NCBI GenBank assembly: GCA_913045175.1
Contig: CAJWQG010000001.1
Span: 1 to 64,000, forward strand
Length of the DNA stretch: 64,000 nt
Source of the DNA: an uncultured Gammaproteobacteria bacterium
GTDB lineage: Bacteria; Pseudomonadota; Gammaproteobacteria; Pseudomonadales; Azotimanducaceae
Direction of reading: 5' to 3'
In this document: one piece after another, positions 1-64,000 of the stretch
Numbering within the stretch: position 1 is the first letter of the stretch
Layout: every line of letters begins with the position of its first letter
Position numbers and translations under genes: made by a program
Notes under the pieces: model-generated
Databases searched by the model: none
What the model was told of the DNA's origin: nothing
Seen by the model: only the letters and a program-made list of their open reading frames with translations

Positions 1-23
1 CAGTAACTGATACCAATCGACAG

Positions 24-1058
24 TTATTCTATCGCTGGGCTTCGCCTGGGGTCGAAGGCATCTCTTACTGCTTCACCGATGAATATCAGCAACGTCAGCA
101 TGACAGCCAGTGTGATAAAACCGGTGAGACCCAGCCAGGGAGATTGAATGTTTGATTTTCCCTGGGCCAGCAGTTCACCCAATGACGGTGACCCGGGCGG
201 CAAACCGAAACCCAGAAAGTCCAGCGCGGTCAGCGTCGTGATTGATCCATTGAGTATGAACGGCAGATAGGTAAGCGTCGCCACCATGGCGTTGGGTAGC
301 ACGTGTTTGACCATGATCTTGCGGGAATCAACGCCCAGTGCACGGGCTGCGCGAACGTGGTCAAAATTCCGCGTTCTCAGGAACTCTGCCCGCACCACAC
401 TCACCAGTGTCATCCAACTAAAAAGTACCAGCAGGCCTAACAACCAGCCAACACCGGGCTCAATCATGCTGGACAGGATAATGAGCAGAAACAGCATAGG
501 CAATCCGGCCCATACTTCAATGATTCGCTGCCCAATAAGGTCCACAAGGCCCCCGTAATACCCCTGTACCGCCCCGGCAGCGATACCGATGATTGATGCA
601 ATGATAGTAAGGGCAAGACCAAAAGCGACAGAAAGGCGAAAACCATAGAGCAGGCGGGCGACCACGTCCCGTGCACCGTCGTCGGTCCCGAGCCAGTGTC
701 TGGCAGAAGGTGGCGCCGGCACTGGCTCGTCGATGAACCAGTCAATCGTGTTGTAGTTGTAGCGGATAGGTGGCCATAGCATCCAGCCGCCCCGATCCAG
801 AATGAGTTGCTGGACAAATGGATCTTCGTATTTGGCCTCGGTGGAAAACTGCCCACCGAGTTCGTTCTCGGTGTAGGTGACGAAAATCGGCATCATGAGG
901 CGGCCATCCAGTTGCATGACAATCGGTTTGTCGTTAGCGAGAAATTCTGCAAACAGAGAAATGCCAAACAGGGTGAGGAAGATCCATAGAGAATAGTACC
1001 CGCGGCGGTTGGCGCGGAAATTTGCGAGGCGTCGTTGAGTTGGCGGTGACAATTTCAC
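24..1058 (-). CDS. yejE: Oligopeptide ABC transporter inner-membrane permease, YejE type
   Basis: Second permease of a Yej-type peptide importer (the family known for microcin C uptake). The protein has 344 residues. An N-terminal membrane segment (about 20-42) is followed by a periplasmic stretch of about 90 residues typical of YejE/OppC-type permeases. The core has about five more membrane segments (about 140-330). An EAA-type cytoplasmic loop near 'RAARALGVDSRKIMVKHVLP' contacts the ATPase in this family. The start is GTG and overlaps the yejB stop by 4 bases (GTGA), so translation is probably coupled. The stop is TAA at 24-26, so the gene is complete. The ATPase (yejF) expected next is not in the window. 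Family assignment is firm; the substrate is unknown. Confidence 0.9.
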   Translation of the reverse strand: MKLSPPTQRRLANFRANRRGYYSLWIFLTLFGISLFAEFLANDKPIVMQLDGRLMMPIFVTYTENELGGQFSTEAKYEDPFVQQLILDRGGWMLWPPIRYNYNTIDWFIDEPVPAPPSARHWLGTDDGARDVVARLLYGFRLSVAFGLALTIIASIIGIAAGAVQGYYGGLVDLIGQRIIEVWAGLPMLFLLIILSSMIEPGVGWLLGLLVLFSWMTLVSVVRAEFLRTRNFDHVRAARALGVDSRKIMVKHVLPNAMVATLTYLPFILNGSITTLTALDFLGFGLPPGSPSLGELLAQGKSNIQSPWLGLTGFITLAVMLTLLIFIGEAVRDAFDPRRSPAIE

Positions 1059-2143
1059 TCGCGCGTCTCGAAATCGATTCTTGGGTCAATAAGCGTATAG
1101 GTAATGTCGCCGATAAGATTCAGAATCAGGCCGAAAATGGTGAACACAAAAAGCGTACCGAACATTATCGGGTAGTCACGGGTTATCACCGCTTCAAAGC
1201 CTAATAGCCCGATACCGTTCAGGCTGAAGATCACTTCAATCAGCATGGAGCCGGTGAACAGAATTCCGATCAGTGCAGCGGGAAATCCCGCGATGACAAT
1301 TAACATGGCGTTGCGGAATACGTGACCATACATAACCTGGCCTTCCGTCAGACCTTTTGCACGGGCCGTCAGTACGAATTGCTTACTGATTTCCTCGAGG
1401 AAAGAGTTTTTAGTCAGCATCGTTAGCGTCGCAAATCCACCGATGGTTAACGAGGTGATGGGCAGCGCGAGATGCCAGAAGTAGTCGCGGATCTTGCCAG
1501 GGAGGGACATCTCGGCCCAGTTGTCACTCACCAGTCCGCGCAACGGGAACCAGTCAAAGTAGCTACCACCAGCAAATACGATGATCAAGATAATGGCGAA
1601 CAAGAATCCCGGGATGGCATAGGCGACAAAAATTACTGCACTGGTCCAGATGTCGAAACGTGTGCCGTCCTTCACGGCCTTATGAACACCCAATGGGATC
1701 GAGATCATGTAAATAAGCATAAGTGACCACAAGCCCAGGGATATGGATACGGGCAGACGATCCAGAACCAGGTCGACCACGGGCGTGTCCTGGTAATAGC
1801 TGTCTCCGAAATCAAAGGTCGCGTAATTCCAGATCATGATGAAGAAACGTTCGTGCAGTGGTTTGTCGAAGCCGAACTGTTTCTCTAGTTCGGCCAGAAG
1901 TTCGGGGTCCAGTCCCCTTGCAGCAGGATTGTTACCACCGTCAACCAGGGATGAAGACCCCATGTCTGATGCGGCACCTGTCGCCCGCGTCGATACCGTA
2001 CCACTGTCGGTGCTGGACATCTGTTCAATGATTTGGTCGATCGGACCGCCGGGTGCGAATTGAACCAGAATGAAATTGACCAGCATGATGCCAAACAGTG
2101 TGGGGATCATCAGCAGTATGCGTTTCAGGATATAGTTAGCCAT
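1055..2143 (-). CDS. yejB: Oligopeptide ABC transporter inner-membrane permease, YejB type
   Basis: First permease of the Yej-type importer. The start is typical of DppB/YejB proteins (MANYILKRILLMIPTLFGIM), with the first membrane segment at about 9-30. A long periplasmic insert of about 100 residues, rich in Ser, Thr and Gly, follows and is characteristic of YejB rather than DppB. The other membrane segments lie at about 135-350. The EAA-like loop is 'LTARAKGLTEGQVMYGHVFRN'. The gene sits between the binding protein (61 bases upstream) and yejE (4-base overlap), so the three form one operon. At 362 residues the length is normal. Confidence 0.9.
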   Translation of the reverse strand: MANYILKRILLMIPTLFGIMLVNFILVQFAPGGPIDQIIEQMSSTDSGTVSTRATGAASDMGSSSLVDGGNNPAARGLDPELLAELEKQFGFDKPLHERFFIMIWNYATFDFGDSYYQDTPVVDLVLDRLPVSISLGLWSLMLIYMISIPLGVHKAVKDGTRFDIWTSAVIFVAYAIPGFLFAIILIIVFAGGSYFDWFPLRGLVSDNWAEMSLPGKIRDYFWHLALPITSLTIGGFATLTMLTKNSFLEEISKQFVLTARAKGLTEGQVMYGHVFRNAMLIVIAGFPAALIGILFTGSMLIEVIFSLNGIGLLGFEAVITRDYPIMFGTLFVFTIFGLILNLIGDITYTLIDPRIDFETRE

Positions 2144-2160
2144 AACTATCGCTGCCCCTT

Positions 2161-2213
2161 ACTAACAATGTTAGTACTGCACCTTTCATCAGTCCCCATT
2201 TCATCAGTCCCCA
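2161..2213. repeat. Small hairpin and tandem 15-bp duplication at the yejA 3' end
   Basis: A short inverted repeat, ACTAAC-AAT-GTTAGT, lies at 2161-2175. Two exact back-to-back copies of TTTCATCAGTCCCCA lie at 2184-2198 and 2199-2213. The second copy contains the yejA stop codon, so the 3' end of the gene has been duplicated into the yejA-yejB spacer. No function is assigned. It could be a replication-slippage product, or the hairpin could tune processing of the mRNA between the two genes. Confidence 0.6.
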
Positions 2214-4141
2214 TCGCCTGCAGTCTTCAGGTAGGCATCTACAGCATCTGACTTATCGGCATCAGTCCACCAGGTTTCGGGAAAAGAATAGTACCGATTC
2301 TCAGCGGATTTTTCGGGTCTGCCGAACCGGTCCCAGTAACTCCATCGCGCACCGGGCTCCACCTGGGTAGGAATCAGGAAGTAATTGTGCAGCATGACTC
2401 GATCCAGTGCTCTGCCGGTAGCGAGCAGTTCATCCCGGTCGAAAGTGCTAAGGGCACGTTCAATGAAATAGTCAACGACTTCGTTACTAATACCTGCCCA
2501 GTTCTCGGTAAGCAAAACCTTGGCGCTGTCTGAGTGGTAGTAAGACTTCAGGTAGGTACCCAAGGTTGGTGACGCCGAGTATCCGCGGTAACAGGCGTCG
2601 AACTTAAAATTGCGCACCCGGTTACGAAACTGCGCCATATCTGCCGTACGGACTCTTGCGTCGATACCCAGTCGCTTCAGCGCGGCAACGTAGGGTAAAG
2701 CACTGCGCTCTTCACTGGCGTTGCGGGTCAGCAATTCGAACGTAAACTGCTCGCCGTTCTCATTGAGCAGTTTGCCGTCTATTACGTTCCACCCCGCCTC
2801 ACTGAACAGTCGCTCCGCTTCGAGCATATTCTCCCGGTTGAGCCCAAGACCGTCAGAGCTGGGAAGTGAGAAGACCTCGGTAAACACCTCCGCCGGCAGC
2901 TTGTCTCTGAATTTATTGAGTAGTTCCAGTTCCCGACCTTGTGGCAATCCTGTTGCAGCCAGTTCGGAATTGTCGAAATAGCTTTTCACACGCAGGTAGA
3001 AGTCGTAATTCAGTACACGGTTTATCCATTCAAAATCATAAGCGTAGGTTAATGCCTTGCGAACCAGCCGGTTTTCAAATTTGCTGCGTCGGTTATTAAT
3101 GAGAATGGAACCCGCCATCGAGGTGATGGTTCGTTGTTCGGCGATTTCCTGGATGAAGTAACCATCTTTCACGGCGGGAATGTCCGCATAAGAGGTCATC
3201 CAGTCCTTGGCGACGTCTTCGCCGCGAAAATTCAGGATGCCTTTCTTGGCAGCTTCGCGGGCAACTGTGTTGTCTCTAAAATATTCAAAGATGATTCGCT
3301 GGAAATTGTACTTACCTCGAACAGAGGAAACCTGCCATCCCCAGTAGTCTTCAACACGTTCATATACGATACGTTTGCCGGGATCAAATTCGGTAATCTT
3401 GTAGGGTCCACTGCCCAGTGGGGGTGTTGTTAGAGACGTTTTGCTGATGTCGTTATCTCTCCAGTAGTGTGCGGGGAGAATCGGCAGATGGCCAATAGTC
3501 AGTCCGGAACTTGGGTTGCGGAAACCAGCATCATCGATATGAAAAGTCACTTCCATGGGGCCTGTTTGCAGGGCGTCGCCGAAATGTTTGAATGACGCAC
3601 GGATACCGGCGGTCGAATGGTGACGCATGAAATCCATCGTGAATATCAGGTCTGCTGGAGTCACCGGTGTGCCGTCGTGCCACCGCGCGCGTGGATCAAT
3701 TCGGACCTTGAACCAGCTGTAGTCTGCCGCGTGTGCGATGGATTGCCCGAGGCGGGCATAGTGTGCTGCAGGTTCATCATCACTGGGTTCCAGAATCCGA
3801 TCAAACAAAAAGTTCCATGCACCTACAATGCGATAGCCCGTCGGGTTGAGGCCTTTTTGAATCCATGGCGTGAAACTGTTGAAAGTTCCGATTACCGGCA
3901 CGACCAGATCGCCGCCGATGGGCGCGTCGGGGTTCACATAGTCGAAGTGCGGGAAATCGACCGGGTATTGCAGGTCACCATAAAAAGAAAATCCGTGGCG
4001 AAACTCGGGTTCAACATCTGTCTGTTCAGATGCGGCAAGCCCCGCCACAGGAAGCAGAAATGCGATCAGCAGAGGAAACAGGCGACGCCTGGCGAATTGC
4101 GCCCACTCTACGACGTTGGGTACGGACTGTATTCGACTCAA
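2204..4141 (-). CDS. yejA: Periplasmic oligopeptide-binding protein, SBP family 5, YejA type
   Basis: Extracellular solute-binding protein of 645 residues that would deliver peptides or peptide-like compounds to the downstream YejB/YejE permeases. A long signal peptide (basic 'RRRLFPLLIAFLLPVAGLA') ends near residue 36. The YejA signature 'HGFSFYGDLQYP...HFDYVNPDAP' follows. The family 5 core region 'ARWHDGTPVTPADLIFTMDF' is near residue 155. The likely start is TTG with a GGAT element just upstream; no ATG is well placed. It begins 35 bases after the acyl-CoA dehydrogenase stop, so it may share that transcript. It is a paralogue of the protein at 23044-24870. Confidence 0.9.
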   Translation of the reverse strand: MSRIQSVPNVVEWAQFARRRLFPLLIAFLLPVAGLAASEQTDVEPEFRHGFSFYGDLQYPVDFPHFDYVNPDAPIGGDLVVPVIGTFNSFTPWIQKGLNPTGYRIVGAWNFLFDRILEPSDDEPAAHYARLGQSIAHAADYSWFKVRIDPRARWHDGTPVTPADLIFTMDFMRHHSTAGIRASFKHFGDALQTGPMEVTFHIDDAGFRNPSSGLTIGHLPILPAHYWRDNDISKTSLTTPPLGSGPYKITEFDPGKRIVYERVEDYWGWQVSSVRGKYNFQRIIFEYFRDNTVAREAAKKGILNFRGEDVAKDWMTSYADIPAVKDGYFIQEIAEQRTITSMAGSILINNRRSKFENRLVRKALTYAYDFEWINRVLNYDFYLRVKSYFDNSELAATGLPQGRELELLNKFRDKLPAEVFTEVFSLPSSDGLGLNRENMLEAERLFSEAGWNVIDGKLLNENGEQFTFELLTRNASEERSALPYVAALKRLGIDARVRTADMAQFRNRVRNFKFDACYRGYSASPTLGTYLKSYYHSDSAKVLLTENWAGISNEVVDYFIERALSTFDRDELLATGRALDRVMLHNYFLIPTQVEPGARWSYWDRFGRPEKSAENRYYSFPETWWTDADKSDAVDAYLKTAGDGD

Positions 4142-4176
4142 TTTTGATCCTGTCTCAAGAAGGAACCGGGATACTG

Positions 4177-5400
4177 TCAGACATCGGTATCGCCTTTGAG
4201 CAGCCTTTGTACGATCGTGCGATTGAGGATTTCGTTTGAGCCATCGGCAATGTTGATGATACGCAGCGATTGCCAGGCCTCAGACAGACCGAGTTCGTTA
4301 GTCAGGCCCATCGCACCATGAGCCTGTATGGCCCGATCGAGCGCCTTGATTCCTTGCTCGACTGAGTATTTCTTGGTCATGGAGAGTTCCTTGATCGCGG
4401 CTTCCCCCTGGTCCAGTAGCCCTGTCGCATTGAGACCCATCAGGTGTGCGGCATGAAGCTCAGTAGCTGATTCCGCCAATGGAAAGGTGACCCCCTGGTA
4501 TTCCGAAATGGGCTTGCCGAATGTTTCCCGGATTTTCGCGTACTCCAGGGCCATCTCGATCGCCCATCGCCCCAGGCCCACTGCCCGGGCCGAGTTGTAA
4601 ATGCGGCCCAGGGAGACGCCAAATAACGCGGCGGCGAAGCCGTTGTGTAGCTCGCCTACCAATTGCCAGGGCTCGACCCGAAGATTCTCAATGCGCAGCT
4701 CTGCTTCATCACCACCAATATGGCCAAACAGCTTCACCACGCGCTGAACTTCAAACCCCGGTGCATCGGTTGGGACCATGAATGCTGATATCGCACCTCT
4801 TTTTGTCGGGTCGGTTACCGCAAAGATAACGCAGTAATCCGCGATGGGCGCGTTCGAGATCCAGATCTTTCGACCATTGATAAGCCAGCCATCGCCATCT
4901 TCAACGGCTCTGGTTTTGATCATTGCGGCATCGGACCCGGCATCCGGTTCAGACAGGGCAAAGCACATGGATTTTTCGCCTGTCATCAGTGGTTCAAGAA
5001 ATTCCTCACGAGCGCGGTCCGTGACTTTCTCCAGTAAGCGGCTCGGGCCAAATGCCCAGTGCGCAAGCGCGTACAGCGTCATCCAGTTTTGCGCACCACA
5101 GGTATGGAACAATTCCTCCCAGCACGCGTAGTAGGCCTGCATCCCAAAGCCACTGCCACCGAGACTCTCGGGAACGCACATGTGATAGTAACCGGCGCTG
5201 GCCGAGGCCACTCGTATTTCCTTAATTAACTGACGTACCGGCGCAGAAAGGCGGCCGTCTTCCTCGAACTTGAGGCGTGGGTTTTCCAGCAGTTCGCGGT
5301 TCGCGTCGTGTCTGGGGATGACTTCGGCTTCTGCGAAAGCACGAATGCCGTCGCGGACCTGTTTAATATCTTCTGGTAATTCAAATGCTATCGCACTCAC
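4177..5400 (-). CDS. Acyl-CoA dehydrogenase, ACAD10/11-like C-terminus
   Basis: FAD-dependent dehydrogenase of 407 residues for alpha,beta-oxidation of an acyl-CoA. The middle domain carries the family signature 'CFALSEPDAGSDAAMIKTRA', followed by 'WLINGRKIWISNA'. The C-terminal helical domain contains 'IQAHGAMGLTNE'. Where classical enzymes have the catalytic Glu in 'YEGT', this one reads 'ADGSNEIL', as in ACAD10/11 and FadE2-like proteins, so the preferred acyl chain may be unusual. The start is GTG with a strong AAGGAG upstream. It lies 40 bases after the next dehydrogenase and just before yejA, all on one strand. Confidence 0.9.
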   Translation of the reverse strand: MSAIAFELPEDIKQVRDGIRAFAEAEVIPRHDANRELLENPRLKFEEDGRLSAPVRQLIKEIRVASASAGYYHMCVPESLGGSGFGMQAYYACWEELFHTCGAQNWMTLYALAHWAFGPSRLLEKVTDRAREEFLEPLMTGEKSMCFALSEPDAGSDAAMIKTRAVEDGDGWLINGRKIWISNAPIADYCVIFAVTDPTKRGAISAFMVPTDAPGFEVQRVVKLFGHIGGDEAELRIENLRVEPWQLVGELHNGFAAALFGVSLGRIYNSARAVGLGRWAIEMALEYAKIRETFGKPISEYQGVTFPLAESATELHAAHLMGLNATGLLDQGEAAIKELSMTKKYSVEQGIKALDRAIQAHGAMGLTNELGLSEAWQSLRIINIADGSNEILNRTIVQRLLKGDTDV

Positions 5401-5440
5401 CGTATTCTCCTTATCGGCGTTAGTGTTGCTCGTTAACCGC

Positions 5441-6595
5441 TCAACCCTTGGCTTTGCGTATCATGTCTCTTGCGATGACGGTTTGCTGGATCTGGGAGGT
5501 GCCTTCGTAAATCCTGAACAAACGGACATCACGATAGAATCGTTCGATGCCGTAGTCTTCGATATAACCGGCGCCACCGTGGATCTGAACCGCCCGGTCT
5601 GCAACCCTGCCGGCCATCTCTGTTGAAAAGAGCTTACATGATGCAGCAAGTGCGGCGACATTCTCGCCAGCATCACGCCGTTTGGCGGCATCGGCAATCA
5701 TACACTTTGCCGCATAACATTCGGTTTGACTGTCCGCTAACATCGCCTGAATCAGTTGAAAATCCGCGATCGGCTGGCCGAACTGCTTTCTCTCCATAGC
5801 GTATTGCAGGCTATCGCTAATCAGCCGTTCTGCAACCCCGACGCTGATTGCACTGATGTGCAGCCGGCCCTTGTCCAGAACCTTCATCGCCGTTCTGAAT
5901 CCTACATTCTCGGCGCCGCCGACCAGCCTGTCTGCTGGCACGTGAACGTCTTCGAAAATGACATCACATACGTGAGCGCCTTGCTGACCCATTTTGTTGT
6001 AGGGTTTCCCCATGGATACGCCGGCCGTGGATCGATCAACCAGAAAAGCAGAAACACCTCTGGAACCCTTTTCTTCAGGATTGGTGCGTGCAAATACAGT
6101 GAGCAAATCGGCCTGAGGTGCATTGGTGATGTATCGTTTAGTGCCGTTCAGTACGTAGTCATCGCCTTGCTTCCTGGCTGTGGTTTTGACGGCTGCTGAA
6201 TCGGATCCTGCTTCCGGCTCTGTCAGGCAGAAGGAGCCAACAATTTCACCCGTAGCCATCCCGGGCAGGTAGTGCTGTTTTTGCTCTTCGGTGCCATCGA
6301 TAACAAGGGACTGTGATCCGATTCCCACGTTAGTACCAAATGCGGAGCGAAACGCCGGAGAGGTGTGGCCAAATAGTCTTGCGACTTCGACCTCTTCGGA
6401 CATATTGAGCCCGAGGCCACCATATGATTCGGGTATTGTCAGCCCATAGAAACCCAGCGCCTTCATCTCTACAATGACATCGTCAGGGATCCTGTCCTCC
6501 TCGCCGACCTGAGACTCCAACGGCCGTAGCCGCTCATTTACAAATTTGTCTACCGTATCAAGTAGCTGGTTCAGGGTTTGGTCATCAAGCGCCAT
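5441..6595 (-). CDS. Acyl-CoA dehydrogenase, short/medium-chain type
   Basis: Second acyl-CoA dehydrogenase (384 residues), of canonical type. It has the FAD/substrate signature 'FCLTEPEAGSDSAAVK', a 'YVLNGTKRYITNAP' middle domain, and the second signature 'QIHGGAGYIEDYGIERFYRDVRLFRIYEGTSQI', quoted here only to locate the catalytic Glu in 'YEGTSQ'. It probably passes electrons to ETF. An SD-like GAGG precedes the ATG. It is the first gene of a possible five-gene unit running through yejE. The exact acyl chain cannot be read from sequence; branched short-chain substrates are possible given the E1 and Lrp genes next door. Confidence 0.92.
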   Translation of the reverse strand: MALDDQTLNQLLDTVDKFVNERLRPLESQVGEEDRIPDDVIVEMKALGFYGLTIPESYGGLGLNMSEEVEVARLFGHTSPAFRSAFGTNVGIGSQSLVIDGTEEQKQHYLPGMATGEIVGSFCLTEPEAGSDSAAVKTTARKQGDDYVLNGTKRYITNAPQADLLTVFARTNPEEKGSRGVSAFLVDRSTAGVSMGKPYNKMGQQGAHVCDVIFEDVHVPADRLVGGAENVGFRTAMKVLDKGRLHISAISVGVAERLISDSLQYAMERKQFGQPIADFQLIQAMLADSQTECYAAKCMIADAAKRRDAGENVAALAASCKLFSTEMAGRVADRAVQIHGGAGYIEDYGIERFYRDVRLFRIYEGTSQIQQTVIARDMIRKAKG

Positions 6596-6768
6596 CGATC
6601 ATCCTCGTAAATTTCGTAATAGGACAGTTTACGAGATTCGAGGGGTGGTTGACGACAGCCCACGGTACGCTCGCAGGAAAATAAAAGCCGCGGCTAGCGG
6701 CAGAGGACTAGTCAAACTCGGCCGGTGTATGGCGATTTTGAAAAGGCCGTCTATGAGGCAATCACCGA

Positions 6769-7254
6769 TTAATGGAGTGATTCGCCCAGGGATTCGCCAA
6801 GAGGTAACTCCGTGTTGTACACCACCTGCTTCAACGTAATGCTGGATTGAATATTAGCAACGTCCGGGATGCGGGTAAGCTTGTCCGCGAGGAATTTTTC
6901 GTAACTCTCGAGGTCAGGTACCACGATACGCACCAGGTAATCGGAACTTCCGGTCATCATGTAACACTCCATCACCTCGCGGTAGGACTTAATTCGTTGC
7001 TCGAATTCCTCTAACCCGGAACGTTCCTGACGCACCAGCGATACGCTGATAAAGATCGAAATGGGTAGGCCCACTGCACCCGCATCAACAATGCCAGCGT
7101 AGTGTTTGATGACACCCGCGTTCTCCATCGCCCTGACTCGGCGCAGGCATGGTGCTGGCGACAAACCGACAGCGTCTGCCAGGTCGACATTACTAATACG
7201 GGCGTTGTTTTGTAGAAAATGTAGTATGCGGTAATCGGTCTGATCAAGATTCAT
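6769..7254 (-). CDS. Lrp/AsnC-family transcriptional regulator
   Basis: Regulator of 161 residues. The N-terminal winged helix-turn-helix (about 1-55) includes 'NVDLADAVGLSPAPCLRRVRAME'. The C-terminal RAM/ligand-binding domain (about 65-150) contains 'GSSDYLVRIVVPDLESYEKF' and the expected 'IQSSITLKQV' strand. The ORF track extends 24 residues upstream through AT-rich promoter DNA; the start at MNLDQTDYRIL fits the family. It is divergent from the AceE-type gene. This resembles Pseudomonas putida mdeR, an Lrp-type activator divergent from mdeAB, so it probably controls that gene and itself. The effector is unknown. Confidence 0.9.
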   Translation of the reverse strand: MNLDQTDYRILHFLQNNARISNVDLADAVGLSPAPCLRRVRAMENAGVIKHYAGIVDAGAVGLPISIFISVSLVRQERSGLEEFEQRIKSYREVMECYMMTGSSDYLVRIVVPDLESYEKFLADKLTRIPDVANIQSSITLKQVVYNTELPLGESLGESLH

Positions 7255-7389
7255 ATTAAGCAATATATATACATAAATTTTACTAATATAATTTATATAT
7301 TGCGTATTATAAATACATACAGCCATAAATAGAAATCCTATATTTCCAGATATCTCTATACTGGTGTGTATTGAACCAAACGCTGACTG
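7255..7389. promoter_or_regulatory. AT-rich divergent promoter with inverted repeat, Lrp-type
   Basis: The 135 bases between the Lrp-type regulator and the aceE-like gene are strikingly AT-rich. They hold a 9-bp inverted repeat, CAATATATA (7261-7269) and TATATATTG (7294-7302), with 24 bases between. Lrp-family proteins often bind such sites, so this is the probable operator (inference). A TATACT at 7367-7372 could be a -10 element for aceE. No clear Shine-Dalgarno precedes the aceE ATG. Confidence 0.5.
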
Positions 7390-9993
7390 ATGACCCCCGA
7401 GGACTCCCAGACATTAATCGATGAGTTAGCGCCGGACCGTGTCGAGTGGGTCCAGGCGCTCGACGATATTTACAATGAATTTGGCGAGCGAGGCGTTCGG
7501 GAAATTCTGCGCACGCTGCAGGATCATGTATTGGACCGTGGCATTCCTCTGGCTGAAGCGACGCTTAACACGCCCTACATCAACTCAATTCTGCCTTCGG
7601 AAGAACCTCGTTATCCCGGGGACACCGAACTTGAAAAGAAGATTGAAAGTATTATCCGTTGGAATGCTATGGCCATCGTGTTGCAGGCAGTGGACGCCGG
7701 GATAGGGGTAGGGGGTCATATCGCCACCTACGCTTCTGCCGCCACGATGATGGAGGTTGGTTTTCATCATTTTTTCCGTAATCGAACGGACGAGTATGGC
7801 GGTGATATGGTGATGCCCCAGCCGCACGCCGCGCCGGGGATCTACGCCAGGGCGTATCTCGAAGGACGTTTAAGCGATGTTCAGATGGCGAATTTTCGTC
7901 GTGAGCTACAACCGGGCGGAGGGCTCTGCTCTTACCCGCATCCACGATCCATGCCTGATTTCTGGCAGATGCCAAACGCATCAATGGGATTGTCTACACC
8001 ATCGGCGATCTACCAGGCACGCTTTACCAAGTACCTGGAGAACCGCGGGCTAAAGCCTAAAAATGGTGGCAGGTTCTGGTGTTTTATCGGCGATGGTGAA
8101 TCCGATGAGCCCGAGGTGATGGGCACCATTAACATGGCCGCACGGGAAAAACTCGATAATCTGGTACTGGTAATCAACTGTAACCTGCAGCGCCTTGATG
8201 GTCCGGTGCGTGGAAACGGCAAGATTATTCAGGAACTGGAACGCAGCTTTCGCGGCGCTGACTGGAACGTGATCAAGGTGATCTGGGGCAGCGGATGGGA
8301 CGGCCTGTTGGCGCGAGATCATGACGGGGTATTGCGACGCCGCATGGAAGAGTGTGTCGATGGAGACTACCAGCGGTATTCCATTCTTCCTGGTGAAGAA
8401 CAGCGCGAACACTGGGTCGACGGCGACCCTGAACTGGCGCAGATGATGGACTCTCTGACGGATACTGAGATAAAGCAGATTCGTCGTGGTGGTCAGGATC
8501 CAAAGAAAATATATGCTGCCTATGCCAAAGCGTGCGACAGTGTTGATAAACCCACTGTGATTCTGATCAAAACGGTGAAAGGGGACGGCATGGGTGCCGA
8601 GGGGCAAAATACCGCTCACCAGAAGAAGGACCTCAGTGTCGAGGAACGTCTCGCCTGCGCCAGTGACTATGGCATACCGCTCTCGGAGGATGTCATCGCC
8701 AGGGCGGAGCTGTATCGTCCGGCTGACGATAGTCCTGAGGTGCAGTATCTGCAGCAACATCGTGCCGAACTCGGCGGTTACCTTCCGGAACGGCGTGTAG
8801 ATTGTATCCCGCTGCAAACACCATCCCTGGATTCATTGTCGGCGATTACCGGGGGTAGCGGTGATCGGGTGCTGTCGACCACCATGGTCATGGTAAGAAT
8901 GATTGCGACCCTGATGAGGGATAAAGCAATTGGTCAATATGTCGTGTCGATCGTTCCAGATGAAGCGCGCACCTTCGGTATGGACGGTCTGTTCAAGCAG
9001 GCCGGTATTTATTCTCCCGAAGGGCAACACTACACGCCCGTAGATGAGGGCTCGTTAATGTCCTATCGAGAGGCAGTGGACGGACAAATACTGCAGGAAG
9101 GAATTTGCGAGACCGGTGCGTTGGCTTCCTTCATGGCGGCAGGTACTGCCTATGCGGTACATGGCGTGCCGACCATTCCGTTTTATATTTTCTATTCCAT
9201 GTTTGGCTTTCAACGCGTAGGAGACATGATATGGGCTTGTGCGGATATGATGTGCCGCGGCTTCTTGCTCGGTGGCACGGCTGGCCGCACCACGTTGAAT
9301 GGTGAGGGATTGCAGCACCAGGATGGCCACTCGCTGGTCTTAGCCAGCACCGTGCCCAACCTCAAGAGCTATGATCCGGCCTTTGGCTATGAGCTGGCAG
9401 TCATTGTGCGTGATGGTATTCACCGCATGTACGAGCAGGACGAAAAGGTTTTCTATTACCTCACCTTATACAACGAAAACTATCCGATGCCGGCGATGCC
9501 AACAGAGGATGTCACGACAGGAATCATTCGGGGAGCCTATTGCTGGCGGCGAAGCGATATAAAGGGAGAACCGGTACACCTGCTCGCCAGTGGATCACTG
9601 ATGTCGCAAGCCATCTCCGCTGCACAGTCGTTGGAAGATAAAGGAATTGCCGCGCACATCTGGAGTGTTACCAGTTACACGGAGCTTGCGCGAGAAGCCG
9701 AAGACTGTGAACGATATAATCGTTCACACCCGGCAGAGCAACCGCGAGTGCCCTGCATAGAATCCTTGTTTGTCGATGAATCCGGACCGATCGTTGCTGT
9801 GACCGACTATATGAAAGCATTGCCCAATAGCATTGCTCGCTGGATGCCGGACACCTATACAACCCTGGGTACAGACGGTTTTGGTCTTAGTGAGGCGCGT
9901 GAAGATTTGCGCCAGCATTTTGAGGTCGATGACGAGCATATTGTCGAGGCTGTGCTCGCAGGGCTACGAAAGCTGTGGAAGCTCGCACTGTAA
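7390..9993 (+). CDS. aceE: 2-oxoacid dehydrogenase E1 component, homodimeric AceE/MdeB type
   Basis: Thiamine-diphosphate E1 of 867 residues (E. coli AceE has 887). It decarboxylates pyruvate, or 2-oxobutyrate in MdeB-type paralogues, and transfers the acyl group to an E2 lipoyl domain. The ThDP/Mg motif runs from 'GDGESDEPE' near residue 234 to 'NCNLQRLDGPVRGN' about 30 residues later. 'PTIPFYIFYSMFGFQRVGD' and 'TLNGEGLQHQDGHS' mark the central and transketolase-like domains. No aceF or lpd is adjacent, which is unusual for a housekeeping aceE. The divergent Lrp neighbour favours an MdeB-like role, with E2/E3 supplied from elsewhere. The symbol names the family and not a proven substrate. 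Confidence 0.9.
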   Translation: MTPEDSQTLIDELAPDRVEWVQALDDIYNEFGERGVREILRTLQDHVLDRGIPLAEATLNTPYINSILPSEEPRYPGDTELEKKIESIIRWNAMAIVLQAVDAGIGVGGHIATYASAATMMEVGFHHFFRNRTDEYGGDMVMPQPHAAPGIYARAYLEGRLSDVQMANFRRELQPGGGLCSYPHPRSMPDFWQMPNASMGLSTPSAIYQARFTKYLENRGLKPKNGGRFWCFIGDGESDEPEVMGTINMAAREKLDNLVLVINCNLQRLDGPVRGNGKIIQELERSFRGADWNVIKVIWGSGWDGLLARDHDGVLRRRMEECVDGDYQRYSILPGEEQREHWVDGDPELAQMMDSLTDTEIKQIRRGGQDPKKIYAAYAKACDSVDKPTVILIKTVKGDGMGAEGQNTAHQKKDLSVEERLACASDYGIPLSEDVIARAELYRPADDSPEVQYLQQHRAELGGYLPERRVDCIPLQTPSLDSLSAITGGSGDRVLSTTMVMVRMIATLMRDKAIGQYVVSIVPDEARTFGMDGLFKQAGIYSPEGQHYTPVDEGSLMSYREAVDGQILQEGICETGALASFMAAGTAYAVHGVPTIPFYIFYSMFGFQRVGDMIWACADMMCRGFLLGGTAGRTTLNGEGLQHQDGHSLVLASTVPNLKSYDPAFGYELAVIVRDGIHRMYEQDEKVFYYLTLYNENYPMPAMPTEDVTTGIIRGAYCWRRSDIKGEPVHLLASGSLMSQAISAAQSLEDKGIAAHIWSVTSYTELAREAEDCERYNRSHPAEQPRVPCIESLFVDESGPIVAVTDYMKALPNSIARWMPDTYTTLGTDGFGLSEAREDLRQHFEVDDEHIVEAVLAGLRKLWKLAL

Positions 9994-10051
9994 GGGAAGG
10001 CTCATACGCTCCCACGTTGTTCGATCGCAAGCTACGGGAGTAACCGGTAAG

Positions 10052-10105
10052 CCAAAGCGATCCTACGCATTGCCAACTCTCTCGCTTAAAAGCCGCTTTG
10101 GTTTT
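10052..10105 (+). terminator. Possible terminator after aceE-like gene
   Basis: CCAAAGCG at 10052-10059 pairs with CGCTTTGG at 10094-10101, followed by TTTTACTT. The loop is long (34 bases), so this is only a moderate candidate. It could end aceE transcription and, in the other direction, the small membrane-protein operon. Confidence 0.35.
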
Positions 10106-10244
10106 ACTTCGAGTCTTGAAGATTATCGTCGCGTTGTGCAGACAGACTTTCGGTGCGCTGCATGGAGCGGAATTCAATGGCAGTAAGCACGATGCCGATC
10201 ATCATCATTATGAATACGAATATTGCCCAGTAAATCAGGTTCAT
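10104..10244 (-). CDS. Unrecognised 46-residue single-pass membrane protein
   Basis: The ORF track begins this frame 38 residues too early. The well-supported start is MNLIYWAIFVF at 10244, with AAGGA 6 bases upstream and a 4-base ATGA overlap with the preceding small gene. One hydrophobic helix (about 3-25) is followed by a charged tail, 'EFRSMQRTESLSAQRDD'. It is the last gene of a three-gene unit of tiny membrane proteins. The family was not recognised. It may be a subunit or stabiliser of a membrane transporter; that is inference only. Confidence 0.6.
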   Translation of the reverse strand: MNLIYWAIFVFIMMMIGIVLTAIEFRSMQRTESLSAQRDDNLQDSK

Positions 10245-10426
10245 GATCCTTTCCTTCCTATAAGTGCCAGCAGTTTGAAGTAGATGCCGAACGTCAGAAT
10301 GGAGGGGACCCACAAAGCTGTGAAAATTGCTTGCTCGCGATCTCCAATGACGAACCACAAGTAGGCCGAGATGAAAAAAGAAACAGCTACAGCGAGCAGC
10401 AGGAAGAAATCAGACAGTTTGAACAT
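10241..10426 (-). CDS. Unrecognised 61-residue two-pass membrane protein
   Basis: Two hydrophobic helices (about 5-27 and 33-54) are separated by a short 'GDREQ' turn, with a basic C-terminus 'IGRKGS'. It overlaps the next gene by 4 bases and follows the previous one by 16 bases, so the three are almost certainly co-transcribed and co-translated. The family was not recognised. The tight coupling of three very small membrane proteins suggests a hetero-oligomeric complex or accessory subunits for a transporter encoded elsewhere. Confidence 0.6.
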   Translation of the reverse strand: MFKLSDFFLLLAVAVSFFISAYLWFVIGDREQAIFTALWVPSILTFGIYFKLLALIGRKGS

Positions 10427-10442
10427 GGTCAGTTTCCAATAA

Positions 10443-10670
10443 TTAAGAGTTAAGATCTCGCAGTTCGTAGAGCACCGAGCTCACGAGGCAGGCACCAACC
10501 GTGATGGTGAGGACCACCCGAAGGCCCGGCACTGGTCCGATCTCGAATAGCATCGGGGGAACTGCGCCAGAGATAATTGCTACGAGGGTGATGACACCGG
10601 TTACAGCAGCAGTGTTGCATAGCCATCGCAGAAATTTTAAAAAATACATTTGTGTTAGTTGCATGCCCAT
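10443..10670 (-). CDS. Unrecognised small two-pass membrane protein
   Basis: Predicted 75-residue protein with two hydrophobic segments (about 15-38 and 48-68) and a soluble C-terminus 'YELRDLNS'. The start is uncertain: Met1, Met3 and Met8 are all possible and none has a convincing Shine-Dalgarno. It is first in the small membrane-protein operon. Composition and coupling to the next two genes support a real gene; the function is unknown. Confidence 0.5.
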   Translation of the reverse strand: MGMQLTQMYFLKFLRWLCNTAAVTGVITLVAIISGAVPPMLFEIGPVPGLRVVLTITVGACLVSSVLYELRDLNS

Positions 10671-10792
10671 GAGTACGTATGCCTCGCGAACTTGGATCGC
10701 TGTATACAGAAAAATAACCAGAACGCGGAGGGAATTGGTTTCATCTGCAGCGTCGTAGACGACGCGAAGCGTTCGGGTATTCTAGCGTTGGC

Positions 10793-10936
10793 TTCCACGT
10801 CGATTCGATCGCACCGCTTGCGCGAGAAGCTGAAGACTGTGAACGACACAATCGTTCACACCCGGTAGAGCAACGGCGAGTACCCGTCGAGGTTGCGCTC
10901 GCAGGGCTACATAAATTAGGGAAGCTCGCACGATAA
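10793..10936 (+). pseudogene. Decayed remnant of an aceE-like 3' end
   Basis: Bases 10817-10883 closely match aceE 9685-9750 (both translate to 'LAREAEDCER.NRSHP.EQ'). Bases 10884-10936 match the last 51 bases of aceE ('LAGL.KL.KLA.' plus stop). The roughly 190 bases between these segments in aceE are missing. The reading frame is kept through the deletion to a TAA stop. Upstream, 'FHVDSIAPLARE' still aligns weakly with 'WSVTSYTELARE'. This is a rearranged leftover of a second aceE-type gene or a partial duplication. The rest of the 10671-11023 spacer shows no other gene. Confidence 0.75.
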
Positions 10937-11023
10937 ACCTTTTCGCCCCTTAGCTACGAGATGGATAAGCTGGTGGTCTGTGGTAATGTCTTTGACCAAC
11001 CGAAAGCAGGCGCGAGCTGAGGT

Positions 11024-12475
11024 ATGTCAGAACGAAATAGACAGATCAGTGCGAAAACAAAGTTCTCGTTCGCATCGGGTTCGCTTGAAGAAGCAATGAT
11101 TACCGCCGCCAGTGTGGCGACGATGATCTTCTACAATCAGGTTCTGGGTGTGTCGGCCGCTCTCTGCGGCACGGTCTTTTTGATCGCGAGTATGGTCGAT
11201 GCGGTATCGGACCCCTTTGTGGGCGCCTTGTCCGATAGCGTAAATACCCGGTGGGGCAGGCGTCACCCCTTTATGTTTCTGTCAGCATTTCCGATGGGCT
11301 TATTTTTCTACGGACTGTACCAACCGCCTTCAGGGTTGTCTGAGCATCAGCTGTTTCTGTGGTTCACGGTGATGATGGTCGGTCTGCGATTGTGCAAGAC
11401 CTTCTATGCCGTGCCGCACAGCGCCCTGGGCGCGGAGTTGACCGATAACTATGACGAACGAACTTCGATATTTGGCTGGAACTTCACGGTATATAGTATT
11501 GGTTCTGCGTTGTTGGGTGTATTTATTCTCTACGCCATCTTTCCGTCGGTGGAAGGTGTGGAAAATGGACTGCTACGGGAAGAGCAGTATCCCCTTCTGG
11601 CCGCGATTGGCGGCGCATTTGTCACCGCCGCGATACTCTTTTGCACCTTTACGACGGCCGACCAGATTCCTTACCTGCACGACACGAAATCCGTAGGTGA
11701 GCGTACTAAGCAGAACTTTAGAAGTTTCCTTAAAGACATATTCGGAAATCTATGGGTGCTGGTACATAACCCATCGTATATTTCTGTTTGTGTATGCTGG
11801 CTGATCCTGGCGATATGTGCCGGTCTGGTTGCCGTGGTGTCGACCTACACGTTTGTCTATGCATTCGAGTTTTCTACTGAAGAGATAGCCATTCGTGGAT
11901 TGATCGCGCTGCCGGGCGCCTTCCTCGGGGTGATTTTTTCGCGTTGGCTGGTCAATATTTTTGATAAAAAATATACCGTGATCTTCACGATTATGATCAC
12001 CGCCTTTCTACTTGCGCTCCCGTTCTGTCTGCGACTGATTGGCTGGTTTCCCGAGAACGGCACCATCTGGACGCTGATCGCATTCTTTGCAATCTGGACG
12101 CCCGCGCTGATCTTTTTACCCGTGGTCCCCATTGTTATCGATTCACAACTCGTAGACATCACCGACGAACATGAACTTCAGACGGGTAACCGATCCGAAG
12201 GCGTTATTTTCTCCATTCGAACGTTTGCCATTAAAATGACCTCAGGCTTGGGTGGGTTGATTGCAGGCTTTGGGCTGGAGCTCATTGGTTTTCCACAGAA
12301 TGCTTCGGTGGAAACGCTCGATCCGGCGGTGATCGACGGTCTGTTATGGATGATGGGTCCGGTTTACCTAGCTATTATCTATGCAGGACTTGGATTTGCG
12401 TTTCTCTACCGCATTGACCGAAAACGACATAAGGAAATTCTCGAAGAACTGGAACTACGTCGCGCTGTCGCATGA
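11024..12475 (+). CDS. GPH-family (MelB-like) sugar:cation symporter
   Basis: Polytopic transporter of 483 residues with about 12 hydrophobic segments. Glycoside-pentoside-hexuronide family hallmarks are the early 'ASMVDAVSDPFVGALSDSVN' loop with its conserved Asp residues, then 'RWGRRHPFMFLSAFP'. A second family motif region, 'AVPHSALGAELTDNYDERTSIFGW', follows TM4. It would import a glycoside or uronide with H+ or Na+. It stands alone on the plus strand with an isolated promoter, and a REP-like palindrome directly follows its stop. The substrate cannot be told; nucleoside hydrolase and fucosidase genes 25 kb away are possible functional partners. Confidence 0.85.
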   Translation: MSERNRQISAKTKFSFASGSLEEAMITAASVATMIFYNQVLGVSAALCGTVFLIASMVDAVSDPFVGALSDSVNTRWGRRHPFMFLSAFPMGLFFYGLYQPPSGLSEHQLFLWFTVMMVGLRLCKTFYAVPHSALGAELTDNYDERTSIFGWNFTVYSIGSALLGVFILYAIFPSVEGVENGLLREEQYPLLAAIGGAFVTAAILFCTFTTADQIPYLHDTKSVGERTKQNFRSFLKDIFGNLWVLVHNPSYISVCVCWLILAICAGLVAVVSTYTFVYAFEFSTEEIAIRGLIALPGAFLGVIFSRWLVNIFDKKYTVIFTIMITAFLLALPFCLRLIGWFPENGTIWTLIAFFAIWTPALIFLPVVPIVIDSQLVDITDEHELQTGNRSEGVIFSIRTFAIKMTSGLGGLIAGFGLELIGFPQNASVETLDPAVIDGLLWMMGPVYLAIIYAGLGFAFLYRIDRKRHKEILEELELRRAVA

Positions 12476-12482
12476 GTGCGAG

Positions 12483-12558
12483 CGGGGGACAGTGTACTTA
12501 ATTCGCCTTATTGTTCGTCGACTGTCGCTGAATTCCGAATTGAGTACACTGTCCCCCG
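12483..12558. repeat. REP-like inverted repeat, family A, copy 1
   Basis: GGGGGACAGTGTACTTAATT-type arms of 23 bases (12483-12505 and 12536-12558) form a near-perfect inverted repeat with one mismatch around a 30-base loop. A second copy lies at 46046-46123 with similar arms and an unrelated loop. It lies between convergent genes, where it could also act as a bidirectional terminator. Such palindromes are typical of REP/RAYT-type non-autonomous elements; no RAYT gene is in the window. Confidence 0.85.
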
Positions 12559-12566
12559 ATTAGAGA

Positions 12567-13007
12567 TTAGAGTAGGCTCTGCCGCATTTCGGTGCCAACC
12601 ACTTCCATGCCGTAACGCTCGTAGAAAGGGCGATTGTGTTCCGTTCGTTCGACCAGATAAAGTCCATATTCAGCACAGCCTCTCTGCCGTGCATTGTCGA
12701 TGGTGTGTTGCACTAGTAAGCCGCCGGCATTCTGTCCGCGCGCCGCGGGATCAACAATGAGTTCCTCCAGCTGGCAGTATTCGCCCTTGTATCGCATGGC
12801 GAGGTTGTAGCTAACAGTCGCCATACCGAGAACCGTATCGCCGTCGACAGCGACGAAGACTTCTCCTCTTTCATGGTTGAGCAGGCGTTCGAACACGGCT
12901 CGTTCGCCGTCGGCAGGCGTATCTTTGGGTGCCTTTCTGGGGGCTAGTAACAGTTCGATACGGCGATCGACATCCGGGGCCTCAGCGGCACGAACTGAAA
13001 TCGTCAT
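12567..13007 (-). CDS. GNAT-family N-acetyltransferase
   Basis: Acyl-CoA-dependent acetyltransferase of 146 residues, a normal length for a single GNAT domain. The central strand 'QLEELIVDPAARGQNAGGLLVQHTIDNA' contains the acetyl-CoA pyrophosphate-binding loop in the form R-G-Q-N-A-G. The C-terminal part 'YLVERTEHNRPFYERYGMEVV' is typical. Its start overlaps the stop of the upstream monooxygenase by 4 bases, so it is translationally coupled and the last gene of the aminotransferase-PhyH-BVMO unit. It may acetylate an amine produced or released by that pathway. Confidence 0.85.
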   Translation of the reverse strand: MTISVRAAEAPDVDRRIELLLAPRKAPKDTPADGERAVFERLLNHERGEVFVAVDGDTVLGMATVSYNLAMRYKGEYCQLEELIVDPAARGQNAGGLLVQHTIDNARQRGCAEYGLYLVERTEHNRPFYERYGMEVVGTEMRQSLL

Positions 13008-14632
13008 TTCTCTAGCGAGAATCCGTCGTAACCATTCTCGGCTACCTCAGTTATTCGTTCACGAAACTTCGGTGCACCTCCCCAAAAGATGAGATAGCGC
13101 AACTTATCGTGACCGTCTACATTGGAGTTGAACCCGGTAAACCAGCTCTTGGTATTGGCGATCAAGAGGCCCTCATAGTAACTCTTGATGGTCTCAACCC
13201 ATTCGTCTTCAGCTTCAGCGGTAGCTTCTATGCGGTGGTAGCCGTTTTCCTTAAGGTAGGCGACGAGATTGGCAGCCCAGTCCACAGCGTCTTCAATACC
13301 GCGGGGAAAATTGGATGATACGGATCCACTTTGTGGTCCTGCCAGTGTGATGAGATTGGGAAAATCGTGTGTTTGAAGGCCCAGGTAAGTGATGGGCCCG
13401 TCAGCCCATTTATCATTCAACCTGCGACCATCCACCCCGCTAAACTCCATCCTGTCGAATGCACCAGTGATCGCATCGAAGCCCGTCGCGTAAATAATTA
13501 GGTCGAATTCAAGCTCACCTTCGCTGGTGAGGATGCCTTTTTCAGTGCCTTCGACAATGGGGGTCTCATTGATATCCTTGAGATGCACATTGTCCCTGTT
13601 ATAGGCCTCGTAGTATTTGGTTTCCAGTGGCACTCGTCGAGTACCAAAACCATGATCCTTGGGAATTAATTTTTCCGCCACAACCGGATCGTTTACCCGT
13701 TCACGGATTTTTCCTGCAATAAACTCCGAGTACTCAGCGTTGGCATCCTCGTCCATAAAAATGTCGCGGAAGTTTGACAGCCAGACGCCAAATCCGCGCG
13801 ATGCATAGAGTTTTTCCCACAGAGCCAGGCGTTCCTCTCTCGGTACTTCTTTAAACTCACGTCGATCGGGCTGGTGAATGAAACTCCCCGGTGTCTTTTT
13901 GCAAAGCGCAAAGATCTCATCGTAAGAGGCTTTTATTTTTGCCTGTTCCTCGTCATCGATCGGACCGTTGTGTAACGGCGCACACCAATTGGGTCTGCGT
14001 TGAAAGACGGTCAGGTCACCCACCTTGTCGGCGATCTCTGAGATCACCTGTACGCCCGTCGCACCGGTGCCGACAACCGCGACTCGTTTGCCCTCGAGCT
14101 CAACGGGTGTACTTGGCCAGTAGTAGGTATGGAAGGATTCACCTTTGAATCTATCGACGCCGGGATACCTGGGCATTGTCGCAGCAGAGAGCATCCCAAT
14201 GGCAGTGAACAAAAACCGGGTTGTTACTTCACGCCGATCTTCCATACGCACAGTCCATACCTGGTTCTCATCATCCCAGGTACTCGCCTGCACATTGCAG
14301 TCGAACTGCATGTGGTCACGTAGTTGAAACTTCTCGACCACATATTGCAGGTAACGAAACGTCTCCGGCTGGCCGGAAAAATGCTCGCTCCAATCCCATT
14401 CCTCCAGGAGTTCCTTGGAAAAGGAGTAACCGTAGGTATAACTTTCCGAGTCGAAGCGTGCGCCGGGATAACGATTCCAGTACCAGGTGCCACCTGCGTC
14501 GCTGCCGCGCTCCAGTAAGGTTGCGTTGAGGCCCAGCTTCAGTAGTCGGTAGAGCATGTAGATGCCGCAGACACCGGCGCCGATAACGACGGCTTCGTAT
14601 TGTGGCGTGCCATTCTGGCTGGGTACGGCCAT
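13004..14632 (-). CDS. Baeyer-Villiger-type flavin monooxygenase
   Basis: FAD/NADPH monooxygenase inserting oxygen next to a ketone to give an ester or lactone. Features are an N-terminal FAD Rossmann motif (GAGVCG near residue 19), the class B BVMO fingerprint F-x-G-x-x-x-H-x-x-x-W-P in 'FKGESFHTYYWP' near residue 150, and a second nucleotide motif 'VGTGATG'. The ORF track starts at a GTG 12 codons upstream. I prefer ATG at 14632 because it leaves the usual short leader before the Rossmann fold. The length is about 540 residues. It is coupled to the GNAT gene and follows the interrupted PhyH gene. A paralogue lies at 52909-54531. Confidence 0.9.
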   Translation of the reverse strand: MAVPSQNGTPQYEAVVIGAGVCGIYMLYRLLKLGLNATLLERGSDAGGTWYWNRYPGARFDSESYTYGYSFSKELLEEWDWSEHFSGQPETFRYLQYVVEKFQLRDHMQFDCNVQASTWDDENQVWTVRMEDRREVTTRFLFTAIGMLSAATMPRYPGVDRFKGESFHTYYWPSTPVELEGKRVAVVGTGATGVQVISEIADKVGDLTVFQRRPNWCAPLHNGPIDDEEQAKIKASYDEIFALCKKTPGSFIHQPDRREFKEVPREERLALWEKLYASRGFGVWLSNFRDIFMDEDANAEYSEFIAGKIRERVNDPVVAEKLIPKDHGFGTRRVPLETKYYEAYNRDNVHLKDINETPIVEGTEKGILTSEGELEFDLIIYATGFDAITGAFDRMEFSGVDGRRLNDKWADGPITYLGLQTHDFPNLITLAGPQSGSVSSNFPRGIEDAVDWAANLVAYLKENGYHRIEATAEAEDEWVETIKSYYEGLLIANTKSWFTGFNSNVDGHDKLRYLIFWGGAPKFRERITEVAENGYDGFSLEK

Positions 14633-14716
14633 TAGAATTCTCTGATCATCGAGTCCATCGATTCTCACACACTTCTACTTTGCGCCGCAAACAAGCAAAG
14701 TGATACTTATTGAGGG

Positions 14717-15637
14717 TCAGTCGGATCCAATACCCACGGCACGGGGAAACGGCAGGGCGGGCGCTTGATAGGGGGCGCCGAAACCCGCCAGCGCTTTGAA
14801 GGTATCGGGATCGATACAATCTTCGGACAGTTCTCTTGAAAAATGGTTGGGAATATCGTCCTGGGGCATGATGGATGAGTGTCGGAAATAGTTTGAGATG
14901 GTAACTCGCAGGCCCGGTGTGGTTTTCGGGTAGGCGCCATGCCACAAGGCTCCGTGAAATGCGATCAGTGAACCACGCGGACACTCCACGGGTATAGCCT
15001 CATGCGCTGCATCCGGGGTGGGATGGCTGTTGCGTCGATGCGAGCCCGGCACAACGGCGAGGGACCCGCCTGCCTTATTGTAGTCCGTCAGTGCCCAGGT
15101 ACAGTTGGCATTAAGGGCTGTGTCGCCCCAGGGCAGTGGTACACCGCCTTGATCGCAGTGCAGACCCAGGGACTCACCGTAACCCTCGCCTTGCTATTTG
15201 ATAAACGAATTGAAGGAGCTGAAACGGGCGGCCCAGCTATCACCGAAACCCAGAAAGCGGCTGCTGCCAATCAGATGGCGAACGATCGCGATACTCGCAG
15301 GATTGACCGCCAGGTCGCGGAATGCGCGATGAATATTGCACAGTTGTATGAGTTGAAACTGGGCTGGTTTGACCCCGGAGATTTGCTCAAGGATGCTAGG
15401 GTAGTTGCCATAGTCGAGCTCGCACTCGGGACCGTCTGCCACGGTGAATTTGCAGCCAACGTATTTCTCGGATTCGTCGAGCAGGAGTTGGGTGAGTTCG
15501 TCGATCTGTCCGTTGGTCACGCCAGTGATGTCAGGTGGCACCACGGTATACCCCTGTTCGTCGATTTCTTTAATATACGGTTCAATGCCTAACGCTTTGA
15601 TGGTGTGCTCGAGCGCTTCCGCTCCTGTTTCGCTCAT
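14717..15637 (-). pseudogene. PhyH-family dioxygenase interrupted by one in-frame TAG
   Basis: Two ORF-track pieces (15194-15703 and 14717-15052) are in the same frame, separated only by a TAG at 15194-15196. Reading through gives a complete PhyH protein of about 306 residues. The iron ligands are HxD in 'GLHCDQ', a few residues after the stop, and a distal His in 'LWHGAYPKTTPGLR' with the 2-oxoglutarate Arg. The best start is MSETGAEALE at 15637, since the longer start would overlap the aminotransferase. The rest of the frame looks intact, so this is a recent nonsense mutation, a sequence error or a suppressed codon. It lies in the aminotransferase-BVMO-GNAT operon. Confidence 0.8.
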
Positions 15638-15671
15638 TGTGTTTTCAACTGCTGATGCAAGGGGTAGTAGA

Positions 15672-17030
15672 CTACACGCGCTTGCAAACACCCGCAAAGT
15701 CATACCTGTTGAGGACCGACTCTGTGGTTGTCAGGATCCTATCGAAATCACTTTCGTTGTGCGCAAAGGACATATAGATGTGGTTTGAGGTGGGAACCGA
15801 AAGGAAGATGCCTTCGTTAATCATCGCCAGGTAAAACAGTTCGATAAGGTCGTCGTCGAGGTCGAAACGGTTTTGGAAGTTAACTGCTTCGCTGGAGAAA
15901 TAAAGTACCAGCATCGAGCCCAGTCGGTTGATCTGCGCGGGGATATTGTGCAGCTCGAAAGCTGCTGCCATATCTTCCCTGAGAACTTTGGCTCGGTCGT
16001 TGAGCTGCTGATACCCCTGAGCTCCGAGTTCTTCATAGGTTGTCAGTGCACCGATAGCCGCGGCAAGTGCTGAGTTGCCATCGTTCATGGTGCCGGACTG
16101 ATAGACCCGCGGGGTGCCCCGTGGTGCTTCGGGGTCGACCGTGCTCATGATGTCTTCGCGGCCTGCGACGACCGCGAGTTTCTCGCCAGCTGCAACCGCT
16201 TTAGCATAGGTCGCAATATCCGGCATGACATTGAAAAATTCCTGTGCACCACCGGGTGCGAGGCGGAAACCGGTGATGACTTCATCGAAAATAAGGAGCA
16301 CACCTTTTTCCTGCGTGAGTTCTCGCAGCACGATGAGGAAGTCCTTATGGTCTTCTCTTCCCCACAGTCCACTGCGGTGCATCGCCGGGTCGAAGATGAC
16401 TGCAGCGGTGTCATCGTCCAGTGCCTGACGCACTGAATTAATGTTGGTGTATTCGGCGGTGTTGATATCGACGATGGCATCCCTGGGTATACCCGCTGAC
16501 GCGATTGCACGAGACCCATTCAGCGCGAACAGGACGGCGTCATCCTGGCCATGGTAGTGACCGTAGAATTTCAGGATTTTGCTTTTGCCGGTGAAAGCTC
16601 GGGCTATACGCAGCGCCGCAATTACTGCTTCCGTACCGGTGTTAAGAAATCGTACCCGTTCTGCACAAGGTACCAGCGTGGTGATTTTTTCAGCCACATC
16701 GATGAGCGTGCTCGGATTGAAGGGTAATGATCCCTGGGCTTTATGGTCCTCAATGCTCGCGACCACCGCAGGATGATTGTGACCCAACATCATGGGTCCA
16801 TTGGCACTAAAGCAATCGATATATTCGTTGCCATCTACATCGGTAATTTTGGATCCCTGGCTGCTTTGGGTGTAAAGCGGATAGGGTGAGAAAAATCGCA
16901 GATTGCCTGATACACCGCCCGCTAAAGATTTTCTTGCTCGATTGAATAGTTTGTCCGAGTTAGGGGTCTTTGCGCGGTAGTCAGAGAAGATACGGTCTCT
17001 AAGCTGGCTGAGCTTGTCCTCTGCTGGCAT
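15672..17030 (-). CDS. Class III PLP aminotransferase, glutamate-1-semialdehyde aminomutase-like
   Basis: Fold-type I PLP enzyme of about 452 residues. It has 'DVDGNEYIDCFSANGPMMLGHNHP' at the N-terminus, 'FLNTGTEAVIAALRIAR' for cofactor binding, 'LLIFDEVITGFRLAPGGAQ' with the PLP-pyridine Asp, and the candidate Schiff-base Lys in 'YAKAVAAGE'. It is related to HemL, but its operon of PhyH, BVMO and GNAT indicates a special pathway and not tetrapyrrole synthesis. The track start is GTG at 17051; ATG at 17030, preceded by GGGAA, looks better. It is first in its operon and sits just downstream of the palindromic operator. Confidence 0.87.
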   Translation of the reverse strand: MPAEDKLSQLRDRIFSDYRAKTPNSDKLFNRARKSLAGGVSGNLRFFSPYPLYTQSSQGSKITDVDGNEYIDCFSANGPMMLGHNHPAVVASIEDHKAQGSLPFNPSTLIDVAEKITTLVPCAERVRFLNTGTEAVIAALRIARAFTGKSKILKFYGHYHGQDDAVLFALNGSRAIASAGIPRDAIVDINTAEYTNINSVRQALDDDTAAVIFDPAMHRSGLWGREDHKDFLIVLRELTQEKGVLLIFDEVITGFRLAPGGAQEFFNVMPDIATYAKAVAAGEKLAVVAGREDIMSTVDPEAPRGTPRVYQSGTMNDGNSALAAAIGALTTYEELGAQGYQQLNDRAKVLREDMAAAFELHNIPAQINRLGSMLVLYFSSEAVNFQNRFDLDDDLIELFYLAMINEGIFLSVPTSNHIYMSFAHNESDFDRILTTTESVLNRYDFAGVCKRV

Positions 17031-17079
17031 GAGGCGTTCCCGGGTTGACACGCATCGCAGTCTGCATGTTTACTTCTGC

Positions 17080-17113
17080 CACTTCAACACGTCGAAGTGT
17101 TGCACAACACTTC
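17080..17113. promoter_or_regulatory. Palindromic operator in divergent promoter
   Basis: GAAGTGTTG-CA-CAACACTTC (17094-17113) is a 9-2-9 perfect inverted repeat. A further CACTTC half-site at 17080-17085 pairs with the left GAAGTG. It lies between the divergent aminotransferase operon and the PhyH-MFS-TetR operon. This is the size and form of a TetR operator, so the TetR encoded at 19361 is the obvious candidate to bind it and control both directions (inference). Confidence 0.7.
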
Positions 17114-17168
17114 TTAGATCAGTTCACCAATCGTGCGATGAATGCAAAACAGAATTCGGAGCTATTCT

Positions 17169-18050
17169 ATGAGTGAAGCAGAAAACACACAGTTACAGGT
17201 ACCTAAAATCCTATACGACACACGTGAACCATTTGATCTCACGGACGATCTTCAAGCCAAAATAGAGGAGCTCGATCTTGTCGAGGCGGTCGAGCATGTA
17301 AAAGAGTATGGCTACGGCTATATTTACGATGCAGTCACGCAGGAATTTGCAGAGCGATTACGTGAGACCATTATTCGCATCGCGAATTCACCAGACGGTG
17401 CAATCGGTATCGACACCGGGGCGAATATGCTCCTGGCCAAAGATCCAGTATTCGAGGAAGGGGTGTTGAATCCCAAGATTCTGGCGATAGTCGAAGTTCT
17501 TTGTGGGAAGGGCGCCTTGCTTTCGCAGGTAGCGGGTTCCGTTAAGCCAAAGTCTGCGCCTGATCAGCCTGCCGTTGGCGGTTTGCACGCCGACCAGAAT
17601 TGGACGCCCGCACCATTCCCTGTACACAACCAGATGGTGACATTCTGTTGGGTGTGCGACGACTTTTCTGCCGAGGGCGGCTCCACAAAGGTGGTTCCCA
17701 AATCGCATCTTTTGCGCCGTCACCCTAACGATCAGGAAGTTGCTGAAGAAGAGGGTATCGTCTCAACCGAATGTCCCGCAGGGTCCGTCGTGTTCTGGGA
17801 TGGTTCATCCTGGCATTCGGGCGGCGGGCTACGAACGATTGATGGTGAGCGCGTTGTGCTTCATGTTACCTATAGCCGGCTGGCGCTCCGACCGGTAGAA
17901 AACTATGACTTCCTCGGGGATGACTGGCTTGCGGATAAACCCTACGAGATGCGCGTTGTACTCGGACGTGAGGATTTCCTCGCTACCCCTGATGGCGGGT
18001 TCGCCCATGGTGAGAAACTGGAGCGGACGTTTGCCTGGTCGAAGGAATAG
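17169..18050 (+). CDS. PhyH-family Fe(II)/2-oxoglutarate dioxygenase
   Basis: Predicted 293-residue oxygenase. Iron ligands are HxD in 'GLHADQNW' (about residue 140) and the distal His in 'SSWHSGGG'. The 2-oxoglutarate-binding Arg is probably in 'GERVVLH'. The double-stranded beta-helix core includes 'FCWVCDDFSAEGGSTKVVPKSH'. The start at MSEAENTQ is chosen over the track start because CGGAG lies upstream. It heads a plus-strand unit with an MFS exporter and a TetR. Its N-terminus ('VEHVKEYGYGYIYDA...ERLRETI') closely resembles the PhyH proteins at 22133 and 27626. PhyH enzymes hydroxylate acyl-CoAs or varied natural products; the substrate is unknown. Confidence 0.9.
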   Translation: MSEAENTQLQVPKILYDTREPFDLTDDLQAKIEELDLVEAVEHVKEYGYGYIYDAVTQEFAERLRETIIRIANSPDGAIGIDTGANMLLAKDPVFEEGVLNPKILAIVEVLCGKGALLSQVAGSVKPKSAPDQPAVGGLHADQNWTPAPFPVHNQMVTFCWVCDDFSAEGGSTKVVPKSHLLRRHPNDQEVAEEEGIVSTECPAGSVVFWDGSSWHSGGGLRTIDGERVVLHVTYSRLALRPVENYDFLGDDWLADKPYEMRVVLGREDFLATPDGGFAHGEKLERTFAWSKE

Positions 18051-18083
18051 CATTCCCTGCTTTTTTGCCAGGCAGGTACGCTC

Positions 18084-19328
18084 TTGATACGTGTCTGGTT
18101 TGCCACCACCTTTGAGGCCTTAGGGAATCCACGGTTTCGACTGCTGTGGACAGCATCGCTGTTTTCAATGTTGGCCTTCATGATGCAGTGGACGCTGATG
18201 GCGGTGGTGGCCTTCGAACTCTCTGGTACCAACACGGCAGTGGGTCTGGTGCAGTTGGGTCTTGGTCTGTCGATGCTGATCCTTGGTCCGTTCGGCGGTG
18301 TTTTTGCAGATCGCGTCTCAAAGAAACCGTTAGTAATCTGGGGTGAAGCGCTTATCGGCGCTTCTTTCGCTGTCACCGGGGTCATGATTCTTACTGGCAC
18401 ACTCACATTGTTCTGGCTTACGGCACTGACCGCGGTCATGGGTGTGGTGTATGCGTTTCTTGGTCCTGCCCTGCAAGCCTGGGTAGCAGAAGTCGTACCG
18501 AGGACCATCTTGCCCAATGCGGTTGCGCTCAATCAACTCGCATCCAGCGCCAATCGTGTACTTGGCCCTTTTGTAGCAGGACTGATGCTCGGCAGCGCAG
18601 TGATTGGTTCTGGAGGCGCCTACCTTTTTATGGGGGCGCTGTTCGTGATGGTTGTGCTCACGGTCTCTCGGCTTCCAGCCACCACGCCCAAGCTGGATGC
18701 GGAACGTCGTGCTGTCTCAGTGGAGCTGATGCAAGGCATTCGTTACGTTGTGCGGAATCCTGTCATTCGTACGTTGATGCTGCTTTATATGACAGTGGTT
18801 GCTGTTGGATTTATGTGGCAAATCGCTTTGCCAGCCTTCCTTGAACGACACCTGGATCGTTCGCCCACTGATGTTGGACTCATTTTTACCATCAACGCGA
18901 TCTCATCGTTGGTGGCGATTGTGCCACTGACCGCAATTGTTGGGACCCGCTGGGCCTGGCCGGCAATGTATGTCTGTATTGGGCTATTGGGTGTCGGATT
19001 CTTCATGCTTGCCGTCGCCTCAACATTCACGATGACGGTGGTCGCAACGCTCGCCCTGGGTCCGGGAATGTCCGGATTCATACTGCTCAATAATACCCTA
19101 ACGATGGCTAATACTGACGCCGGTTTCTTTGGTCGCGTGATGTCTCTAACAATGCTGGCATGGGGATTTCAGGCAGCAACAGCGTTGCCATTCGGTATGC
19201 TGGCGGATGCTTTTGGTGAGCGTGAAATGCTGTGGAGTTTTGGCGCACTGCTTTTGGTCATCGCTTTTGTGTGTGGGTGGACCACCCGTAACCTGCAAAG
19301 GCAATCCTTAAATGTCAGTGAGCTTTGA
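18084..19328 (+). CDS. MFS transporter, EntS/DHA3-like exporter
   Basis: Major facilitator protein of 414 residues with about 12 membrane segments. The N-terminus 'FEALGNPRFRLLWTASLFSML' and 'GLGLSMLILGPFGGVFADRVSKKPLV' (the loop 2-3 signature of drug/siderophore exporters) match the MFS_3/EntS group. It starts with TTG 33 bases after the PhyH stop and is followed within 32 bases by a TetR gene, so the three form an operon. A likely role is export of the pathway substrate or a toxic intermediate, induced through the TetR. Confidence 0.85.
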   Translation: MIRVWFATTFEALGNPRFRLLWTASLFSMLAFMMQWTLMAVVAFELSGTNTAVGLVQLGLGLSMLILGPFGGVFADRVSKKPLVIWGEALIGASFAVTGVMILTGTLTLFWLTALTAVMGVVYAFLGPALQAWVAEVVPRTILPNAVALNQLASSANRVLGPFVAGLMLGSAVIGSGGAYLFMGALFVMVVLTVSRLPATTPKLDAERRAVSVELMQGIRYVVRNPVIRTLMLLYMTVVAVGFMWQIALPAFLERHLDRSPTDVGLIFTINAISSLVAIVPLTAIVGTRWAWPAMYVCIGLLGVGFFMLAVASTFTMTVVATLALGPGMSGFILLNNTLTMANTDAGFFGRVMSLTMLAWGFQAATALPFGMLADAFGEREMLWSFGALLLVIAFVCGWTTRNLQRQSLNVSEL

Positions 19329-19360
19329 TAAGCACCACTGTTTGTTAGGATAATGCGGTT

Positions 19361-19975
19361 ATGTCAGAACCTATCCCCATACGCCAACAGCGCAAAGCGG
19401 AAACCCGTAACAAACTGATTACGGCTGCTAAGGAGCTCTTCGAAAAACAGGGCTATGAGTCCACTACCCTGGAAGGCATTGCAGAGCGCGCAGGGTTACA
19501 CGTGCAGACGCTGTATCGGCATTTCGGCAGCAAGGTTGAACTGGCTGCCGCCGGTGAAGAAACACAACTCGACCATTTTCGTGGGGCTATCAGGGATGAA
19601 AACCGTGAAGGTTCAACCATTGAATTCTGGCGCCAATATCTGGGCGGCCTCGCACATCGGGTTACCGATAGGGATGGCGGTAGAAGCTATCGGGATGTAT
19701 TGCACTATGAATTGGAGTCGCCAGCTGTATCCTTCCGTCTGGCGCAACTCAGCCAGGAGTATAAGGATCTGTTTGCCGAATCCCTGGAAGAAGACCTAAG
19801 TATTGAAGACTCAGAGGAACGTCGAAATACAGCACGACTGATTGTCATTACTTTATGGGGTGCCCATGAGTATGTGATGGCGCGATACGATCAGGACGTT
19901 GGTTTTGATCTCGCGACCGAATCAGTGGCTATGATTGATCGTGTAGAGCAGCTCTTCGCACATCTTTTGCAGTAG
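19361..19975 (+). CDS. TetR-family regulator
   Basis: Repressor-type protein of 204 residues. The N-terminal helix-turn-helix (about 12-60) has the recognition helix in 'GLHVQTLYRHFGSK'. The C-terminal ligand-binding domain is diverse ('SYRDVLHYELESPAVSFRL'). It is the last gene of the PhyH-MFS-TetR unit and probably autoregulates it through the palindrome at 17094-17113. It shares the HVQTLYR recognition helix with the TetR proteins at 26704 and 60384, which suggests common ancestry within the island. Confidence 0.9.
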   Translation: MSEPIPIRQQRKAETRNKLITAAKELFEKQGYESTTLEGIAERAGLHVQTLYRHFGSKVELAAAGEETQLDHFRGAIRDENREGSTIEFWRQYLGGLAHRVTDRDGGRSYRDVLHYELESPAVSFRLAQLSQEYKDLFAESLEEDLSIEDSEERRNTARLIVITLWGAHEYVMARYDQDVGFDLATESVAMIDRVEQLFAHLLQ

Positions 19976-20035
19976 GCCTAGGCTCGCAGCGCCCGCGCCT
20001 CATCGATCGCGCGGTGCAGGTTCGGAAAGCGCTAG

Positions 20036-20794
20036 TCAGCGCGCATGCGCCAGGCCACCATCAACAATAACCGTTTCGCCGACCACATAATCGCCAGCAC
20101 GGCTGGCAAGAAACACAGCGGCACCGGCCATGTCTTCCCAGGAGCCAACTCTTTTTATAGGAATGCCGTTGATGAGTTTTTCGGGCGTGTCCCGCGCCGC
20201 GCGATTCAAATTCGAGGCAAAGGCGCCCGGCGCTATCCCGGAAACGAGTACATTTTTACCGACCAGTTTCAGCGACTGATGTTTGGTCAGTTGAATCAGA
20301 CCGGCCTTCGAGGCTATGTAGCTGGGCGTATCGTTTTTCGAATTCCAAATACCGTCAACCGACGATATGTTGATGACCTTAGCAGGTCGTTCAGGCGATC
20401 CATTCGCCACGAGCCTGGGGAGCAGTTGCTGGGTCGTAAAAAAAACGGACTTAAGGTTGAGGTCCATCACTTTGTCCCAGCCGTTTTCGGGGAATTCCTC
20501 GATGGGTGCACCCCAGCTTGTACCAGCGTTGTTGACCAGAATATCAACCATGTCCGGAAGCTCCGCAACCACCGCTTCGATACCCGCAAGCGTTGATATA
20601 TCTCCTGGACAGGCAGAAATTTCACCAAACTCCGATAACTCCGTAACGGTCTGGGCACAGCGTTCGGCATTTCTGGCATTGATAATCACTGTCGCACCGT
20701 GTTCCAGAAAACCGCGTGCGATCATGGCGCCGATACCGGTACTGCCACCGGTTATGAAAGCTGTTCGACCTTCAAGACTGAATAATGTCGACAT
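20036..20794 (-). CDS. Short-chain dehydrogenase/reductase (SDR)
   Basis: Classical NAD(P)-dependent SDR of 252 residues. It has the cofactor motif TGGSTGIG (about 14-21), NNAG at about 90, and the catalytic Ser in 'INISSVDG' with YIASK about 15 residues later. It ends with 'GETVIVDGGLAHAR'. All catalytic residues are present, so it should oxidise an alcohol or reduce a ketone. It is the last of three minus-strand genes, 5 bases after the NTF2-like gene. There is no clear Shine-Dalgarno, so translation probably depends on coupling to that gene. Confidence 0.9.
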   Translation of the reverse strand: MSTLFSLEGRTAFITGGSTGIGAMIARGFLEHGATVIINARNAERCAQTVTELSEFGEISACPGDISTLAGIEAVVAELPDMVDILVNNAGTSWGAPIEEFPENGWDKVMDLNLKSVFFTTQQLLPRLVANGSPERPAKVINISSVDGIWNSKNDTPSYIASKAGLIQLTKHQSLKLVGKNVLVSGIAPGAFASNLNRAARDTPEKLINGIPIKRVGSWEDMAGAAVFLASRAGDYVVGETVIVDGGLAHAR

Positions 20795-20799
20795 GAAGT

Positions 20800-21225
20800 T
20801 TACTGTGCGGCTGGGGGAACACCCACGGCATTGCCCTGATGCTGCTCATTTGACGCCAGTGAATCGAGCAGTTCGACGACCTCATGAACGAGACCGTCCG
20901 TTGTCTTCGCAAATAGCACGTATTCAACGTTGTAGGGGTTGCCACGACGGCTCATCGCGCGAAACACGAAGCGGACCACGCTCGATGACTCGTCGCCAAT
21001 TTCGTCGAGAATCTCGACCGTTACCGACCCGGGCTCGTAGAATTTCGTAAAGACCGCCTCATTGAAGGCGCAGACTGCATCTTTACCGACATGGGGTCCC
21101 GCAATATTCGGAGCGAGTGAGTGGTTGAGGCGCCAGGTGACATCGGCTGTGTACATGTTTGCCAGGGCGTCAAGGTCGCCGAATGCTTCGATAAGACTGC
21201 GCGCGGGGGTGGGATTCGTCATCAT
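20800..21225 (-). CDS. SnoaL/NTF2-like fold protein
   Basis: Small cone-fold protein of 141 residues. The N-terminal helix 'ARSLIEAFGDLDALANMYTADVTWRLNHSL' and later strands 'GSVTVEILDEIGDESSSVVRF' are typical of the SnoaL-like/NTF2-like superfamily, which includes cyclases, isomerases, dehydratases and binding proteins. It starts at a double ATG after AAAGGAAA. It is placed between two SDR genes in a minus-strand unit divergent from a PhyH gene, so it probably acts on the same small molecule. The exact reaction cannot be told. Confidence 0.75.
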   Translation of the reverse strand: MMTNPTPARSLIEAFGDLDALANMYTADVTWRLNHSLAPNIAGPHVGKDAVCAFNEAVFTKFYEPGSVTVEILDEIGDESSSVVRFVFRAMSRRGNPYNVEYVLFAKTTDGLVHEVVELLDSLASNEQHQGNAVGVPPAAQ

Positions 21226-21267
21226 TTTTTCCTTTGTAAGTTTGCGTTCGTTTTACAATGCCATCCG

Positions 21268-21984
21268 TTAGGGAAGCAAGGCCCCGCCGTCGACATCAAT
21301 AGTAACGCCTGTCATAAATGTATTGGTCATGCAGAGAAAAATCGCAGCGGCGATTTCCTCGGCTTCGCCTACTCGCCCTAACAGAACACCTTTACCCATA
21401 TTTGCCAATACGTCGGCCTTCTTATCACCGAGACCGTCGAACATGCCCGTGCTGATGATGCCTGGTGCGACCACGTTTACTCGTTTCGGTGCAATTTCCA
21501 GTGCCAGCGCACGGGTAAGACCCTCCACGGCACAGCCGGTGCAGGAGACCGAAGACATCCCCACATTGGCTTTTCGTGCGGGAATACCACTGACAAATGT
21601 GAGAGAACCCTTTTCTGTGAGGAAGGGCACGCCCAGTCTGGCGACATTGGTGTAACTCCAGAATTTTTCAAAGGCCCCGCGGAACTGTTCATCGGTCTGT
21701 TCCATGAAGGGCTTCATGGTTCGCTCGGCGCCGGTAGCGGCAGAAACGATATGATCTACTGAGCCAACGGATTCGAATAGTGCCTTCAGGCCCTCATGGT
21801 CATGGGTATCGAGTTGCTGGAAGTTGATATCGGGATGGTCGGCGCTGGCTGCGCTTATTTTGGACTCGGTGCGACTGACCGCCCAGACGTTGGCACCCGC
21901 CTCCCGGGCTTTGATCGCCGTGGCGAGTCCGATGCCTGATGTGCCGCCGGTGACTATAACGTTTTGATTATCAAAGGCTCCCAT
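21268..21984 (-). CDS. SDR-fold protein lacking catalytic Tyr and Lys
   Basis: SDR-like protein of 238 residues. The nucleotide motif TGGTSGIG is intact. The segment that should read YxxxK aligns as V-S-C-T-G ('SSVSCTGCAVEGLTRALALE'), so both the general base Tyr and the Lys are absent. The NNAG motif is also replaced, by 'VSAATG'. It is therefore an atypical SDR, perhaps like the Lin1944/SDR_c11 group, and may be non-catalytic or use another mechanism. The start at MGAFDNQN is chosen because a strong GGAGGAGGG lies just upstream. It is first in the SDR-NTF2-SDR unit. Confidence 0.85.
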   Translation of the reverse strand: MGAFDNQNVIVTGGTSGIGLATAIKAREAGANVWAVSRTESKISAASADHPDINFQQLDTHDHEGLKALFESVGSVDHIVSAATGAERTMKPFMEQTDEQFRGAFEKFWSYTNVARLGVPFLTEKGSLTFVSGIPARKANVGMSSVSCTGCAVEGLTRALALEIAPKRVNVVAPGIISTGMFDGLGDKKADVLANMGKGVLLGRVGEAEEIAAAIFLCMTNTFMTGVTIDVDGGALLP

Positions 21985-22055
21985 GGATGCCCTCCTCCAA
22001 TTTGAAAGGGGGCAAAATAGCATCTGTGGGGACCATTACCAAGGTGGAAATCGGT

Positions 22056-22076
22056 GCGCCCTCTGGACCCGGGCGC
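22056..22076. promoter_or_regulatory. GC-rich hairpin in divergent SDR/PhyH spacer
   Basis: GCGCCC (22056-22061) and GGGCGC (22071-22076) form an inverted repeat in the 148-base spacer between the atypical SDR and the PhyH gene at 22133. It may be an operator or a leader hairpin; support is weak. Confidence 0.3.
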
Positions 22077-22132
22077 CGACACCTGTTGCAAGATGCCCCC
22101 AGTTAGCTGAATATTCCACCGGAGGAAAAAAT

Positions 22133-22969
22133 ATGTCTCTTTTAACTGAAACCCGCGACGACACCCTGCCGCCGGATGAGATCTCCGACGAGCTGGCACC
22201 AACCATCGCTGAACTTGGTCTGGAAGACACCTGTCGACAGCTGGTGGAAGAGGGCTATGCGGTTATCGAAAATGTATCTTCTCCGGAGTTCAACGAACGG
22301 CTTCGGGAAACTATTCTACGCCTGGTTAAACCTGTTCAGGTCACCGGCAAGACCGCGGGTATGAACATGCTCCTGTTAAAAGACCCGGTCTTTGGCGAAG
22401 CGATAACCAACCCGAAGCTGATGGCGATGGCTGAGTTTTCCGTAGGACGCGGTTATCTCATTTCACAGGTGACATCCACAGTCACCCCACAGGGCGAGGG
22501 ACATTATGGGCTGCATGCCGACCAGGTCTGGCTGCCGGCACCGTTTCCCGAGCACAACATGAACCTGACCTTTTGCTGGGTGACTGATGGTTATAGCGCG
22601 GAGCAGGGCGCCACGGTGATTGTTCCGGGTAGTCACAGGCTGCGGCGTCATCCCAACCATGCAGAAATGGAAGCCCGGGAAGGTGCCATCCCGATTGAGT
22701 GTCCACCGAACTCGATCGTTATGTGGGACGGCCGTGCGTGGCATAGTTCATCGCCGCGAATATCGCCCGGTGAACGTGTTGTGTGTCATATCTCCTGTTC
22801 AAGACTCGCCATGCGCGTCATCGAGAATTATTCTGCGCATGCGGATGACTTGATCGAACGTCATGGTCAACGCATGGCACAGCTGCTAGGGCGCAACGAT
22901 AGTCTCGATTCACCTTCTGGTTTTCGCTACGAGAACGCTATCGAAACTTTTAACAATTCGAGAATCTGA
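22133..22969 (+). CDS. PhyH-family Fe(II)/2-oxoglutarate dioxygenase
   Basis: Predicted 278-residue oxygenase. The iron ligands are HxD in 'GLHADQVW' (about residue 125) and the distal His in 'GRAWHSSSPR'. The Arg in 'GERVVCH' should bind 2-oxoglutarate. 'CWVTDGYSAEQGATVIVPGSHRLRRHP' is very like the PhyH at 17169. The track ORF starts 50 codons early; ATG at 22133 follows a strong GGAGGAAAAAAT. It is divergent from the SDR-NTF2-SDR unit. Its 3' end is followed after 8 bases by a REP-like palindrome. Confidence 0.9.
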   Translation: MSLLTETRDDTLPPDEISDELAPTIAELGLEDTCRQLVEEGYAVIENVSSPEFNERLRETILRLVKPVQVTGKTAGMNMLLLKDPVFGEAITNPKLMAMAEFSVGRGYLISQVTSTVTPQGEGHYGLHADQVWLPAPFPEHNMNLTFCWVTDGYSAEQGATVIVPGSHRLRRHPNHAEMEAREGAIPIECPPNSIVMWDGRAWHSSSPRISPGERVVCHISCSRLAMRVIENYSAHADDLIERHGQRMAQLLGRNDSLDSPSGFRYENAIETFNNSRI

Positions 22970-22977
22970 TCGCCATG

Positions 22978-23064
22978 AAAAAAAGGGGTCAGGTTCATTT
23001 TCCACCATATTCTGTCTGAACGGCCAAGTTTTCAGAAGGAAAAATGAACCTGACCCCTTTTTTT
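22978..23064. repeat. REP-like inverted repeat, family B, copy 1
   Basis: The left arm contains AAAGGGGTCAGGTTCATTTT (22978-23003) and the right arm (23038-23064) is its inverse; the loop is about 34 bases. The right arm includes the ATG start codon and first codons of the following binding-protein gene. A second family B copy follows that gene at 24879-24940. A GGGGTCAGGT core like this fits REP elements mobilised by RAYT-type tyrosine transposases. Confidence 0.85.
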
Positions 23065-24870
23065 CTACTTCTAGCACTTTACTGTGCGTCCGCAATTGCA
23101 GACGATGAAGGGCAGTGGCAACACGGTGTTTCGATTTTTGATGAGTTCAAGTACGGCGCAGACTTTGAACACTTTGACTATGCCAACCCCGATGCTCCAA
23201 AAGGCGGCACCCTAGTGCTCTCCACGCCACTCGATTTCACCAGCTTTACACCGTTTCTACCCGCCGGTGTGCCAGCTATGGGCGTGCTCAACCCTGGGAT
23301 GCTGTACGACGCACTTTTCGTGCGAGCAAATGATGAAGCCTATAGCATCTACGGCAATCTCGCGAAACGAGTAAAATTTACCGAAGATCTTAGCGAAGTA
23401 ATGGTAGAGCTCCACGCTGATGCCTACTGGCATGATGGCGAACCTATCACCGCTGAAGACGTGAAGTTTACTTTCGATCATGTACTTAACCATTCGACCG
23501 CGGGTATACGTGCTGCCCTGTCGATCATAGAGTCGGTAGAAACTTTCGGTGAGCGAGAGGTCTTGTTCCGGTTTAGACGGATCGGTGAGTTGAGCAAGAA
23601 CTCATTCTCGAGTCCAGGGATGTATGTGAGCATCCTTCCGGAACACTACTGGCGTTCGCGGGACCTTTCCAAAACTACCCTTGAGCCACCCCTCGGCAGC
23701 GGGCCTTACCGTATATCCGATTTCGAACAGGGGCAGTTCCTGCAATATGAACGCGTGCCGGATTACTGGGGCCGTGATCTCCCGGTCCACCGTGGGCGGC
23801 ATAACTTTGAGTACATTCGCTACGAGCTTTATCGCGATGCGACCATCGCAAGGGAAGCATTGCGCAAGGGACTAGTAGATTATCGCGTTGAATCTGACCC
23901 CCACTTGTGGCGAACCGGTTATAACGTTCCGGTGCGTGAGAAAGGCTGGCTGGTCATGCGCCAGAACAATTCGAAGGTGTCATCAGGCTTTCAAAGTGCA
24001 TTGATCTTCAACACGCGACGTGAAAAGTTTACCGATGTCCGCGTGCGGGAGGCCCTGTCGTCGGTATTTGATTTTGAGTTTACCAATCGTGCCATCTACG
24101 CCGGCTTTTACACCCGTGCCGACAGCTACTTTTCGGGTACTGAACTTGCGGCCAGGGGTCTGCCCAGTGAGGCCGAATTGGCACTACTGGCACCGTTTCG
24201 GGAACAGTTGCCGGAAAGGGTATTCACGCAGCAATTTGTATTACCCAAGGGCGAAGAAAACCGTGAAGACCTATTGCGAGCGAGAGAATTATTGGCGGAT
24301 GCCGGTTGGAAGATTCGTGACGGTATCCTGGTCGATGCTGCAGGGCGACCATTCGAGATCGAGTTCCTGACGTTGTCGGCTAACGATAAGCGAACGCTGT
24401 TGCCCTACATGGATCAGCTCCGGCGCCTGGGCATTACATCTAACATTCGCTTTGTGGAAGCGGCACAGTATGTGAGCCGGTTGCGTGAGTTTAACTATGA
24501 TGCGCTGCTGCGAAGCATGCCCTATGGATTCCCCCCCGGCGTGATTATGCGGGCGTACTTGAGTTCAACGACCGCGAACGCCCCGGGCGGCGCGAACCTG
24601 GCGGGCATTAGCAGCCCGGTTGTCGATGCGCTGATCAGTGAAGTGCTGGGCGCAAGGGGCAGTCGCGAGCTTATCGCTGCCGGCCGGGCGCTCGACCGAA
24701 CCTTGCTGTGGGGCTATTACCTCATTCCGATCATCGGCCGCCCCGAGCCGCGGGTAGTGCACTGGGACAAGTTTGGTCAACCGGGTATCGAGGCCGAGTA
24801 CATCACCGACTTTCCTCATTCCTGGTGGTGGGATGAGAAGCGAGCCACCTGGATAAGTCTGAAAAACTGA
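23044..24870 (+). CDS. Periplasmic oligopeptide-binding protein, SBP family 5, YejA-like orphan
   Basis: Secreted binding protein of 608 residues, paralogous to the yejA product at 2204-4141 ('HGVSIFDEFKYGADFEHFDYANPDAPKGG'-type N-terminus, only partly conserved). The signal peptide 'MNLTPFFLLLALYCASAIA' ends near residue 19. The start codon, the upstream AAGGA and the codons for MNLTPFF lie at or inside the right arm of a REP-like palindrome, and no alternative Met exists nearby. No permease or ATPase is adjacent, so it is an orphan that may feed the YejBE permeases at the left of the window. Confidence 0.88.
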   Translation: MNLTPFFLLLALYCASAIADDEGQWQHGVSIFDEFKYGADFEHFDYANPDAPKGGTLVLSTPLDFTSFTPFLPAGVPAMGVLNPGMLYDALFVRANDEAYSIYGNLAKRVKFTEDLSEVMVELHADAYWHDGEPITAEDVKFTFDHVLNHSTAGIRAALSIIESVETFGEREVLFRFRRIGELSKNSFSSPGMYVSILPEHYWRSRDLSKTTLEPPLGSGPYRISDFEQGQFLQYERVPDYWGRDLPVHRGRHNFEYIRYELYRDATIAREALRKGLVDYRVESDPHLWRTGYNVPVREKGWLVMRQNNSKVSSGFQSALIFNTRREKFTDVRVREALSSVFDFEFTNRAIYAGFYTRADSYFSGTELAARGLPSEAELALLAPFREQLPERVFTQQFVLPKGEENREDLLRARELLADAGWKIRDGILVDAAGRPFEIEFLTLSANDKRTLLPYMDQLRRLGITSNIRFVEAAQYVSRLREFNYDALLRSMPYGFPPGVIMRAYLSSTTANAPGGANLAGISSPVVDALISEVLGARGSRELIAAGRALDRTLLWGYYLIPIIGRPEPRVVHWDKFGQPGIEAEYITDFPHSWWWDEKRATWISLKN

Positions 24871-24878
24871 GTAAAAAG

Positions 24879-24940
24879 GATAAAAAGGGGTCAGGTCTAT
24901 TTTCCCACCATGATAAAAATGGACCTGACCCCTTTTTATC
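24879..24940. repeat. REP-like inverted repeat, family B, copy 2
   Basis: Arms GATAAAAAGGGGTCAGGTCT (start of 24879-24903) and its inverse (24915-24940) form a 25-base stem with one or two mismatches and an 11-base loop. It lies between convergent genes, 9 bases after the binding-protein stop. The TGA stop of the minus-strand esterase is at its right edge. It may double as a bidirectional terminator. Confidence 0.85.
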
Positions 24941-26183
24941 AGCAAAGCGCCTCGTAGGTCATCTTCTCGAATTGGACCGCGGTTGGGAACATGTAGCCGA
25001 ACACTTGGGTGAAGAACAGGCCGAAAAGTTCCTCTTTGGGATCAACGAAAAACCAGGTACCGGCCGCTCCGGCCCAACCGAAGGTGCCAGCGGAACCCGG
25101 CGTAAAAGCGGGCCCGCCAGACTTGCGCACGAACATGCCGAAGCCAAAGCCGTAGTTAGGGGCAAACGAGTCTATGCAACGGTCACCAAGATGGTTCGTT
25201 CGCATCAGTTCAACGGTCTTGCGCCCGAGAATGCGTACCCCGTCCAGTTCTCCGCCGTTAGCGAGCATTTGGGCGAAACGCGCAAAGTCGTGTGGAGAGC
25301 AAACCAGTCCACCATTCGACCCATTACCAGACATCACACGTCTATCCCCGCGACCCGCCTTTTCCGAGGTCTCTGGTCGATCGCGGATCGCAAGTTTTTC
25401 CTCCACAGGGTTCCATTGATGTTCAGTCACCAGGCGTGAGAGAGCTTCCTCGTTACAATAAAAGGAAGAGTCGTGCATACCGAGCGGGCCGAGAAGTTTT
25501 TCCTGGAACAGTGCATCCAGGCTCTTGTCGGACACGCGTGTCAGGAAGAGCGTCAGCACATCGAAATCATAGCCGTAATTCCATACCTCGCCGGGTTGTG
25601 AGTGCAGAGGATTTGCCGCGATCGCCACAACCCTATCATCGTAATCCAGTGTTGGATCTGTATCTCCCAGCGTTATTCCTGCGGCTTCCATGGTTGGCTG
25701 ATACACCACAGGCGTTCGACCCAATGATGGCAGGCCGGAGGTCATCGTCAGAAGATCGAAAATCGTGATCTCTCTACGCGCCGGTGTGGTTAGAGCGTAG
25801 TCGCCGCGAACGGTATCCTGTGGTGGTTTTATGGTGAAAACGCCCGGTTTGGCGAATTCCGGAATCCATTTTGAAATGGGCTCATCGAGCAGGAATGCGC
25901 CTTCTTCAAAAAGTGTCATCAGGACTGCGGCGGTCATAGGCTTGGTCTGCGAGTACAGCCGAAACAAACTATCAGCAGCGACAGGCGCCGGACGTTCCAC
26001 GTCGAGCTTGCCGGTGACGTGTGAGTGCACCACCTTGCCCTGACGTGCCACGAGCGTTACGGCACCGGGCAGCTTACCCGCATCGACTTCAGCGTCGATC
26101 ATGTTACTGATTCTATCTAGGCGGTCGGGTGCAAAGCCCAGTTCGCTGGGATCACCTGAAGGTAGTTCTTGCGTCTTTTTCAT
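24939..26183 (-). CDS. Class C beta-lactamase-like serine esterase (CubicO/EstB type)
   Basis: Serine hydrolase of 414 residues. The nucleophile SxxK is in 'LYSQTKPMTAAVLMTL' (about residue 78), the Tyr motif is in 'WNYGYDFDVL', and the C-terminal 'FGWAGAAGTWFFVDP' replaces the KTG box, as in EstB-like esterases. There is no signal peptide, so it is probably a cytoplasmic esterase and not a beta-lactamase. It has a GGAGG upstream. It is the last gene of a TetR-NTF2-esterase unit. It may cleave an ester formed by BVMO or PhyH chemistry. Confidence 0.87.
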   Translation of the reverse strand: MKKTQELPSGDPSELGFAPDRLDRISNMIDAEVDAGKLPGAVTLVARQGKVVHSHVTGKLDVERPAPVAADSLFRLYSQTKPMTAAVLMTLFEEGAFLLDEPISKWIPEFAKPGVFTIKPPQDTVRGDYALTTPARREITIFDLLTMTSGLPSLGRTPVVYQPTMEAAGITLGDTDPTLDYDDRVVAIAANPLHSQPGEVWNYGYDFDVLTLFLTRVSDKSLDALFQEKLLGPLGMHDSSFYCNEEALSRLVTEHQWNPVEEKLAIRDRPETSEKAGRGDRRVMSGNGSNGGLVCSPHDFARFAQMLANGGELDGVRILGRKTVELMRTNHLGDRCIDSFAPNYGFGFGMFVRKSGGPAFTPGSAGTFGWAGAAGTWFFVDPKEELFGLFFTQVFGYMFPTAVQFEKMTYEALC

Positions 26184-26206
26184 CTTTACCAGCCTCCAGG
26201 GGCTCC

Positions 26207-26704
26207 CTAGGGATTGATTTCCTGAAGCTTCTCAATCATGGCTCTGTACGCCGGGGGGCCCTGATCGGCTGTGGGTCGAGGGTGCCGTCCAAGGAAGCTG
26301 TGGTCGCTGGTGATTTTGCCGTCCGCATCGAATTTAAGGAATGCAGCAAAAGCTCCCGTACGCGATTGCCCTTCCTTGGAGGTGATTTCAACCGCCATCT
26401 GCACTGCGACCGTGTCACCCTGGGCAAGAATACTGACAATTTTCTCCTCCCGGTGACCGAATAATTCCGTTATCCCAATCTCTCCGTCCCGCCAGGGCTG
26501 ATTGCTATGCCCTTGTTTCGCATAGTACCAGTCCTGTAACGGTGTATAGATCTCAGTACTGTCCGCGTACAGGTCGCAGAAATGTTCGATATTATCGAGA
26601 TCGCCATAGGCCACGGACCATGCCTTTGTTAGCTCGAGGTTTCGCTTCTCCTCAGCGGTCAGGTTCGGGGCTGATATTGCCGCTTCATAGGCGTCTTCAC
26701 TCAT
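26207..26704 (-). CDS. SnoaL/NTF2-like fold protein
   Basis: Predicted 165-residue cone-fold protein ('LTKAWSVAYGDLDNIEHFCDLYADSTEIYTPL' in its N-terminal half, then 'GDTVAVQMAVEITSKEGQSRTGAFAAFLKF'). This is the usual SnoaL-like pattern of two helices and a curved sheet. Its ATG overlaps the stop of the TetR gene by one base (TAATG), so it is coupled to it. The second NTF2-like gene (20800) also sits next to SDR/PhyH genes. The reaction is unknown: isomerase, hydratase or binding roles are all possible. Confidence 0.75.
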   Translation of the reverse strand: MSEDAYEAAISAPNLTAEEKRNLELTKAWSVAYGDLDNIEHFCDLYADSTEIYTPLQDWYYAKQGHSNQPWRDGEIGITELFGHREEKIVSILAQGDTVAVQMAVEITSKEGQSRTGAFAAFLKFDADGKITSDHSFLGRHPRPTADQGPPAYRAMIEKLQEINP

Positions 26705-27405
26705 TACTCATCTCTCTTAATATTTTTTGTGGGCTTATGCCTAGGGATTGTAGGCGGTTCCTTTCCGACCGCCAGCATGTTGGCGGATTTCCACAATTGC
26801 ATCAGCTTGTACACGTCGTCGACGACCCCGGTGACTATCTCGACCAAATCGCTTCTTCCCTGATTGAGTACCCACTTTTGTGCGGCGTGATGGTTTCCTT
26901 CCCACAGCATGGCGGCAAAGAGTCTGGGGTAATGGCTGGTCTTTGGGTCGAGGGACAGTTCATCGGCGAGACCGTTTTCCAGCAGATCGAGGTACTCGTT
27001 TGCAAGCGCGTGGAATTGACTCATAACGGCCGGCGTTTGCAAGCTGCGCTTTCTTTGCAGATAGATCTCTCTATACATGGTTTGCGTCGTGTTCGAACTC
27101 GTTGCTGTCCACTCGCGCCAGAAGCTGGTAAATGGTAGCTCCGGATCCTTTTGACGAACCGCGGCTTTGAACAAATCGAGATTATCCTGTTCAGGTGCTG
27201 TTGCCAGCAATTCCTTACTGGGGAAATATCGGTAAAGCGTCTGAACGTGCAGGTTCGCCCTTTCGGCCACGGCCTCTAGTGTCGTTTCGGCATACCCGAG
27301 TTCCGCAAAGAGTTCTACTGACGCCTGCATCAGCGCGGCTCGGCTCTTTAATCTCCTGGATCGCTTGCTTGGGGGCTTCGCTGCAGGGGCATGATTTGGG
27401 TTCAT
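26704..27405 (-). CDS. TetR-family regulator
   Basis: Regulator of 233 residues starting at MNPNHAPAAK; the longer track start runs back through promoter DNA. The basic leader 'KRSRRLKSRAAL' is followed by a helix-turn-helix with recognition segment 'NLHVQTLYRYFPSKE'. The C-terminal domain shows the aromatic-rich pattern of small-molecule sensors. It is divergent from the PhyH at 27626 and heads the NTF2-esterase unit. The 22-bp palindrome at 27558 in the shared promoter is its likely operator, and a copy of the core at 29560 suggests it also governs the SDR/TonB promoter. Confidence 0.9.
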   Translation of the reverse strand: MNPNHAPAAKPPSKRSRRLKSRAALMQASVELFAELGYAETTLEAVAERANLHVQTLYRYFPSKELLATAPEQDNLDLFKAAVRQKDPELPFTSFWREWTATSSNTTQTMYREIYLQRKRSLQTPAVMSQFHALANEYLDLLENGLADELSLDPKTSHYPRLFAAMLWEGNHHAAQKWVLNQGRSDLVEIVTGVVDDVYKLMQLWKSANMLAVGKEPPTIPRHKPTKNIKRDE

Positions 27406-27557
27406 TTCGTTGCAGTGCCTCCGAGCGGCGTCATGCACGTGACAAGGTAAGCAGGCCTGTTGCCACCGGTCATGTCGTATCTTCGTTTTGTTTGCAGCCT
27501 GAAAGTTACCATGGTTATAGGTTGAATAGTTAGAAACCAACTCAAGTTCGACGTTCG

Positions 27558-27579
27558 TACTTTACTATATAGTGTAGTA
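27558..27579. promoter_or_regulatory. TetR-type operator, TACT-N2-ACTATATAGT-N2-AGTA
   Basis: A 22-bp near-perfect palindrome with a perfect 10-bp core ACTATATAGT (27564-27573) and outer TACT/AGTA arms. It lies 47 bases upstream of the PhyH start and in the divergent TetR promoter. The same core is at 29560-29569 ahead of the TonB receptor/SDR pair, and a degenerate form is at 32257-32275. Assignment to the TetR at 26704-27405 is inference from position. Confidence 0.65.
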
Positions 27580-27625
27580 TCATTTTTGGCATCCGGATAG
27601 ACAGGTAAATAAAACCGAGGAAGGT

Positions 27626-28537
27626 ATGAATAGTCTTGAGCAATACAAGGACTCATCTCATTACCGGAAAATCTACGAGCAAATCGAAACACTCGGTCTC
27701 GTTGAACACATCAATCATCTGGATGAATACGGATACGCGGTCATTCCTTCCGAACTGGTTGCCCCCGAGGAATTCCAGGATCGCTTGCGTCAGGCGGTAC
27801 TCGATGTCAATGAACGAAGGACCGGACAGAAGATCGATCTCAAAGATATTGAAACAGCCAAACTCAGCCGGGATGCACCGGGTGAAGGGCATTGGGGACT
27901 TCTCACCGAGGACCCGGTGTTTCAGGAAATGCTCATGAACCCCACGGTGCTCGCCATGGGGAAATACCAGTGTGGTAACAGCGCTTTATTGAGTGACATG
28001 CTTTGCATACTGAAACACAAGGATGAACGGTTTACACATCCACTACATACCGATCAACACGGTACGCCGCCACCTCTGCCGCCTTACGCGCAGGTCAGCA
28101 ATGTGACCTGGACGTTGACCGACTACAAGGTGGGCAACGGACCGGTTGCCATTGTACCCAAGAGTCATTTGAAAGGGCGCTACCCGTTGCCCGAAGAAGG
28201 CAACTTTCTGCGCGAGGATGCGCCGGTTAAACCGATTCCCATCGAGGCAGCCGCCGGGTCGCTGATCGTCTGGGACGGCAGGACGTGGCACGGTTCATAT
28301 CCGCGGGAAAATGAGGGTTTGAGAATGAACGTCATCCTGGTCTTCACGCGGGTCTATATGAAGCAGATTCGCGATTTTCGCAGTACGGTTCCGCAAGAGA
28401 TACTCGATCAACACCCGGTTGAGTTCGCGCACCTTATCGGCGCCAACAGTATGTACCCGTTCAGAGATGGCAAACCGCCAGCAACTAAAGAAGAAAACGC
28501 CTATATGATGGCGGCAGGCTACAATCCTTGGGCATAG
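27626..28537 (+). CDS. PhyH-family Fe(II)/2-oxoglutarate dioxygenase
   Basis: Oxygenase of 303 residues. The iron ligands are HxD in 'PLHTDQHG' (about residue 140) and the distal His in 'RTWHGSYPRENEGLR', whose last Arg probably binds 2-oxoglutarate. 'VTWTLTDYKVGNGPVAIVPKSH' lies in the beta-helix core. The ATG has a strong GAGGAAGG upstream. It is divergent from a TetR and controlled by the ACTATATAGT palindrome. It belongs with the 17169 and 22133 proteins by its N-terminal 'EYGYAVIPSEL...DRLRQAV'. The C-terminal extension 'NAYMMAAGYNPWA' is specific to it. Confidence 0.9.
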   Translation: MNSLEQYKDSSHYRKIYEQIETLGLVEHINHLDEYGYAVIPSELVAPEEFQDRLRQAVLDVNERRTGQKIDLKDIETAKLSRDAPGEGHWGLLTEDPVFQEMLMNPTVLAMGKYQCGNSALLSDMLCILKHKDERFTHPLHTDQHGTPPPLPPYAQVSNVTWTLTDYKVGNGPVAIVPKSHLKGRYPLPEEGNFLREDAPVKPIPIEAAAGSLIVWDGRTWHGSYPRENEGLRMNVILVFTRVYMKQIRDFRSTVPQEILDQHPVEFAHLIGANSMYPFRDGKPPATKEENAYMMAAGYNPWA

Positions 28538-28627
28538 CAGTATCTACAGCTCACTATATACTTGGCTATACCGCCGATTGATAAAACGATGATATTTGTA
28601 GAGGTTGGCTATCGGCTATAGAGGTCA

Positions 28628-29431
28628 TCAAAACATTTTTCCAAGTCCTGGCGAATCGGTCAGTCCGGCGTCGACAGATATAATCTGTGAGGTCACATAA
28701 TTTGCGGCGTCGGACGCAAGGAACAGCGCCACCGTCGCAATGTCGACTGGCTGGCCGACTCTGCCCAGGGGAACAAATTTACCGACGGCTTCCCAGTTCT
28801 CTGGCTTGTCGCCTACGTCTATCGCCAGCATATCGGTCTGGATAGTACCGGGGGCAATGCAATTCACCCGGATGTTATGCGGTGCCAGATCCTGGGCGAG
28901 TCCTGTGGTCATGAAGTTGACCCCCGCCTTGGCGATGCCGTAGAGCCGTGCACCCCGGGAATTAAAAAAACTGGCGATTGAAGAAATGTTAATAATGTTG
29001 CCGCTGCCGCGTTCGATCATGCCAGGCGCCACAGCGTGACAACACAGATACGCGCCTTTGAGGTTGATATCGATCACCTCGTCCCAGCGATCTTCGTCAC
29101 TACCCAGCATGTTGGGCCCCTGTCCACCGGTCGCGGCGTTGTTGACCAGAATGTCGATCTGGCCCAAATCTCGATCGACGGTATCGACCAAGTTGTCGAC
29201 ATCTGTTTTCTTCGAGACATCCGCAGAGACGGGTAATGCACGTTGACCGAAGTCAGTGATCTCCTTAGCGACGTCCTCGAGAGGTCCAATTCGTCGTCCC
29301 GATATCGCGACGACCGCGCCGGCTCTGGCGAACTCAAGTGCGATACCTTTTCCTATACCGGTGCCACCCCCGGTTACCAGGGCGACTTTACCCTGCAGTG
29401 AAAGGCTGGGAGTACTTTCTCCGACTGTCAT
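28628..29431 (-). CDS. Short-chain dehydrogenase/reductase (SDR)
   Basis: SDR of 267 residues from the start at MTVGESTP (GGAG upstream); the track start is 24 codons too early. It has TGGGTGIGKG for the cofactor, NNAA at about 95 and the catalytic Ser in 'NIINISSIASF', followed by YGIAK. The C-terminus is 'SVDAGLTDSPGLGKMF'. All catalytic residues are present. It is convergent with the PhyH at 27626 and divergent from the TonB receptor, sharing the promoter with the ACTATATAGT core, so it is probably part of the same regulon. Confidence 0.9.
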   Translation of the reverse strand: MTVGESTPSLSLQGKVALVTGGGTGIGKGIALEFARAGAVVAISGRRIGPLEDVAKEITDFGQRALPVSADVSKKTDVDNLVDTVDRDLGQIDILVNNAATGGQGPNMLGSDEDRWDEVIDINLKGAYLCCHAVAPGMIERGSGNIINISSIASFFNSRGARLYGIAKAGVNFMTTGLAQDLAPHNIRVNCIAPGTIQTDMLAIDVGDKPENWEAVGKFVPLGRVGQPVDIATVALFLASDAANYVTSQIISVDAGLTDSPGLGKMF

Positions 29432-29559
29432 TATGGATCTCCGCCAGGCGATGTGTTGTGAACCGATTCTGCTCGTATGGGTACTTAATTCATACCGAAG
29501 CAATGTGTTAATATATATTTGTTATTTCGTCAGAATCCGACTAATACTCGGTGTAGCTT

Positions 29560-29569
29560 ACTATATAGT
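29560..29569. promoter_or_regulatory. Second ACTATATAGT palindrome, SDR/TonB divergent promoter
   Basis: Exact copy of the 10-bp core found upstream of the PhyH/TetR pair, in the 222-base spacer between the divergent SDR and the TonB receptor. The flanks (TAGCTT...GTTTGG) match the first site only on the left. 'TAGTGTTTGGC' here recurs upstream of the second TonB receptor. Confidence 0.55.
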
Positions 29570-29653
29570 GTTTGGCGTCGCTTGTTTGCGCTGATATCAT
29601 TCGGTTCAGCCATGCACTCCTGGCCCGGACGTCAAGTTAGAGAGGGGAAAAGA

Positions 29654-31978
29654 ATGAACAGATGGATAGCGCTTTGCGCTTTGTCAATAATTGTGCCCGG
29701 CACAGCAGTAGCTGCCGAATCCGAGGAAGAAGCGACGATAGAAGAAGTCGTCGTCACAGCGACCTACCGTGAAACTGATTTGATGGAGACGCCTGTTTCC
29801 ATCAGTGCTGTAACGGGCGAAATGGTAGAGGATACCGGAGCGCAACGCATGGAAGAGCTTTTCACCATGATCCCGGGCCTGAACATGGTGGGCGGTGGGA
29901 ACGGCCAAAATGGCTCGTCTCGCTATAGCATTCGTGGCGTCTCCTCCCAGAGCGGGGAAATCGGTTATGCCCCTACGCTGGGTACCGTGGGTATTTATCT
30001 TGACGGCACGCCGATTAACTCTGCATTAGGGCCGGATAATCAAACGAGCGGCACCTTGTTCGACATAGATCGGGTAGAAGTATTGAAGGGTCCCCAGGGA
30101 ACCCTGTTTGGAGAAGGCTCCCAGGGTGGCACGATCCGTTTTATCTATAACCAGCCTGACCCGAGCGGCCTTGATTACGCATTCAACGCGAGTTTCGCCA
30201 GCATGGACGAATCCGATGACAGCTCGACCCGTGTTGACGGCATGGTGAACATCCCGTTGGGCGACAGCGCAGCCCTGCGACTGACAGTCTGGAGTGCGGA
30301 GACGGCTGGCTTCATCGATAACCTGACGCCGGCTGAGCCGGATTACAACACCGGTGAATCGGTTGGTGGGCGTGCGGCACTACGTTTCGACGGTGATTCC
30401 TGGGCAGTTACCGGTACCCTCCACCACAGCAAGCAGAGTACCGCAGGTGCCTCTGGTACACGTGATCCATACACAGTGATGACCGCACGACTGCCTGGAC
30501 TCGTGCCGCATTCTGTGGATGAGGTTGACATTTACAGCCTCACGATTGAAAAGGACCTTGGCTGGGCAACATTTGAATCACTGACATCTTTTACCGACCG
30601 TACCGTCGATGGCGTTACCGAAGGCACCGCTGATGGCGCGTCCTTGCTTGATTTCTTCTACTTTGGTGCTCTGGCAGCCAACGAAGATAACCATGAGGGG
30701 TGCGCAGGCGCGGTTTCAGTGGGAGCGGCGTTCGGCCTCCCTGGTCTTTGTGGATTCTGGCCGGGAATATTCAATTTGGCAGGTCCGGTGTTTACGGGTG
30801 ACGGTCGAAACATACTTGCAATCTCGAGTGTTCAGGATTTCTACACCGAGCAGTGGGTACAGGAGTTTCGCCTGGTGTCTCCGTCTGATCAACGGCTCCG
30901 TTGGACCCTGGGCGCGTTTTGGAAAGACAGTGAGGATCACACCGGCGGTAATCAGGTCGTTGGTTATTATCCTGGTCGGGACGGCGCACAGAAGGCGGCT
31001 TTTGACCCGCTCTTGCAGGATAATCCTGCGAACAATCACAATGACTTTATCGAAGAGATAGCGGTTTTTGGCGAAGTGAGTTACGACCTCTCGGAAAACC
31101 TCGAGGTCACACTGGGTGTTCGGGTCGCCAATGTGGAGCAGCATTTCCAGCGGAGCGATCGTCAAACTGATGATACGTCGGTATCCCCTAAGTTGGTGTT
31201 TTCCTGGATGCCTCGGGATGAGCTCTTAGTGTACGGTGGTTATACCACCGGTTTTCGTCCGGGTAACGTGAATAACAACCTGGCGTGGTACAACGACACC
31301 TTCTTCGCCAATGCCGGATTTGACTCTTCGGATATTCTCTCCGGGCTTTTCTTCGATGGCGATGAAGTTGACAACTACGAGCTTGGTGTCAAGACGACGG
31401 TGTTGGATGGCCGTGTACAGCTAATGGCTGCGGCGTATTTTGTTGAGTGGAAAGACATGATCGTCCACGAGCAGAATCCGGCAGTTGGCACCGGTGACAT
31501 CTACAACGTTAACAGCGGTGGCGCGGATATCAATGGTGTAGAGCTGGAGGTGAAAGCGTATGTCACTGACAACCTTCACATTCGTCTCGCTGGCGATGTT
31601 AATGACACTGAAGTCACCCGCGCGGCGGAATTTTCGACAACCCTGACGGGTACTGAACTCACCTATGCGCCGGACCACAGCTTGTCCCTGTCTGTCGACT
31701 ACACCTGGTCGTTGGCAAATGGCGCGACGGTGGATTTTTACCTTGATCGCTCCTGGGTCGCGAAGCAGTTCACCGACAGCCGGAATACCCTGCCGCTCCC
31801 CAAATATGAGCGGTCCAACGGACGGATTACGTTCCGCAGTGCAGACGAAAAATGGCGCGTTGCACTGTACGGCACGAACCTCGAGGATGACCAGATCCTG
31901 CGTGGCCGTACCTCGACGGGCACATTGTTCTGGCACAATCCCCGTCAGATCGGGATGGAATTCGGCTACACGTTGTAA
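29654..31978 (+). CDS. TonB-dependent outer-membrane receptor
   Basis: Predicted 774-residue receptor from MNRWIALCAL (GAGGGGAAAAGA upstream); the track start is 45 codons early. The signal peptide ends near 'GTAVAAES'. The TonB box/plug entry 'IEEVVVTATYRETDLMETPVSISAVTGE' is followed by a plug domain to about residue 190 with 'DIDRVEVLKGPQGTLFGEG'. The rest is a 22-strand-type barrel ending 'GMEFGYTL'. It resembles the TonB family seen beside degradation genes, often not for iron. The next gene is a close paralogue, so the pair arose by tandem duplication. The ligand is unknown. Confidence 0.93.
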   Translation: MNRWIALCALSIIVPGTAVAAESEEEATIEEVVVTATYRETDLMETPVSISAVTGEMVEDTGAQRMEELFTMIPGLNMVGGGNGQNGSSRYSIRGVSSQSGEIGYAPTLGTVGIYLDGTPINSALGPDNQTSGTLFDIDRVEVLKGPQGTLFGEGSQGGTIRFIYNQPDPSGLDYAFNASFASMDESDDSSTRVDGMVNIPLGDSAALRLTVWSAETAGFIDNLTPAEPDYNTGESVGGRAALRFDGDSWAVTGTLHHSKQSTAGASGTRDPYTVMTARLPGLVPHSVDEVDIYSLTIEKDLGWATFESLTSFTDRTVDGVTEGTADGASLLDFFYFGALAANEDNHEGCAGAVSVGAAFGLPGLCGFWPGIFNLAGPVFTGDGRNILAISSVQDFYTEQWVQEFRLVSPSDQRLRWTLGAFWKDSEDHTGGNQVVGYYPGRDGAQKAAFDPLLQDNPANNHNDFIEEIAVFGEVSYDLSENLEVTLGVRVANVEQHFQRSDRQTDDTSVSPKLVFSWMPRDELLVYGGYTTGFRPGNVNNNLAWYNDTFFANAGFDSSDILSGLFFDGDEVDNYELGVKTTVLDGRVQLMAAAYFVEWKDMIVHEQNPAVGTGDIYNVNSGGADINGVELEVKAYVTDNLHIRLAGDVNDTEVTRAAEFSTTLTGTELTYAPDHSLSLSVDYTWSLANGATVDFYLDRSWVAKQFTDSRNTLPLPKYERSNGRITFRSADEKWRVALYGTNLEDDQILRGRTSTGTLFWHNPRQIGMEFGYTL

Positions 31979-32326
31979 CCTCTAGACCACAAAGCCATCG
32001 CGCTGCCGTGAGCGGCACGATGGTGAAGCTTTCTTAGTAGTACGTCCTAATCTACCCGGAAAGGTTTCTCACGAGGTGCTGAGTGTAACGCTGCGCTCTT
32101 CGCGAAGAGCCGCGCTGACTATTTCCGAGCCATTACGATAGTACGCCTGCAAAACGATGGTGAGGTGATGGAGTTGATATATAAGCGGTATTTGATCACA
32201 ATCCGTCATAGCATATTCGATGTAGCTAGCTATACAATAAAATTGCAGAAGTTTATTTAGCTAATAGTGTTTGGCCGACCCTGTAGCAGCAGTGGCTGGA
32301 CGTCATATTAAAAGAGGGGACTACAG
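31979..32326 (+). other. 348-base spacer between paralogous TonB receptors; promoter elements
   Basis: No gene is seen here. It holds a perfect 16-bp palindrome GCTCTTCGCGAAGAGC (32095-32110) without a T-run, and TAGCTAGCTA (32223-32232). TTAGCTAATAGTGTTTGGC (32257-32275) resembles the ACTATATAGTGTTTGGC site before the first receptor. The last 60 bases also echo that leader ('GGACGTCA...AGAGGGG'), so the promoter was duplicated with the gene. Confidence 0.5.
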
Positions 32327-34618
32327 ATGAAGAAACTGATAGCACTATGCGCTTTGCCGCTACTTGCTTCAAATTCAGCATTCGCTGAATCTGAGGGGAA
32401 AGAAGAAGGAGTAATAGAAGAGGTTGTCGTTACGGCGACCTACCGTGAAACGGACCTGATGGATACCCCGGTATCGATGAGCGCCGTCACCGATGAAATG
32501 GCTAGAAATACGGGTGCACAGGATATGAAAGGCCTGTTCACACTGATCCCTGGTCTCAGCATGGCTGGTTCAGGTCGGTCCGGAGATGGTGAAAACCGCT
32601 ATACCGTCCGGGGTGTTACCTCGCAGGCTGGTACTGCCGTTTTCGCGCCTACATTGGGTACGGTAGGTGTCTACCTTGATGGGATACCAGTGACATCAAA
32701 CTGGGGACCAGATAAACAGATGAGTGGTACCCTCTTTGACATAGAGCGGGTGGAGGTGTTGAAGGGCCCCCAGGGCACATTGTTCGGGGAAGGCTCGCAA
32801 GGTGGCACCATTCGCTATATTTACAAGAAACCGGATCCGAGTGGCCTCGATGTTGCGGTTAACGCTAGTTTTTCAACCATGGAAGAATCCGATGATAACT
32901 CTTCCAGGCTAGATGTCATGGTAAACCTCCCGCTGGGCGATGCCGCTGCCGTTAGGGTTATGGTATGGGATTCGGAAACGGGAGGCTTCATCGACAATCA
33001 GACACCGGTTGAGCTGGATTACAATACGGCCGGGTCTGAGGGGCTTCGCGCTACGTTCTTAATAGATGCGGAAATATTCACGGCGACAGCGAGCTACCAC
33101 TTAAGCGAGCAGTCGACTGCCGGCGGTGTGGCCACATCTGAACCTTTCACGGTACGGTCTGCTCGAATTCCAGGTCTGCCGCCTCAATCTTATGATGAGG
33201 TTGATTTGTTCAGTCTGGATATTCAAACAGAATTTAGCTGGGGTAGTTTGCAGTATCTGACATCTATTTTGCATCGCGATCAGGATGTGATCATCGAAGG
33301 TAGCGATATCGGTGCTAAAGGTTTGGATTTTTACTATTTCGGTGCGACGGAGGCTTTGGATCATCCGCTGTGTGGTAATTTCCCTCAGTACTGTGGCGTG
33401 TGGCCCGGTCAGTTTAATTTTTCAAGCCCGGTCCAGATTACCATACCCGATGGTAGAAACATGGATGCTATGTCGGGAAAACTTGAGCGCTTCAGCAAGC
33501 AGTTGACGCAGGAGATTCGACTTGTATCAAACGCGGATGGGCGACTGCGATGGACGGCCGGTTTCTTCTGGAAAGACAGCGAAAACTACCAGAGGAACAA
33601 CCAGATAGCTGGTTATCATCCTGATCGGGCAGCGTTGTTGGATAGGCTCTTTAGCCCGCTTATAGTTGAGAATCCGGCTAACAATCACCAGGACTTTTTG
33701 GAAGAGACGGCGCTTTATGGCGAAATCAGCTATGACCTGACCGATACTCTTGAGGTCACCGCGGGTGTTCGTTGGGCTGACATCAAGCAAACATTCGAGC
33801 GAGCGCCGGACGGTAGTACGGAAGACACGCCGGTATCGCCCAAACTGGTGTTTTCATGGAAGCCCAATGATGAGTTGATGGTGTATGGCGGCTATACCAC
33901 TGGATTTAGACCCGGCAACGTCAATAACCAGACGGCATGGTTCGTAAATACCTTTGGGGCGCCTGTGTCAGATCTCGAGGTTCTATTTTTCGGTGGTGAC
34001 GAGGTAGACAACTACGAGGTGGGTGTCAAGACGACCTTCTGGGATGGTCGGGTGCAGTTACAAGCTGCGGCCTTTTTCCTTGATTGGAAGGAAATGATCG
34101 TTTCGGAAACATCCCCAATGATCAGTTTCGGTGGGCTTCCTTACAACCGCAACAGCGGTGGTGCAGAGGTTAGAGGTGTCGAGATGGAGCTGACGGCTTA
34201 TGTGACGGATAATCTGCATATTCGCTTCGCCGGTGACGTCAACAACGCGGAAGTCACCAAGGCAAACCAGTTTTCGTCAAGCGCGCAGAATGCTGACCTC
34301 GCTTTTTCTCCGGACCACAGCTATTCCATCGGGATCGATTACACCTTAGCGCTGCAAAATGGCTGGAGGCTGGAGTTCTATGTGGATAACGCCTGGGTTG
34401 CGAAGCAGTTCGCCAATACTGCTAACGACCTGATATTGCCGGATTACACACGGGCCAACGGCAGGGTAACGCTGCATAGCCAGGATGAAAAATGGCGTGT
34501 GGCGCTCTATGGCAACAACCTTACGAATGAACAGATCCTGCGGGGTAGGGGTGCCTCGGGTGAATTATTCTGGTTCGATCCGCGGCAGGTTGGCTTAGAG
34601 TTTGGCTACCAGCTGTAA
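32327..34618 (+). CDS. TonB-dependent outer-membrane receptor, paralogue of preceding gene
   Basis: Receptor of 763 residues with signal peptide 'MKKLIALCALPLLASNSAFA', then 'IEEVVVTATYRETDLMDTPVSMSAVT' and 'IERVEVLKGPQGTLFGEGSQGGTIRYIY'. It is colinear with the 29654 protein along its entire length, with the same plug and barrel landmarks ('VFSWKPNDELMVYGGYTTGFRPGN'). Differences cluster in predicted extracellular loops, suggesting a shift in ligand range. GAGGGG precedes the ATG. A strong terminator follows. Confidence 0.93.
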   Translation: MKKLIALCALPLLASNSAFAESEGKEEGVIEEVVVTATYRETDLMDTPVSMSAVTDEMARNTGAQDMKGLFTLIPGLSMAGSGRSGDGENRYTVRGVTSQAGTAVFAPTLGTVGVYLDGIPVTSNWGPDKQMSGTLFDIERVEVLKGPQGTLFGEGSQGGTIRYIYKKPDPSGLDVAVNASFSTMEESDDNSSRLDVMVNLPLGDAAAVRVMVWDSETGGFIDNQTPVELDYNTAGSEGLRATFLIDAEIFTATASYHLSEQSTAGGVATSEPFTVRSARIPGLPPQSYDEVDLFSLDIQTEFSWGSLQYLTSILHRDQDVIIEGSDIGAKGLDFYYFGATEALDHPLCGNFPQYCGVWPGQFNFSSPVQITIPDGRNMDAMSGKLERFSKQLTQEIRLVSNADGRLRWTAGFFWKDSENYQRNNQIAGYHPDRAALLDRLFSPLIVENPANNHQDFLEETALYGEISYDLTDTLEVTAGVRWADIKQTFERAPDGSTEDTPVSPKLVFSWKPNDELMVYGGYTTGFRPGNVNNQTAWFVNTFGAPVSDLEVLFFGGDEVDNYEVGVKTTFWDGRVQLQAAAFFLDWKEMIVSETSPMISFGGLPYNRNSGGAEVRGVEMELTAYVTDNLHIRFAGDVNNAEVTKANQFSSSAQNADLAFSPDHSYSIGIDYTLALQNGWRLEFYVDNAWVAKQFANTANDLILPDYTRANGRVTLHSQDEKWRVALYGNNLTNEQILRGRGASGELFWFDPRQVGLEFGYQL

Positions 34619-34657
34619 CCATCTGTGCCGGCTGTAGGCACTTAGCTTGAAACGATG

Positions 34658-34697
34658 CCACTGTTCTATCCGTTGGATGGAACAGTGGTTTTTTTTT
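34658..34697 (+). terminator. Rho-independent terminator after TonB receptor
   Basis: CCACTGTTC (34658-34666) pairs with GAACAGTGG (34680-34688), immediately followed by nine T residues. This is a strong intrinsic terminator on the plus strand. It lies 14 bases before the next PhyH start, so that gene would need read-through or antitermination. Confidence 0.85.
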
Positions 34698-34711
34698 ACT
34701 GAGGACATGTA

Positions 34712-35521
34712 ATGCACGCATCCCCCATAAATGATCCTTGTCTTGATGAGATCAGTCGTTTGCAGCTCGAGCGCAATGCGCTGGAGCTCGATGTTGCGGG
34801 TTACACCGTAGTAGAAGATGTACTCGATCCGGATTTAACCGCACGAGGTTTAGAGGCAGCCCTTAAAACGTTTGGTGACAGAACCGGAAAGCTTCCGAAC
34901 GTCGAGACGGGCGAGAGTTACGACGGTTACTTCGTTCAACGGTATCTGTTGCTGAGAGATCAGGCGTTTGAAGAAATCATCATGGCGGAAAAGGTACTGG
35001 CGCTGATCGATTTTCTCGTCGGTCAGGACTGCATTCTCAGTACGCTGACAGGACACATCCGTGGCGAAGGTTGCGGTGAGACGTTGCCAACTGGATATCT
35101 TGGTTTGCATGGGGATGACACCACGCCGATGCCGAGCGCGAACTACTTTAATTTCGCGACGGTGAACATTTGCCTGACGGATGTGGATGAAGCGTCTGGT
35201 TGCCTTGCATTTGTTCCGGGCAGTCACAAATTACGACGGCAGCCGACGGGGCCGGAGCGGGTATTGGCAGGGGAGGGCGCTAATTCAAACGCGGTTCCCT
35301 GCGTAGCCCCGGCGGGCAGCGCAATCATCTGGCCGTCACACACCTGGCATGGCTCATGGGTATCGGAAACTCCGGGTTTGCGGGTGACCCTGGCGGAACT
35401 CTTTTGCCGGCCTTACCTGCAGACCTATGAAATGTATCGGGAAACGGTCCCGCAAGAAGTGCTGGAGCGTAACTCTCCACGCTTCGCGACATTAATGGGC
35501 ATGGATACCATCACCGGTTGA
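34712..35521 (+). CDS. PhyH-family Fe(II)/2-oxoglutarate dioxygenase
   Basis: Oxygenase of 269 residues. The iron ligands are HxD in 'GLHGDDTT' (about residue 132) and the distal His in 'HTWHGSWVSETPGLR', with the 2-oxoglutarate Arg at its end. 'ICLTDVDEASGCLAFVPGSHKLRRQP' lies in the core. GAGGAC precedes the ATG. It starts 14 bases after a terminator that closes the TonB receptor operon, so either it depends on read-through or that T-run also overlaps its own promoter. It is more divergent than the 17169/22133/27626 group. Confidence 0.9.
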   Translation: MHASPINDPCLDEISRLQLERNALELDVAGYTVVEDVLDPDLTARGLEAALKTFGDRTGKLPNVETGESYDGYFVQRYLLLRDQAFEEIIMAEKVLALIDFLVGQDCILSTLTGHIRGEGCGETLPTGYLGLHGDDTTPMPSANYFNFATVNICLTDVDEASGCLAFVPGSHKLRRQPTGPERVLAGEGANSNAVPCVAPAGSAIIWPSHTWHGSWVSETPGLRVTLAELFCRPYLQTYEMYRETVPQEVLERNSPRFATLMGMDTITG

Positions 35522-35609
35522 AATGACAACCAGGATGACTGGATGAAGCCGTGGAGTGACCGAGACCGAGCCCGTTACAAACCACCGGTCGGTTAGGGTA
35601 GGGGTTACC

Positions 35610-36506
35610 TCAGGGAGCGTTTAGTAATCGCTCAGCCAATAGTGCATTGAATGCCGGTAGGTCCCGCCAGTTGGTTGCAACCCGGATGGATTTTCCATTT
35701 TCGTCGATGACGGTTTTTCCGTCGTCATCAACGGTGACGTTTATCTCTGATATTTCCAATAGTTCCTCGCTGAACGCGAGGTAAATAGCAACCGTATCGA
35801 ACAGGACGGATGATCGGCTGGCGTTGATATCTGCCGCCCCGTTAGCCGTGAGCCAGACCTGATAATTTTCTATTACCTCTGGCATCGAGGCATTGTCTGC
35901 TTCAGCCACCTTCTTATAGTCTTCACCTTCCAGCCGAACGATACCGCACGTATCGAGGGGTGTAATCGTCATATCGAAGTCAGAGCTGAACACGGTCTTG
36001 GCAGTCGATAGGTGTTGAACGACGTTGTACTCCGCATGTATCTCATCGCTGCCTCCATATCCTTTATAGATGGCCCCATGCATACCCACGAACCTCGTTT
36101 TTTCGACGACGCCAGGTTCTATCTCTAGCAGCCTGGCAATATTGGGGAGTGGTCCGATACATACCAGCGTGATCTTTTCATCCGATTGTTTAATCATCTC
36201 GGCCATCGCGGTAACACCATCCTCATGGAGCACACCTGAATAGCTGTCGAGGTCGTAGTCATCGATGTATTCGCGTTGATGTTCCAGCATGCTCTCGAAA
36301 GGCAGGCCAATACCGACGGGTATATCGGTACGCCCGACACGTTCAAGAAACTTGCATACGATCTTTGTGCGAAAGCGGGTATCCCCGGTACAGGTTACGA
36401 TCATTTTCACATCGAGTTCAGGGCAACCAAGCGCCATCGCCAGGGCCCAGGTGTCGTCGATATCGGAGCCGATGTCGGTGTCAATGATGATGGGAATTTT
36501 TTTCAT
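35610..36506 (-). CDS. Inosine/uridine-preferring nucleoside hydrolase family protein
   Basis: Nucleoside hydrolase of 298 residues (IunH/RihA fold). The hallmark Ca2+-binding N-terminus is 'IIIDTDIGSDIDDTWALAMAL' (DTDxGxDxDD). Later landmarks are 'LVCIGPLPNIARLLEI' and 'VGMHGAIYKGYGGSDEIHAEYNV'; the usual 'GG...AEFN' is here AEYN, a small change near the metal site. It would release a base from a ribonucleoside. No nucleoside transporter is adjacent. It is divergent from the enolase-superfamily gene, 119 bases away. Confidence 0.88.
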   Translation of the reverse strand: MKKIPIIIDTDIGSDIDDTWALAMALGCPELDVKMIVTCTGDTRFRTKIVCKFLERVGRTDIPVGIGLPFESMLEHQREYIDDYDLDSYSGVLHEDGVTAMAEMIKQSDEKITLVCIGPLPNIARLLEIEPGVVEKTRFVGMHGAIYKGYGGSDEIHAEYNVVQHLSTAKTVFSSDFDMTITPLDTCGIVRLEGEDYKKVAEADNASMPEVIENYQVWLTANGAADINASRSSVLFDTVAIYLAFSEELLEISEINVTVDDDGKTVIDENGKSIRVATNWRDLPAFNALLAERLLNAP

Positions 36507-36625
36507 AGTACGCTCAACGTTGTTGGCCTGGAGTAAGCAGCACCGGGGTCTGTACTGTCAAGGCATTGATCGGAATGGGGATATCGCTTATAAGTTCAGC
36601 GGATAGATAAGGACAGGGCTGAAGA

Positions 36626-37837
36626 ATGAAGATCACTGGGTTTGATACATTGCACGCTGATGCGGGGAGATCATTCTCGTTTCTCAAGATCACGACTGAC
36701 GAAGGCATTACCGGCTGGTCCGAGTTCACCGGTATTTCCGAACGTAATCGTCGCACCGTTCTCGATGCGCTTATTCGGGCCATGATGACCGGACTTGTAG
36801 GCAGGGACCCCAGAGAAATCGAGCGCATCTTCAGCGATCTTATGTGTGGCATCCGCCAATCTCAGTCGGGCTTTAATCATCAGGCTATTGGTGCGATTCA
36901 GAACGCCTTAATCGACATTGCGGCCAAGGCACTGGGCGTACCGGTTTACCAGCTGTTCGGTGGGGCCCTGCGTACACGCATTCCTCTGTACTGGTCCCAC
37001 TTTGGGGGCGTCCGTATGGGTAGAAATGCAGAGCTTTACGAGAAACCGCTAATCACAACGCTGGAACAATTCGCCAACCATGCGCTTGATGTCAATAATG
37101 CAGGATACAGTGCCCTTAAAACGAAGATTCATTACTTTGACGAGAATGGCGGTAACTCTTTCTTTCCGACCTATGGGGTGAATCCCGGTGCACCAGAGGT
37201 CAACCTTGAGCCTAGCATGCTGAAAGCGATCGTTGATCAAATGGCCGCGCTCCGGGGCGCGGTAGGTGATGACTTCGATCTGATCCTCGACATTAACTCC
37301 AATTTCAAAGCTGATGGTGTGGTGCGTATTGCGCGCGCCGTGGAACAATTTAACCCGCGTTGGCTTGAGGTCGACTTCTTTGACGCGGAAACGATGCGAG
37401 CCGTGCGTGATCGATCGCCGGTTTCAATCGGTGGGTGTGAAATGATCTGTACCGCAAGAACCTATAAGCCGTTTATCGTTGAGCGCGCCATCGATACACC
37501 GTTAGTTGATGTTGCTTGGAATGGTCTGATTGAGGCGATTCGAATAGCCAATGTCGCCGATGTGTTCGACCTCAATGTTTCCCCGCACAACTTTACCGGG
37601 CATCTGTGCTCTATGATGCACGGTCATTACTCGGCTATAACCCCAAACTTTCAGATCATGGAGTTTGACGTCGATGAGGTTCCCTGGTTGGGCGAGTTCT
37701 TTACGGAACCGCTGGTAATAGAAGACGGGGAACTGGTTCTTAACGACAAGCCAGGATGGGGCATGGATGTGAATGAGGACGCGGTCCGCGCTCGACCGGC
37801 GCGAGCGCTGGAAAAGTTTAAACCACCGTTGGCGTAG
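36626..37837 (+). CDS. Mandelate racemase/muconate lactonizing (enolase superfamily) dehydratase
   Basis: Sugar-acid dehydratase or racemase-type enzyme of 403 residues. The capping domain is at about 1-125. The barrel has the KxK base motif in 'ALKTKIHYF' (about residue 168), metal ligands Asp in 'LILDINSN', Glu in 'WLEVDFF' and Glu in 'GGCEMI', and the His in 'NVSPHNFTGHL' near the C-terminus. This fits members that abstract a proton alpha to a carboxylate. It sits beside a cupin and a fucosidase, so an acid sugar is a plausible substrate. A truncated paralogue is at 55843-56094. Confidence 0.9.
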   Translation: MKITGFDTLHADAGRSFSFLKITTDEGITGWSEFTGISERNRRTVLDALIRAMMTGLVGRDPREIERIFSDLMCGIRQSQSGFNHQAIGAIQNALIDIAAKALGVPVYQLFGGALRTRIPLYWSHFGGVRMGRNAELYEKPLITTLEQFANHALDVNNAGYSALKTKIHYFDENGGNSFFPTYGVNPGAPEVNLEPSMLKAIVDQMAALRGAVGDDFDLILDINSNFKADGVVRIARAVEQFNPRWLEVDFFDAETMRAVRDRSPVSIGGCEMICTARTYKPFIVERAIDTPLVDVAWNGLIEAIRIANVADVFDLNVSPHNFTGHLCSMMHGHYSAITPNFQIMEFDVDEVPWLGEFFTEPLVIEDGELVLNDKPGWGMDVNEDAVRARPARALEKFKPPLA

Positions 37838-37858
37838 CTGGTTCTTGTCCCAAAGCGC

Positions 37859-38503
37859 TTAAGCGTTACCGAAGTCGAGCTCTTTCTGCTTGTAGGCCAC
37901 GTCGCCAATATTTTCTGGCGCCTCCCAGAGATGCTGATTTGCCTTGTAACCCTCGATCAGCTTGTCGATAGCATCCAGTGAGAGTTCGTCTATGCGCATG
38001 CCGGGTGCGTCTGCGACACCGCCGCCTGCTCTGAACTCCAATATCTCGACGCCGGCTGGACCTGCAGTATATTTGTAGGGTTGGCCATTGGGAATAAACA
38101 GCGTAGAACCCGGTCCCAGTTTCTTCCTCCCCATGCTAATTTCTCCGGCGAGAATAAAGTAAACGGAGTCTCCGTACTGGGGGTGGCTGTGCCGAAACAG
38201 TTCGAAGTTTGCGCCAAACCACACGTGCGCCAGACTCATGCCGTTAGGACCATCCTGCATCAACAAAACCGTTGTTGTGGCGCCGGAGATTCCCGCCTTC
38301 AACATCTCGGTCAGCTTCTCTCGAGTGGGCTGTTCACCATGCTTTTTTGCCAACGCGCTGTGTTCAAAATAGGCCGCGGTACCTTCTTCGGTGACTGCAT
38401 CTTCGGCGGCGGGTTGGTTCAACTTTGGGTTTTCATTGAGTTGAAACGGTCCACGTTCTGATACATAGCCGCGGGTAACAACCTCAAGTTTCTGCTCACT
38501 CAT
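37859..38503 (-). CDS. Single-domain cupin protein with Tyr in place of the last metal His
   Basis: Predicted 214-residue protein from MSEQKLEV (AGGAG 9 bases upstream; the track TTG start overlaps that site). The N-terminal half is helical. The cupin barrel (about 110-175) has motif 1 'FRHSHPQYGDSVYFILAGE', retaining two His and probably the Glu/Asp position. Motif 2, 'PGSTLFIPNGQPYKYTAG', has Tyr instead of His. It may still bind metal with a changed ligand set. It is convergent with the dehydratase gene. Roles could include isomerase, lyase or sensor; unproven. Confidence 0.8.
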   Translation of the reverse strand: MSEQKLEVVTRGYVSERGPFQLNENPKLNQPAAEDAVTEEGTAAYFEHSALAKKHGEQPTREKLTEMLKAGISGATTTVLLMQDGPNGMSLAHVWFGANFELFRHSHPQYGDSVYFILAGEISMGRKKLGPGSTLFIPNGQPYKYTAGPAGVEILEFRAGGGVADAPGMRIDELSLDAIDKLIEGYKANQHLWEAPENIGDVAYKQKELDFGNA

Positions 38504-38576
38504 GGAAGACAACTCCTGATTTCAGTTTTGCTCATGTTAACGCTAGTGGGATAGCCCCTACAAACGTCAATTGCCC

Positions 38577-40013
38577 TTATTTAAAGGGGTTTTTGCGCTT
38601 TATCTTGTAGACAAAGGCGTGCTCGCAGGGTCGTTCCTTAGGAGGAGTTACCTCCAATCCGTCCCTGGTTAAGGCCCATGTTAACTTTTCTTCCGATCCG
38701 AGCATGCTGACAGAGTCAATCTCACCAGCATATAAGCTGCGCATACCCTTGATCGTGGCTTTATCGGCAGGCCAGCCGAGGCAGGTCGCGTACACCGCAT
38801 CATCTGTGCAGGTAAAACGGTAGTCTTCTGCAGTGTAGGTAACCTCATGTTCTTCACTGAACATTCCGGCGTCTGTCATCTCTGTTGGTCCTTCGCCGTA
38901 ATCCATCCAGGGCGTTGTGCCATAGATCGCTTCTCCATTAATGTCGAGCCAGCTACCCATGTCGTTCAACAGTGCCTTCGATTCCTCAGGGATGCTGCCA
39001 TCGGCCTTGGGTCCCACATTCAACAGCAGATAGCCGTTCTTGCTGACGTTGTCGACCAGGTTATGGATCAAGGTACTGGGTTTCTTGAATCCGGCGTCAT
39101 GCACGAATGCCCAGGCGCCCTGATTATCCACGGAAGTGTCTGTCATCCAGTCGTAGTAGGTCAGCTTGTCCATGCGTCCCAGTTCGTAGTCAATTAATGC
39201 GGCGCCTGGTGCCAGGTCGTGGGTCTTATAGGTGACGGCCAGCTCGGTGCCCCATTCGGCTTCCTTGTTGTAGTAGTCTGCCAGCATCTGCTTTTTGTGG
39301 TTTTCCTGGACCCAGCGGAGACCAAAATCGAACCACATCAGATCGGGACGATAGTTGTCGATCACTTCATCGATCTTGGTACGCCAGAAGTCGTTGAATG
39401 CGCCGTCCGGTCTATCCTGTGTGACCCAGTCGTGAACAGACTCATCGATACCATCGAGATTGTGCAAGGGGCCATAGAGCCCCGCATACTGTGGATCGGA
39501 AACATCGCAATCGCTACGCCAGTGAGGGTAGAACCACCATTGCTCAAAATGATGAAACGCGGTCATGAAGCGCATGCCTGTGCCTCTTATCGCTTTTTCC
39601 AGTTCGCCGACCACGTCTCTTTTGGGCCCCATCCTGGCAGCATTCCATTCATTGACCTGGCTATCCCACATTGAAAAGCCGTCGTGATGTTCGGCGACCG
39701 GCCCGGCAAACTTTGCACCTGAGCGTTTAAACAGCTCCGCCCACTCTTCTGCGTCAAATTTGTCCGCCGTAAAAATAGGAATGAAATCCTTGTAACCAAA
39801 CTCCGATGCTGGCCCAAAATTTTTCTCGTGGAACTCGTACTGCGGATTGCCTTTCCGGTACATATTGAACGCATACCAGGAGCCGTTCTCGCCACAGGCG
39901 GGGACACTGTATAGACCCCAGTGGGTATAAATGCCGAATTTGCCATCACGTAGCCACTGCGGCGTTTGATGGTTTTGTAGTGATGACCAGGTGGGTTCGT
40001 ATTTCTGGGACAA
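38577..40013 (-). CDS. Alpha-L-fucosidase family (GH29) glycoside hydrolase
   Basis: GH29-type hydrolase of 478 residues. Features are 'KFGIYTHWGLYSVPA' at the N-terminus, 'FAGPVAEHHDGFSMWDS' (substrate-binding His-His), the nucleophile Asp in 'DLMWFDFGLRW' (about residue 245), and 'NGYLLLNVGPKADGSIPEE', which is highly typical. No signal peptide is visible, so it is probably cytoplasmic and acts on imported oligosaccharides or glycosides. It starts with TTG after TAGGA. It may be linked to the GPH symporter at 11024 (inference). The C-terminal beta domain (about 370-478) is present. Confidence 0.9.
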   Translation of the reverse strand: MSQKYEPTWSSLQNHQTPQWLRDGKFGIYTHWGLYSVPACGENGSWYAFNMYRKGNPQYEFHEKNFGPASEFGYKDFIPIFTADKFDAEEWAELFKRSGAKFAGPVAEHHDGFSMWDSQVNEWNAARMGPKRDVVGELEKAIRGTGMRFMTAFHHFEQWWFYPHWRSDCDVSDPQYAGLYGPLHNLDGIDESVHDWVTQDRPDGAFNDFWRTKIDEVIDNYRPDLMWFDFGLRWVQENHKKQMLADYYNKEAEWGTELAVTYKTHDLAPGAALIDYELGRMDKLTYYDWMTDTSVDNQGAWAFVHDAGFKKPSTLIHNLVDNVSKNGYLLLNVGPKADGSIPEESKALLNDMGSWLDINGEAIYGTTPWMDYGEGPTEMTDAGMFSEEHEVTYTAEDYRFTCTDDAVYATCLGWPADKATIKGMRSLYAGEIDSVSMLGSEEKLTWALTRDGLEVTPPKERPCEHAFVYKIKRKNPFK

Positions 40014-40110
40014 TGGGTATTCCTAACGCAGAATGAGCGGCTACTGTATTCTTTCGTTGATTTATTAGTCAACTGGCGCTTTGCCTCCGCCAAAGGCATT
40101 ATCTGAAACA

Positions 40111-40146
40111 ACGAAAGACCGAAAACCGAAAAACCGAAGACCGAAC
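40111..40146. repeat. Short CGAAA/ACCGAA tandem repeat in divergent spacer
   Basis: Imperfect tandem units (ACGAAAG, ACCGAAA, ACCGAAAA, ACCGAAG, ACCGAAC) fill 36 bases just upstream of the Shine-Dalgarno of the luciferase-like gene. They lie in the divergent spacer from the fucosidase. They could be slippage-prone or a multi-half-site binding region. Confidence 0.5.
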
Positions 40147-40161
40147 TTAGAGGAGTGAAAC

Positions 40162-41067
40162 ATGACGACCAGAATGCCGGCCCTGAGCCTTGCGGCGGTA
40201 CCGGGTAGAAGAAAGGCGACCGTTGAGTTGGCCACGGAAATTGAGAACAAGGGATTTAGTGGTATCTACGGTCCCAGCCTTGGAGATTCTCTGGCATTGT
40301 GCGAAGCCATTGCCTTTGCAACTAACGAGATACATTTGGGCACGACGATTACGCCCATGTACTTTCGTCAGGTAGTGGATTTTGCCAGTACGGTATCATT
40401 CATCCATGAGATCTCGGATGGCAGGTTCAAGTTTGGCATTGGTGTCAGCCATGCGCCGGCCCTTGACGCGCGTGGCATCTCGACCGGTAAGCCCCTGGGG
40501 GATACCAGGAACTTCGTAACGGAATTAAGAAATGTTCCCAGAGTTGGTGAACTACCACCGATTGTGCTGGCGACCCTGCGTAAAAAAATGATTCAGCTAT
40601 CCGAGGAGATTGCTGAGGGTATGGTCTTTGCCAATGGGGCAAGATCGCATATGGCAGAGAGTCTTGGTGTTGTTTCGGATGAAGCGAAGAGCTCGGATGA
40701 CTTCTTTATTGGCGATATGATCCCAACCTGCATTAGCGATGATGTTGAGGCCGCCAAGGCTGTCAATCGCAAGACGCTGACTTCGTACGCGTATCTGCCT
40801 AACTACCGCAATTACTGGAAAGAGGCGGGCTATGTTGAGGAGATGGAGGGGATAGAGAAAGCACTCGCAGATGGCGACCGTGAAAAGGTGCCACACTTTC
40901 TTACGGACAAGTGGCTCGCGGATACGACATTGTTTGGTTCCGCGACGCAGGTGCGGGACGGCGTTGAGGTATGGTTCGACGCCGGTATCAAAACACCCAT
41001 TCTGGTTCCGTCATCAGCGAATGGGGGGCAGATGGTCGCCTTTGAGGAAATGTTAGCAATCTGGTAG
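40162..41067 (+). CDS. LLM-class flavin-dependent oxidoreductase
   Basis: Bacterial-luciferase-like TIM-barrel protein of 301 residues using F420 or FMN. Landmarks are 'ENKGFSGIYGPSLGDSLALCEAIAFATNEIHLGTTITP' (early strands), 'ISDGRFKFGIGVSHAP' (the conserved GxG-S loop) and 'LFGSATQVRDGVEVWFDAGI'. Strong GAGGAG upstream. The next gene (DUF3500) starts 20 bases later, so they are co-transcribed. A second, less similar LLM protein lies at 57011. Substrate unknown. Confidence 0.88.
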   Translation: MTTRMPALSLAAVPGRRKATVELATEIENKGFSGIYGPSLGDSLALCEAIAFATNEIHLGTTITPMYFRQVVDFASTVSFIHEISDGRFKFGIGVSHAPALDARGISTGKPLGDTRNFVTELRNVPRVGELPPIVLATLRKKMIQLSEEIAEGMVFANGARSHMAESLGVVSDEAKSSDDFFIGDMIPTCISDDVEAAKAVNRKTLTSYAYLPNYRNYWKEAGYVEEMEGIEKALADGDREKVPHFLTDKWLADTTLFGSATQVRDGVEVWFDAGIKTPILVPSSANGGQMVAFEEMLAIW

Positions 41068-41087
41068 TTAAAAAAGGGGGATAGACG

Positions 41088-42320
41088 ATGACGAAGCATT
41101 GGTCAGAACTTGAAGTTAGAAAGGGCGGCACGCTATCGGCGAGAAAGCTCGCTGATGATCCACCCGCCGGGCTAACCAGGCTGCTCGATGAGCGCCTGGT
41201 CGATTTGCCTAATCCGGTCCAGGGAATCACTACCGATGGTGTCGTCCGCCAGGGTCTTTTCCCGCTAGCCGCCACAGGTGTTTCCACCAAGCCGATCACC
41301 GAAGCAGCGAATAGGTTTCTGCAGGCACTGAGTGCAGAGCAGCGGGGACGCGCGCTGTTTGCAATCGATGCAGACGAGTGGCGTATCTGGAACAACATCC
41401 ATGTCTACTGCTGGCGTCATGGTGTGATGTTGGAGGACCTGCCTGATGCGACTCGCAAGCTAGGGCTTAACGTGCTTGCCGCGTCGTTGTCTGCAAGAGG
41501 GTTCGAGCAGGCGCGCGATATTATGCGACTCAATGGTTTGCTCGCTGAGGTCACCGGGAGTGCCGAAGAGTTTGGCGAGTGGCCCTATTTTCTTTCTTTC
41601 TTTGGTGAGCCGTCTGAAACTGAACCCTGGGGTTGGCAGATCGATGGACATCATCTCAACATCAACTGCGTGATACTCGGTGATCAACTGGTGATGACAC
41701 CTACATTTATGGGGTCGGAACCTTGTGATGCCCACGAGGGTCCGTTGGCTGGCACACGCGTATTCGATACTGAAGAACGCGTTGGACTCGACCTTATCCG
41801 TTCCCTTGATGAAACTCAGCAAGGCATTGCAGTGACTCGCTCATCAATCCATCCGGACGATCTGCCGCAGGAACTGCAGCATCCGTTCGATGGCCGTATG
41901 GAAGGCGGGACCGGTCACGATAATGCGGTTGTGCCTTATGAAGGAATTGTTGGCAGTAAACTTTCCGATGCACAGCGCGGTCTGCTGCGGTCGGTAGTTG
42001 GCGCCTATGTTGGCTGGACTAACGATGGTCATGCTGAGGTTAAAATGAGTGAGGTAGAAGCTCACCTTGATGAGACCTGGTTTTCCTGGATGGGTTCGAC
42101 CACCGATGATGGACCTTTTTACTATCGGGTACACAGTCCTGTAGTAATGATTGAGTTCGACCACCACCCCGGTGTTGTGTTCAACAATCCGGTGCCTTCA
42201 CGAAACCATATTCACACTCTTGTGCGTACGCCAAACGGGGGTGACTATGGTGCAGATCTTCTGCGGCAACATCATGAACGATTTGACCATTCGCACGGGA
42301 CACATAAGCCCCGTCATTGA
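41088..42320 (+). CDS. DUF3500-family protein
   Basis: Protein of 410 residues matching the DUF3500 pattern: 'QRGRALFAIDADEWRIWNN', 'GVMLEDLPDATRKLGLNVLAASLSARGFEQ' and 'WGWQIDGHHLNINCVIL', with a further His-rich stretch 'MIEFDHHPGVVFNNPVPSRNHIHT' at the C-terminus. Several conserved His/Asp residues suggest a metal site, but the family function is unknown to me. It follows the LLM gene by 20 bases with GGGGGA upstream. The context (LLM, TetR, two esterases) suggests a catabolic step. Confidence 0.82.
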   Translation: MTKHWSELEVRKGGTLSARKLADDPPAGLTRLLDERLVDLPNPVQGITTDGVVRQGLFPLAATGVSTKPITEAANRFLQALSAEQRGRALFAIDADEWRIWNNIHVYCWRHGVMLEDLPDATRKLGLNVLAASLSARGFEQARDIMRLNGLLAEVTGSAEEFGEWPYFLSFFGEPSETEPWGWQIDGHHLNINCVILGDQLVMTPTFMGSEPCDAHEGPLAGTRVFDTEERVGLDLIRSLDETQQGIAVTRSSIHPDDLPQELQHPFDGRMEGGTGHDNAVVPYEGIVGSKLSDAQRGLLRSVVGAYVGWTNDGHAEVKMSEVEAHLDETWFSWMGSTTDDGPFYYRVHSPVVMIEFDHHPGVVFNNPVPSRNHIHTLVRTPNGGDYGADLLRQHHERFDHSHGTHKPRH

Positions 42321-42445
42321 GCCGCTAGCTTGTTGTTTTGATAAGTCGCTTGATTTAGCTATGGTCGAGGCATACCCTGCGCCCTTTATTTGGCTGTGAT
42401 CTTTAAGGGGTAGAGCGCACTCAAGAACTACCAAAATGAGGTCTC

Positions 42446-43054
42446 ATGGCAACTGTAGCGGAAAAACAAACAATCAAGAAAGAGCAGGTAGCCCGTGTTA
42501 CCTGGCGATTACTGGCAAAAAACGGCTATGAATCTGCCAGTATGAGAGAGATTGCCCAGGCACTTGGCACTACCACCGGTACCCTCACTCACTATTTCCG
42601 CGATAAAGAAGACATGATCCAGTACACCTATGAGTACATGTACTCATTTGTGAGAGAGCGGGTCGATAGTGCTCACGCTGAAGGGCCGGCCTCATCGAGA
42701 CTATGGCGATGCATAGAAACATTACTTCCAATCAAAAAGCCACATCTGGATAATCACAAGGTGTGGCTGAGTTTCATCACTACCAGCTTCGGCAAAATCA
42801 GTGTAAAACGACGTAATAAGAAAGCGATACAGCATCATAGAGAGATACTTCTGGAGCTTGTTGAAAATGATCGCGCGAACCGAAAGCAGAAACCGGCAAT
42901 GACGTCAGCCGATGAGACAGACCTGCTTATCTGTATCACTGAAGCGCTCGCGACGCTCGCCGCCATAGATGAAAAGACTTACTCACCCGAAAGAACTCGA
43001 CATCTGGCTAAAGTCGCTTTCGAAAAAATCATTGGCAGGAAAGCTTCCGCATGA
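42446..43054 (+). CDS. TetR-family regulator, BetI-like
   Basis: Regulator of 202 residues. The helix-turn-helix (about 15-60) has 'SMREIAQALGTTTGTLTHYFRDKEDM', closer to the BetI/TetR_C_6 group than to the island's HVQTLYR regulators. It overlaps the following alpha/beta hydrolase by 4 bases (ATGA), so it is co-translated with it. It lies 125 bases after the DUF3500 gene with its own likely promoter. It probably controls the LLM-DUF3500-hydrolase group. Confidence 0.9.
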   Translation: MATVAEKQTIKKEQVARVTWRLLAKNGYESASMREIAQALGTTTGTLTHYFRDKEDMIQYTYEYMYSFVRERVDSAHAEGPASSRLWRCIETLLPIKKPHLDNHKVWLSFITTSFGKISVKRRNKKAIQHHREILLELVENDRANRKQKPAMTSADETDLLICITEALATLAAIDEKTYSPERTRHLAKVAFEKIIGRKASA

Positions 43055-43704
43055 AACAGGATGACTTTGGCCTGGATGCCCAGGTTACACTCGATGTTTC
43101 TATTCCCTATCGTGTCTATCTCCCCACCGACTACGATGCTTCGGGGGATGGTTACCCCATGTTGTATTTTCTTCATGGCGCCGGTGAGCGTGGCAATGAT
43201 CTGGACTGGATGGCGCGAATCGCGTTACCGAAATATATAGAAGATGGCGCCGAATTGCCTTTTGTTACTGTCTGCCCCCAGTGCCCTTCGGACAAGAGAT
43301 GGGACGCCCTGACCTTAACGACGCTGCTTGATAAGGTAGTTGATGACTACAATATTGATACGTCTCGTATCTACCTGACCGGGCTAAGCATGGGTGGTTG
43401 GGGAACCTGGGACCTGGCCAACCGAATATCAGATCGATTAGCTGCAGCGATTCCGATTTGCGGGCCATTCCTGCGCGTTATTCCGGAACACTTTAAAGAC
43501 CTGCCGGTCTGGTGCTTTCACGGCGTCATGGATTCGGTTATTCCCGTCGCCGACTCAGTCCGAATGGTTAAGTCGCTTCGCGACGCTGGCTGTAATGTCG
43601 AATTCACAACCTATGCCAATGCCGACCATGATTCCTGGACAGAGACCTACCAGAATCCTGAGATCTACGACTGGCTGCTGTCACACCGTAAGGCTCAGGG
43701 CTAG
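43051..43704 (+). CDS. Alpha/beta-hydrolase, dienelactone hydrolase/esterase-like
   Basis: Predicted 217-residue serine hydrolase. The oxyanion region is 'LYFLHGAGERGNDLDW'; the nucleophile elbow is G-L-S-M-G-G (about residue 114); the acid Asp is in 'GVMDSVIPV' and the His in 'ADHDSWTETY'. This is the pattern of prolyl-oligopeptidase-type and PHB-depolymerase-like small esterases. There is no signal peptide. It is translationally coupled to the upstream TetR. Its stop overlaps the stop of the convergent carboxylesterase by 4 bases. Confidence 0.88.
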   Translation: MKQDDFGLDAQVTLDVSIPYRVYLPTDYDASGDGYPMLYFLHGAGERGNDLDWMARIALPKYIEDGAELPFVTVCPQCPSDKRWDALTLTTLLDKVVDDYNIDTSRIYLTGLSMGGWGTWDLANRISDRLAAAIPICGPFLRVIPEHFKDLPVWCFHGVMDSVIPVADSVRMVKSLRDAGCNVEFTTYANADHDSWTETYQNPEIYDWLLSHRKAQG

Positions 43705-45164
43705 CTCTCCTGGGCCCAAAGTTTCCGATGAATCTCATCGGGATCATTCGATACATGACTAGAGCCATCCAGATGCATGACCTGTCGGTCAGGATCACCG
43801 TACTGTGACCATTCAGGCAATCCTGCTCCGTTAGGATCTCCTGTCCAGGCAAATCGGGTTAGTGCGCCGGACCACCGTTCTGCTAGATTGCGAACTTCGG
43901 CTAGTTCAGGATCGTACATTGCAAACACCACGCAGTCTGGATCGGCGTAGGCGTTGAAGGTGAAAGCCATCTCGCAGGCGTGCATTGATCCGGTTAGTTT
44001 TCCGTTGTACTCAAGGGTTGTCGGAAGATCGAAACGGTATAACCAGCTCCCGGATCCCGCAGTGGAAGCACTATCGGCAATCTCAACGGCGATACGACGG
44101 AAACTATCCGTCATCGTAACCTCGAACAGCCTTTTCGCATTCTGATCAGGGTAGGCTGCCTTGATACCTTCCACATAGTCTTGTGGATCTGAATCACCAA
44201 TCACCCACTTGGCAGTCCCTGGAAGCATCTTTTCGTATCGCTCGATGTCTTCGTCGTCGGTGTCGGGTGGCGTAAATAGTGTCGCTTCAGTCCGGTTGGT
44301 GCCGACGATGATTGGCACGCCCGCGCTGCCTTTCTCAAGGATCGCGTCGTTTGACGATTGGGTCACAACGGTGCCGTCGACAGCGTAGCCTACCGGTAGT
44401 CCGGCTTCGATTATTTCTTCTGCGGATGCTTCGCGCAGCTTCTCAAGTAGTTGTGATTGGTCGACCCCTAGTTTATCCGCGATCTCGCTGGTCTTGTCTC
44501 CGCCTGCCCAGTTTGGTCCGTTGGGGCTATTTGCTATCACCTTGTGGAACAGACCGTCTGCTGCTGGCACGGCGTTGAGTCCCAGTACCGCAATACCGCC
44601 GGCGGATTCCCCGAAGATCGTAACGTTTTCCGGGTTGCCGCCGTAGTCAGCGATGTTGTCTCTCACCCACTCGAGGGCAAGGACCATGTCACGAACTCCG
44701 TTGGACACTGACCCTTTGAATTCTTCTCCCACTGGTTCGAGGTCCATGAATCCGAACGGACCTAATCGATAGTTGATAGTAACCACAACCACGTCACCCT
44801 GACTTGCCAGTACGCGGCCGTCATATTCGTTGGCGGCGCCGCTGGCGAATCCGCCGCCGTGAATCCATACCATCACGGGGCGCGAGGCGTTGTCAGTCGA
44901 GGGAGTGTATACATTAAGAAACAGACAATCCTCGCTTAGATCGCCAGGCACTTCCTGGCCCATGGAGCCGGCGATCTTTCCCTGCATCGCGCGATTCGGA
45001 TACTGCGTGGCATCAAGGATATCGTCCCAGCCGCCGGCAGCGACGGGTGGCATGAAACGTAGCTCACCAGTAGGTGGCTTGCCATACCGTATTCCTAGAA
45101 AGGCGTGGCTGCTGCCGTGATCCAGGCCGGTGATTTTTCCAAGACGTGTGTCAATTGTTGTCAT
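43701..45164 (-). CDS. Type B carboxylesterase
   Basis: Carboxylesterase/para-nitrobenzyl esterase-type protein of 487 residues. It has the signature 'SEDCLFLNVYTPS', the oxyanion hole 'WIHGGGFASGAA', the nucleophile in 'FGESAGGIAVLGL' (about residue 188), the acidic residue in 'GTNRTEATLFTPP' and the catalytic His in 'MHACEMAFTFNAY'. There is no export signal. It hydrolyses carboxylic esters; the natural ester is unknown. It is 30 bases downstream of the aldo/keto reductase on the same strand, so the two probably form an operon. Confidence 0.92.
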   Translation of the reverse strand: MTTIDTRLGKITGLDHGSSHAFLGIRYGKPPTGELRFMPPVAAGGWDDILDATQYPNRAMQGKIAGSMGQEVPGDLSEDCLFLNVYTPSTDNASRPVMVWIHGGGFASGAANEYDGRVLASQGDVVVVTINYRLGPFGFMDLEPVGEEFKGSVSNGVRDMVLALEWVRDNIADYGGNPENVTIFGESAGGIAVLGLNAVPAADGLFHKVIANSPNGPNWAGGDKTSEIADKLGVDQSQLLEKLREASAEEIIEAGLPVGYAVDGTVVTQSSNDAILEKGSAGVPIIVGTNRTEATLFTPPDTDDEDIERYEKMLPGTAKWVIGDSDPQDYVEGIKAAYPDQNAKRLFEVTMTDSFRRIAVEIADSASTAGSGSWLYRFDLPTTLEYNGKLTGSMHACEMAFTFNAYADPDCVVFAMYDPELAEVRNLAERWSGALTRFAWTGDPNGAGLPEWSQYGDPDRQVMHLDGSSHVSNDPDEIHRKLWAQES

Positions 45165-45194
45165 TGATTGTTATCCGAAGGGCTTGTTTATTTT

Positions 45195-46025
45195 TCAGCT
45201 AGCAACTATCGCGTCCAGCAGGCGGACATCATCGTCACTTAACTTAATCTTGCTAGCTTCAAGGTTTTCTTTTTGCCGTTCGCTGTTACTGGATTTAGGA
45301 ATCGTGACGACGTTTGGTTGGCGGACTAACCAGTTAATGGCGACCTGTGCGTGCGTTGCAGAGATTCTGTCCGCGATCTCGCTGACTGTTTCGTTGGTGA
45401 GGGAAGCGCTCGATTGTGCAGCTTTGCCAGACCCATCCTTTAGCGGCCAGTAGGCAGTCAGGGTCATGTCATTTTCCCTGCAAAATGTCAGGGTGCCATC
45501 TTCTTGTGGCTTACGGAAAAACAAACTGTAATGTACCTGGTTGCCAAAGAGTGGCGTTTCGGACAAGGCCGCTGCCTGCTCCAGAAGTGGCCGGTCGAAA
45601 TTGCTTACGCCAATACGTCTGATCTTTCCGGTATCCACCAGGTGATTAAGCGCGCAAAAACTATCGGTGAGTGGAATATCAGGATTCGGCCAGTGAATAA
45701 GGTATAGGTCTATATAGTCGGTTTGCAGATGTCTTAGACTCCTATCACAGGCGGCCAGCAGGTCATCGTAGGCGAGGTTCTCTCTATTGACCTTGCTTGT
45801 AATGATGAGGTCACCTCGGTCCTGCCCGATCAGCGCACGACCCAGCAACTCTTCCGAGTGCCCGGAAGCGTACATTTCGGCTGTGTCGAAATGACGATAC
45901 CCAAGGGAAATAGCGTGTTGTAGTGCGGTTACTTCTGGCTCATCCCGAGAGTGGTCCGGGCTCATCTCCCCACCGTAATCCCACATCCCCATGCCAATGG
46001 GCGGTAATCGAAAGTCGTCGGTCAT
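45195..46025 (-). CDS. Aldo/keto reductase
   Basis: NADPH-dependent oxidoreductase of 276 residues. The catalytic tetrad is visible: Asp and Tyr in 'HFDTAEMYASGHSEELLG', Lys in 'LIITSKVNREN', His in 'LYLIHWPNP'. The cofactor end contains 'TIPKSSNSERQKENLEA'. It reduces aldehydes or ketones. It is divergent from the binding-protein gene at 46149, with a family A palindrome filling most of the spacer. Confidence 0.92.
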   Translation of the reverse strand: MTDDFRLPPIGMGMWDYGGEMSPDHSRDEPEVTALQHAISLGYRHFDTAEMYASGHSEELLGRALIGQDRGDLIITSKVNRENLAYDDLLAACDRSLRHLQTDYIDLYLIHWPNPDIPLTDSFCALNHLVDTGKIRRIGVSNFDRPLLEQAAALSETPLFGNQVHYSLFFRKPQEDGTLTFCRENDMTLTAYWPLKDGSGKAAQSSASLTNETVSEIADRISATHAQVAINWLVRQPNVVTIPKSSNSERQKENLEASKIKLSDDDVRLLDAIVAS

Positions 46026-46045
46026 CTTTCCGTTCTAAGAAATTT

Positions 46046-46123
46046 GGGGGGACAGTGTACCTAATTCCGAATATACGCGGCGTACTTATTTTGATTGAAA
46101 CGAATTAAGTACACTGTCCCCCG
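46046..46123. repeat. REP-like inverted repeat, family A, copy 2
   Basis: Arms GGGGGGACAGTGTACCTAAT (start of 46046-46069) and its inverse ending at 46123 form a stem like that at 12483-12558, with an unrelated loop. It lies in the divergent promoter between the AKR and the binding-protein gene. The ORF track start of the latter falls inside this element, which is one reason to prefer the later ATG. Confidence 0.85.
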
Positions 46124-46148
46124 ATTTCACGGTAAAGTGCGCCCCGCC

Positions 46149-48074
46149 ATGAAGTCATCTTCTGTATTTTCAATATTCAAACGGATGCGTGCGCTGCCGC
46201 TAGCGTTACTGGTAAGTAACGGGTTCGCTGACGAGCAGACTTTGCCGCGCGCCTGGTTCGAGCCCGTCAAGACCGCGAGTGAAGTTGGTATCAAAGAATT
46301 TTCCCAGAGCCCGTTGCTGGATACCTGGGACTTGCCGAGTGTTGAAAAACGTCTGCCAAATGACCCCGTTGTAGTAACGCCGCTTGCCGGGAACGGACGT
46401 TATGGCGGCACCATGCGCACTACGACCAACGAGTGGCTGACCTATCCGAATCGTGAGGCGCCGCTGACTATCGCAGCAGATATGCGCACCATACTGCCGA
46501 ATCTTGCTGAATCCTGGGAAGTAAGTCCCGATGGCCGTCGGCTCACGCTCACTTTGAGAGAGGGTATCAGATGGTCTGACGGTGTTCCCCTGACCAGCGA
46601 TGACTATCTGTTTTTGTTTAACGATCTGTGGCTCAACGAGGAGTACGCGCCGGTTCAAAGCCGAATCGTCAGAGGTGGCAGGGCAGTCAGGGTCGATGAC
46701 CAGACCTTCTACTATGAGTTTGATGAGCCCAAGCCGCTTTTAGTCAACTATCTTGCCCAGTATGGCGACTTTATGGTGTTGCCCAGGCACTTTTACCGGC
46801 AGTTCCACCCTACCTACACAGATCGTGAAGTGCTGAACCAAAAAATTTCAGATCTGGGTTTTATCTCCTGGATGACATTTATTGATGCCTGTCGGCGAGA
46901 ACTGATTGAAGAGAGCGCGAATGAACCGACTTTGGAAGCCTTCAAGGTCGTTGAGCGAACACCTACGTTAGTTCGTTTTGAACGTAATCCCTACTACTTC
47001 AAGGTTGACCCTTCTGGTCAGCAGTTGCCGTATATCGATCGGGTGGAGTCCCGGATCATCGACAGCAAAGAAGTCATAGCCGCTATGGCGACAACTGGCC
47101 AACTCGACTTCTCGGCATTTGAACTAAAGACCCAGGATATCCCGCTGTTGAAGCAGGGGGAGCGAAACAAGACGATCCGTGTACTGATATGGAACCGTCT
47201 GCATTCCAGCGATGTGGTCATTGAGCCCAACTACAATCACAAAGATAAGAAATTGAGCGCGCTGTATTGGAAGCGCCCCTTCAGGGAAGCGTTATCTATC
47301 GCAATCAATCGTGATGAAATGAACGAGATCATTTACTTTGGTCGCGGTACGCCCCGCCAGGTTACCGCGCATCCGACCAGCAGCATGTTTGAACCGAGGT
47401 TCGCTACTGCCTACACCCGGTATGACCCTGATCGCGCCAATGCCCTGTTGGATGAGTTGGGTTTGAAAGATATCGATGGCGATGGGCTACGGGAATACCC
47501 AGACGGGACGCCGCTTACCATTACGCTGGAGTTTGTCGACTGGGAAACACCCAAAGGAATTACGTTGGAGCTGGTCAGTCTCTACTGGCGAGAGGTGGGT
47601 ATTGACCTGCGGCTGAAAATTGTTGATCGGGCGCTACAACGAGCCCGTGCACAGACCAGTGAAATGCAGATGACCGTATGGCATGCAGATCGAGTTACCG
47701 AAATTCTGCTGCCGTTAAGTCCGGGCTGGTGGGCACCGGTTCATAGCGGTTGGGACAATACCCTGTGGAATGACTGGGTTAACTGGCATCTCACAGATGG
47801 TCGATTAGGTGTAAAGCCACCACCTGTTATACGCGAACTACAACGCTGGGCGGAGGAAATGTATTCCACTGTTGATGGCCAGCGCCGGATTGAACTCGGC
47901 AAAAAAATACTTGCCAGTCATGCCGATAACCTCTGGAATATTGGTACTGTGGGTCTTGCACCTCAGCCGGTTGTTGTTTCGCGCAATCTGCGAGGTATAC
48001 CAGATGTAGGGATCTGGGGCTGGGATAACCGTTGGACCCTGACCTATCACCCTGCTACCTGGTTCTTTGAATGA
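46149..48074 (+). CDS. Peptide-type ABC solute-binding protein, SBP family 5, orphan
   Basis: Predicted 641-residue secreted binding protein. The signal peptide from MKSSSVFSIF ends near 'SNGFA'. Landmarks are 'PRAWFEPVKTAS', 'GRYGGTMRTTTNEW', the family 5 signature area 'LAESWEVSPDGRRLTLTLREGIRWSDG' and the C-terminal 'WGWDNRWTLTYHPATWFFE'. It is colinear over its whole length with the 61115 protein, whose permease follows directly; here no permease is adjacent, so this copy is an orphan that may share that transporter. The track ATG at 46095 lies in a palindromic repeat and is not favoured. Confidence 0.88.
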   Translation: MKSSSVFSIFKRMRALPLALLVSNGFADEQTLPRAWFEPVKTASEVGIKEFSQSPLLDTWDLPSVEKRLPNDPVVVTPLAGNGRYGGTMRTTTNEWLTYPNREAPLTIAADMRTILPNLAESWEVSPDGRRLTLTLREGIRWSDGVPLTSDDYLFLFNDLWLNEEYAPVQSRIVRGGRAVRVDDQTFYYEFDEPKPLLVNYLAQYGDFMVLPRHFYRQFHPTYTDREVLNQKISDLGFISWMTFIDACRRELIEESANEPTLEAFKVVERTPTLVRFERNPYYFKVDPSGQQLPYIDRVESRIIDSKEVIAAMATTGQLDFSAFELKTQDIPLLKQGERNKTIRVLIWNRLHSSDVVIEPNYNHKDKKLSALYWKRPFREALSIAINRDEMNEIIYFGRGTPRQVTAHPTSSMFEPRFATAYTRYDPDRANALLDELGLKDIDGDGLREYPDGTPLTITLEFVDWETPKGITLELVSLYWREVGIDLRLKIVDRALQRARAQTSEMQMTVWHADRVTEILLPLSPGWWAPVHSGWDNTLWNDWVNWHLTDGRLGVKPPPVIRELQRWAEEMYSTVDGQRRIELGKKILASHADNLWNIGTVGLAPQPVVVSRNLRGIPDVGIWGWDNRWTLTYHPATWFFE

Positions 48075-48142
48075 TGCTCTAGCCCTGTCTCGCTCGGGCT
48101 CGTGCTACACTTTTCGAGTTGAAAAATGGAGTAGGACACAGC

Positions 48143-48916
48143 ATGGCATCGGTACTGATAACTGGAGGAGCCAGGGGGATCGGCAAAGGTATTGCGATGG
48201 CTTTTCTTCAGGCGGGGCATCAGGTCATGATCGCGGATCTGGCTGGTGGCGAAGACTGGAATTACGACCTTGCCACAGAAGGAGTGATGGCCGAGACCAT
48301 CGCGGAACTCGAAAGTCTCGGCGACATCCGGGGTGTCAACCTGGACGTCACGAATGCCGGTTCATGTGACAAGGCTGTGGCAGCAACTGTCGATGCTTTT
48401 GGGGGGCTGGATATCTTATGCAATAACGCTGGTGTGCTCGCCAGCGGTCCAATCGAGGAATTTTCAGAATCAGATTGGGACCGCGTATTCGATGTAAATG
48501 TAAAAGGTATCTACCACATGACGCGTAGTGCACTGGATTCACTTCGTGCATCCGGCAGCGCTGCCATCGTCAACACCGCATCTATCGTGGCTAAGAAAGG
48601 CGCCCGGGGGATGTGCGCCTACTCGGCATCCAAATCAGCGGTGATAGGGCTGACCCAGTCTTTAGCAATGGAGTTTGCACCGGAAGGAATTCGAGTTAAC
48701 GCGGTTTGTCCAGGCATCGTTGGGACCGCCATGTGGCATGACCACCTGATGGCTAACCAGGGCGGGGAGGCATTTGAGGATCGGGTCCAGGATTTGGTTC
48801 CTCTCGGCAGGCCGTCATCGACACTGGATATTGGTGAGGCGGTACGTTATCTGGCAACGGCCGAGAATGTTACCGGGGTCTCGCTCAATGTTGCCGGTGG
48901 AATGGTAATGAACTAA
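48143..48916 (+). CDS. Short-chain dehydrogenase/reductase (SDR)
   Basis: SDR of 257 residues starting at MASVLITGG (GGAG 12 bases upstream; the earlier track Met has no better signal). It has TGGARGIGKG for the cofactor, NNAG at about 88, Ser in 'NTASIVAKKGA' and YSASK. It ends with 'NVAGGMVMN', the typical C-terminal pattern. The Asp at the end of the second strand ('MIADLAGG') points to NAD preference. It follows the orphan binding protein by 68 bases on the same strand and may be co-transcribed. Confidence 0.9.
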   Translation: MASVLITGGARGIGKGIAMAFLQAGHQVMIADLAGGEDWNYDLATEGVMAETIAELESLGDIRGVNLDVTNAGSCDKAVAATVDAFGGLDILCNNAGVLASGPIEEFSESDWDRVFDVNVKGIYHMTRSALDSLRASGSAAIVNTASIVAKKGARGMCAYSASKSAVIGLTQSLAMEFAPEGIRVNAVCPGIVGTAMWHDHLMANQGGEAFEDRVQDLVPLGRPSSTLDIGEAVRYLATAENVTGVSLNVAGGMVMN

Positions 48917-48918
48917 AG

Positions 48919-48999
48919 CGTCATCCTGAGGGAAGCTAGGTAACTCAGGGATTAGGGCGAACTCACATCGAGAGATCCTTCGCTTCGCTCAGGATGATG
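48919..48999. repeat. Inverted repeat, family C (TCATCCTGAG type)
   Basis: CGTCATCCTGAG (48919-48930) pairs with CTCAGGATGATG (48988-48999) with one mismatch. The right side reads GAGATCCTTCGCTTCGCTCA, a sequence type I know as a widespread interspersed repeat in many bacterial genomes. It begins 3 bases after the SDR stop. Confidence 0.75.
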
Positions 49000-49052
49000 T
49001 GAAAGAGATACTCGGTATGACTATAGGTGGGAGTTAAAATAGAAATCGCAAT

Positions 49053-49075
49053 GCTCCCCGGAGAACCCGGGGAGC
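49053..49075 (-). terminator. Probable terminator of the TonB receptor gene
   Basis: GCTCCCCGG and CCGGGGAGC form a 9-bp perfect GC-rich stem with a 5-base loop, 17 bases beyond the receptor stop. On the minus strand it is followed by a moderately T-rich tract (ATTGCGATTTCTATTTT). It may serve both convergent genes. Confidence 0.6.
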
Positions 49076-49091
49076 GTTACTGGATGACAAG

Positions 49092-51506
49092 CTAGTTAGC
49101 TCTGTAAGACAGTCTTACTCCAAAGGTTCTTGGAATCAGACCCCTGTGGCTAAACTCGAACGTATTGTTCTGGTCGATTGCTATCGAGCCATCGTCATTA
49201 AGGAGATTCTCGCCAAAGAACGACGCGCGCCAATTCTGATTCGAGAGACCAACACTGAAGTTCAGGTTGTTGTATGTATCCGTAAGTTGATAAGTGACGT
49301 TAGGTGAAATCCCGCCCCCGCCTGCAACATTTGGAAACGAGTTAGGCACGTCACCCACGTGTTGGAGGTCTGCTCGAGCATACCAGTCAAAACCATTCAG
49401 GAAAGATGAAGGCGCTGTGTATTGCGCGAAAGCCACCGCACTGAACTCTGGTGATTGCAGTCTATCGCCGACGCTGCCACCGGTCATAAACGACTCAACC
49501 TCGCTGATTGTATCGATCTCTGCTCTTATCAAAGATAAGTTAAGTCCTAACTCCAGATTAGAATCGGGTAGATAGACGAACTCAGCCTCGACTCCTTTCG
49601 AAACAGCCTTACCGACGTTGGTAGTAAAACCAGCGGCATCCGATCTACGTCGAGCAAAGAACTGGAAACCCTCCCAGTCAATCATAAAGAGAGACACATT
49701 GGCACTTAATGCGCCGTCGAGAAACATGCCTTTCATGCCCAATTCATAGTTCCATAGCCCATCACCGGCGGATTTCGCTGGAATTATGACATCCTGGACA
49801 GGACTACCGTCCTCGTTGAGAGCTCTGGTTGCGCCACCATTGGTGTTCGCACCAGGATTGGCTACTCCGCCACGGAATCCTTCGGAGGCCAGGGCAAATA
49901 GGTTGACCTCTTCGGTCGCCTGCCACATCACACTGACTTTGAAAGTATTCACGTCTTCTTGTTGTTCGTCGAGTGTTGCGCTATTCGGAGCAATCGACAT
50001 TTGCCATTCCTCGGTTGGATCGGCCCTCCACGAACTTGCACTAGCGAGAATTGAGCTCCAACCACTGCCTTCTGTACTACTCCCCTGGGGCCGTCGATCA
50101 GTCAGCGCCACCTCTCCGGATCTTGCACCCAGCGCCATCGTCAATGTATCGGTAACATCGAAAGTCACCTCGACAAAAAACGCCTGGTCCGTGTCGTTAT
50201 TCATTCTAGAAGGTGTGCTAGACCATGCGGTCAAAATACCATTCGGAAAACCTTCCCAGGTACGCTCTGGCCTTTGTATCAATCCATTGAGATTCCTTCT
50301 CTCGGCAAACTCGGGTGCCGTAAAGTGGATCCAGTCGAAGTCATTGTCGCTTTCACGATTGAAATAGCCTACGACATAATTGAAACGAGATTCACCGTTA
50401 GAGACTAGCCGCAGTTCCTGAACAGAATTTTCGTGCCGATCCATTCTGTGCATTGCCCAAGGCCAGGCCCATGAGGCGTTAATTATGATCTGGTTGAGAT
50501 CGATCACGGTTTCACTGGTAAATTCATAGTAGTTTGTTGACGATGTGATGGTCGCCGGACCAAAATCATAACTAAGCGTCAGGTTCCAGTTGGCAAAATC
50601 GGATTCAATACCATGTGCGAGCCAACTCCCGGTGATTAATCTGCCGCGGTCAGGATCGAAAACGTCGTAATCATTCGTATCCATGACTTGTAACAAATAA
50701 TTCGCCGTCGCAGTGAAGTTATCACTAGCCTCCCAAACTAAAGATGCTCTCAAGCCTTCATCTTGATTCGAATTCGAATTTTCTCTTCCAGGCGCGACCA
50801 GATCGTAATTGTCGCCATTAGCAATGCTATAATTGGCACCAATATTGGTCATGTAACCATCTTCGTCGCGGATGGCGGCAGCAACTCGAAGCGCTAATCT
50901 ATCGCTGAATGGAATATTTATCATGGCATTGTAGCGATGCCGCAACGAACCGCTGGTCGTAGCAAATTCTGACCCTATGCTCCAATCGAACCCTGAAGGG
51001 TCTGCCTTGTTGGCAATAATGCGTACCACGCCCGAGAGCGTTCCCGCGCCAAACAACGTGCCTTGTGGGCCCTTTAATACCTCAACCCGGTCGATATCGA
51101 ACATTCGGAAATCCGGTTGGGTTCCCGCGTTGTTACTGGTAATCGGAATATCGTCCAGATAGACCGAGGTCGGTCTGGTCAGGTCCGTTCCCGGGTTACT
51201 GCCGGTACCGATACCTCTGATGAGAAAGCTGGAGTCCAGCTCTCGTCCCTGTCCGGTTTTGATCATACCGGGAATCGAACGGGCAAGATCGTCGCCACTT
51301 TCAAGTCCTCGAATAGCAATATCATCCCCAGTTAAAACGTTAATCGTTATAGGAACGTCTTGTAAACTTTCGGCTCGCTTGGTAGCTGTGACAACAATTT
51401 CTTCAATCATGACGTTTGATGTTTCAGCAGCATTTAACGAACAGACCCCGAACATCGGCAGGATACCGAGTACCAGAGTCTTAGAATTTTTGATCAAATT
51501 TTGCAT
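49092..51506 (-). CDS. TonB-dependent outer-membrane receptor
   Basis: Predicted 804-residue receptor from MQNLIKNSK (AGGGGAG upstream; the track start is 25 codons early). The signal peptide ends near 'VCSLNAAE'. The TonB entry is 'IEEIVVTATKRAESLQDVPITINVLT'; the plug has 'DIDRVEVLKGPQGTLFGAGTLSGVVRII'. The barrel ends 'GVRLSYRAN'. It is distinct from the 29654/32327 pair. It is divergent from the large PhyH at 51697 across a 190-base spacer, a pairing that suggests the PhyH acts on the imported ligand. Confidence 0.93.
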   Translation of the reverse strand: MQNLIKNSKTLVLGILPMFGVCSLNAAETSNVMIEEIVVTATKRAESLQDVPITINVLTGDDIAIRGLESGDDLARSIPGMIKTGQGRELDSSFLIRGIGTGSNPGTDLTRPTSVYLDDIPITSNNAGTQPDFRMFDIDRVEVLKGPQGTLFGAGTLSGVVRIIANKADPSGFDWSIGSEFATTSGSLRHRYNAMINIPFSDRLALRVAAAIRDEDGYMTNIGANYSIANGDNYDLVAPGRENSNSNQDEGLRASLVWEASDNFTATANYLLQVMDTNDYDVFDPDRGRLITGSWLAHGIESDFANWNLTLSYDFGPATITSSTNYYEFTSETVIDLNQIIINASWAWPWAMHRMDRHENSVQELRLVSNGESRFNYVVGYFNRESDNDFDWIHFTAPEFAERRNLNGLIQRPERTWEGFPNGILTAWSSTPSRMNNDTDQAFFVEVTFDVTDTLTMALGARSGEVALTDRRPQGSSTEGSGWSSILASASSWRADPTEEWQMSIAPNSATLDEQQEDVNTFKVSVMWQATEEVNLFALASEGFRGGVANPGANTNGGATRALNEDGSPVQDVIIPAKSAGDGLWNYELGMKGMFLDGALSANVSLFMIDWEGFQFFARRRSDAAGFTTNVGKAVSKGVEAEFVYLPDSNLELGLNLSLIRAEIDTISEVESFMTGGSVGDRLQSPEFSAVAFAQYTAPSSFLNGFDWYARADLQHVGDVPNSFPNVAGGGGISPNVTYQLTDTYNNLNFSVGLSNQNWRASFFGENLLNDDGSIAIDQNNTFEFSHRGLIPRTFGVRLSYRAN

Positions 51507-51633
51507 TATTTCTCCCCTAAAATTAATTGGCCGAATGGTCAGTTTCAAATTACTATCGGCTACAGCAAAAAGTGGAATCACCCACCGCTACCCTCTGTTT
51601 TTTATGCCCTTTGCGCGGATATGTCAATAGTCG

Positions 51634-51661
51634 AGTATCATTAAGTAGAAAATAAGATACT
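51634..51661. promoter_or_regulatory. Inverted repeat AGTATC...GATACT in TonB/PhyH divergent promoter
   Basis: Two 6-bp half-sites separated by 16 bases, 36 bases upstream of the PhyH start. AGTATCATT here recurs at 27576-27584, at the edge of the TetR-type palindrome ahead of another PhyH gene. A regulatory role is plausible but weakly supported. Confidence 0.4.
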
Positions 51662-51696
51662 ATTCGTCAGAGGGGACAACTAGCCATGGACTACCG

Positions 51697-52899
51697 ATGA
51701 ATACTGACAGACCCGTAAGTACCGCGCCGCATCTGGATATGGAGCACGAGATTGCTGAGCTTCGTGCCGAGATCGCGCACCTGCGGGCAAGGCTGGCGCA
51801 GAATCCGAATCGCGATACGAAGGATGGCGAGTGGCCAACCGAGATCACCTATGGTCAGCAGATGAGATCGCTTACCCAGTTTGCCGGCGTCAGTAAGGAC
51901 CTAGATGCAATAGGCAGAACCTCGGACCATCCAAAGTTACCTCAACCCTCAAGAGAACAGGCGCAACTGGAAGCAGATTTTATCCGCTGGGGTTATTGCC
52001 TGGTAGCAGATGCAATGACATCCGAGCAGGTCGATGCACTGGTCGAACGACTACTGGATCAGGCCGAGGCAGAAAGAACAGCCGGCATCGCACACGTGAC
52101 TCACGAGGGAACAACACAGTTTGTACCTAACCTGCTCCCTAAGGGGCAAATTTTTCGCGACCTGGCGTCGCTAGAGGAAAACGCGGCAGTCGGCGCGCCA
52201 CTGGTTGAGACCCTGTTACGCAAGATCCTGGGGGAAGACTTCTATCTTGCGACTGCCCATGGGTCCATCGTGCAGCAGGGAGGCGGTATTCAGGAACTGC
52301 ACCAGGACCAGGGTTTCGTGCCCTTACCACATCCACCCTATCCACTTTATAGCCTAATCATCTGGGGGTTCTCTCCATTTAGCCTGGAGGAGGGTGCCAC
52401 CTACTTGTTGCCTGGATCACACCGAGCACCCGATGGTGCAAATCTTGTGCATCCGGATACAGATTTCAAAGCGTTCGCCAGGGGCAAACTGTTAGCGCTG
52501 GACATGCCACCGGGAAGTTGTGCAATTCTTGACAGTCGCTTGCTGCATTCTGGGGGTGAAAGAACTGCCCCCGGTAAGCGTCTGGCATCACGAGTGCTGT
52601 ATTGTCGCGGCATGATGCGGCAACAGGAGAATCTCATTGCTTGTGCCGATCCAATACTTGATCAGCTGTCACCGAAACTCAAACGGCTCATTGGCTATTA
52701 CAGTTACTACAGCCTCGGCATGATCGATGGCAATCGTAGCGACCCGGCGAAGCCCAAAGTACCCATTGGGGAGCTTTCAATGAGCCGCCCGGAAGAGTTT
52801 GAACAGGATTTCGATTTTCGCCATACGGAGTTTGCCAGGGAGTTGGCAGAAAACGAATGGAATGAATGGGTGGACTATCGGGGTCCGGAGCAGGAATGA
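51697..52899 (+). CDS. PhyH-family dioxygenase with N-terminal coiled coil
   Basis: Oxygenase of 400 residues, about 100 longer than the other PhyH proteins here. The N-terminal leucine-rich heptads 'MEHEIAELRAEIAHLRARLAQ' (about 8-28) predict a coiled coil, perhaps for dimerisation. The iron ligands are HxD in 'QELHQDQGF' (about residue 205) and the distal His in 'SRLLHSGGER', with 'GKRLASRVLY' giving a candidate 2-oxoglutarate Arg. The upstream in-frame options are blocked by stops. It is divergent from the TonB receptor at 49092 and convergent with a BVMO, 9 bases apart. Confidence 0.88.
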   Translation: MNTDRPVSTAPHLDMEHEIAELRAEIAHLRARLAQNPNRDTKDGEWPTEITYGQQMRSLTQFAGVSKDLDAIGRTSDHPKLPQPSREQAQLEADFIRWGYCLVADAMTSEQVDALVERLLDQAEAERTAGIAHVTHEGTTQFVPNLLPKGQIFRDLASLEENAAVGAPLVETLLRKILGEDFYLATAHGSIVQQGGGIQELHQDQGFVPLPHPPYPLYSLIIWGFSPFSLEEGATYLLPGSHRAPDGANLVHPDTDFKAFARGKLLALDMPPGSCAILDSRLLHSGGERTAPGKRLASRVLYCRGMMRQQENLIACADPILDQLSPKLKRLIGYYSYYSLGMIDGNRSDPAKPKVPIGELSMSRPEEFEQDFDFRHTEFARELAENEWNEWVDYRGPEQE

Positions 52900-52908
52900 T
52901 CGCGCATA

Positions 52909-54531
52909 TCAGGCAGTGAGATTGAAGCCCGTATAGTCGTTTTCAGCTATGTCATCGCATTGCTTGCGGTAGTTACCGAGACCGCCAATATAGGGCATAA
53001 ATATTCTGGGCTTGCCTGGGATGTTGGCGCCGAGGTACCAGGAATTGCAGGATGGCGCTGTCAGCATTGAACCCTGGGCGGTCTCATAGACGTGTTTGAT
53101 CCAGTCTTTTTCTGCCCGCTCGGTTGCCTCAATAGCGCGTAGCTGATGGGAATCCATGTAGGTAATGCAATCCGCGATCCAGTCGACGTGCTGTTCGATG
53201 GAAGTCATCATGTTGCTGCGCACCGAGGGGCTACCGGGACCGGTGATGGTGAAGAGGTTTGGAAAACCGTGCACTTGCAGACCCAGGTAGGTGCGTGGTC
53301 CGGCTTCCCAGTAATCTGACAGTGTTACACCGTCGCGGCCGCGGATATCCATGTTCAATAGTGCGCCCGTCATTGCATCGAAACCCGTGGCGTAAATCAG
53401 GGCGTCAAATTCATAATCTCCCTGCTGGGTCTGAATACCTTTGGCGGTGATTCGTTCGATACCACCGCGGCGAAGATCCACCAGAGTGACGTTGTCCCGA
53501 TTGTATGCTTCATAGTATTGGGTATCGATAACAGGACGTTTACAGCCGATTGGATAGCCGCGCGGCATAAGGCCCTCTGCAGTTTGGGGGTCTTCGATAA
53601 TCTGATCGATATGTTTACGATACATTCCACATGCCAGCTCATTGGCTTCAAGATTCAGCCCGACATCGACGTACTGGTGAATCGCCCCAAATCCATGCTC
53701 AAGTACCGCCGCATGACGTTCGTCCTCGGTCGTGTCCATGATCAGTGCGGTAGGTGGTGTTCGCGTGTTGCCACCAAACCCAAAGCCATAGCCGATAATG
53801 CCAAACTCGGATTCTCGTTGTTGTTGGCGGATTGAGGCATAGTCGGCCTTAACCTTTTCAATGAATTCGGCCGTCATGGGTTTGTTGTCTGCAGGCATCG
53901 TGTAGTTTGGTGTGCGTTGGAACACCGTCAGGTGCTTTGCCTGTTCTGCAATTACCGGGATCGCCTGCACACCGGATGAACCTGTACCGATAATACCGAC
54001 TGAGGTGTCAGAGAAGTCGACACCTTTGTGTGGCCATTGACCCGTGTGGTAGACCGGCCCGCCGAAATCTCCGGCGCCTTCGACGTCTGGCGTATTCGGC
54101 ATAGAAAGACAACCGGTTGCCATAATGCAATAACGCGTGTGAAAGCGATGTCCTGTATCGGTGCTGATGGTCCACTGCTTGTCGTCTCCGTAATATACGG
54201 AGGACACCCGGGTGTTGAACTGGATGTCCCGGCGCAGGTCGAAGCGATCAGCGACGTGATTGGCATAAGCCAGAATCTCCGGTTGCGCCGCCATTACCTC
54301 CGTCCAGGTCCATTCCTGTTCCAGTTCCGGTGAGAAGCTGTAGGAGTATTCCATGCTGGGTACGTCGCAACGTGCCCCGGGATATCGATTCCAGTACCAG
54401 GTGCCGCCAACGTCGTCGCCTGCTTCCAGCGCGCGTACTGTCAGACCAAGATTGCACAACCGATGAAGCATATACATACCGGCGAAACCTGCGCCGACGA
54501 TGATGACGTCATAATCCCGAGATTCGGCCAT
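52909..54531 (-). CDS. Baeyer-Villiger-type flavin monooxygenase
   Basis: Monooxygenase of 540 residues. The FAD motif GAGFAG is near residue 16. The BVMO fingerprint is 'FGGPVYHTGQWP' (F-x-G-x-x-x-H-x-x-x-W-P) near residue 148, and the NADPH motif is 'IGTGSSG'. 'YATGFDAMTG' near 380 is the usual ATG linker motif. It is homologous to the 13004 protein along its full length, but each sits in a different PhyH-containing unit. It lies 44 bases downstream of the PhyH at 54576 on the same strand, so the two probably form an operon that hydroxylates and then ring-expands or esterifies a ketone (inference). Confidence 0.92.
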   Translation of the reverse strand: MAESRDYDVIIVGAGFAGMYMLHRLCNLGLTVRALEAGDDVGGTWYWNRYPGARCDVPSMEYSYSFSPELEQEWTWTEVMAAQPEILAYANHVADRFDLRRDIQFNTRVSSVYYGDDKQWTISTDTGHRFHTRYCIMATGCLSMPNTPDVEGAGDFGGPVYHTGQWPHKGVDFSDTSVGIIGTGSSGVQAIPVIAEQAKHLTVFQRTPNYTMPADNKPMTAEFIEKVKADYASIRQQQRESEFGIIGYGFGFGGNTRTPPTALIMDTTEDERHAAVLEHGFGAIHQYVDVGLNLEANELACGMYRKHIDQIIEDPQTAEGLMPRGYPIGCKRPVIDTQYYEAYNRDNVTLVDLRRGGIERITAKGIQTQQGDYEFDALIYATGFDAMTGALLNMDIRGRDGVTLSDYWEAGPRTYLGLQVHGFPNLFTITGPGSPSVRSNMMTSIEQHVDWIADCITYMDSHQLRAIEATERAEKDWIKHVYETAQGSMLTAPSCNSWYLGANIPGKPRIFMPYIGGLGNYRKQCDDIAENDYTGFNLTA

Positions 54532-54575
54532 TAGCTAGTTTTCATCCTGAAACTCAACACCGTGCCTGTAGTTTC

Positions 54576-55667
54576 TTAAACAAAGAGATCCTTTTTATTG
54601 TAGCCGTGGAGCTGATCACGACTTGCATTCCATTGAATGTTTTCGTCTGCGAGTGGTTGGTATTCATAGGATTGTTCTTCAGGGTACGCCTGTGCTCTGG
54701 CAGCTGCGGCCAGCGCAATAACCCGGGAGCGATCAATGACTCGCGCTTCGTCATAAGGCACATTGTCAAAGTCATGGCTCTTGAGTACCGAGGCCCGTCG
54801 GTGAAAGCCAAACACGAAGGTTGCACGCATATCAGCTGAGGTGTTGGCAAAGGAGCCATGAAGCATCTGTCGGTTACAGATTGCTACGTCTCCCGGATTG
54901 CATAGCATTGGCACTGCGTCAGGGAGTTCAATGGAATTGTTATTGGCGGCGACTCTTCCTTTGATATCGAGTTTGCCTGAATCGTGGGTGCCGGGGACGA
55001 TCCAAAGGGCATTTTCCGCGTTGGTGGCATACAGGTTGACCATGAAATTAAAGCCATGTGTTCCTCTATCGTGGTCCGGTTCGTTCCACAGGGTAGTGCC
55101 GTCCTGATGCCATGAAACAGATGCTCCCAACCCGCCGTGCTTGATCCAGATGGTGTCAGTAAAAGGCACAAAGTCCGGGCCATTGATCTGTTCTGCGATA
55201 GCGAGAAGCTCGGGGTGACCATACAGGTGCAAAGTAGAGTCCATGAAATGGAAGGTGCCGTGCACCTGTAACAACACCTCGTCCGGTGCATCTGCCGGCG
55301 CATCAGGCTCGACCATTCTTACTTCGTACCGACCGCCAATGGCATCAGTGCCGCCATGAGGGTCGGAAAGTGGCTTTACGAATCTGAAACACGGCACCTC
55401 GTGGTTCAGGCCAACCGCCGGACGACCGTGACGGTCTACGTTCGCGTCGCCATTAACAGGGGTGTGTTCGAGCAGGTCTTCAAATTCTGCGACAAGCTGC
55501 TGCATTTCCTTGGGCTCGATAGCTCCCTCGAACACGTAGAAGCTGTGCTTCCAGTACGCGTCGAGGATATGGGAAGCAAGACGCCCGCTCTTGTCGAACT
55601 CAATCGGACCGCGGTTCCTCAGTTCAAAGGCGCGCTTTTCGCCTTGTTTTAGATAGGCGTTGTCCAT
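54576..55667 (-). CDS. PhyH-family Fe(II)/2-oxoglutarate dioxygenase
   Basis: Predicted 363-residue oxygenase from ATG at 55667 (AGGAG 6 bases upstream; the track GTG overlaps that site). The iron ligands are HxD in 'VSWHQDGTT' (about residue 188) and the distal His in 'RQMLHGSFANTSADMR', whose Arg may bind 2-oxoglutarate. 'HDRGTHGFNFMVNLYATNAENALWIVPGTH' covers the core strands. It belongs to a different PhyH branch from the 17169 group. It is first in an operon with the BVMO. Confidence 0.88.
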   Translation of the reverse strand: MDNAYLKQGEKRAFELRNRGPIEFDKSGRLASHILDAYWKHSFYVFEGAIEPKEMQQLVAEFEDLLEHTPVNGDANVDRHGRPAVGLNHEVPCFRFVKPLSDPHGGTDAIGGRYEVRMVEPDAPADAPDEVLLQVHGTFHFMDSTLHLYGHPELLAIAEQINGPDFVPFTDTIWIKHGGLGASVSWHQDGTTLWNEPDHDRGTHGFNFMVNLYATNAENALWIVPGTHDSGKLDIKGRVAANNNSIELPDAVPMLCNPGDVAICNRQMLHGSFANTSADMRATFVFGFHRRASVLKSHDFDNVPYDEARVIDRSRVIALAAAARAQAYPEEQSYEYQPLADENIQWNASRDQLHGYNKKDLFV

Positions 55668-55842
55668 AGTCACTCCTGATGATGTGAAGGCACTTTACTT
55701 TGGAGCGGTCATCTTTTTCAACATATTGTGTGTTTGGCACCTTTGATCATTCGTCTGGGTGTTTCGCGTTATTGGCACAAGTGTTTTAATGGGCGCCGAA
55801 TCGTCGATAAGTTCAAATGCGCTAACGTCCGGAGCCATCTCA

Positions 55843-56094
55843 ATGAAAATAGATGAGGTGAACGTTGCGCCCCACAATTTTTATGGGCATCTGGCCAGTG
55901 CGATGAGCGCTAACTTTTGCGCCGCTTTACCAAACTTTCGCATCATGGAAATTGAAGTTGATGATGTGGCCTGGAAAGATGACCTCGTCACCCATCCTCC
56001 GGAAATCAGAAACGGTGAAGATGTAGTATCGGATCGTCCTGGCTGGGGAACTGATGTCAATGAAGAAGCGGTACGGGCACATCCGCCGAACTAA
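55843..56094 (+). pseudogene. Truncated C-terminal remnant of an enolase-superfamily dehydratase
   Basis: The 83-residue frame aligns with the last ~90 residues of the 36626 dehydratase: 'NVAPHNFYGHL' against 'NVSPHNFTGHL', 'PNFRIMEIEVDDV' against 'PNFQIMEFDVDEV', and 'DRPGWGTDVNEEAVRAHP' against 'DKPGWGMDVNEDAVRARP'. The capping domain and metal-binding barrel are absent, so it cannot be an active enzyme. The track ORF extends back to 55759 without recognisable homology. The 55674-56154 stretch otherwise holds no gene. Confidence 0.8.
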
Positions 56095-56154
56095 AGTTTT
56101 GAGTTTTGTGTAATTAGTTTTGATTTAATAACAATAAAAAAAGGGGGTTTTGTG

Positions 56155-57009
56155 ATGGGAACACAGGTAGAGATATCAGGGGCATTTACTGACAAGGTGG
56201 TCTGGATTACCGGCGCGTCATCGGGTATTGGCGAGGGTATGGCAAAGGCGTTTGCGTCCGCAGGTGCAAATGTCGTCCTCTGTGGCCGTAATGTGGATGA
56301 GCTTAACCGTGTAAAAGACGAGTGTGTCGCAGCGGGCGCGCAGGAAGATCACCTGATGGTGCTGCTGCTGGATGTCCTGGACTATGATGCCATGCCTTCT
56401 ACTCTGCAGGCTGTGCTCAATCGGTTCTCCCGCATTGATATGTTGATCAACAATGCAGGCCAGGGGGCGCGGGACAGGGTGCTGAATATATCGATGGATG
56501 TTTACCGCAAGGCGATGGAGGTCAATCTCTTTTCTGCTGTCGCGCTGACTAAAGAAGTGCTGCCAGTCATGATCGAGCAAGGTGCCGGACGGATTGTCGG
56601 TCTCTCCAGTATGGCAGGCAAGATTGGTGTGCATCTGCGAACAGCATACTGTCCGGCCAAGCACGCGGTAGTGGGATTTTGTGATGCGTTACGCGCAGAA
56701 ATGGCGCATTACGGTATCAAGGTAACGACGATAGTACCGGGCGTGGTTCGTACGGAGTCGGCGGCGAAAGCAATGATTGGCAATGGTGAGTTACTTGGGC
56801 CGGAAAGAGGTGTGATGGTAGGCGGCCTGTCCGTAGACGAGGCAATTGAAATTATTATGTCTCAATTGGCAGGGGGTGCGGATGAAATCATTGTGGCCGC
56901 TGAAGGTGAAGTCCAGTTGATGAAACAAAAGCGTGAAGATCCGGTCGCTGTATTCCGCTTTATGGAGGAGGCAGCAGAACAGGAAATTTACGCAGATCCC
57001 GGGGAATAG
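56155..57009 (+). CDS. Short-chain dehydrogenase/reductase (SDR)
   Basis: SDR of 284 residues starting at ATG 56155 (AAGGGGG 7 bases upstream; the track GTG is one codon earlier). It has TGASSGIGEG for the cofactor, NNAGQGA at about 103, Ser in 'VGLSSMAGKIG' and the catalytic YCPAK ('AYCPAKHAVVGF'). The SDR core ends with 'TTIVPGVVRTE', and a C-terminal tail 'EGEVQLMKQKREDPVAVFRFME' follows. It resembles DltE/RhlG-like or 11-beta-HSD-like SDRs. One base separates its stop from the next GTG start, so they are coupled. Confidence 0.9.
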   Translation: MGTQVEISGAFTDKVVWITGASSGIGEGMAKAFASAGANVVLCGRNVDELNRVKDECVAAGAQEDHLMVLLLDVLDYDAMPSTLQAVLNRFSRIDMLINNAGQGARDRVLNISMDVYRKAMEVNLFSAVALTKEVLPVMIEQGAGRIVGLSSMAGKIGVHLRTAYCPAKHAVVGFCDALRAEMAHYGIKVTTIVPGVVRTESAAKAMIGNGELLGPERGVMVGGLSVDEAIEIIMSQLAGGADEIIVAAEGEVQLMKQKREDPVAVFRFMEEAAEQEIYADPGE

Positions 57010-57010
57010 T

Positions 57011-58018
57011 GTGGCTGATTTTTGGTTTATGACGTTTCCGGTTCCAGGTGAAAGTGAAAACATTGCACGCAATATAGAGGATTCGGGCTGGGACGGCCTG
57101 TATTTTCCTGATACCCAGTGCTTGTCTGGCGATATGTATAGTGCAATGTGTCTCGCTGCGAAGGCGACAAAACGATTGAAGGTTGGCACTGCGGTAACCA
57201 ATCCGGTGACGCGTCATCCTTCTGTCACTGCTTCAGCCATCGCAACCGTGCAGGTTGAGTCAGATGGCCGTGCGGTACTGGGTATTGGTCGAGGTGATTC
57301 GTCGCTTGGCTACATCGGGCAGAAACCAGCGCCGGCAGGAAAACTGGAGAGCTATCTGGACCAGGTACAACGCTATCTCCGGGGTGAATCCGTCGACCTG
57401 GACGGGTACGAGAGTCGCAACATGTGGATCAGCGATTCTGGCCAGCCCAAGGTGCCGGTAGATGTTGCGGCAACGGGACCACGTGTCATCGCGCTTGCTG
57501 GGCGCCTGGCAGAGCGGGTTACCTTTGCGGTTGGCGCAGATAAAGAGCGCCTTAAAGCATCGATGGAAATCGCCCGTTCGGCGCGCAGCAGTGCCGGTCT
57601 AGATCCGGAAGAACTGTCGTTTGGTTCGTACATCAACCTCGCGTGTGATGACGACCTGGCGCAGGCGCGTTCGATTATCCAGGGAAGCACGGGGGCCTTT
57701 GCCCACTTTAGTGGTATGTCGGAAGCCAGCAGCAGGGGCACAGGAGATGCCCGGATTTTTGAGCGAGTCGGCGCCAACTACGATATGGCGAATCATGGAA
57801 GTAATGAGGCGGCACACGTTAAAGCCATGCCCGATGATTTCATTAGCCGGTTTGGTGTAACCGGGTCAGTCGATTATTGTGTAGAACGGCTGGGGCAGCT
57901 CATTGAACTTGGTCTCGACAGGTTGGTTCTGCTTACAGGATCGTTGGACAGCGATCCCGCGTTGACTCAAGCGAGCTTTGAGCGAATCTCAAATCAGGTG
58001 TTCCCGCAGTTACGGTGA
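57011..58018 (+). CDS. LLM-class flavin/F420-dependent oxidoreductase
   Basis: Predicted 335-residue luciferase-like TIM barrel. The track ORF starts 26 codons inside the SDR; the GTG at 57011 follows GGGGA and abuts the SDR stop. Landmarks are 'DSGWDGLYFPDTQCLSGDMYSAMCLAA', 'LKVGTAVTNPVTRHPSVTASAIATV', 'GRAVLGIGRGDSSLGYIG' and 'VDVAATGPRVIALAGRLAE', characteristic of the F420-dependent group that includes methylene-H4MPT reductase-like proteins. It is coupled to the SDR and so probably acts on the same substrate. Confidence 0.9.
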   Translation: MADFWFMTFPVPGESENIARNIEDSGWDGLYFPDTQCLSGDMYSAMCLAAKATKRLKVGTAVTNPVTRHPSVTASAIATVQVESDGRAVLGIGRGDSSLGYIGQKPAPAGKLESYLDQVQRYLRGESVDLDGYESRNMWISDSGQPKVPVDVAATGPRVIALAGRLAERVTFAVGADKERLKASMEIARSARSSAGLDPEELSFGSYINLACDDDLAQARSIIQGSTGAFAHFSGMSEASSRGTGDARIFERVGANYDMANHGSNEAAHVKAMPDDFISRFGVTGSVDYCVERLGQLIELGLDRLVLLTGSLDSDPALTQASFERISNQVFPQLR

Positions 58019-58039
58019 ACGAGGCCCGATTGACCACGC

Positions 58040-59227
58040 TCAGATGGTCGGTCCCCAAACTTCCCGGTTATTCACGCGCTCAACGCGACGCGAAGTCTTA
58101 AGGTCGAGTAAGGCTTCAAGGCCCGTTGATCGGCAAACGCTGCGCACTTTCGCCTGCTCGTCCAATGTCGCGGTCGCGAGGTCATCCTGCAAGCGTTGCA
58201 GCAACCAGAATCGATAGGGAAGGACACCAGTCTCTATCTGTCGCCCTCGCCACTCAAAGGCGGTTAGCTCGCCGCCGCCCATACCCAATCCGCCTGTCAG
58301 TCCGCGCGCTGCTGGATCGTCCGCACCATTGGTGCCGTTTTCAAGATTGGGGTTGTCGGCAAGCCATCGGTTAGCCCGCTCTACATGTGCGCTGATCTCC
58401 GGAAGATACTCTTCAGCAACAAAGCGCATCATGGCTAACAGAGTATCTGGCAACTGGTCATCGGCGATCAGATACTCTGAAGCGTCCGGTTCGAGATAGT
58501 AGGGCTCGATAGTCGACATTCGCTCGACCCAGCGGCCAACGCGCGGGGCGGTACGTTTGATTAAAAATTGGGGTACGGGATCACGAAACAGGTGCTGCCA
58601 CATGGTAGCCATCAGACCATAGTCACCGAGGGTGGCATGACCGCCTAACAAATAGGAATGATCGATCAGGTGGGCACTGAACAGTCGCAACCATTCCTGG
58701 AAAGCCGCCTCGATTACCGGTGCCGTGTCGGCGTTTACGCCAAAACTTCGGGTTGCCTGCCGCATGCGGGTACTGGCGTTATCAAACGCTTCATCTGCTT
58801 CATCCTGGGAATAACTGCTGGGGAAACACAGCGCAAACTCGGATCGAATGAAGTTCAGGTTCTCGTTGTCAAAGTTCCAGCGGTAATGCATCGCAGGACG
58901 AAGTAACCCTTCGCCGCCAAACATTTCAAAAATGTGGCTGACTGCAAGATGAACGGGTGTTGTTGGGTAGGCTGAACAGCGCACCAGATGCTGTGCTGGT
59001 CCGCGCTCAAAATGATCAATGATGTCGACCGTATCCTGAATGAGTTCACCATCCGGTGTCTCCATGACCGGATTAATCCATCGCCCGACAGCGGGGACAA
59101 TATGATTGCGAAAATGATTGCTACCTGGTGCGACGTCAATGAAATCGATTGCCTGTTTACGAAGATACGATCGTGCTTTGCCTGGATATAGTCCCGCAGG
59201 TATACCGTAAAGCCTGTAAGGCATCAT
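58040..59227 (-). CDS. Glutathione S-transferase-like protein with extended C-terminus
   Basis: Protein of 395 residues. The N-terminal thioredoxin-like domain starts 'MPYRLYGIPAGLYPGKARSYLRKQ' and includes the cis-Pro/GSH-binding region 'VMETPDGELIQDTVDIIDHFE'. An all-helical domain follows, with 'YLLGGHATLGDYGLMATMW', a typical GST N-capping region. The C-terminal ~130 residues ('SEYLIADDQLPDTLLAMM...') are beyond the usual ~210-residue GST length. It may conjugate glutathione to, or isomerise, an intermediate. It is convergent with the LLM gene and 37 bases downstream of the alcohol dehydrogenase. Confidence 0.8.
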   Translation of the reverse strand: MMPYRLYGIPAGLYPGKARSYLRKQAIDFIDVAPGSNHFRNHIVPAVGRWINPVMETPDGELIQDTVDIIDHFERGPAQHLVRCSAYPTTPVHLAVSHIFEMFGGEGLLRPAMHYRWNFDNENLNFIRSEFALCFPSSYSQDEADEAFDNASTRMRQATRSFGVNADTAPVIEAAFQEWLRLFSAHLIDHSYLLGGHATLGDYGLMATMWQHLFRDPVPQFLIKRTAPRVGRWVERMSTIEPYYLEPDASEYLIADDQLPDTLLAMMRFVAEEYLPEISAHVERANRWLADNPNLENGTNGADDPAARGLTGGLGMGGGELTAFEWRGRQIETGVLPYRFWLLQRLQDDLATATLDEQAKVRSVCRSTGLEALLDLKTSRRVERVNNREVWGPTI

Positions 59228-59264
59228 TAGAATTCATCCTTTCTGAGTCGCGGATTGTACACGC

Positions 59265-60281
59265 TCAAGGCTTCACCAGTATCTTTGCGTGCTTCTCCGG
59301 GTTGGCAAGCTCGGTAAATGCGTCGGCCACACCTTCGAGGTTGGTTTCTCCGGTAATGAGTGGCGTAACGTCAAAATCACCGGTACCGATATATTCCAGT
59401 GTTTCCTGGAATTCCTCGGTTGTATAGCCAAGCACATACTGGACATTCAGCTGTTTATTCACCGCGATCAATGGCCTGCTGATGTCCTGTTGCAGACAGA
59501 CACCGACGATAACCAGTCGCGCATTTTTTTGAGCACCGAGAAACATCTGGTCAATCATTCCCTGCACCCCGACACATTCGAAATAGACACATTGCTCTGA
59601 CTTCATTAGGTTGGGATGGGCATAGGGGTCGGTGATTGCGGGATCGATAACGTCGTCTGCGCCCACCAGAGCAGCAAGGTCGCGACGGCCTGGAGATAAA
59701 TCGACGGCGATGACTGGCCCTGCGCCGCGTTGTTTAAGTGCAATGATCACGGCCAGTCCAACGGGCCCGCAACCGATAACAAGGATGGCCTCATCACCTT
59801 CGAGTCTGGCTTTGTTGACGGCATGAAAGGCGACTGCCATGGGTTCAGTCAGGGCGGCGTGCTCTGCCGACAATCCCGACGGCACGGGTGTCATTATGGA
59901 CTCTGTTAACAGCATAAACTCTGAGAATCCCCCGGGTGCATCCACCGAGAAGCCGATTGGCTCAGGTGGCTCGCGCTTCAGCATGGGTGGGCAACAGACG
60001 AGTGTGCCAGGGCGTAAACTGCGTTCCGTTTTTGGGCCGTAGTCGACCACTTCTGCGCAGAATTCATGCCCGAGTACTACCGGCTCAAACGTCGTCAACT
60101 GAAAGGCACCACCGGATTCGCGGCTGGTGTTGACGAAATCTTCAGTGTGTTTGGCAGCATGAAGGTCCGATCCGCAAATGCCGCAAGCGCAGGTTCTAAC
60201 CAGGACTTCGCCTTCCTGTGGAATCAGGTCGGGTAACTCATCGACCGAGAACTTACCTCGTTGCATGGTGACAGCGCGCAT
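59265..60281 (-). CDS. Zinc-binding alcohol dehydrogenase (MDR family) lacking structural zinc site
   Basis: Medium-chain dehydrogenase of 338 residues. The catalytic zinc ligands are in 'CGICGSDLHAA' and 'LGHEFCAEVVDYG'. The lobe that normally carries four Cys for structural zinc reads 'VCCPPMLKREPPEP', so that site is missing. The NAD(P) motif is 'VIGCGPVGLAVI', followed by 'VIAVDLSPGRRDLA', whose Asp favours NAD. It would oxidise a secondary alcohol, perhaps one formed by a PhyH or SDR step. GGGAGA precedes the ATG. It is divergent from a TetR. Confidence 0.9.
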   Translation of the reverse strand: MRAVTMQRGKFSVDELPDLIPQEGEVLVRTCACGICGSDLHAAKHTEDFVNTSRESGGAFQLTTFEPVVLGHEFCAEVVDYGPKTERSLRPGTLVCCPPMLKREPPEPIGFSVDAPGGFSEFMLLTESIMTPVPSGLSAEHAALTEPMAVAFHAVNKARLEGDEAILVIGCGPVGLAVIIALKQRGAGPVIAVDLSPGRRDLAALVGADDVIDPAITDPYAHPNLMKSEQCVYFECVGVQGMIDQMFLGAQKNARLVIVGVCLQQDISRPLIAVNKQLNVQYVLGYTTEEFQETLEYIGTGDFDVTPLITGETNLEGVADAFTELANPEKHAKILVKP

Positions 60282-60369
60282 GATGCTTTTCTCCCGCTAG
60301 AATAAGTTTGCTTGCTGAAATAAATTGAAAAGGATACCTTGAGTTGTTGATATTAACGAGCGGCTTGTC

Positions 60370-60381
60370 GTGAGGCCTCAC
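60370..60381. promoter_or_regulatory. Perfect 12-bp palindrome GTGAGGCCTCAC over the TetR start region
   Basis: The palindrome ends 2 bases before the GTG start of the TetR gene and contains its only Shine-Dalgarno-like GAGG. Binding here would block both transcription and translation start, so it is a good autoregulatory operator candidate (inference). It is unlike the other palindromes in the window. Confidence 0.45.
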
Positions 60382-60383
60382 CT

Positions 60384-61040
60384 GTGACTATCGAATATCC
60401 GAAAAGAACCTACAAGAAGAACGCTAACACAGCGGAGATTGTCCGAGCGGCCAGTAGACTTTTTACAAGTAACGGATATCAATTCACCAAGCTTGAAGAC
60501 GTCGCGGTCGAGGCTGGTGTACATGTGCAGACCCTGTACCGTCACTTTAAGACCAAGGAAGCTCTGGCGGTCTCGGCGGCTGAGGAAGTCCTCACGACCC
60601 TCCGGGAGGCTTTCGAAATTGAATTCAGCCATCAAACAGCCTTTCGGATTTGGCGTAATTTCGTTGGACGTGTTTGCGTCACGCTCGCGCCTTTTGGGTG
60701 GGAAGATAAAAGGTCGCAATTGCATGCTGCATCTTCGCTGATGAATGATAGTTTTCTGGTGATTGTTTATTCCGGTTATGAAGACATTCTGACAGAGTAT
60801 TTGGCTAAAGATTTTCAGGTGAACCCGAAAAAGGATCGTTTGCCCAGACAGGTTGCTTCGTTTCTGTGTGGCAGCCAGGAAGCGGTCTTGAAACGTTGCA
60901 GTGGCCTTGACACAGGAACTGATATACTGAGCGATTCGGACGCTGTTCTGCATGAATGCCAGAGGAATATTGACGACATTGAGGCCATGTTTGCTTCATG
61001 CATTAAGAGTTCGAAGTTCGAAGGTCAGGGTTCAGGATGA
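60384..61040 (+). CDS. TetR-family regulator
   Basis: Regulator of 218 residues, GTG start. The helix-turn-helix at about 15-60 has 'KLEDVAVEAGVHVQTLYRHFKTKEAL', the same HVQTLYRHF recognition helix as the regulators at 19361 and 26704. The C-terminal sensor domain is distinct. It is divergent from the alcohol dehydrogenase and 75 bases upstream of the ABC binding-protein gene, either of which it may control. Confidence 0.9.
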   Translation: MTIEYPKRTYKKNANTAEIVRAASRLFTSNGYQFTKLEDVAVEAGVHVQTLYRHFKTKEALAVSAAEEVLTTLREAFEIEFSHQTAFRIWRNFVGRVCVTLAPFGWEDKRSQLHAASSLMNDSFLVIVYSGYEDILTEYLAKDFQVNPKKDRLPRQVASFLCGSQEAVLKRCSGLDTGTDILSDSDAVLHECQRNIDDIEAMFASCIKSSKFEGQGSG

Positions 61041-61114
61041 CGGGTAGTAGCGATGGGTTCATCTTTTCTGAATGGTTGTACTCATTTTGAATTTCAAGTT
61101 ACAGTCGCACCTTC

Positions 61115-63148
61115 ATGAAAATATCATTAGCAAAATTCTCCATTTGGCGGACACTGTGCTGGGCGTCATTGGTGGTCGGGCTCGCTGGTCACGTAGTTGC
61201 GGATGACGTAGTTGCGGATAGCTCTGTTGCCCGCGATGGAGGTGGTGAAAACACTGCAGACGGCGCTAACGATGCAGTCTGGCCGCGTCAATGGCCACGT
61301 GCCTGGTTTGAGCCTGTCAAGACCGCCAGCCAACTCGGCATCAAAGAATTCTCACAGAGCCCCCGGCTGGACTCGAAAGACTTGCCGCCGGTCGAACAGC
61401 GGCTTCCGACAGATCCCGTAGTAGTAACACCGCTTGCTGACATTGGACGTTATGGCGGGACCATGCGCATAGACCGTAACGAATGGCTTACCTTTCCCAA
61501 TGTGGAGGGTTCACTGACGATCTCGGCGGACATGCGTACCGTGTTGCCGAATCTTGCTGAATCCTGGGAACTGAGTCCTGATGGTCGACGCCTGACTATG
61601 ACGTTGCGAGAAGGCTTGAAGTGGTCCAATGGTGTGCCCCACACGAGTGATGATTACCTCTTTGTATTCAATGACTTATGGCACAACGAGGAATATGAGC
61701 CGGTAACCCGACGCATAGCCCAGGGTGGCAGAGCAGTCAAAGTATCTGATCGTGTTTTCTACTATGAATTCGAAGATCCCAACCCGCAGATTGTTAATTA
61801 CATTGCCCATTACGGCAATTTCATGGTGTTGCCCAAGCATTACTATCAGAATTTTCATCCCGCCTACGTAGACCGGGAAACGCTGAATAGCAAGATAGCG
61901 GATATGGGATTCATCAGTTGGGTGATGTTCATTGAAGCCTGTCGGTTGCAGCGCATCGATGAGAGTGCGGAACCACCCACACTGGATGCGTTTCAGATCG
62001 TTGAGTACACACCAAAGCGGACCCGCATGGTTCGTAACCCGTATTACTTCAAGATTGACCCCACTGGCCAACAGTTGCCATACATTGATGCCGTTGTTTC
62101 CCAGGACATCGAAAGCAAGGAAGTCATCGCGGCTATGTCTGCCACCGGACAGCTCGATTTCTCCTCGTATGAGCTCAAGACCCAGGACATTCCGCTATTA
62201 AAACTCGGTGAGCAAAGTGGCGACATTCGTGTGCTCATTTGGAATCGATTGCACTCGGTCGATGTGGCCATAGAATTTAACTACAATCATGAAGACAAGA
62301 AACTGACTTCGCTCTACTGGGAGCGACGCTTCAGAATAGCGCTGTCTGTCGCGCTCAATCGTGAAGAGATGAACCAGATTATCTATTTCGGTCGTGGTAC
62401 ACCCCGCCAGGTGACAGCACATCCAAGCAGCAGCATGTTCGTACCGGAGTACGCTACGGCATACACAGAGTACGACCCGGACCGCGCGAGATCATTGCTC
62501 GATGAGCTTGGCCTTAAAGATGTTGATGGTGACGGGCTTCGAGAGTATCCAGACGGGGAGCCGCTCACCATTACCCTTGAGTTCATGGATTGGGAGACAC
62601 CGAAGGCGATCACGCTTGAATTGCTTAGTGTTTACTGGCGCGAAGTCGGTATCGATATTCGCCTAAAAATCGTCGATATGGCATTGCAAACTGCGCGCGC
62701 CCATGCCGGTAAGATGCAGATGACCGGTTGGCACGCCGATCGAGTTACCGATATTTTCTTACCGCAGATGGTGTGGTGGGCGCCGGTCCATAGCGGCTTT
62801 GACAATACCATGTGGAATGACTGGGTAAGATGGCATCGCACAGACGGGCAGATCGGTACCGAGCCTCCGGCAGTCATTCGCGAGCTGCAACAGTGGTCGG
62901 ACGAGCTATATGCCACAGTTGATCCTGAACGCCGCATCGAGTTGGGCAAAAAACTGCTGGAAAGTAATGCCCGGAATCTCTGGACCATCGGCACGGTGGG
63001 CCTGGCGCCCCAACCAGTGGTTATCTCGAGCAAACTGCGCGGCGTACCGGATCAGGGTATATGGGGTTGGGACAATCGCTGGACATTGTCATATCATCCC
63101 TCCACCTGGTACTTCGAATCTGGTGTTGCTAGCAATGAGTACGAATAA
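61115..63148 (+). CDS. Peptide-type ABC solute-binding protein, SBP family 5
   Basis: Secreted binding protein of 677 residues. The signal peptide ends near 'VGLAGHVVA'; a short acidic repeat ('DDVVADSSVARDGGG') follows. From 'PRAWFEPVKTASQLGIKEFS' on it is colinear with the 46149 protein, with 'LAESWELSPDGRRLTMTLREGLKWSNG' in the family signature region and a very similar C-terminus 'WGWDNRWTLSYHPSTWYFE'. The permease starts 17 bases after its stop, so this is the operonic copy. No clear Shine-Dalgarno lies before the ATG. Confidence 0.92.
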   Translation: MKISLAKFSIWRTLCWASLVVGLAGHVVADDVVADSSVARDGGGENTADGANDAVWPRQWPRAWFEPVKTASQLGIKEFSQSPRLDSKDLPPVEQRLPTDPVVVTPLADIGRYGGTMRIDRNEWLTFPNVEGSLTISADMRTVLPNLAESWELSPDGRRLTMTLREGLKWSNGVPHTSDDYLFVFNDLWHNEEYEPVTRRIAQGGRAVKVSDRVFYYEFEDPNPQIVNYIAHYGNFMVLPKHYYQNFHPAYVDRETLNSKIADMGFISWVMFIEACRLQRIDESAEPPTLDAFQIVEYTPKRTRMVRNPYYFKIDPTGQQLPYIDAVVSQDIESKEVIAAMSATGQLDFSSYELKTQDIPLLKLGEQSGDIRVLIWNRLHSVDVAIEFNYNHEDKKLTSLYWERRFRIALSVALNREEMNQIIYFGRGTPRQVTAHPSSSMFVPEYATAYTEYDPDRARSLLDELGLKDVDGDGLREYPDGEPLTITLEFMDWETPKAITLELLSVYWREVGIDIRLKIVDMALQTARAHAGKMQMTGWHADRVTDIFLPQMVWWAPVHSGFDNTMWNDWVRWHRTDGQIGTEPPAVIRELQQWSDELYATVDPERRIELGKKLLESNARNLWTIGTVGLAPQPVVISSKLRGVPDQGIWGWDNRWTLSYHPSTWYFESGVASNEYE

Positions 63149-63164
63149 TGTGCGGGAGTAGTAA

Positions 63165-64000
63165 GTGAGGAGCTACGTCATCAAACGCCTGATTGGCATG
63201 GTGCCAACACTATTGCTGATCTCGATGATCGTATTCGTTGTGATTCAGTTGCCCCCGGGTGATATCGTTACCTCGACGCTGGATCGGTTGCAGGCCCAGG
63301 GGGTAGAGATATCGGCGGAACAGGTGCAGAACCTGCGCGCACAGTACAAGCTCGACAAGCCCATGGTGCTGCAGTACCTGTATTGGATTGGGAACTTTGT
63401 AACCGGCGATATGGGGTACTCGTATCTATATAGCCGGCCCGTGAATGAACTGGTGTGGGAACGGCTTGGCTACACCCTGCTTATTTCGATATCCGCGCTC
63501 CTTTTTACCTGGGCTGTCGCTGTGCCGGCCGGGATGTTCTCTGCGGTTAGACAGTACTCAGTCGGCGATTACGTGCTGACGACGGTAATGTTAGTTGGTC
63601 TGGCGACGCCAAGTTTTTTGTTGGCGCTAGTGGCCATGTATGCAGGTTACGAATGGTTCGGTATAAGTATTGGCGGATTGTTCTCGCCGGAATATCGCGA
63701 CGTTCCCTGGTCGTTAGCACGGGTGGGAGATTTTCTGAGTCATCTGTGGATTCCAATGATCGTGGTTGGGTTGGGGGGAACAGCCTCCACCATGCGTATC
63801 TTGCGCGCTAATCTTCTTGATGAGCTGAATAAACCCTACGTGGTTACTGCGCGAGCGAAGGGAGTGCCGCCGATAAAACTTCTCATCAAGTATCCCTTAC
63901 GCATTGCCATCAATCCTTTTATCAGCACCATTGGTCTGCTGTTGCCGGTACTTATCTCCGGTGAGGCCATCGTTTCCATCGTGCTGAATCTGCCTACCAC
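63165..64000 (+). CDS. Peptide ABC transporter permease, DppB/OppB type (partial, runs off window)
   Basis: Open frame from GTG at 63165 (GGGAG upstream) to the window end; absent from the ORF track because no stop is reached. The first 278 codons encode a typical DppB-like permease: 'RSYVIKRLIGMVPTLLLISMI' as first membrane segment, the conserved 'LDKPMVLQYLYWIGNFVTGDMG', then four or more membrane segments. The EAA-type loop is 'VVTARAKGVPPIKLLIKYPL'. It pairs with the 61115 binding protein. The partner permease and ATPases should follow to the right. Confidence 0.92.
   Translation, partial: MRSYVIKRLIGMVPTLLLISMIVFVVIQLPPGDIVTSTLDRLQAQGVEISAEQVQNLRAQYKLDKPMVLQYLYWIGNFVTGDMGYSYLYSRPVNELVWERLGYTLLISISALLFTWAVAVPAGMFSAVRQYSVGDYVLTTVMLVGLATPSFLLALVAMYAGYEWFGISIGGLFSPEYRDVPWSLARVGDFLSHLWIPMIVVGLGGTASTMRILRANLLDELNKPYVVTARAKGVPPIKLLIKYPLRIAINPFISTIGLLLPVLISGEAIVSIVLNLPT

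Follow-up and report, generated by a model that had tools for sequence, protein, structure and literature searches.

A putative local TetR operator between two divergent oxygenase operons of an uncultured gammaproteobacterium

Gene content of the locus

The DNA analyzed here (referred to as the window) is a 64-kb stretch from an uncultured gammaproteobacterium. It contains two divergently transcribed groups of genes separated by a short intergenic region with a palindrome array (Table 1). Judging from sequence comparison with a relative from the same genus (G001), the aminotransferase that heads the leftward operon probably starts at the ATG at 17030 (a GTG at 17051 reads CTG in G001), while the rightward PhyH gene probably starts at the ATG at 17169, which lies behind GGAG, the upstream ATG at 17142 not being kept in G001. 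With the starts moved to these positions, the non-coding gap comprises 138 bp. The TetR-family protein encoded at 19361-19975 is the sole regulator in both operons.

G001 keeps the synteny of the aminotransferase and the PhyH-MFS-TetR genes at 80-90% protein identity. In its leftward operon, however, the gene of the Baeyer-Villiger-type monooxygenase (BVMO) comes immediately after that of the aminotransferase, without a PhyH gene between them. In the window two imperfect direct repeats (15684-15714 and 14687-14715, 25/31 identical) bracket the PhyH gene interrupted by the amber codon; the latter of them seems to be a decayed duplicate of the aminotransferase gene's 3' terminus. This arrangement fits a later insertion of the gene in the source lineage, a deletion in G001 being a possible alternative; under insertion and deletion alike, the comparison indicates that the gene is not a conserved or core member of the unit. 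The first-pass annotation had tied the amber-interrupted gene, together with the exporter and the monooxygenase, into one regulon; for this gene the assignment proves to be positional only.

Table 1. Genes, half-sites and predicted promoters at the locus
Feature	Position	Strand	Remarks
GNAT acetyltransferase	12567..13007	-	PF00583 (Pfam); 83% identical in G001
Flavin monooxygenase, Baeyer-Villiger/FMO type	13004..14668	-	PF00743 (Pfam); 88% identical in G001
PhyH-like gene with in-frame TAG at 15194-15196	14717..15637	-	Not in the corresponding G001 operon
Class-III aminotransferase, glutamate-1-semialdehyde-aminotransferase-like	15672..17030	-	PF00202 (Pfam); NCBIfam, below the hemL cut-off; G001 orthologue 81% identical; leads leftward operon
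Predicted promoter of PhyH-MFS-TetR: TTGACA (17045-17050), 18-bp spacer, TTTACT (17069-17074)	17045..17074	+	Score 11.3, best on + strand
Weak candidate promoter of aminotransferase operon: TTGAAG (17087-17082), 17-bp spacer, CAGACT (17064-17059)	17059..17087	-	Score 6.5, best on - strand
O1: CACTTC-AACACGTC-GAAGTG	17080..17099		Inverted repeat; 19/20 in G001; pattern unique in both genomes; proposed main operator
O2: GAAGTGTTG-CA-CAACACTTC	17094..17113		Perfect palindrome named in the first-pass annotation; GAAGTG common with O1
Third half-site CACTTC	17108..17113		At the 14-bp pitch of the array; CAGTTC at the same place in G001
PhyH-family dioxygenase	17169..18050	+	PF05721 (Pfam); 88% identical in G001; leads rightward operon
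MFS exporter	18084..19328	+	PF07690 (Pfam); 90% identical in G001
TetR-family regulator	19361..19975	+	Pfam TetR_N; 82% identical in G001; ends rightward operon; proposed binder of O1/O2

The palindrome array, predicted promoters and conservation

The palindrome and the additional CACTTC reported in the first-pass annotation are present exactly as described there. The palindrome (O2) consists of two perfectly matching 9-bp arms separated by 2 bp, and the "extra half-site" lies at 17080-17085. Together they form an evenly spaced 34-bp array (17080-17113) of the form CACTTC-N8-GAAGTG-N8-CACTTC, whose hexamers (17080-17085, 17094-17099 and 17108-17113) follow each other with a constant pitch of 14 bp. 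The array corresponds to two overlapping 20-bp palindromes, O1 (17080-17099) and O2 (17094-17113), with the middle half-site GAAGTG common to both. The arms of O1 (17080-17088/17091-17099) are complementary at 8 of 9 positions, the outer hexamers being perfect and the interior imperfect.

A search for perfect inverted repeats in the window (arms of at least 9 bp, spacers 0-10) revealed 5 cases versus 2.5 expected, hence a palindrome of the O2 type is not rare over 64 kb. As a putative operator, O2 with the extra half-site is fairly described as "one of the best operators in the window". Two of the other four (9706 and 42630) are located in long open frames, one (49053) is outside any long frame, and one (10838) belongs to a degenerate repeat of the terminal part of the large gene at 7390-9993. 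This repeat lies at 10816-10931, upstream of the transporter gene at 11024, and corresponds to the 3' end (9684-9988) of the large gene (91% identity over 70 bp and 83% over 46 bp), which explains why the palindrome TGTGAACGA..TCGTTCACA occurs at both 9706 and 10838. For a 138-bp stretch of the same composition, the probability of one such perfect palindrome is 0.006 and that of an equally spaced triple of the array type about 5e-5; both nulls are generous to the array, because they were computed after the pattern was seen.

A weight-matrix scan identified a strong predicted promoter of the rightward operon with hexamers identical in G001 (score 11.3 in both species, null P = 0.008) and a transcription start predicted near 17081, within O1. 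A simple consensus scan of the region reported no promoter; it misses the rightward one because position 2 of the -10 hexamer is T. The best leftward candidate also has the same hexamers in both species and its -35 element is inside O1, but its score is not above chance (null P = 0.36). Thus, palindrome O1 lies at the predicted transcription start of the TetR protein's own operon, and the evidence for control is stronger for the rightward operon alone than for the two operons together. The earlier proposal that the site controls the two units jointly is consistent with its position between the divergent groups and over the best predicted promoter; its leftward half is weakened by the chance-level score of the leftward promoter.

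Comparison with G001 revealed that 45 of the 48 bases at 17055-17102 are identical, versus 63% (689/1101) of the four-fold degenerate sites in seven genes of the locus (P = 7e-7; P = 0.008 if the single gene with the highest conservation, 80%, is taken as the reference). O1 is identical at 19 of 20 positions (P = 0.001). The right arm of O2 reads CAGCAGTTC in G001 if aligned without gaps, with 7/9 positions agreeing with the palindrome, while in the MAFFT alignment it is lost in a 12-bp gap; these two readings are not separable with confidence. Since O1 is kept and the right arm of O2 is degraded or lost, the left palindrome is the conserved element. The first-pass annotation had placed the signal in the perfect palindrome at 17094-17113, with the left hexamer as an addition to it; what G001 keeps is the palindrome at 17080-17099 instead. 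This comparison rests on G001 as one informative relative, and a scan of our genome collection found no second close orthologue of the locus beyond it; in this single relative that keeps the locus, O1 is conserved together with the orthologous TetR.

Scope of the site and its candidate regulator

The exact 20-mer of O2 occurs once in the 3.67-Mb genome. The pattern CACTTC-N8-GAAGTG has one match in the source genome and one at the orthologous position of G001, and is absent from the five other members of the genus. It was found in 18 of 207 genomes of the family and in 50 of 392 genomes of the order (a chance rate of about one genome in ten); the matches, as listed, differ from O1 in the inner bases and look like background by their sequence. 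A scan of 369 genomes of the class with the O1 sequence returned background only, and no plasmid copies of the site were found. Allowing up to two mismatches, the source genome contains 132 matches to the forward pattern, compared to 162 for the reversed-pattern control. Of the 12 one-mismatch sites 10 are within long frames, and the remaining two, one flanked by a likely tRNA and a rimP-like gene and the other upstream of a flagellin-like gene, look like chance matches. The region preceding the second PhyH gene (22133) contained no palindrome at the score used, and no site like O1 precedes the GPH-type transporter at 11024. With one match of the O1 pattern per genome and no excess of near matches, most of the one-mismatch sites being in long frames, the dispersed regulon anticipated in the first-pass annotation was rejected, and the data point to a single local operator.

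The product of 19361-19975 contains an N-terminal TetR helix-turn-helix domain (PF00440, E = 3.8e-16). Its structural model comprises 10 helices (mean pLDDT 90), with an all-helical C-terminal ligand-binding domain, and the best match in the PDB is 7pt0 (SCO3201, TM 0.76), with further TetR-family regulators among the matches. By its domain and by the predicted fold, it is a genuine member of the TetR family; the solved structures among its relatives are distant ones only. The recognition helix, HVQTLY, is invariant across 19 TetR sequences (relatives and paralogues).

Homologues of the 19361 TetR adjoin orthologues (65-79%) of the GPH-type transporter, which in the window is encoded at 11024-12475, at three loci (L077, 4628-6730; L087, 3610-6177; L086, 890-3274). 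This suggests an older link between this transporter and the 19361 regulator. In addition, ACTATATAGT is found upstream of another TetR gene (26809-27372) and of its homologue in the genome G002 (window 27372-27626; L026, about 4380), and is a candidate operator that precedes another PhyH gene.

We favor, with moderate confidence, the interpretation that the TetR encoded third in the rightward operon uses the 34-bp array as its local operator, and we consider the 19361 protein the likeliest, if putative, binder of O1. The reading that comes closest to it assigns the array to a regulator encoded elsewhere, while the local TetR binds another sequence, e.g. one related to ATAG-N4-CTAT. A palindrome TAG-N4-CTA is present in 6 of 22 regions upstream of TetR relatives and paralogues that share the HVQTLY helix (about 1.4 expected by chance), although this count is exploratory, as the pattern was spotted by eye before counting. 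The instances are upstream of TetR relatives in L026 (two), L028, L078, L081 and L084, and some are strongly palindromic; examples of the ATAG-N4-CTAT form are GAGATAGTTGACTATCTC in G002 and AACATAGCCAACTATGTT on contig C6. On sequence grounds, TAG-N4-CTA is a possible operator of the subfamily. The CACTTC-N8-GAAGTG pattern was not seen upstream of the TetR relatives of 40-52% identity, and the idea that O1 represents an operator common to them was rejected for this reason. However, TAG-N4-CTA, exact or with 5/6 positions, was found in none of the four regions from the locus and its G001 counterpart, and the uniqueness of the O1 pattern in the genome is better suited to a dedicated local regulator than to a global one. 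Altogether, we consider binding of the array by a regulator encoded elsewhere unlikely.

Slightly less likely again is that the conserved promoter block (17045-17102) alone is functional and O2 is a lineage-specific accident of the local sequence. The degraded or gapped right arm of O2 in G001 and the frequency at which perfect palindromes of this size arise by chance in 64 kb agree with such an accident, but the null for an equally spaced triple in the 138-bp region does not, and the right arm in G001 still retains 7/9 positions with the same spacing (random P = 0.001), even if common descent alone could account for it. Finally, it is highly improbable that the palindrome functions at the RNA level, as a hairpin of the PhyH leader (an attenuator, a processing or a stability element). 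It would be part of the predicted 5' leader and could pair into a stem of 8 bp closed by a loop of 4 bases, but the fold of the leader is not more stable than that of shuffled sequence (z = +0.73), no terminator-like T run was found, and the right side of the stem is poorly kept in G001, in contrast to O1, which would straddle the start and is well kept.

Proposed mechanism and comparison with known systems

If the array is the operator of the local TetR, binding of a TetR dimer to O1 would block initiation at the rightward promoter, resulting in autorepression, and the bound protein would probably also cover the -35 element of the weaker promoter of the leftward aminotransferase operon. The 19361 TetR would probably regulate its own expression and possibly repress the divergent operon as well. 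The repressor would be released by a ligand, which may be the cargo of the exporter or a compound consumed or formed by the oxygenases. The third half-site creates the second, perfect palindrome in the source genome, which would be expected to make binding tighter or to provide another position for the protein. O2 is likely a lineage-specific second palindrome beside O1, and the array an ordinary local TetR operator. One may also speculate that the three half-sites provide a choice, in which a single TetR dimer occupies O1 or O2, and not both fully, with O1 shutting both promoters and O2 leaving the leftward one open; we regard this as quite improbable, but if true, the two oxygenase operons would be controlled to different degrees.

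The array represents a specific, testable putative operator for an uncharacterized group of oxygenase and exporter genes in a gammaproteobacterium, whose two operons are probably controlled locally, and the analysis reassigns the conserved signal to the left half of the palindromic array. Our literature search found no paper that combines TetR, phytanoyl-CoA dioxygenase, operator and palindrome.

The 19361 TetR resembles its same-genus homologues associated with ATAG-N4-CTAT in subfamily, in the sequence of the recognition helix and in the presence of a palindrome near the tetR gene, but the half-site sequence and the spacing at the 19361 locus are different. As a caution for the prediction of TetR sites, the same recognition helix may go with different operators.

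TetR-family regulators commonly repress their neighbors via palindromes in short intergenic DNA of under 200 bp (Streptomyces survey, PMC3511530). The locus is similar to autorepressors of the TetR/tetA type in that a TetR_N protein has an exporter and enzymes as its likely targets, and in that a palindrome covers the predicted promoters in a short intergenic region, the start-to-start gap being 138 bp here. It differs from this paradigm in that tetR comes last in one of the divergent operons and is not itself divergent.

In outline only, the presence of two overlapping inverted repeats in one putative operator also resembles the operators of QacR and of FadR from Sulfolobus acidocaldarius, in which overlapping inverted repeats are bound by two dimers (PMC6449355). 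However, of the two palindromes in the window only O1 is well conserved, and O1 and O2, with centers 14 bp apart, have a whole half-site in common, so that two dimers would probably be unable to use this half-site at once.
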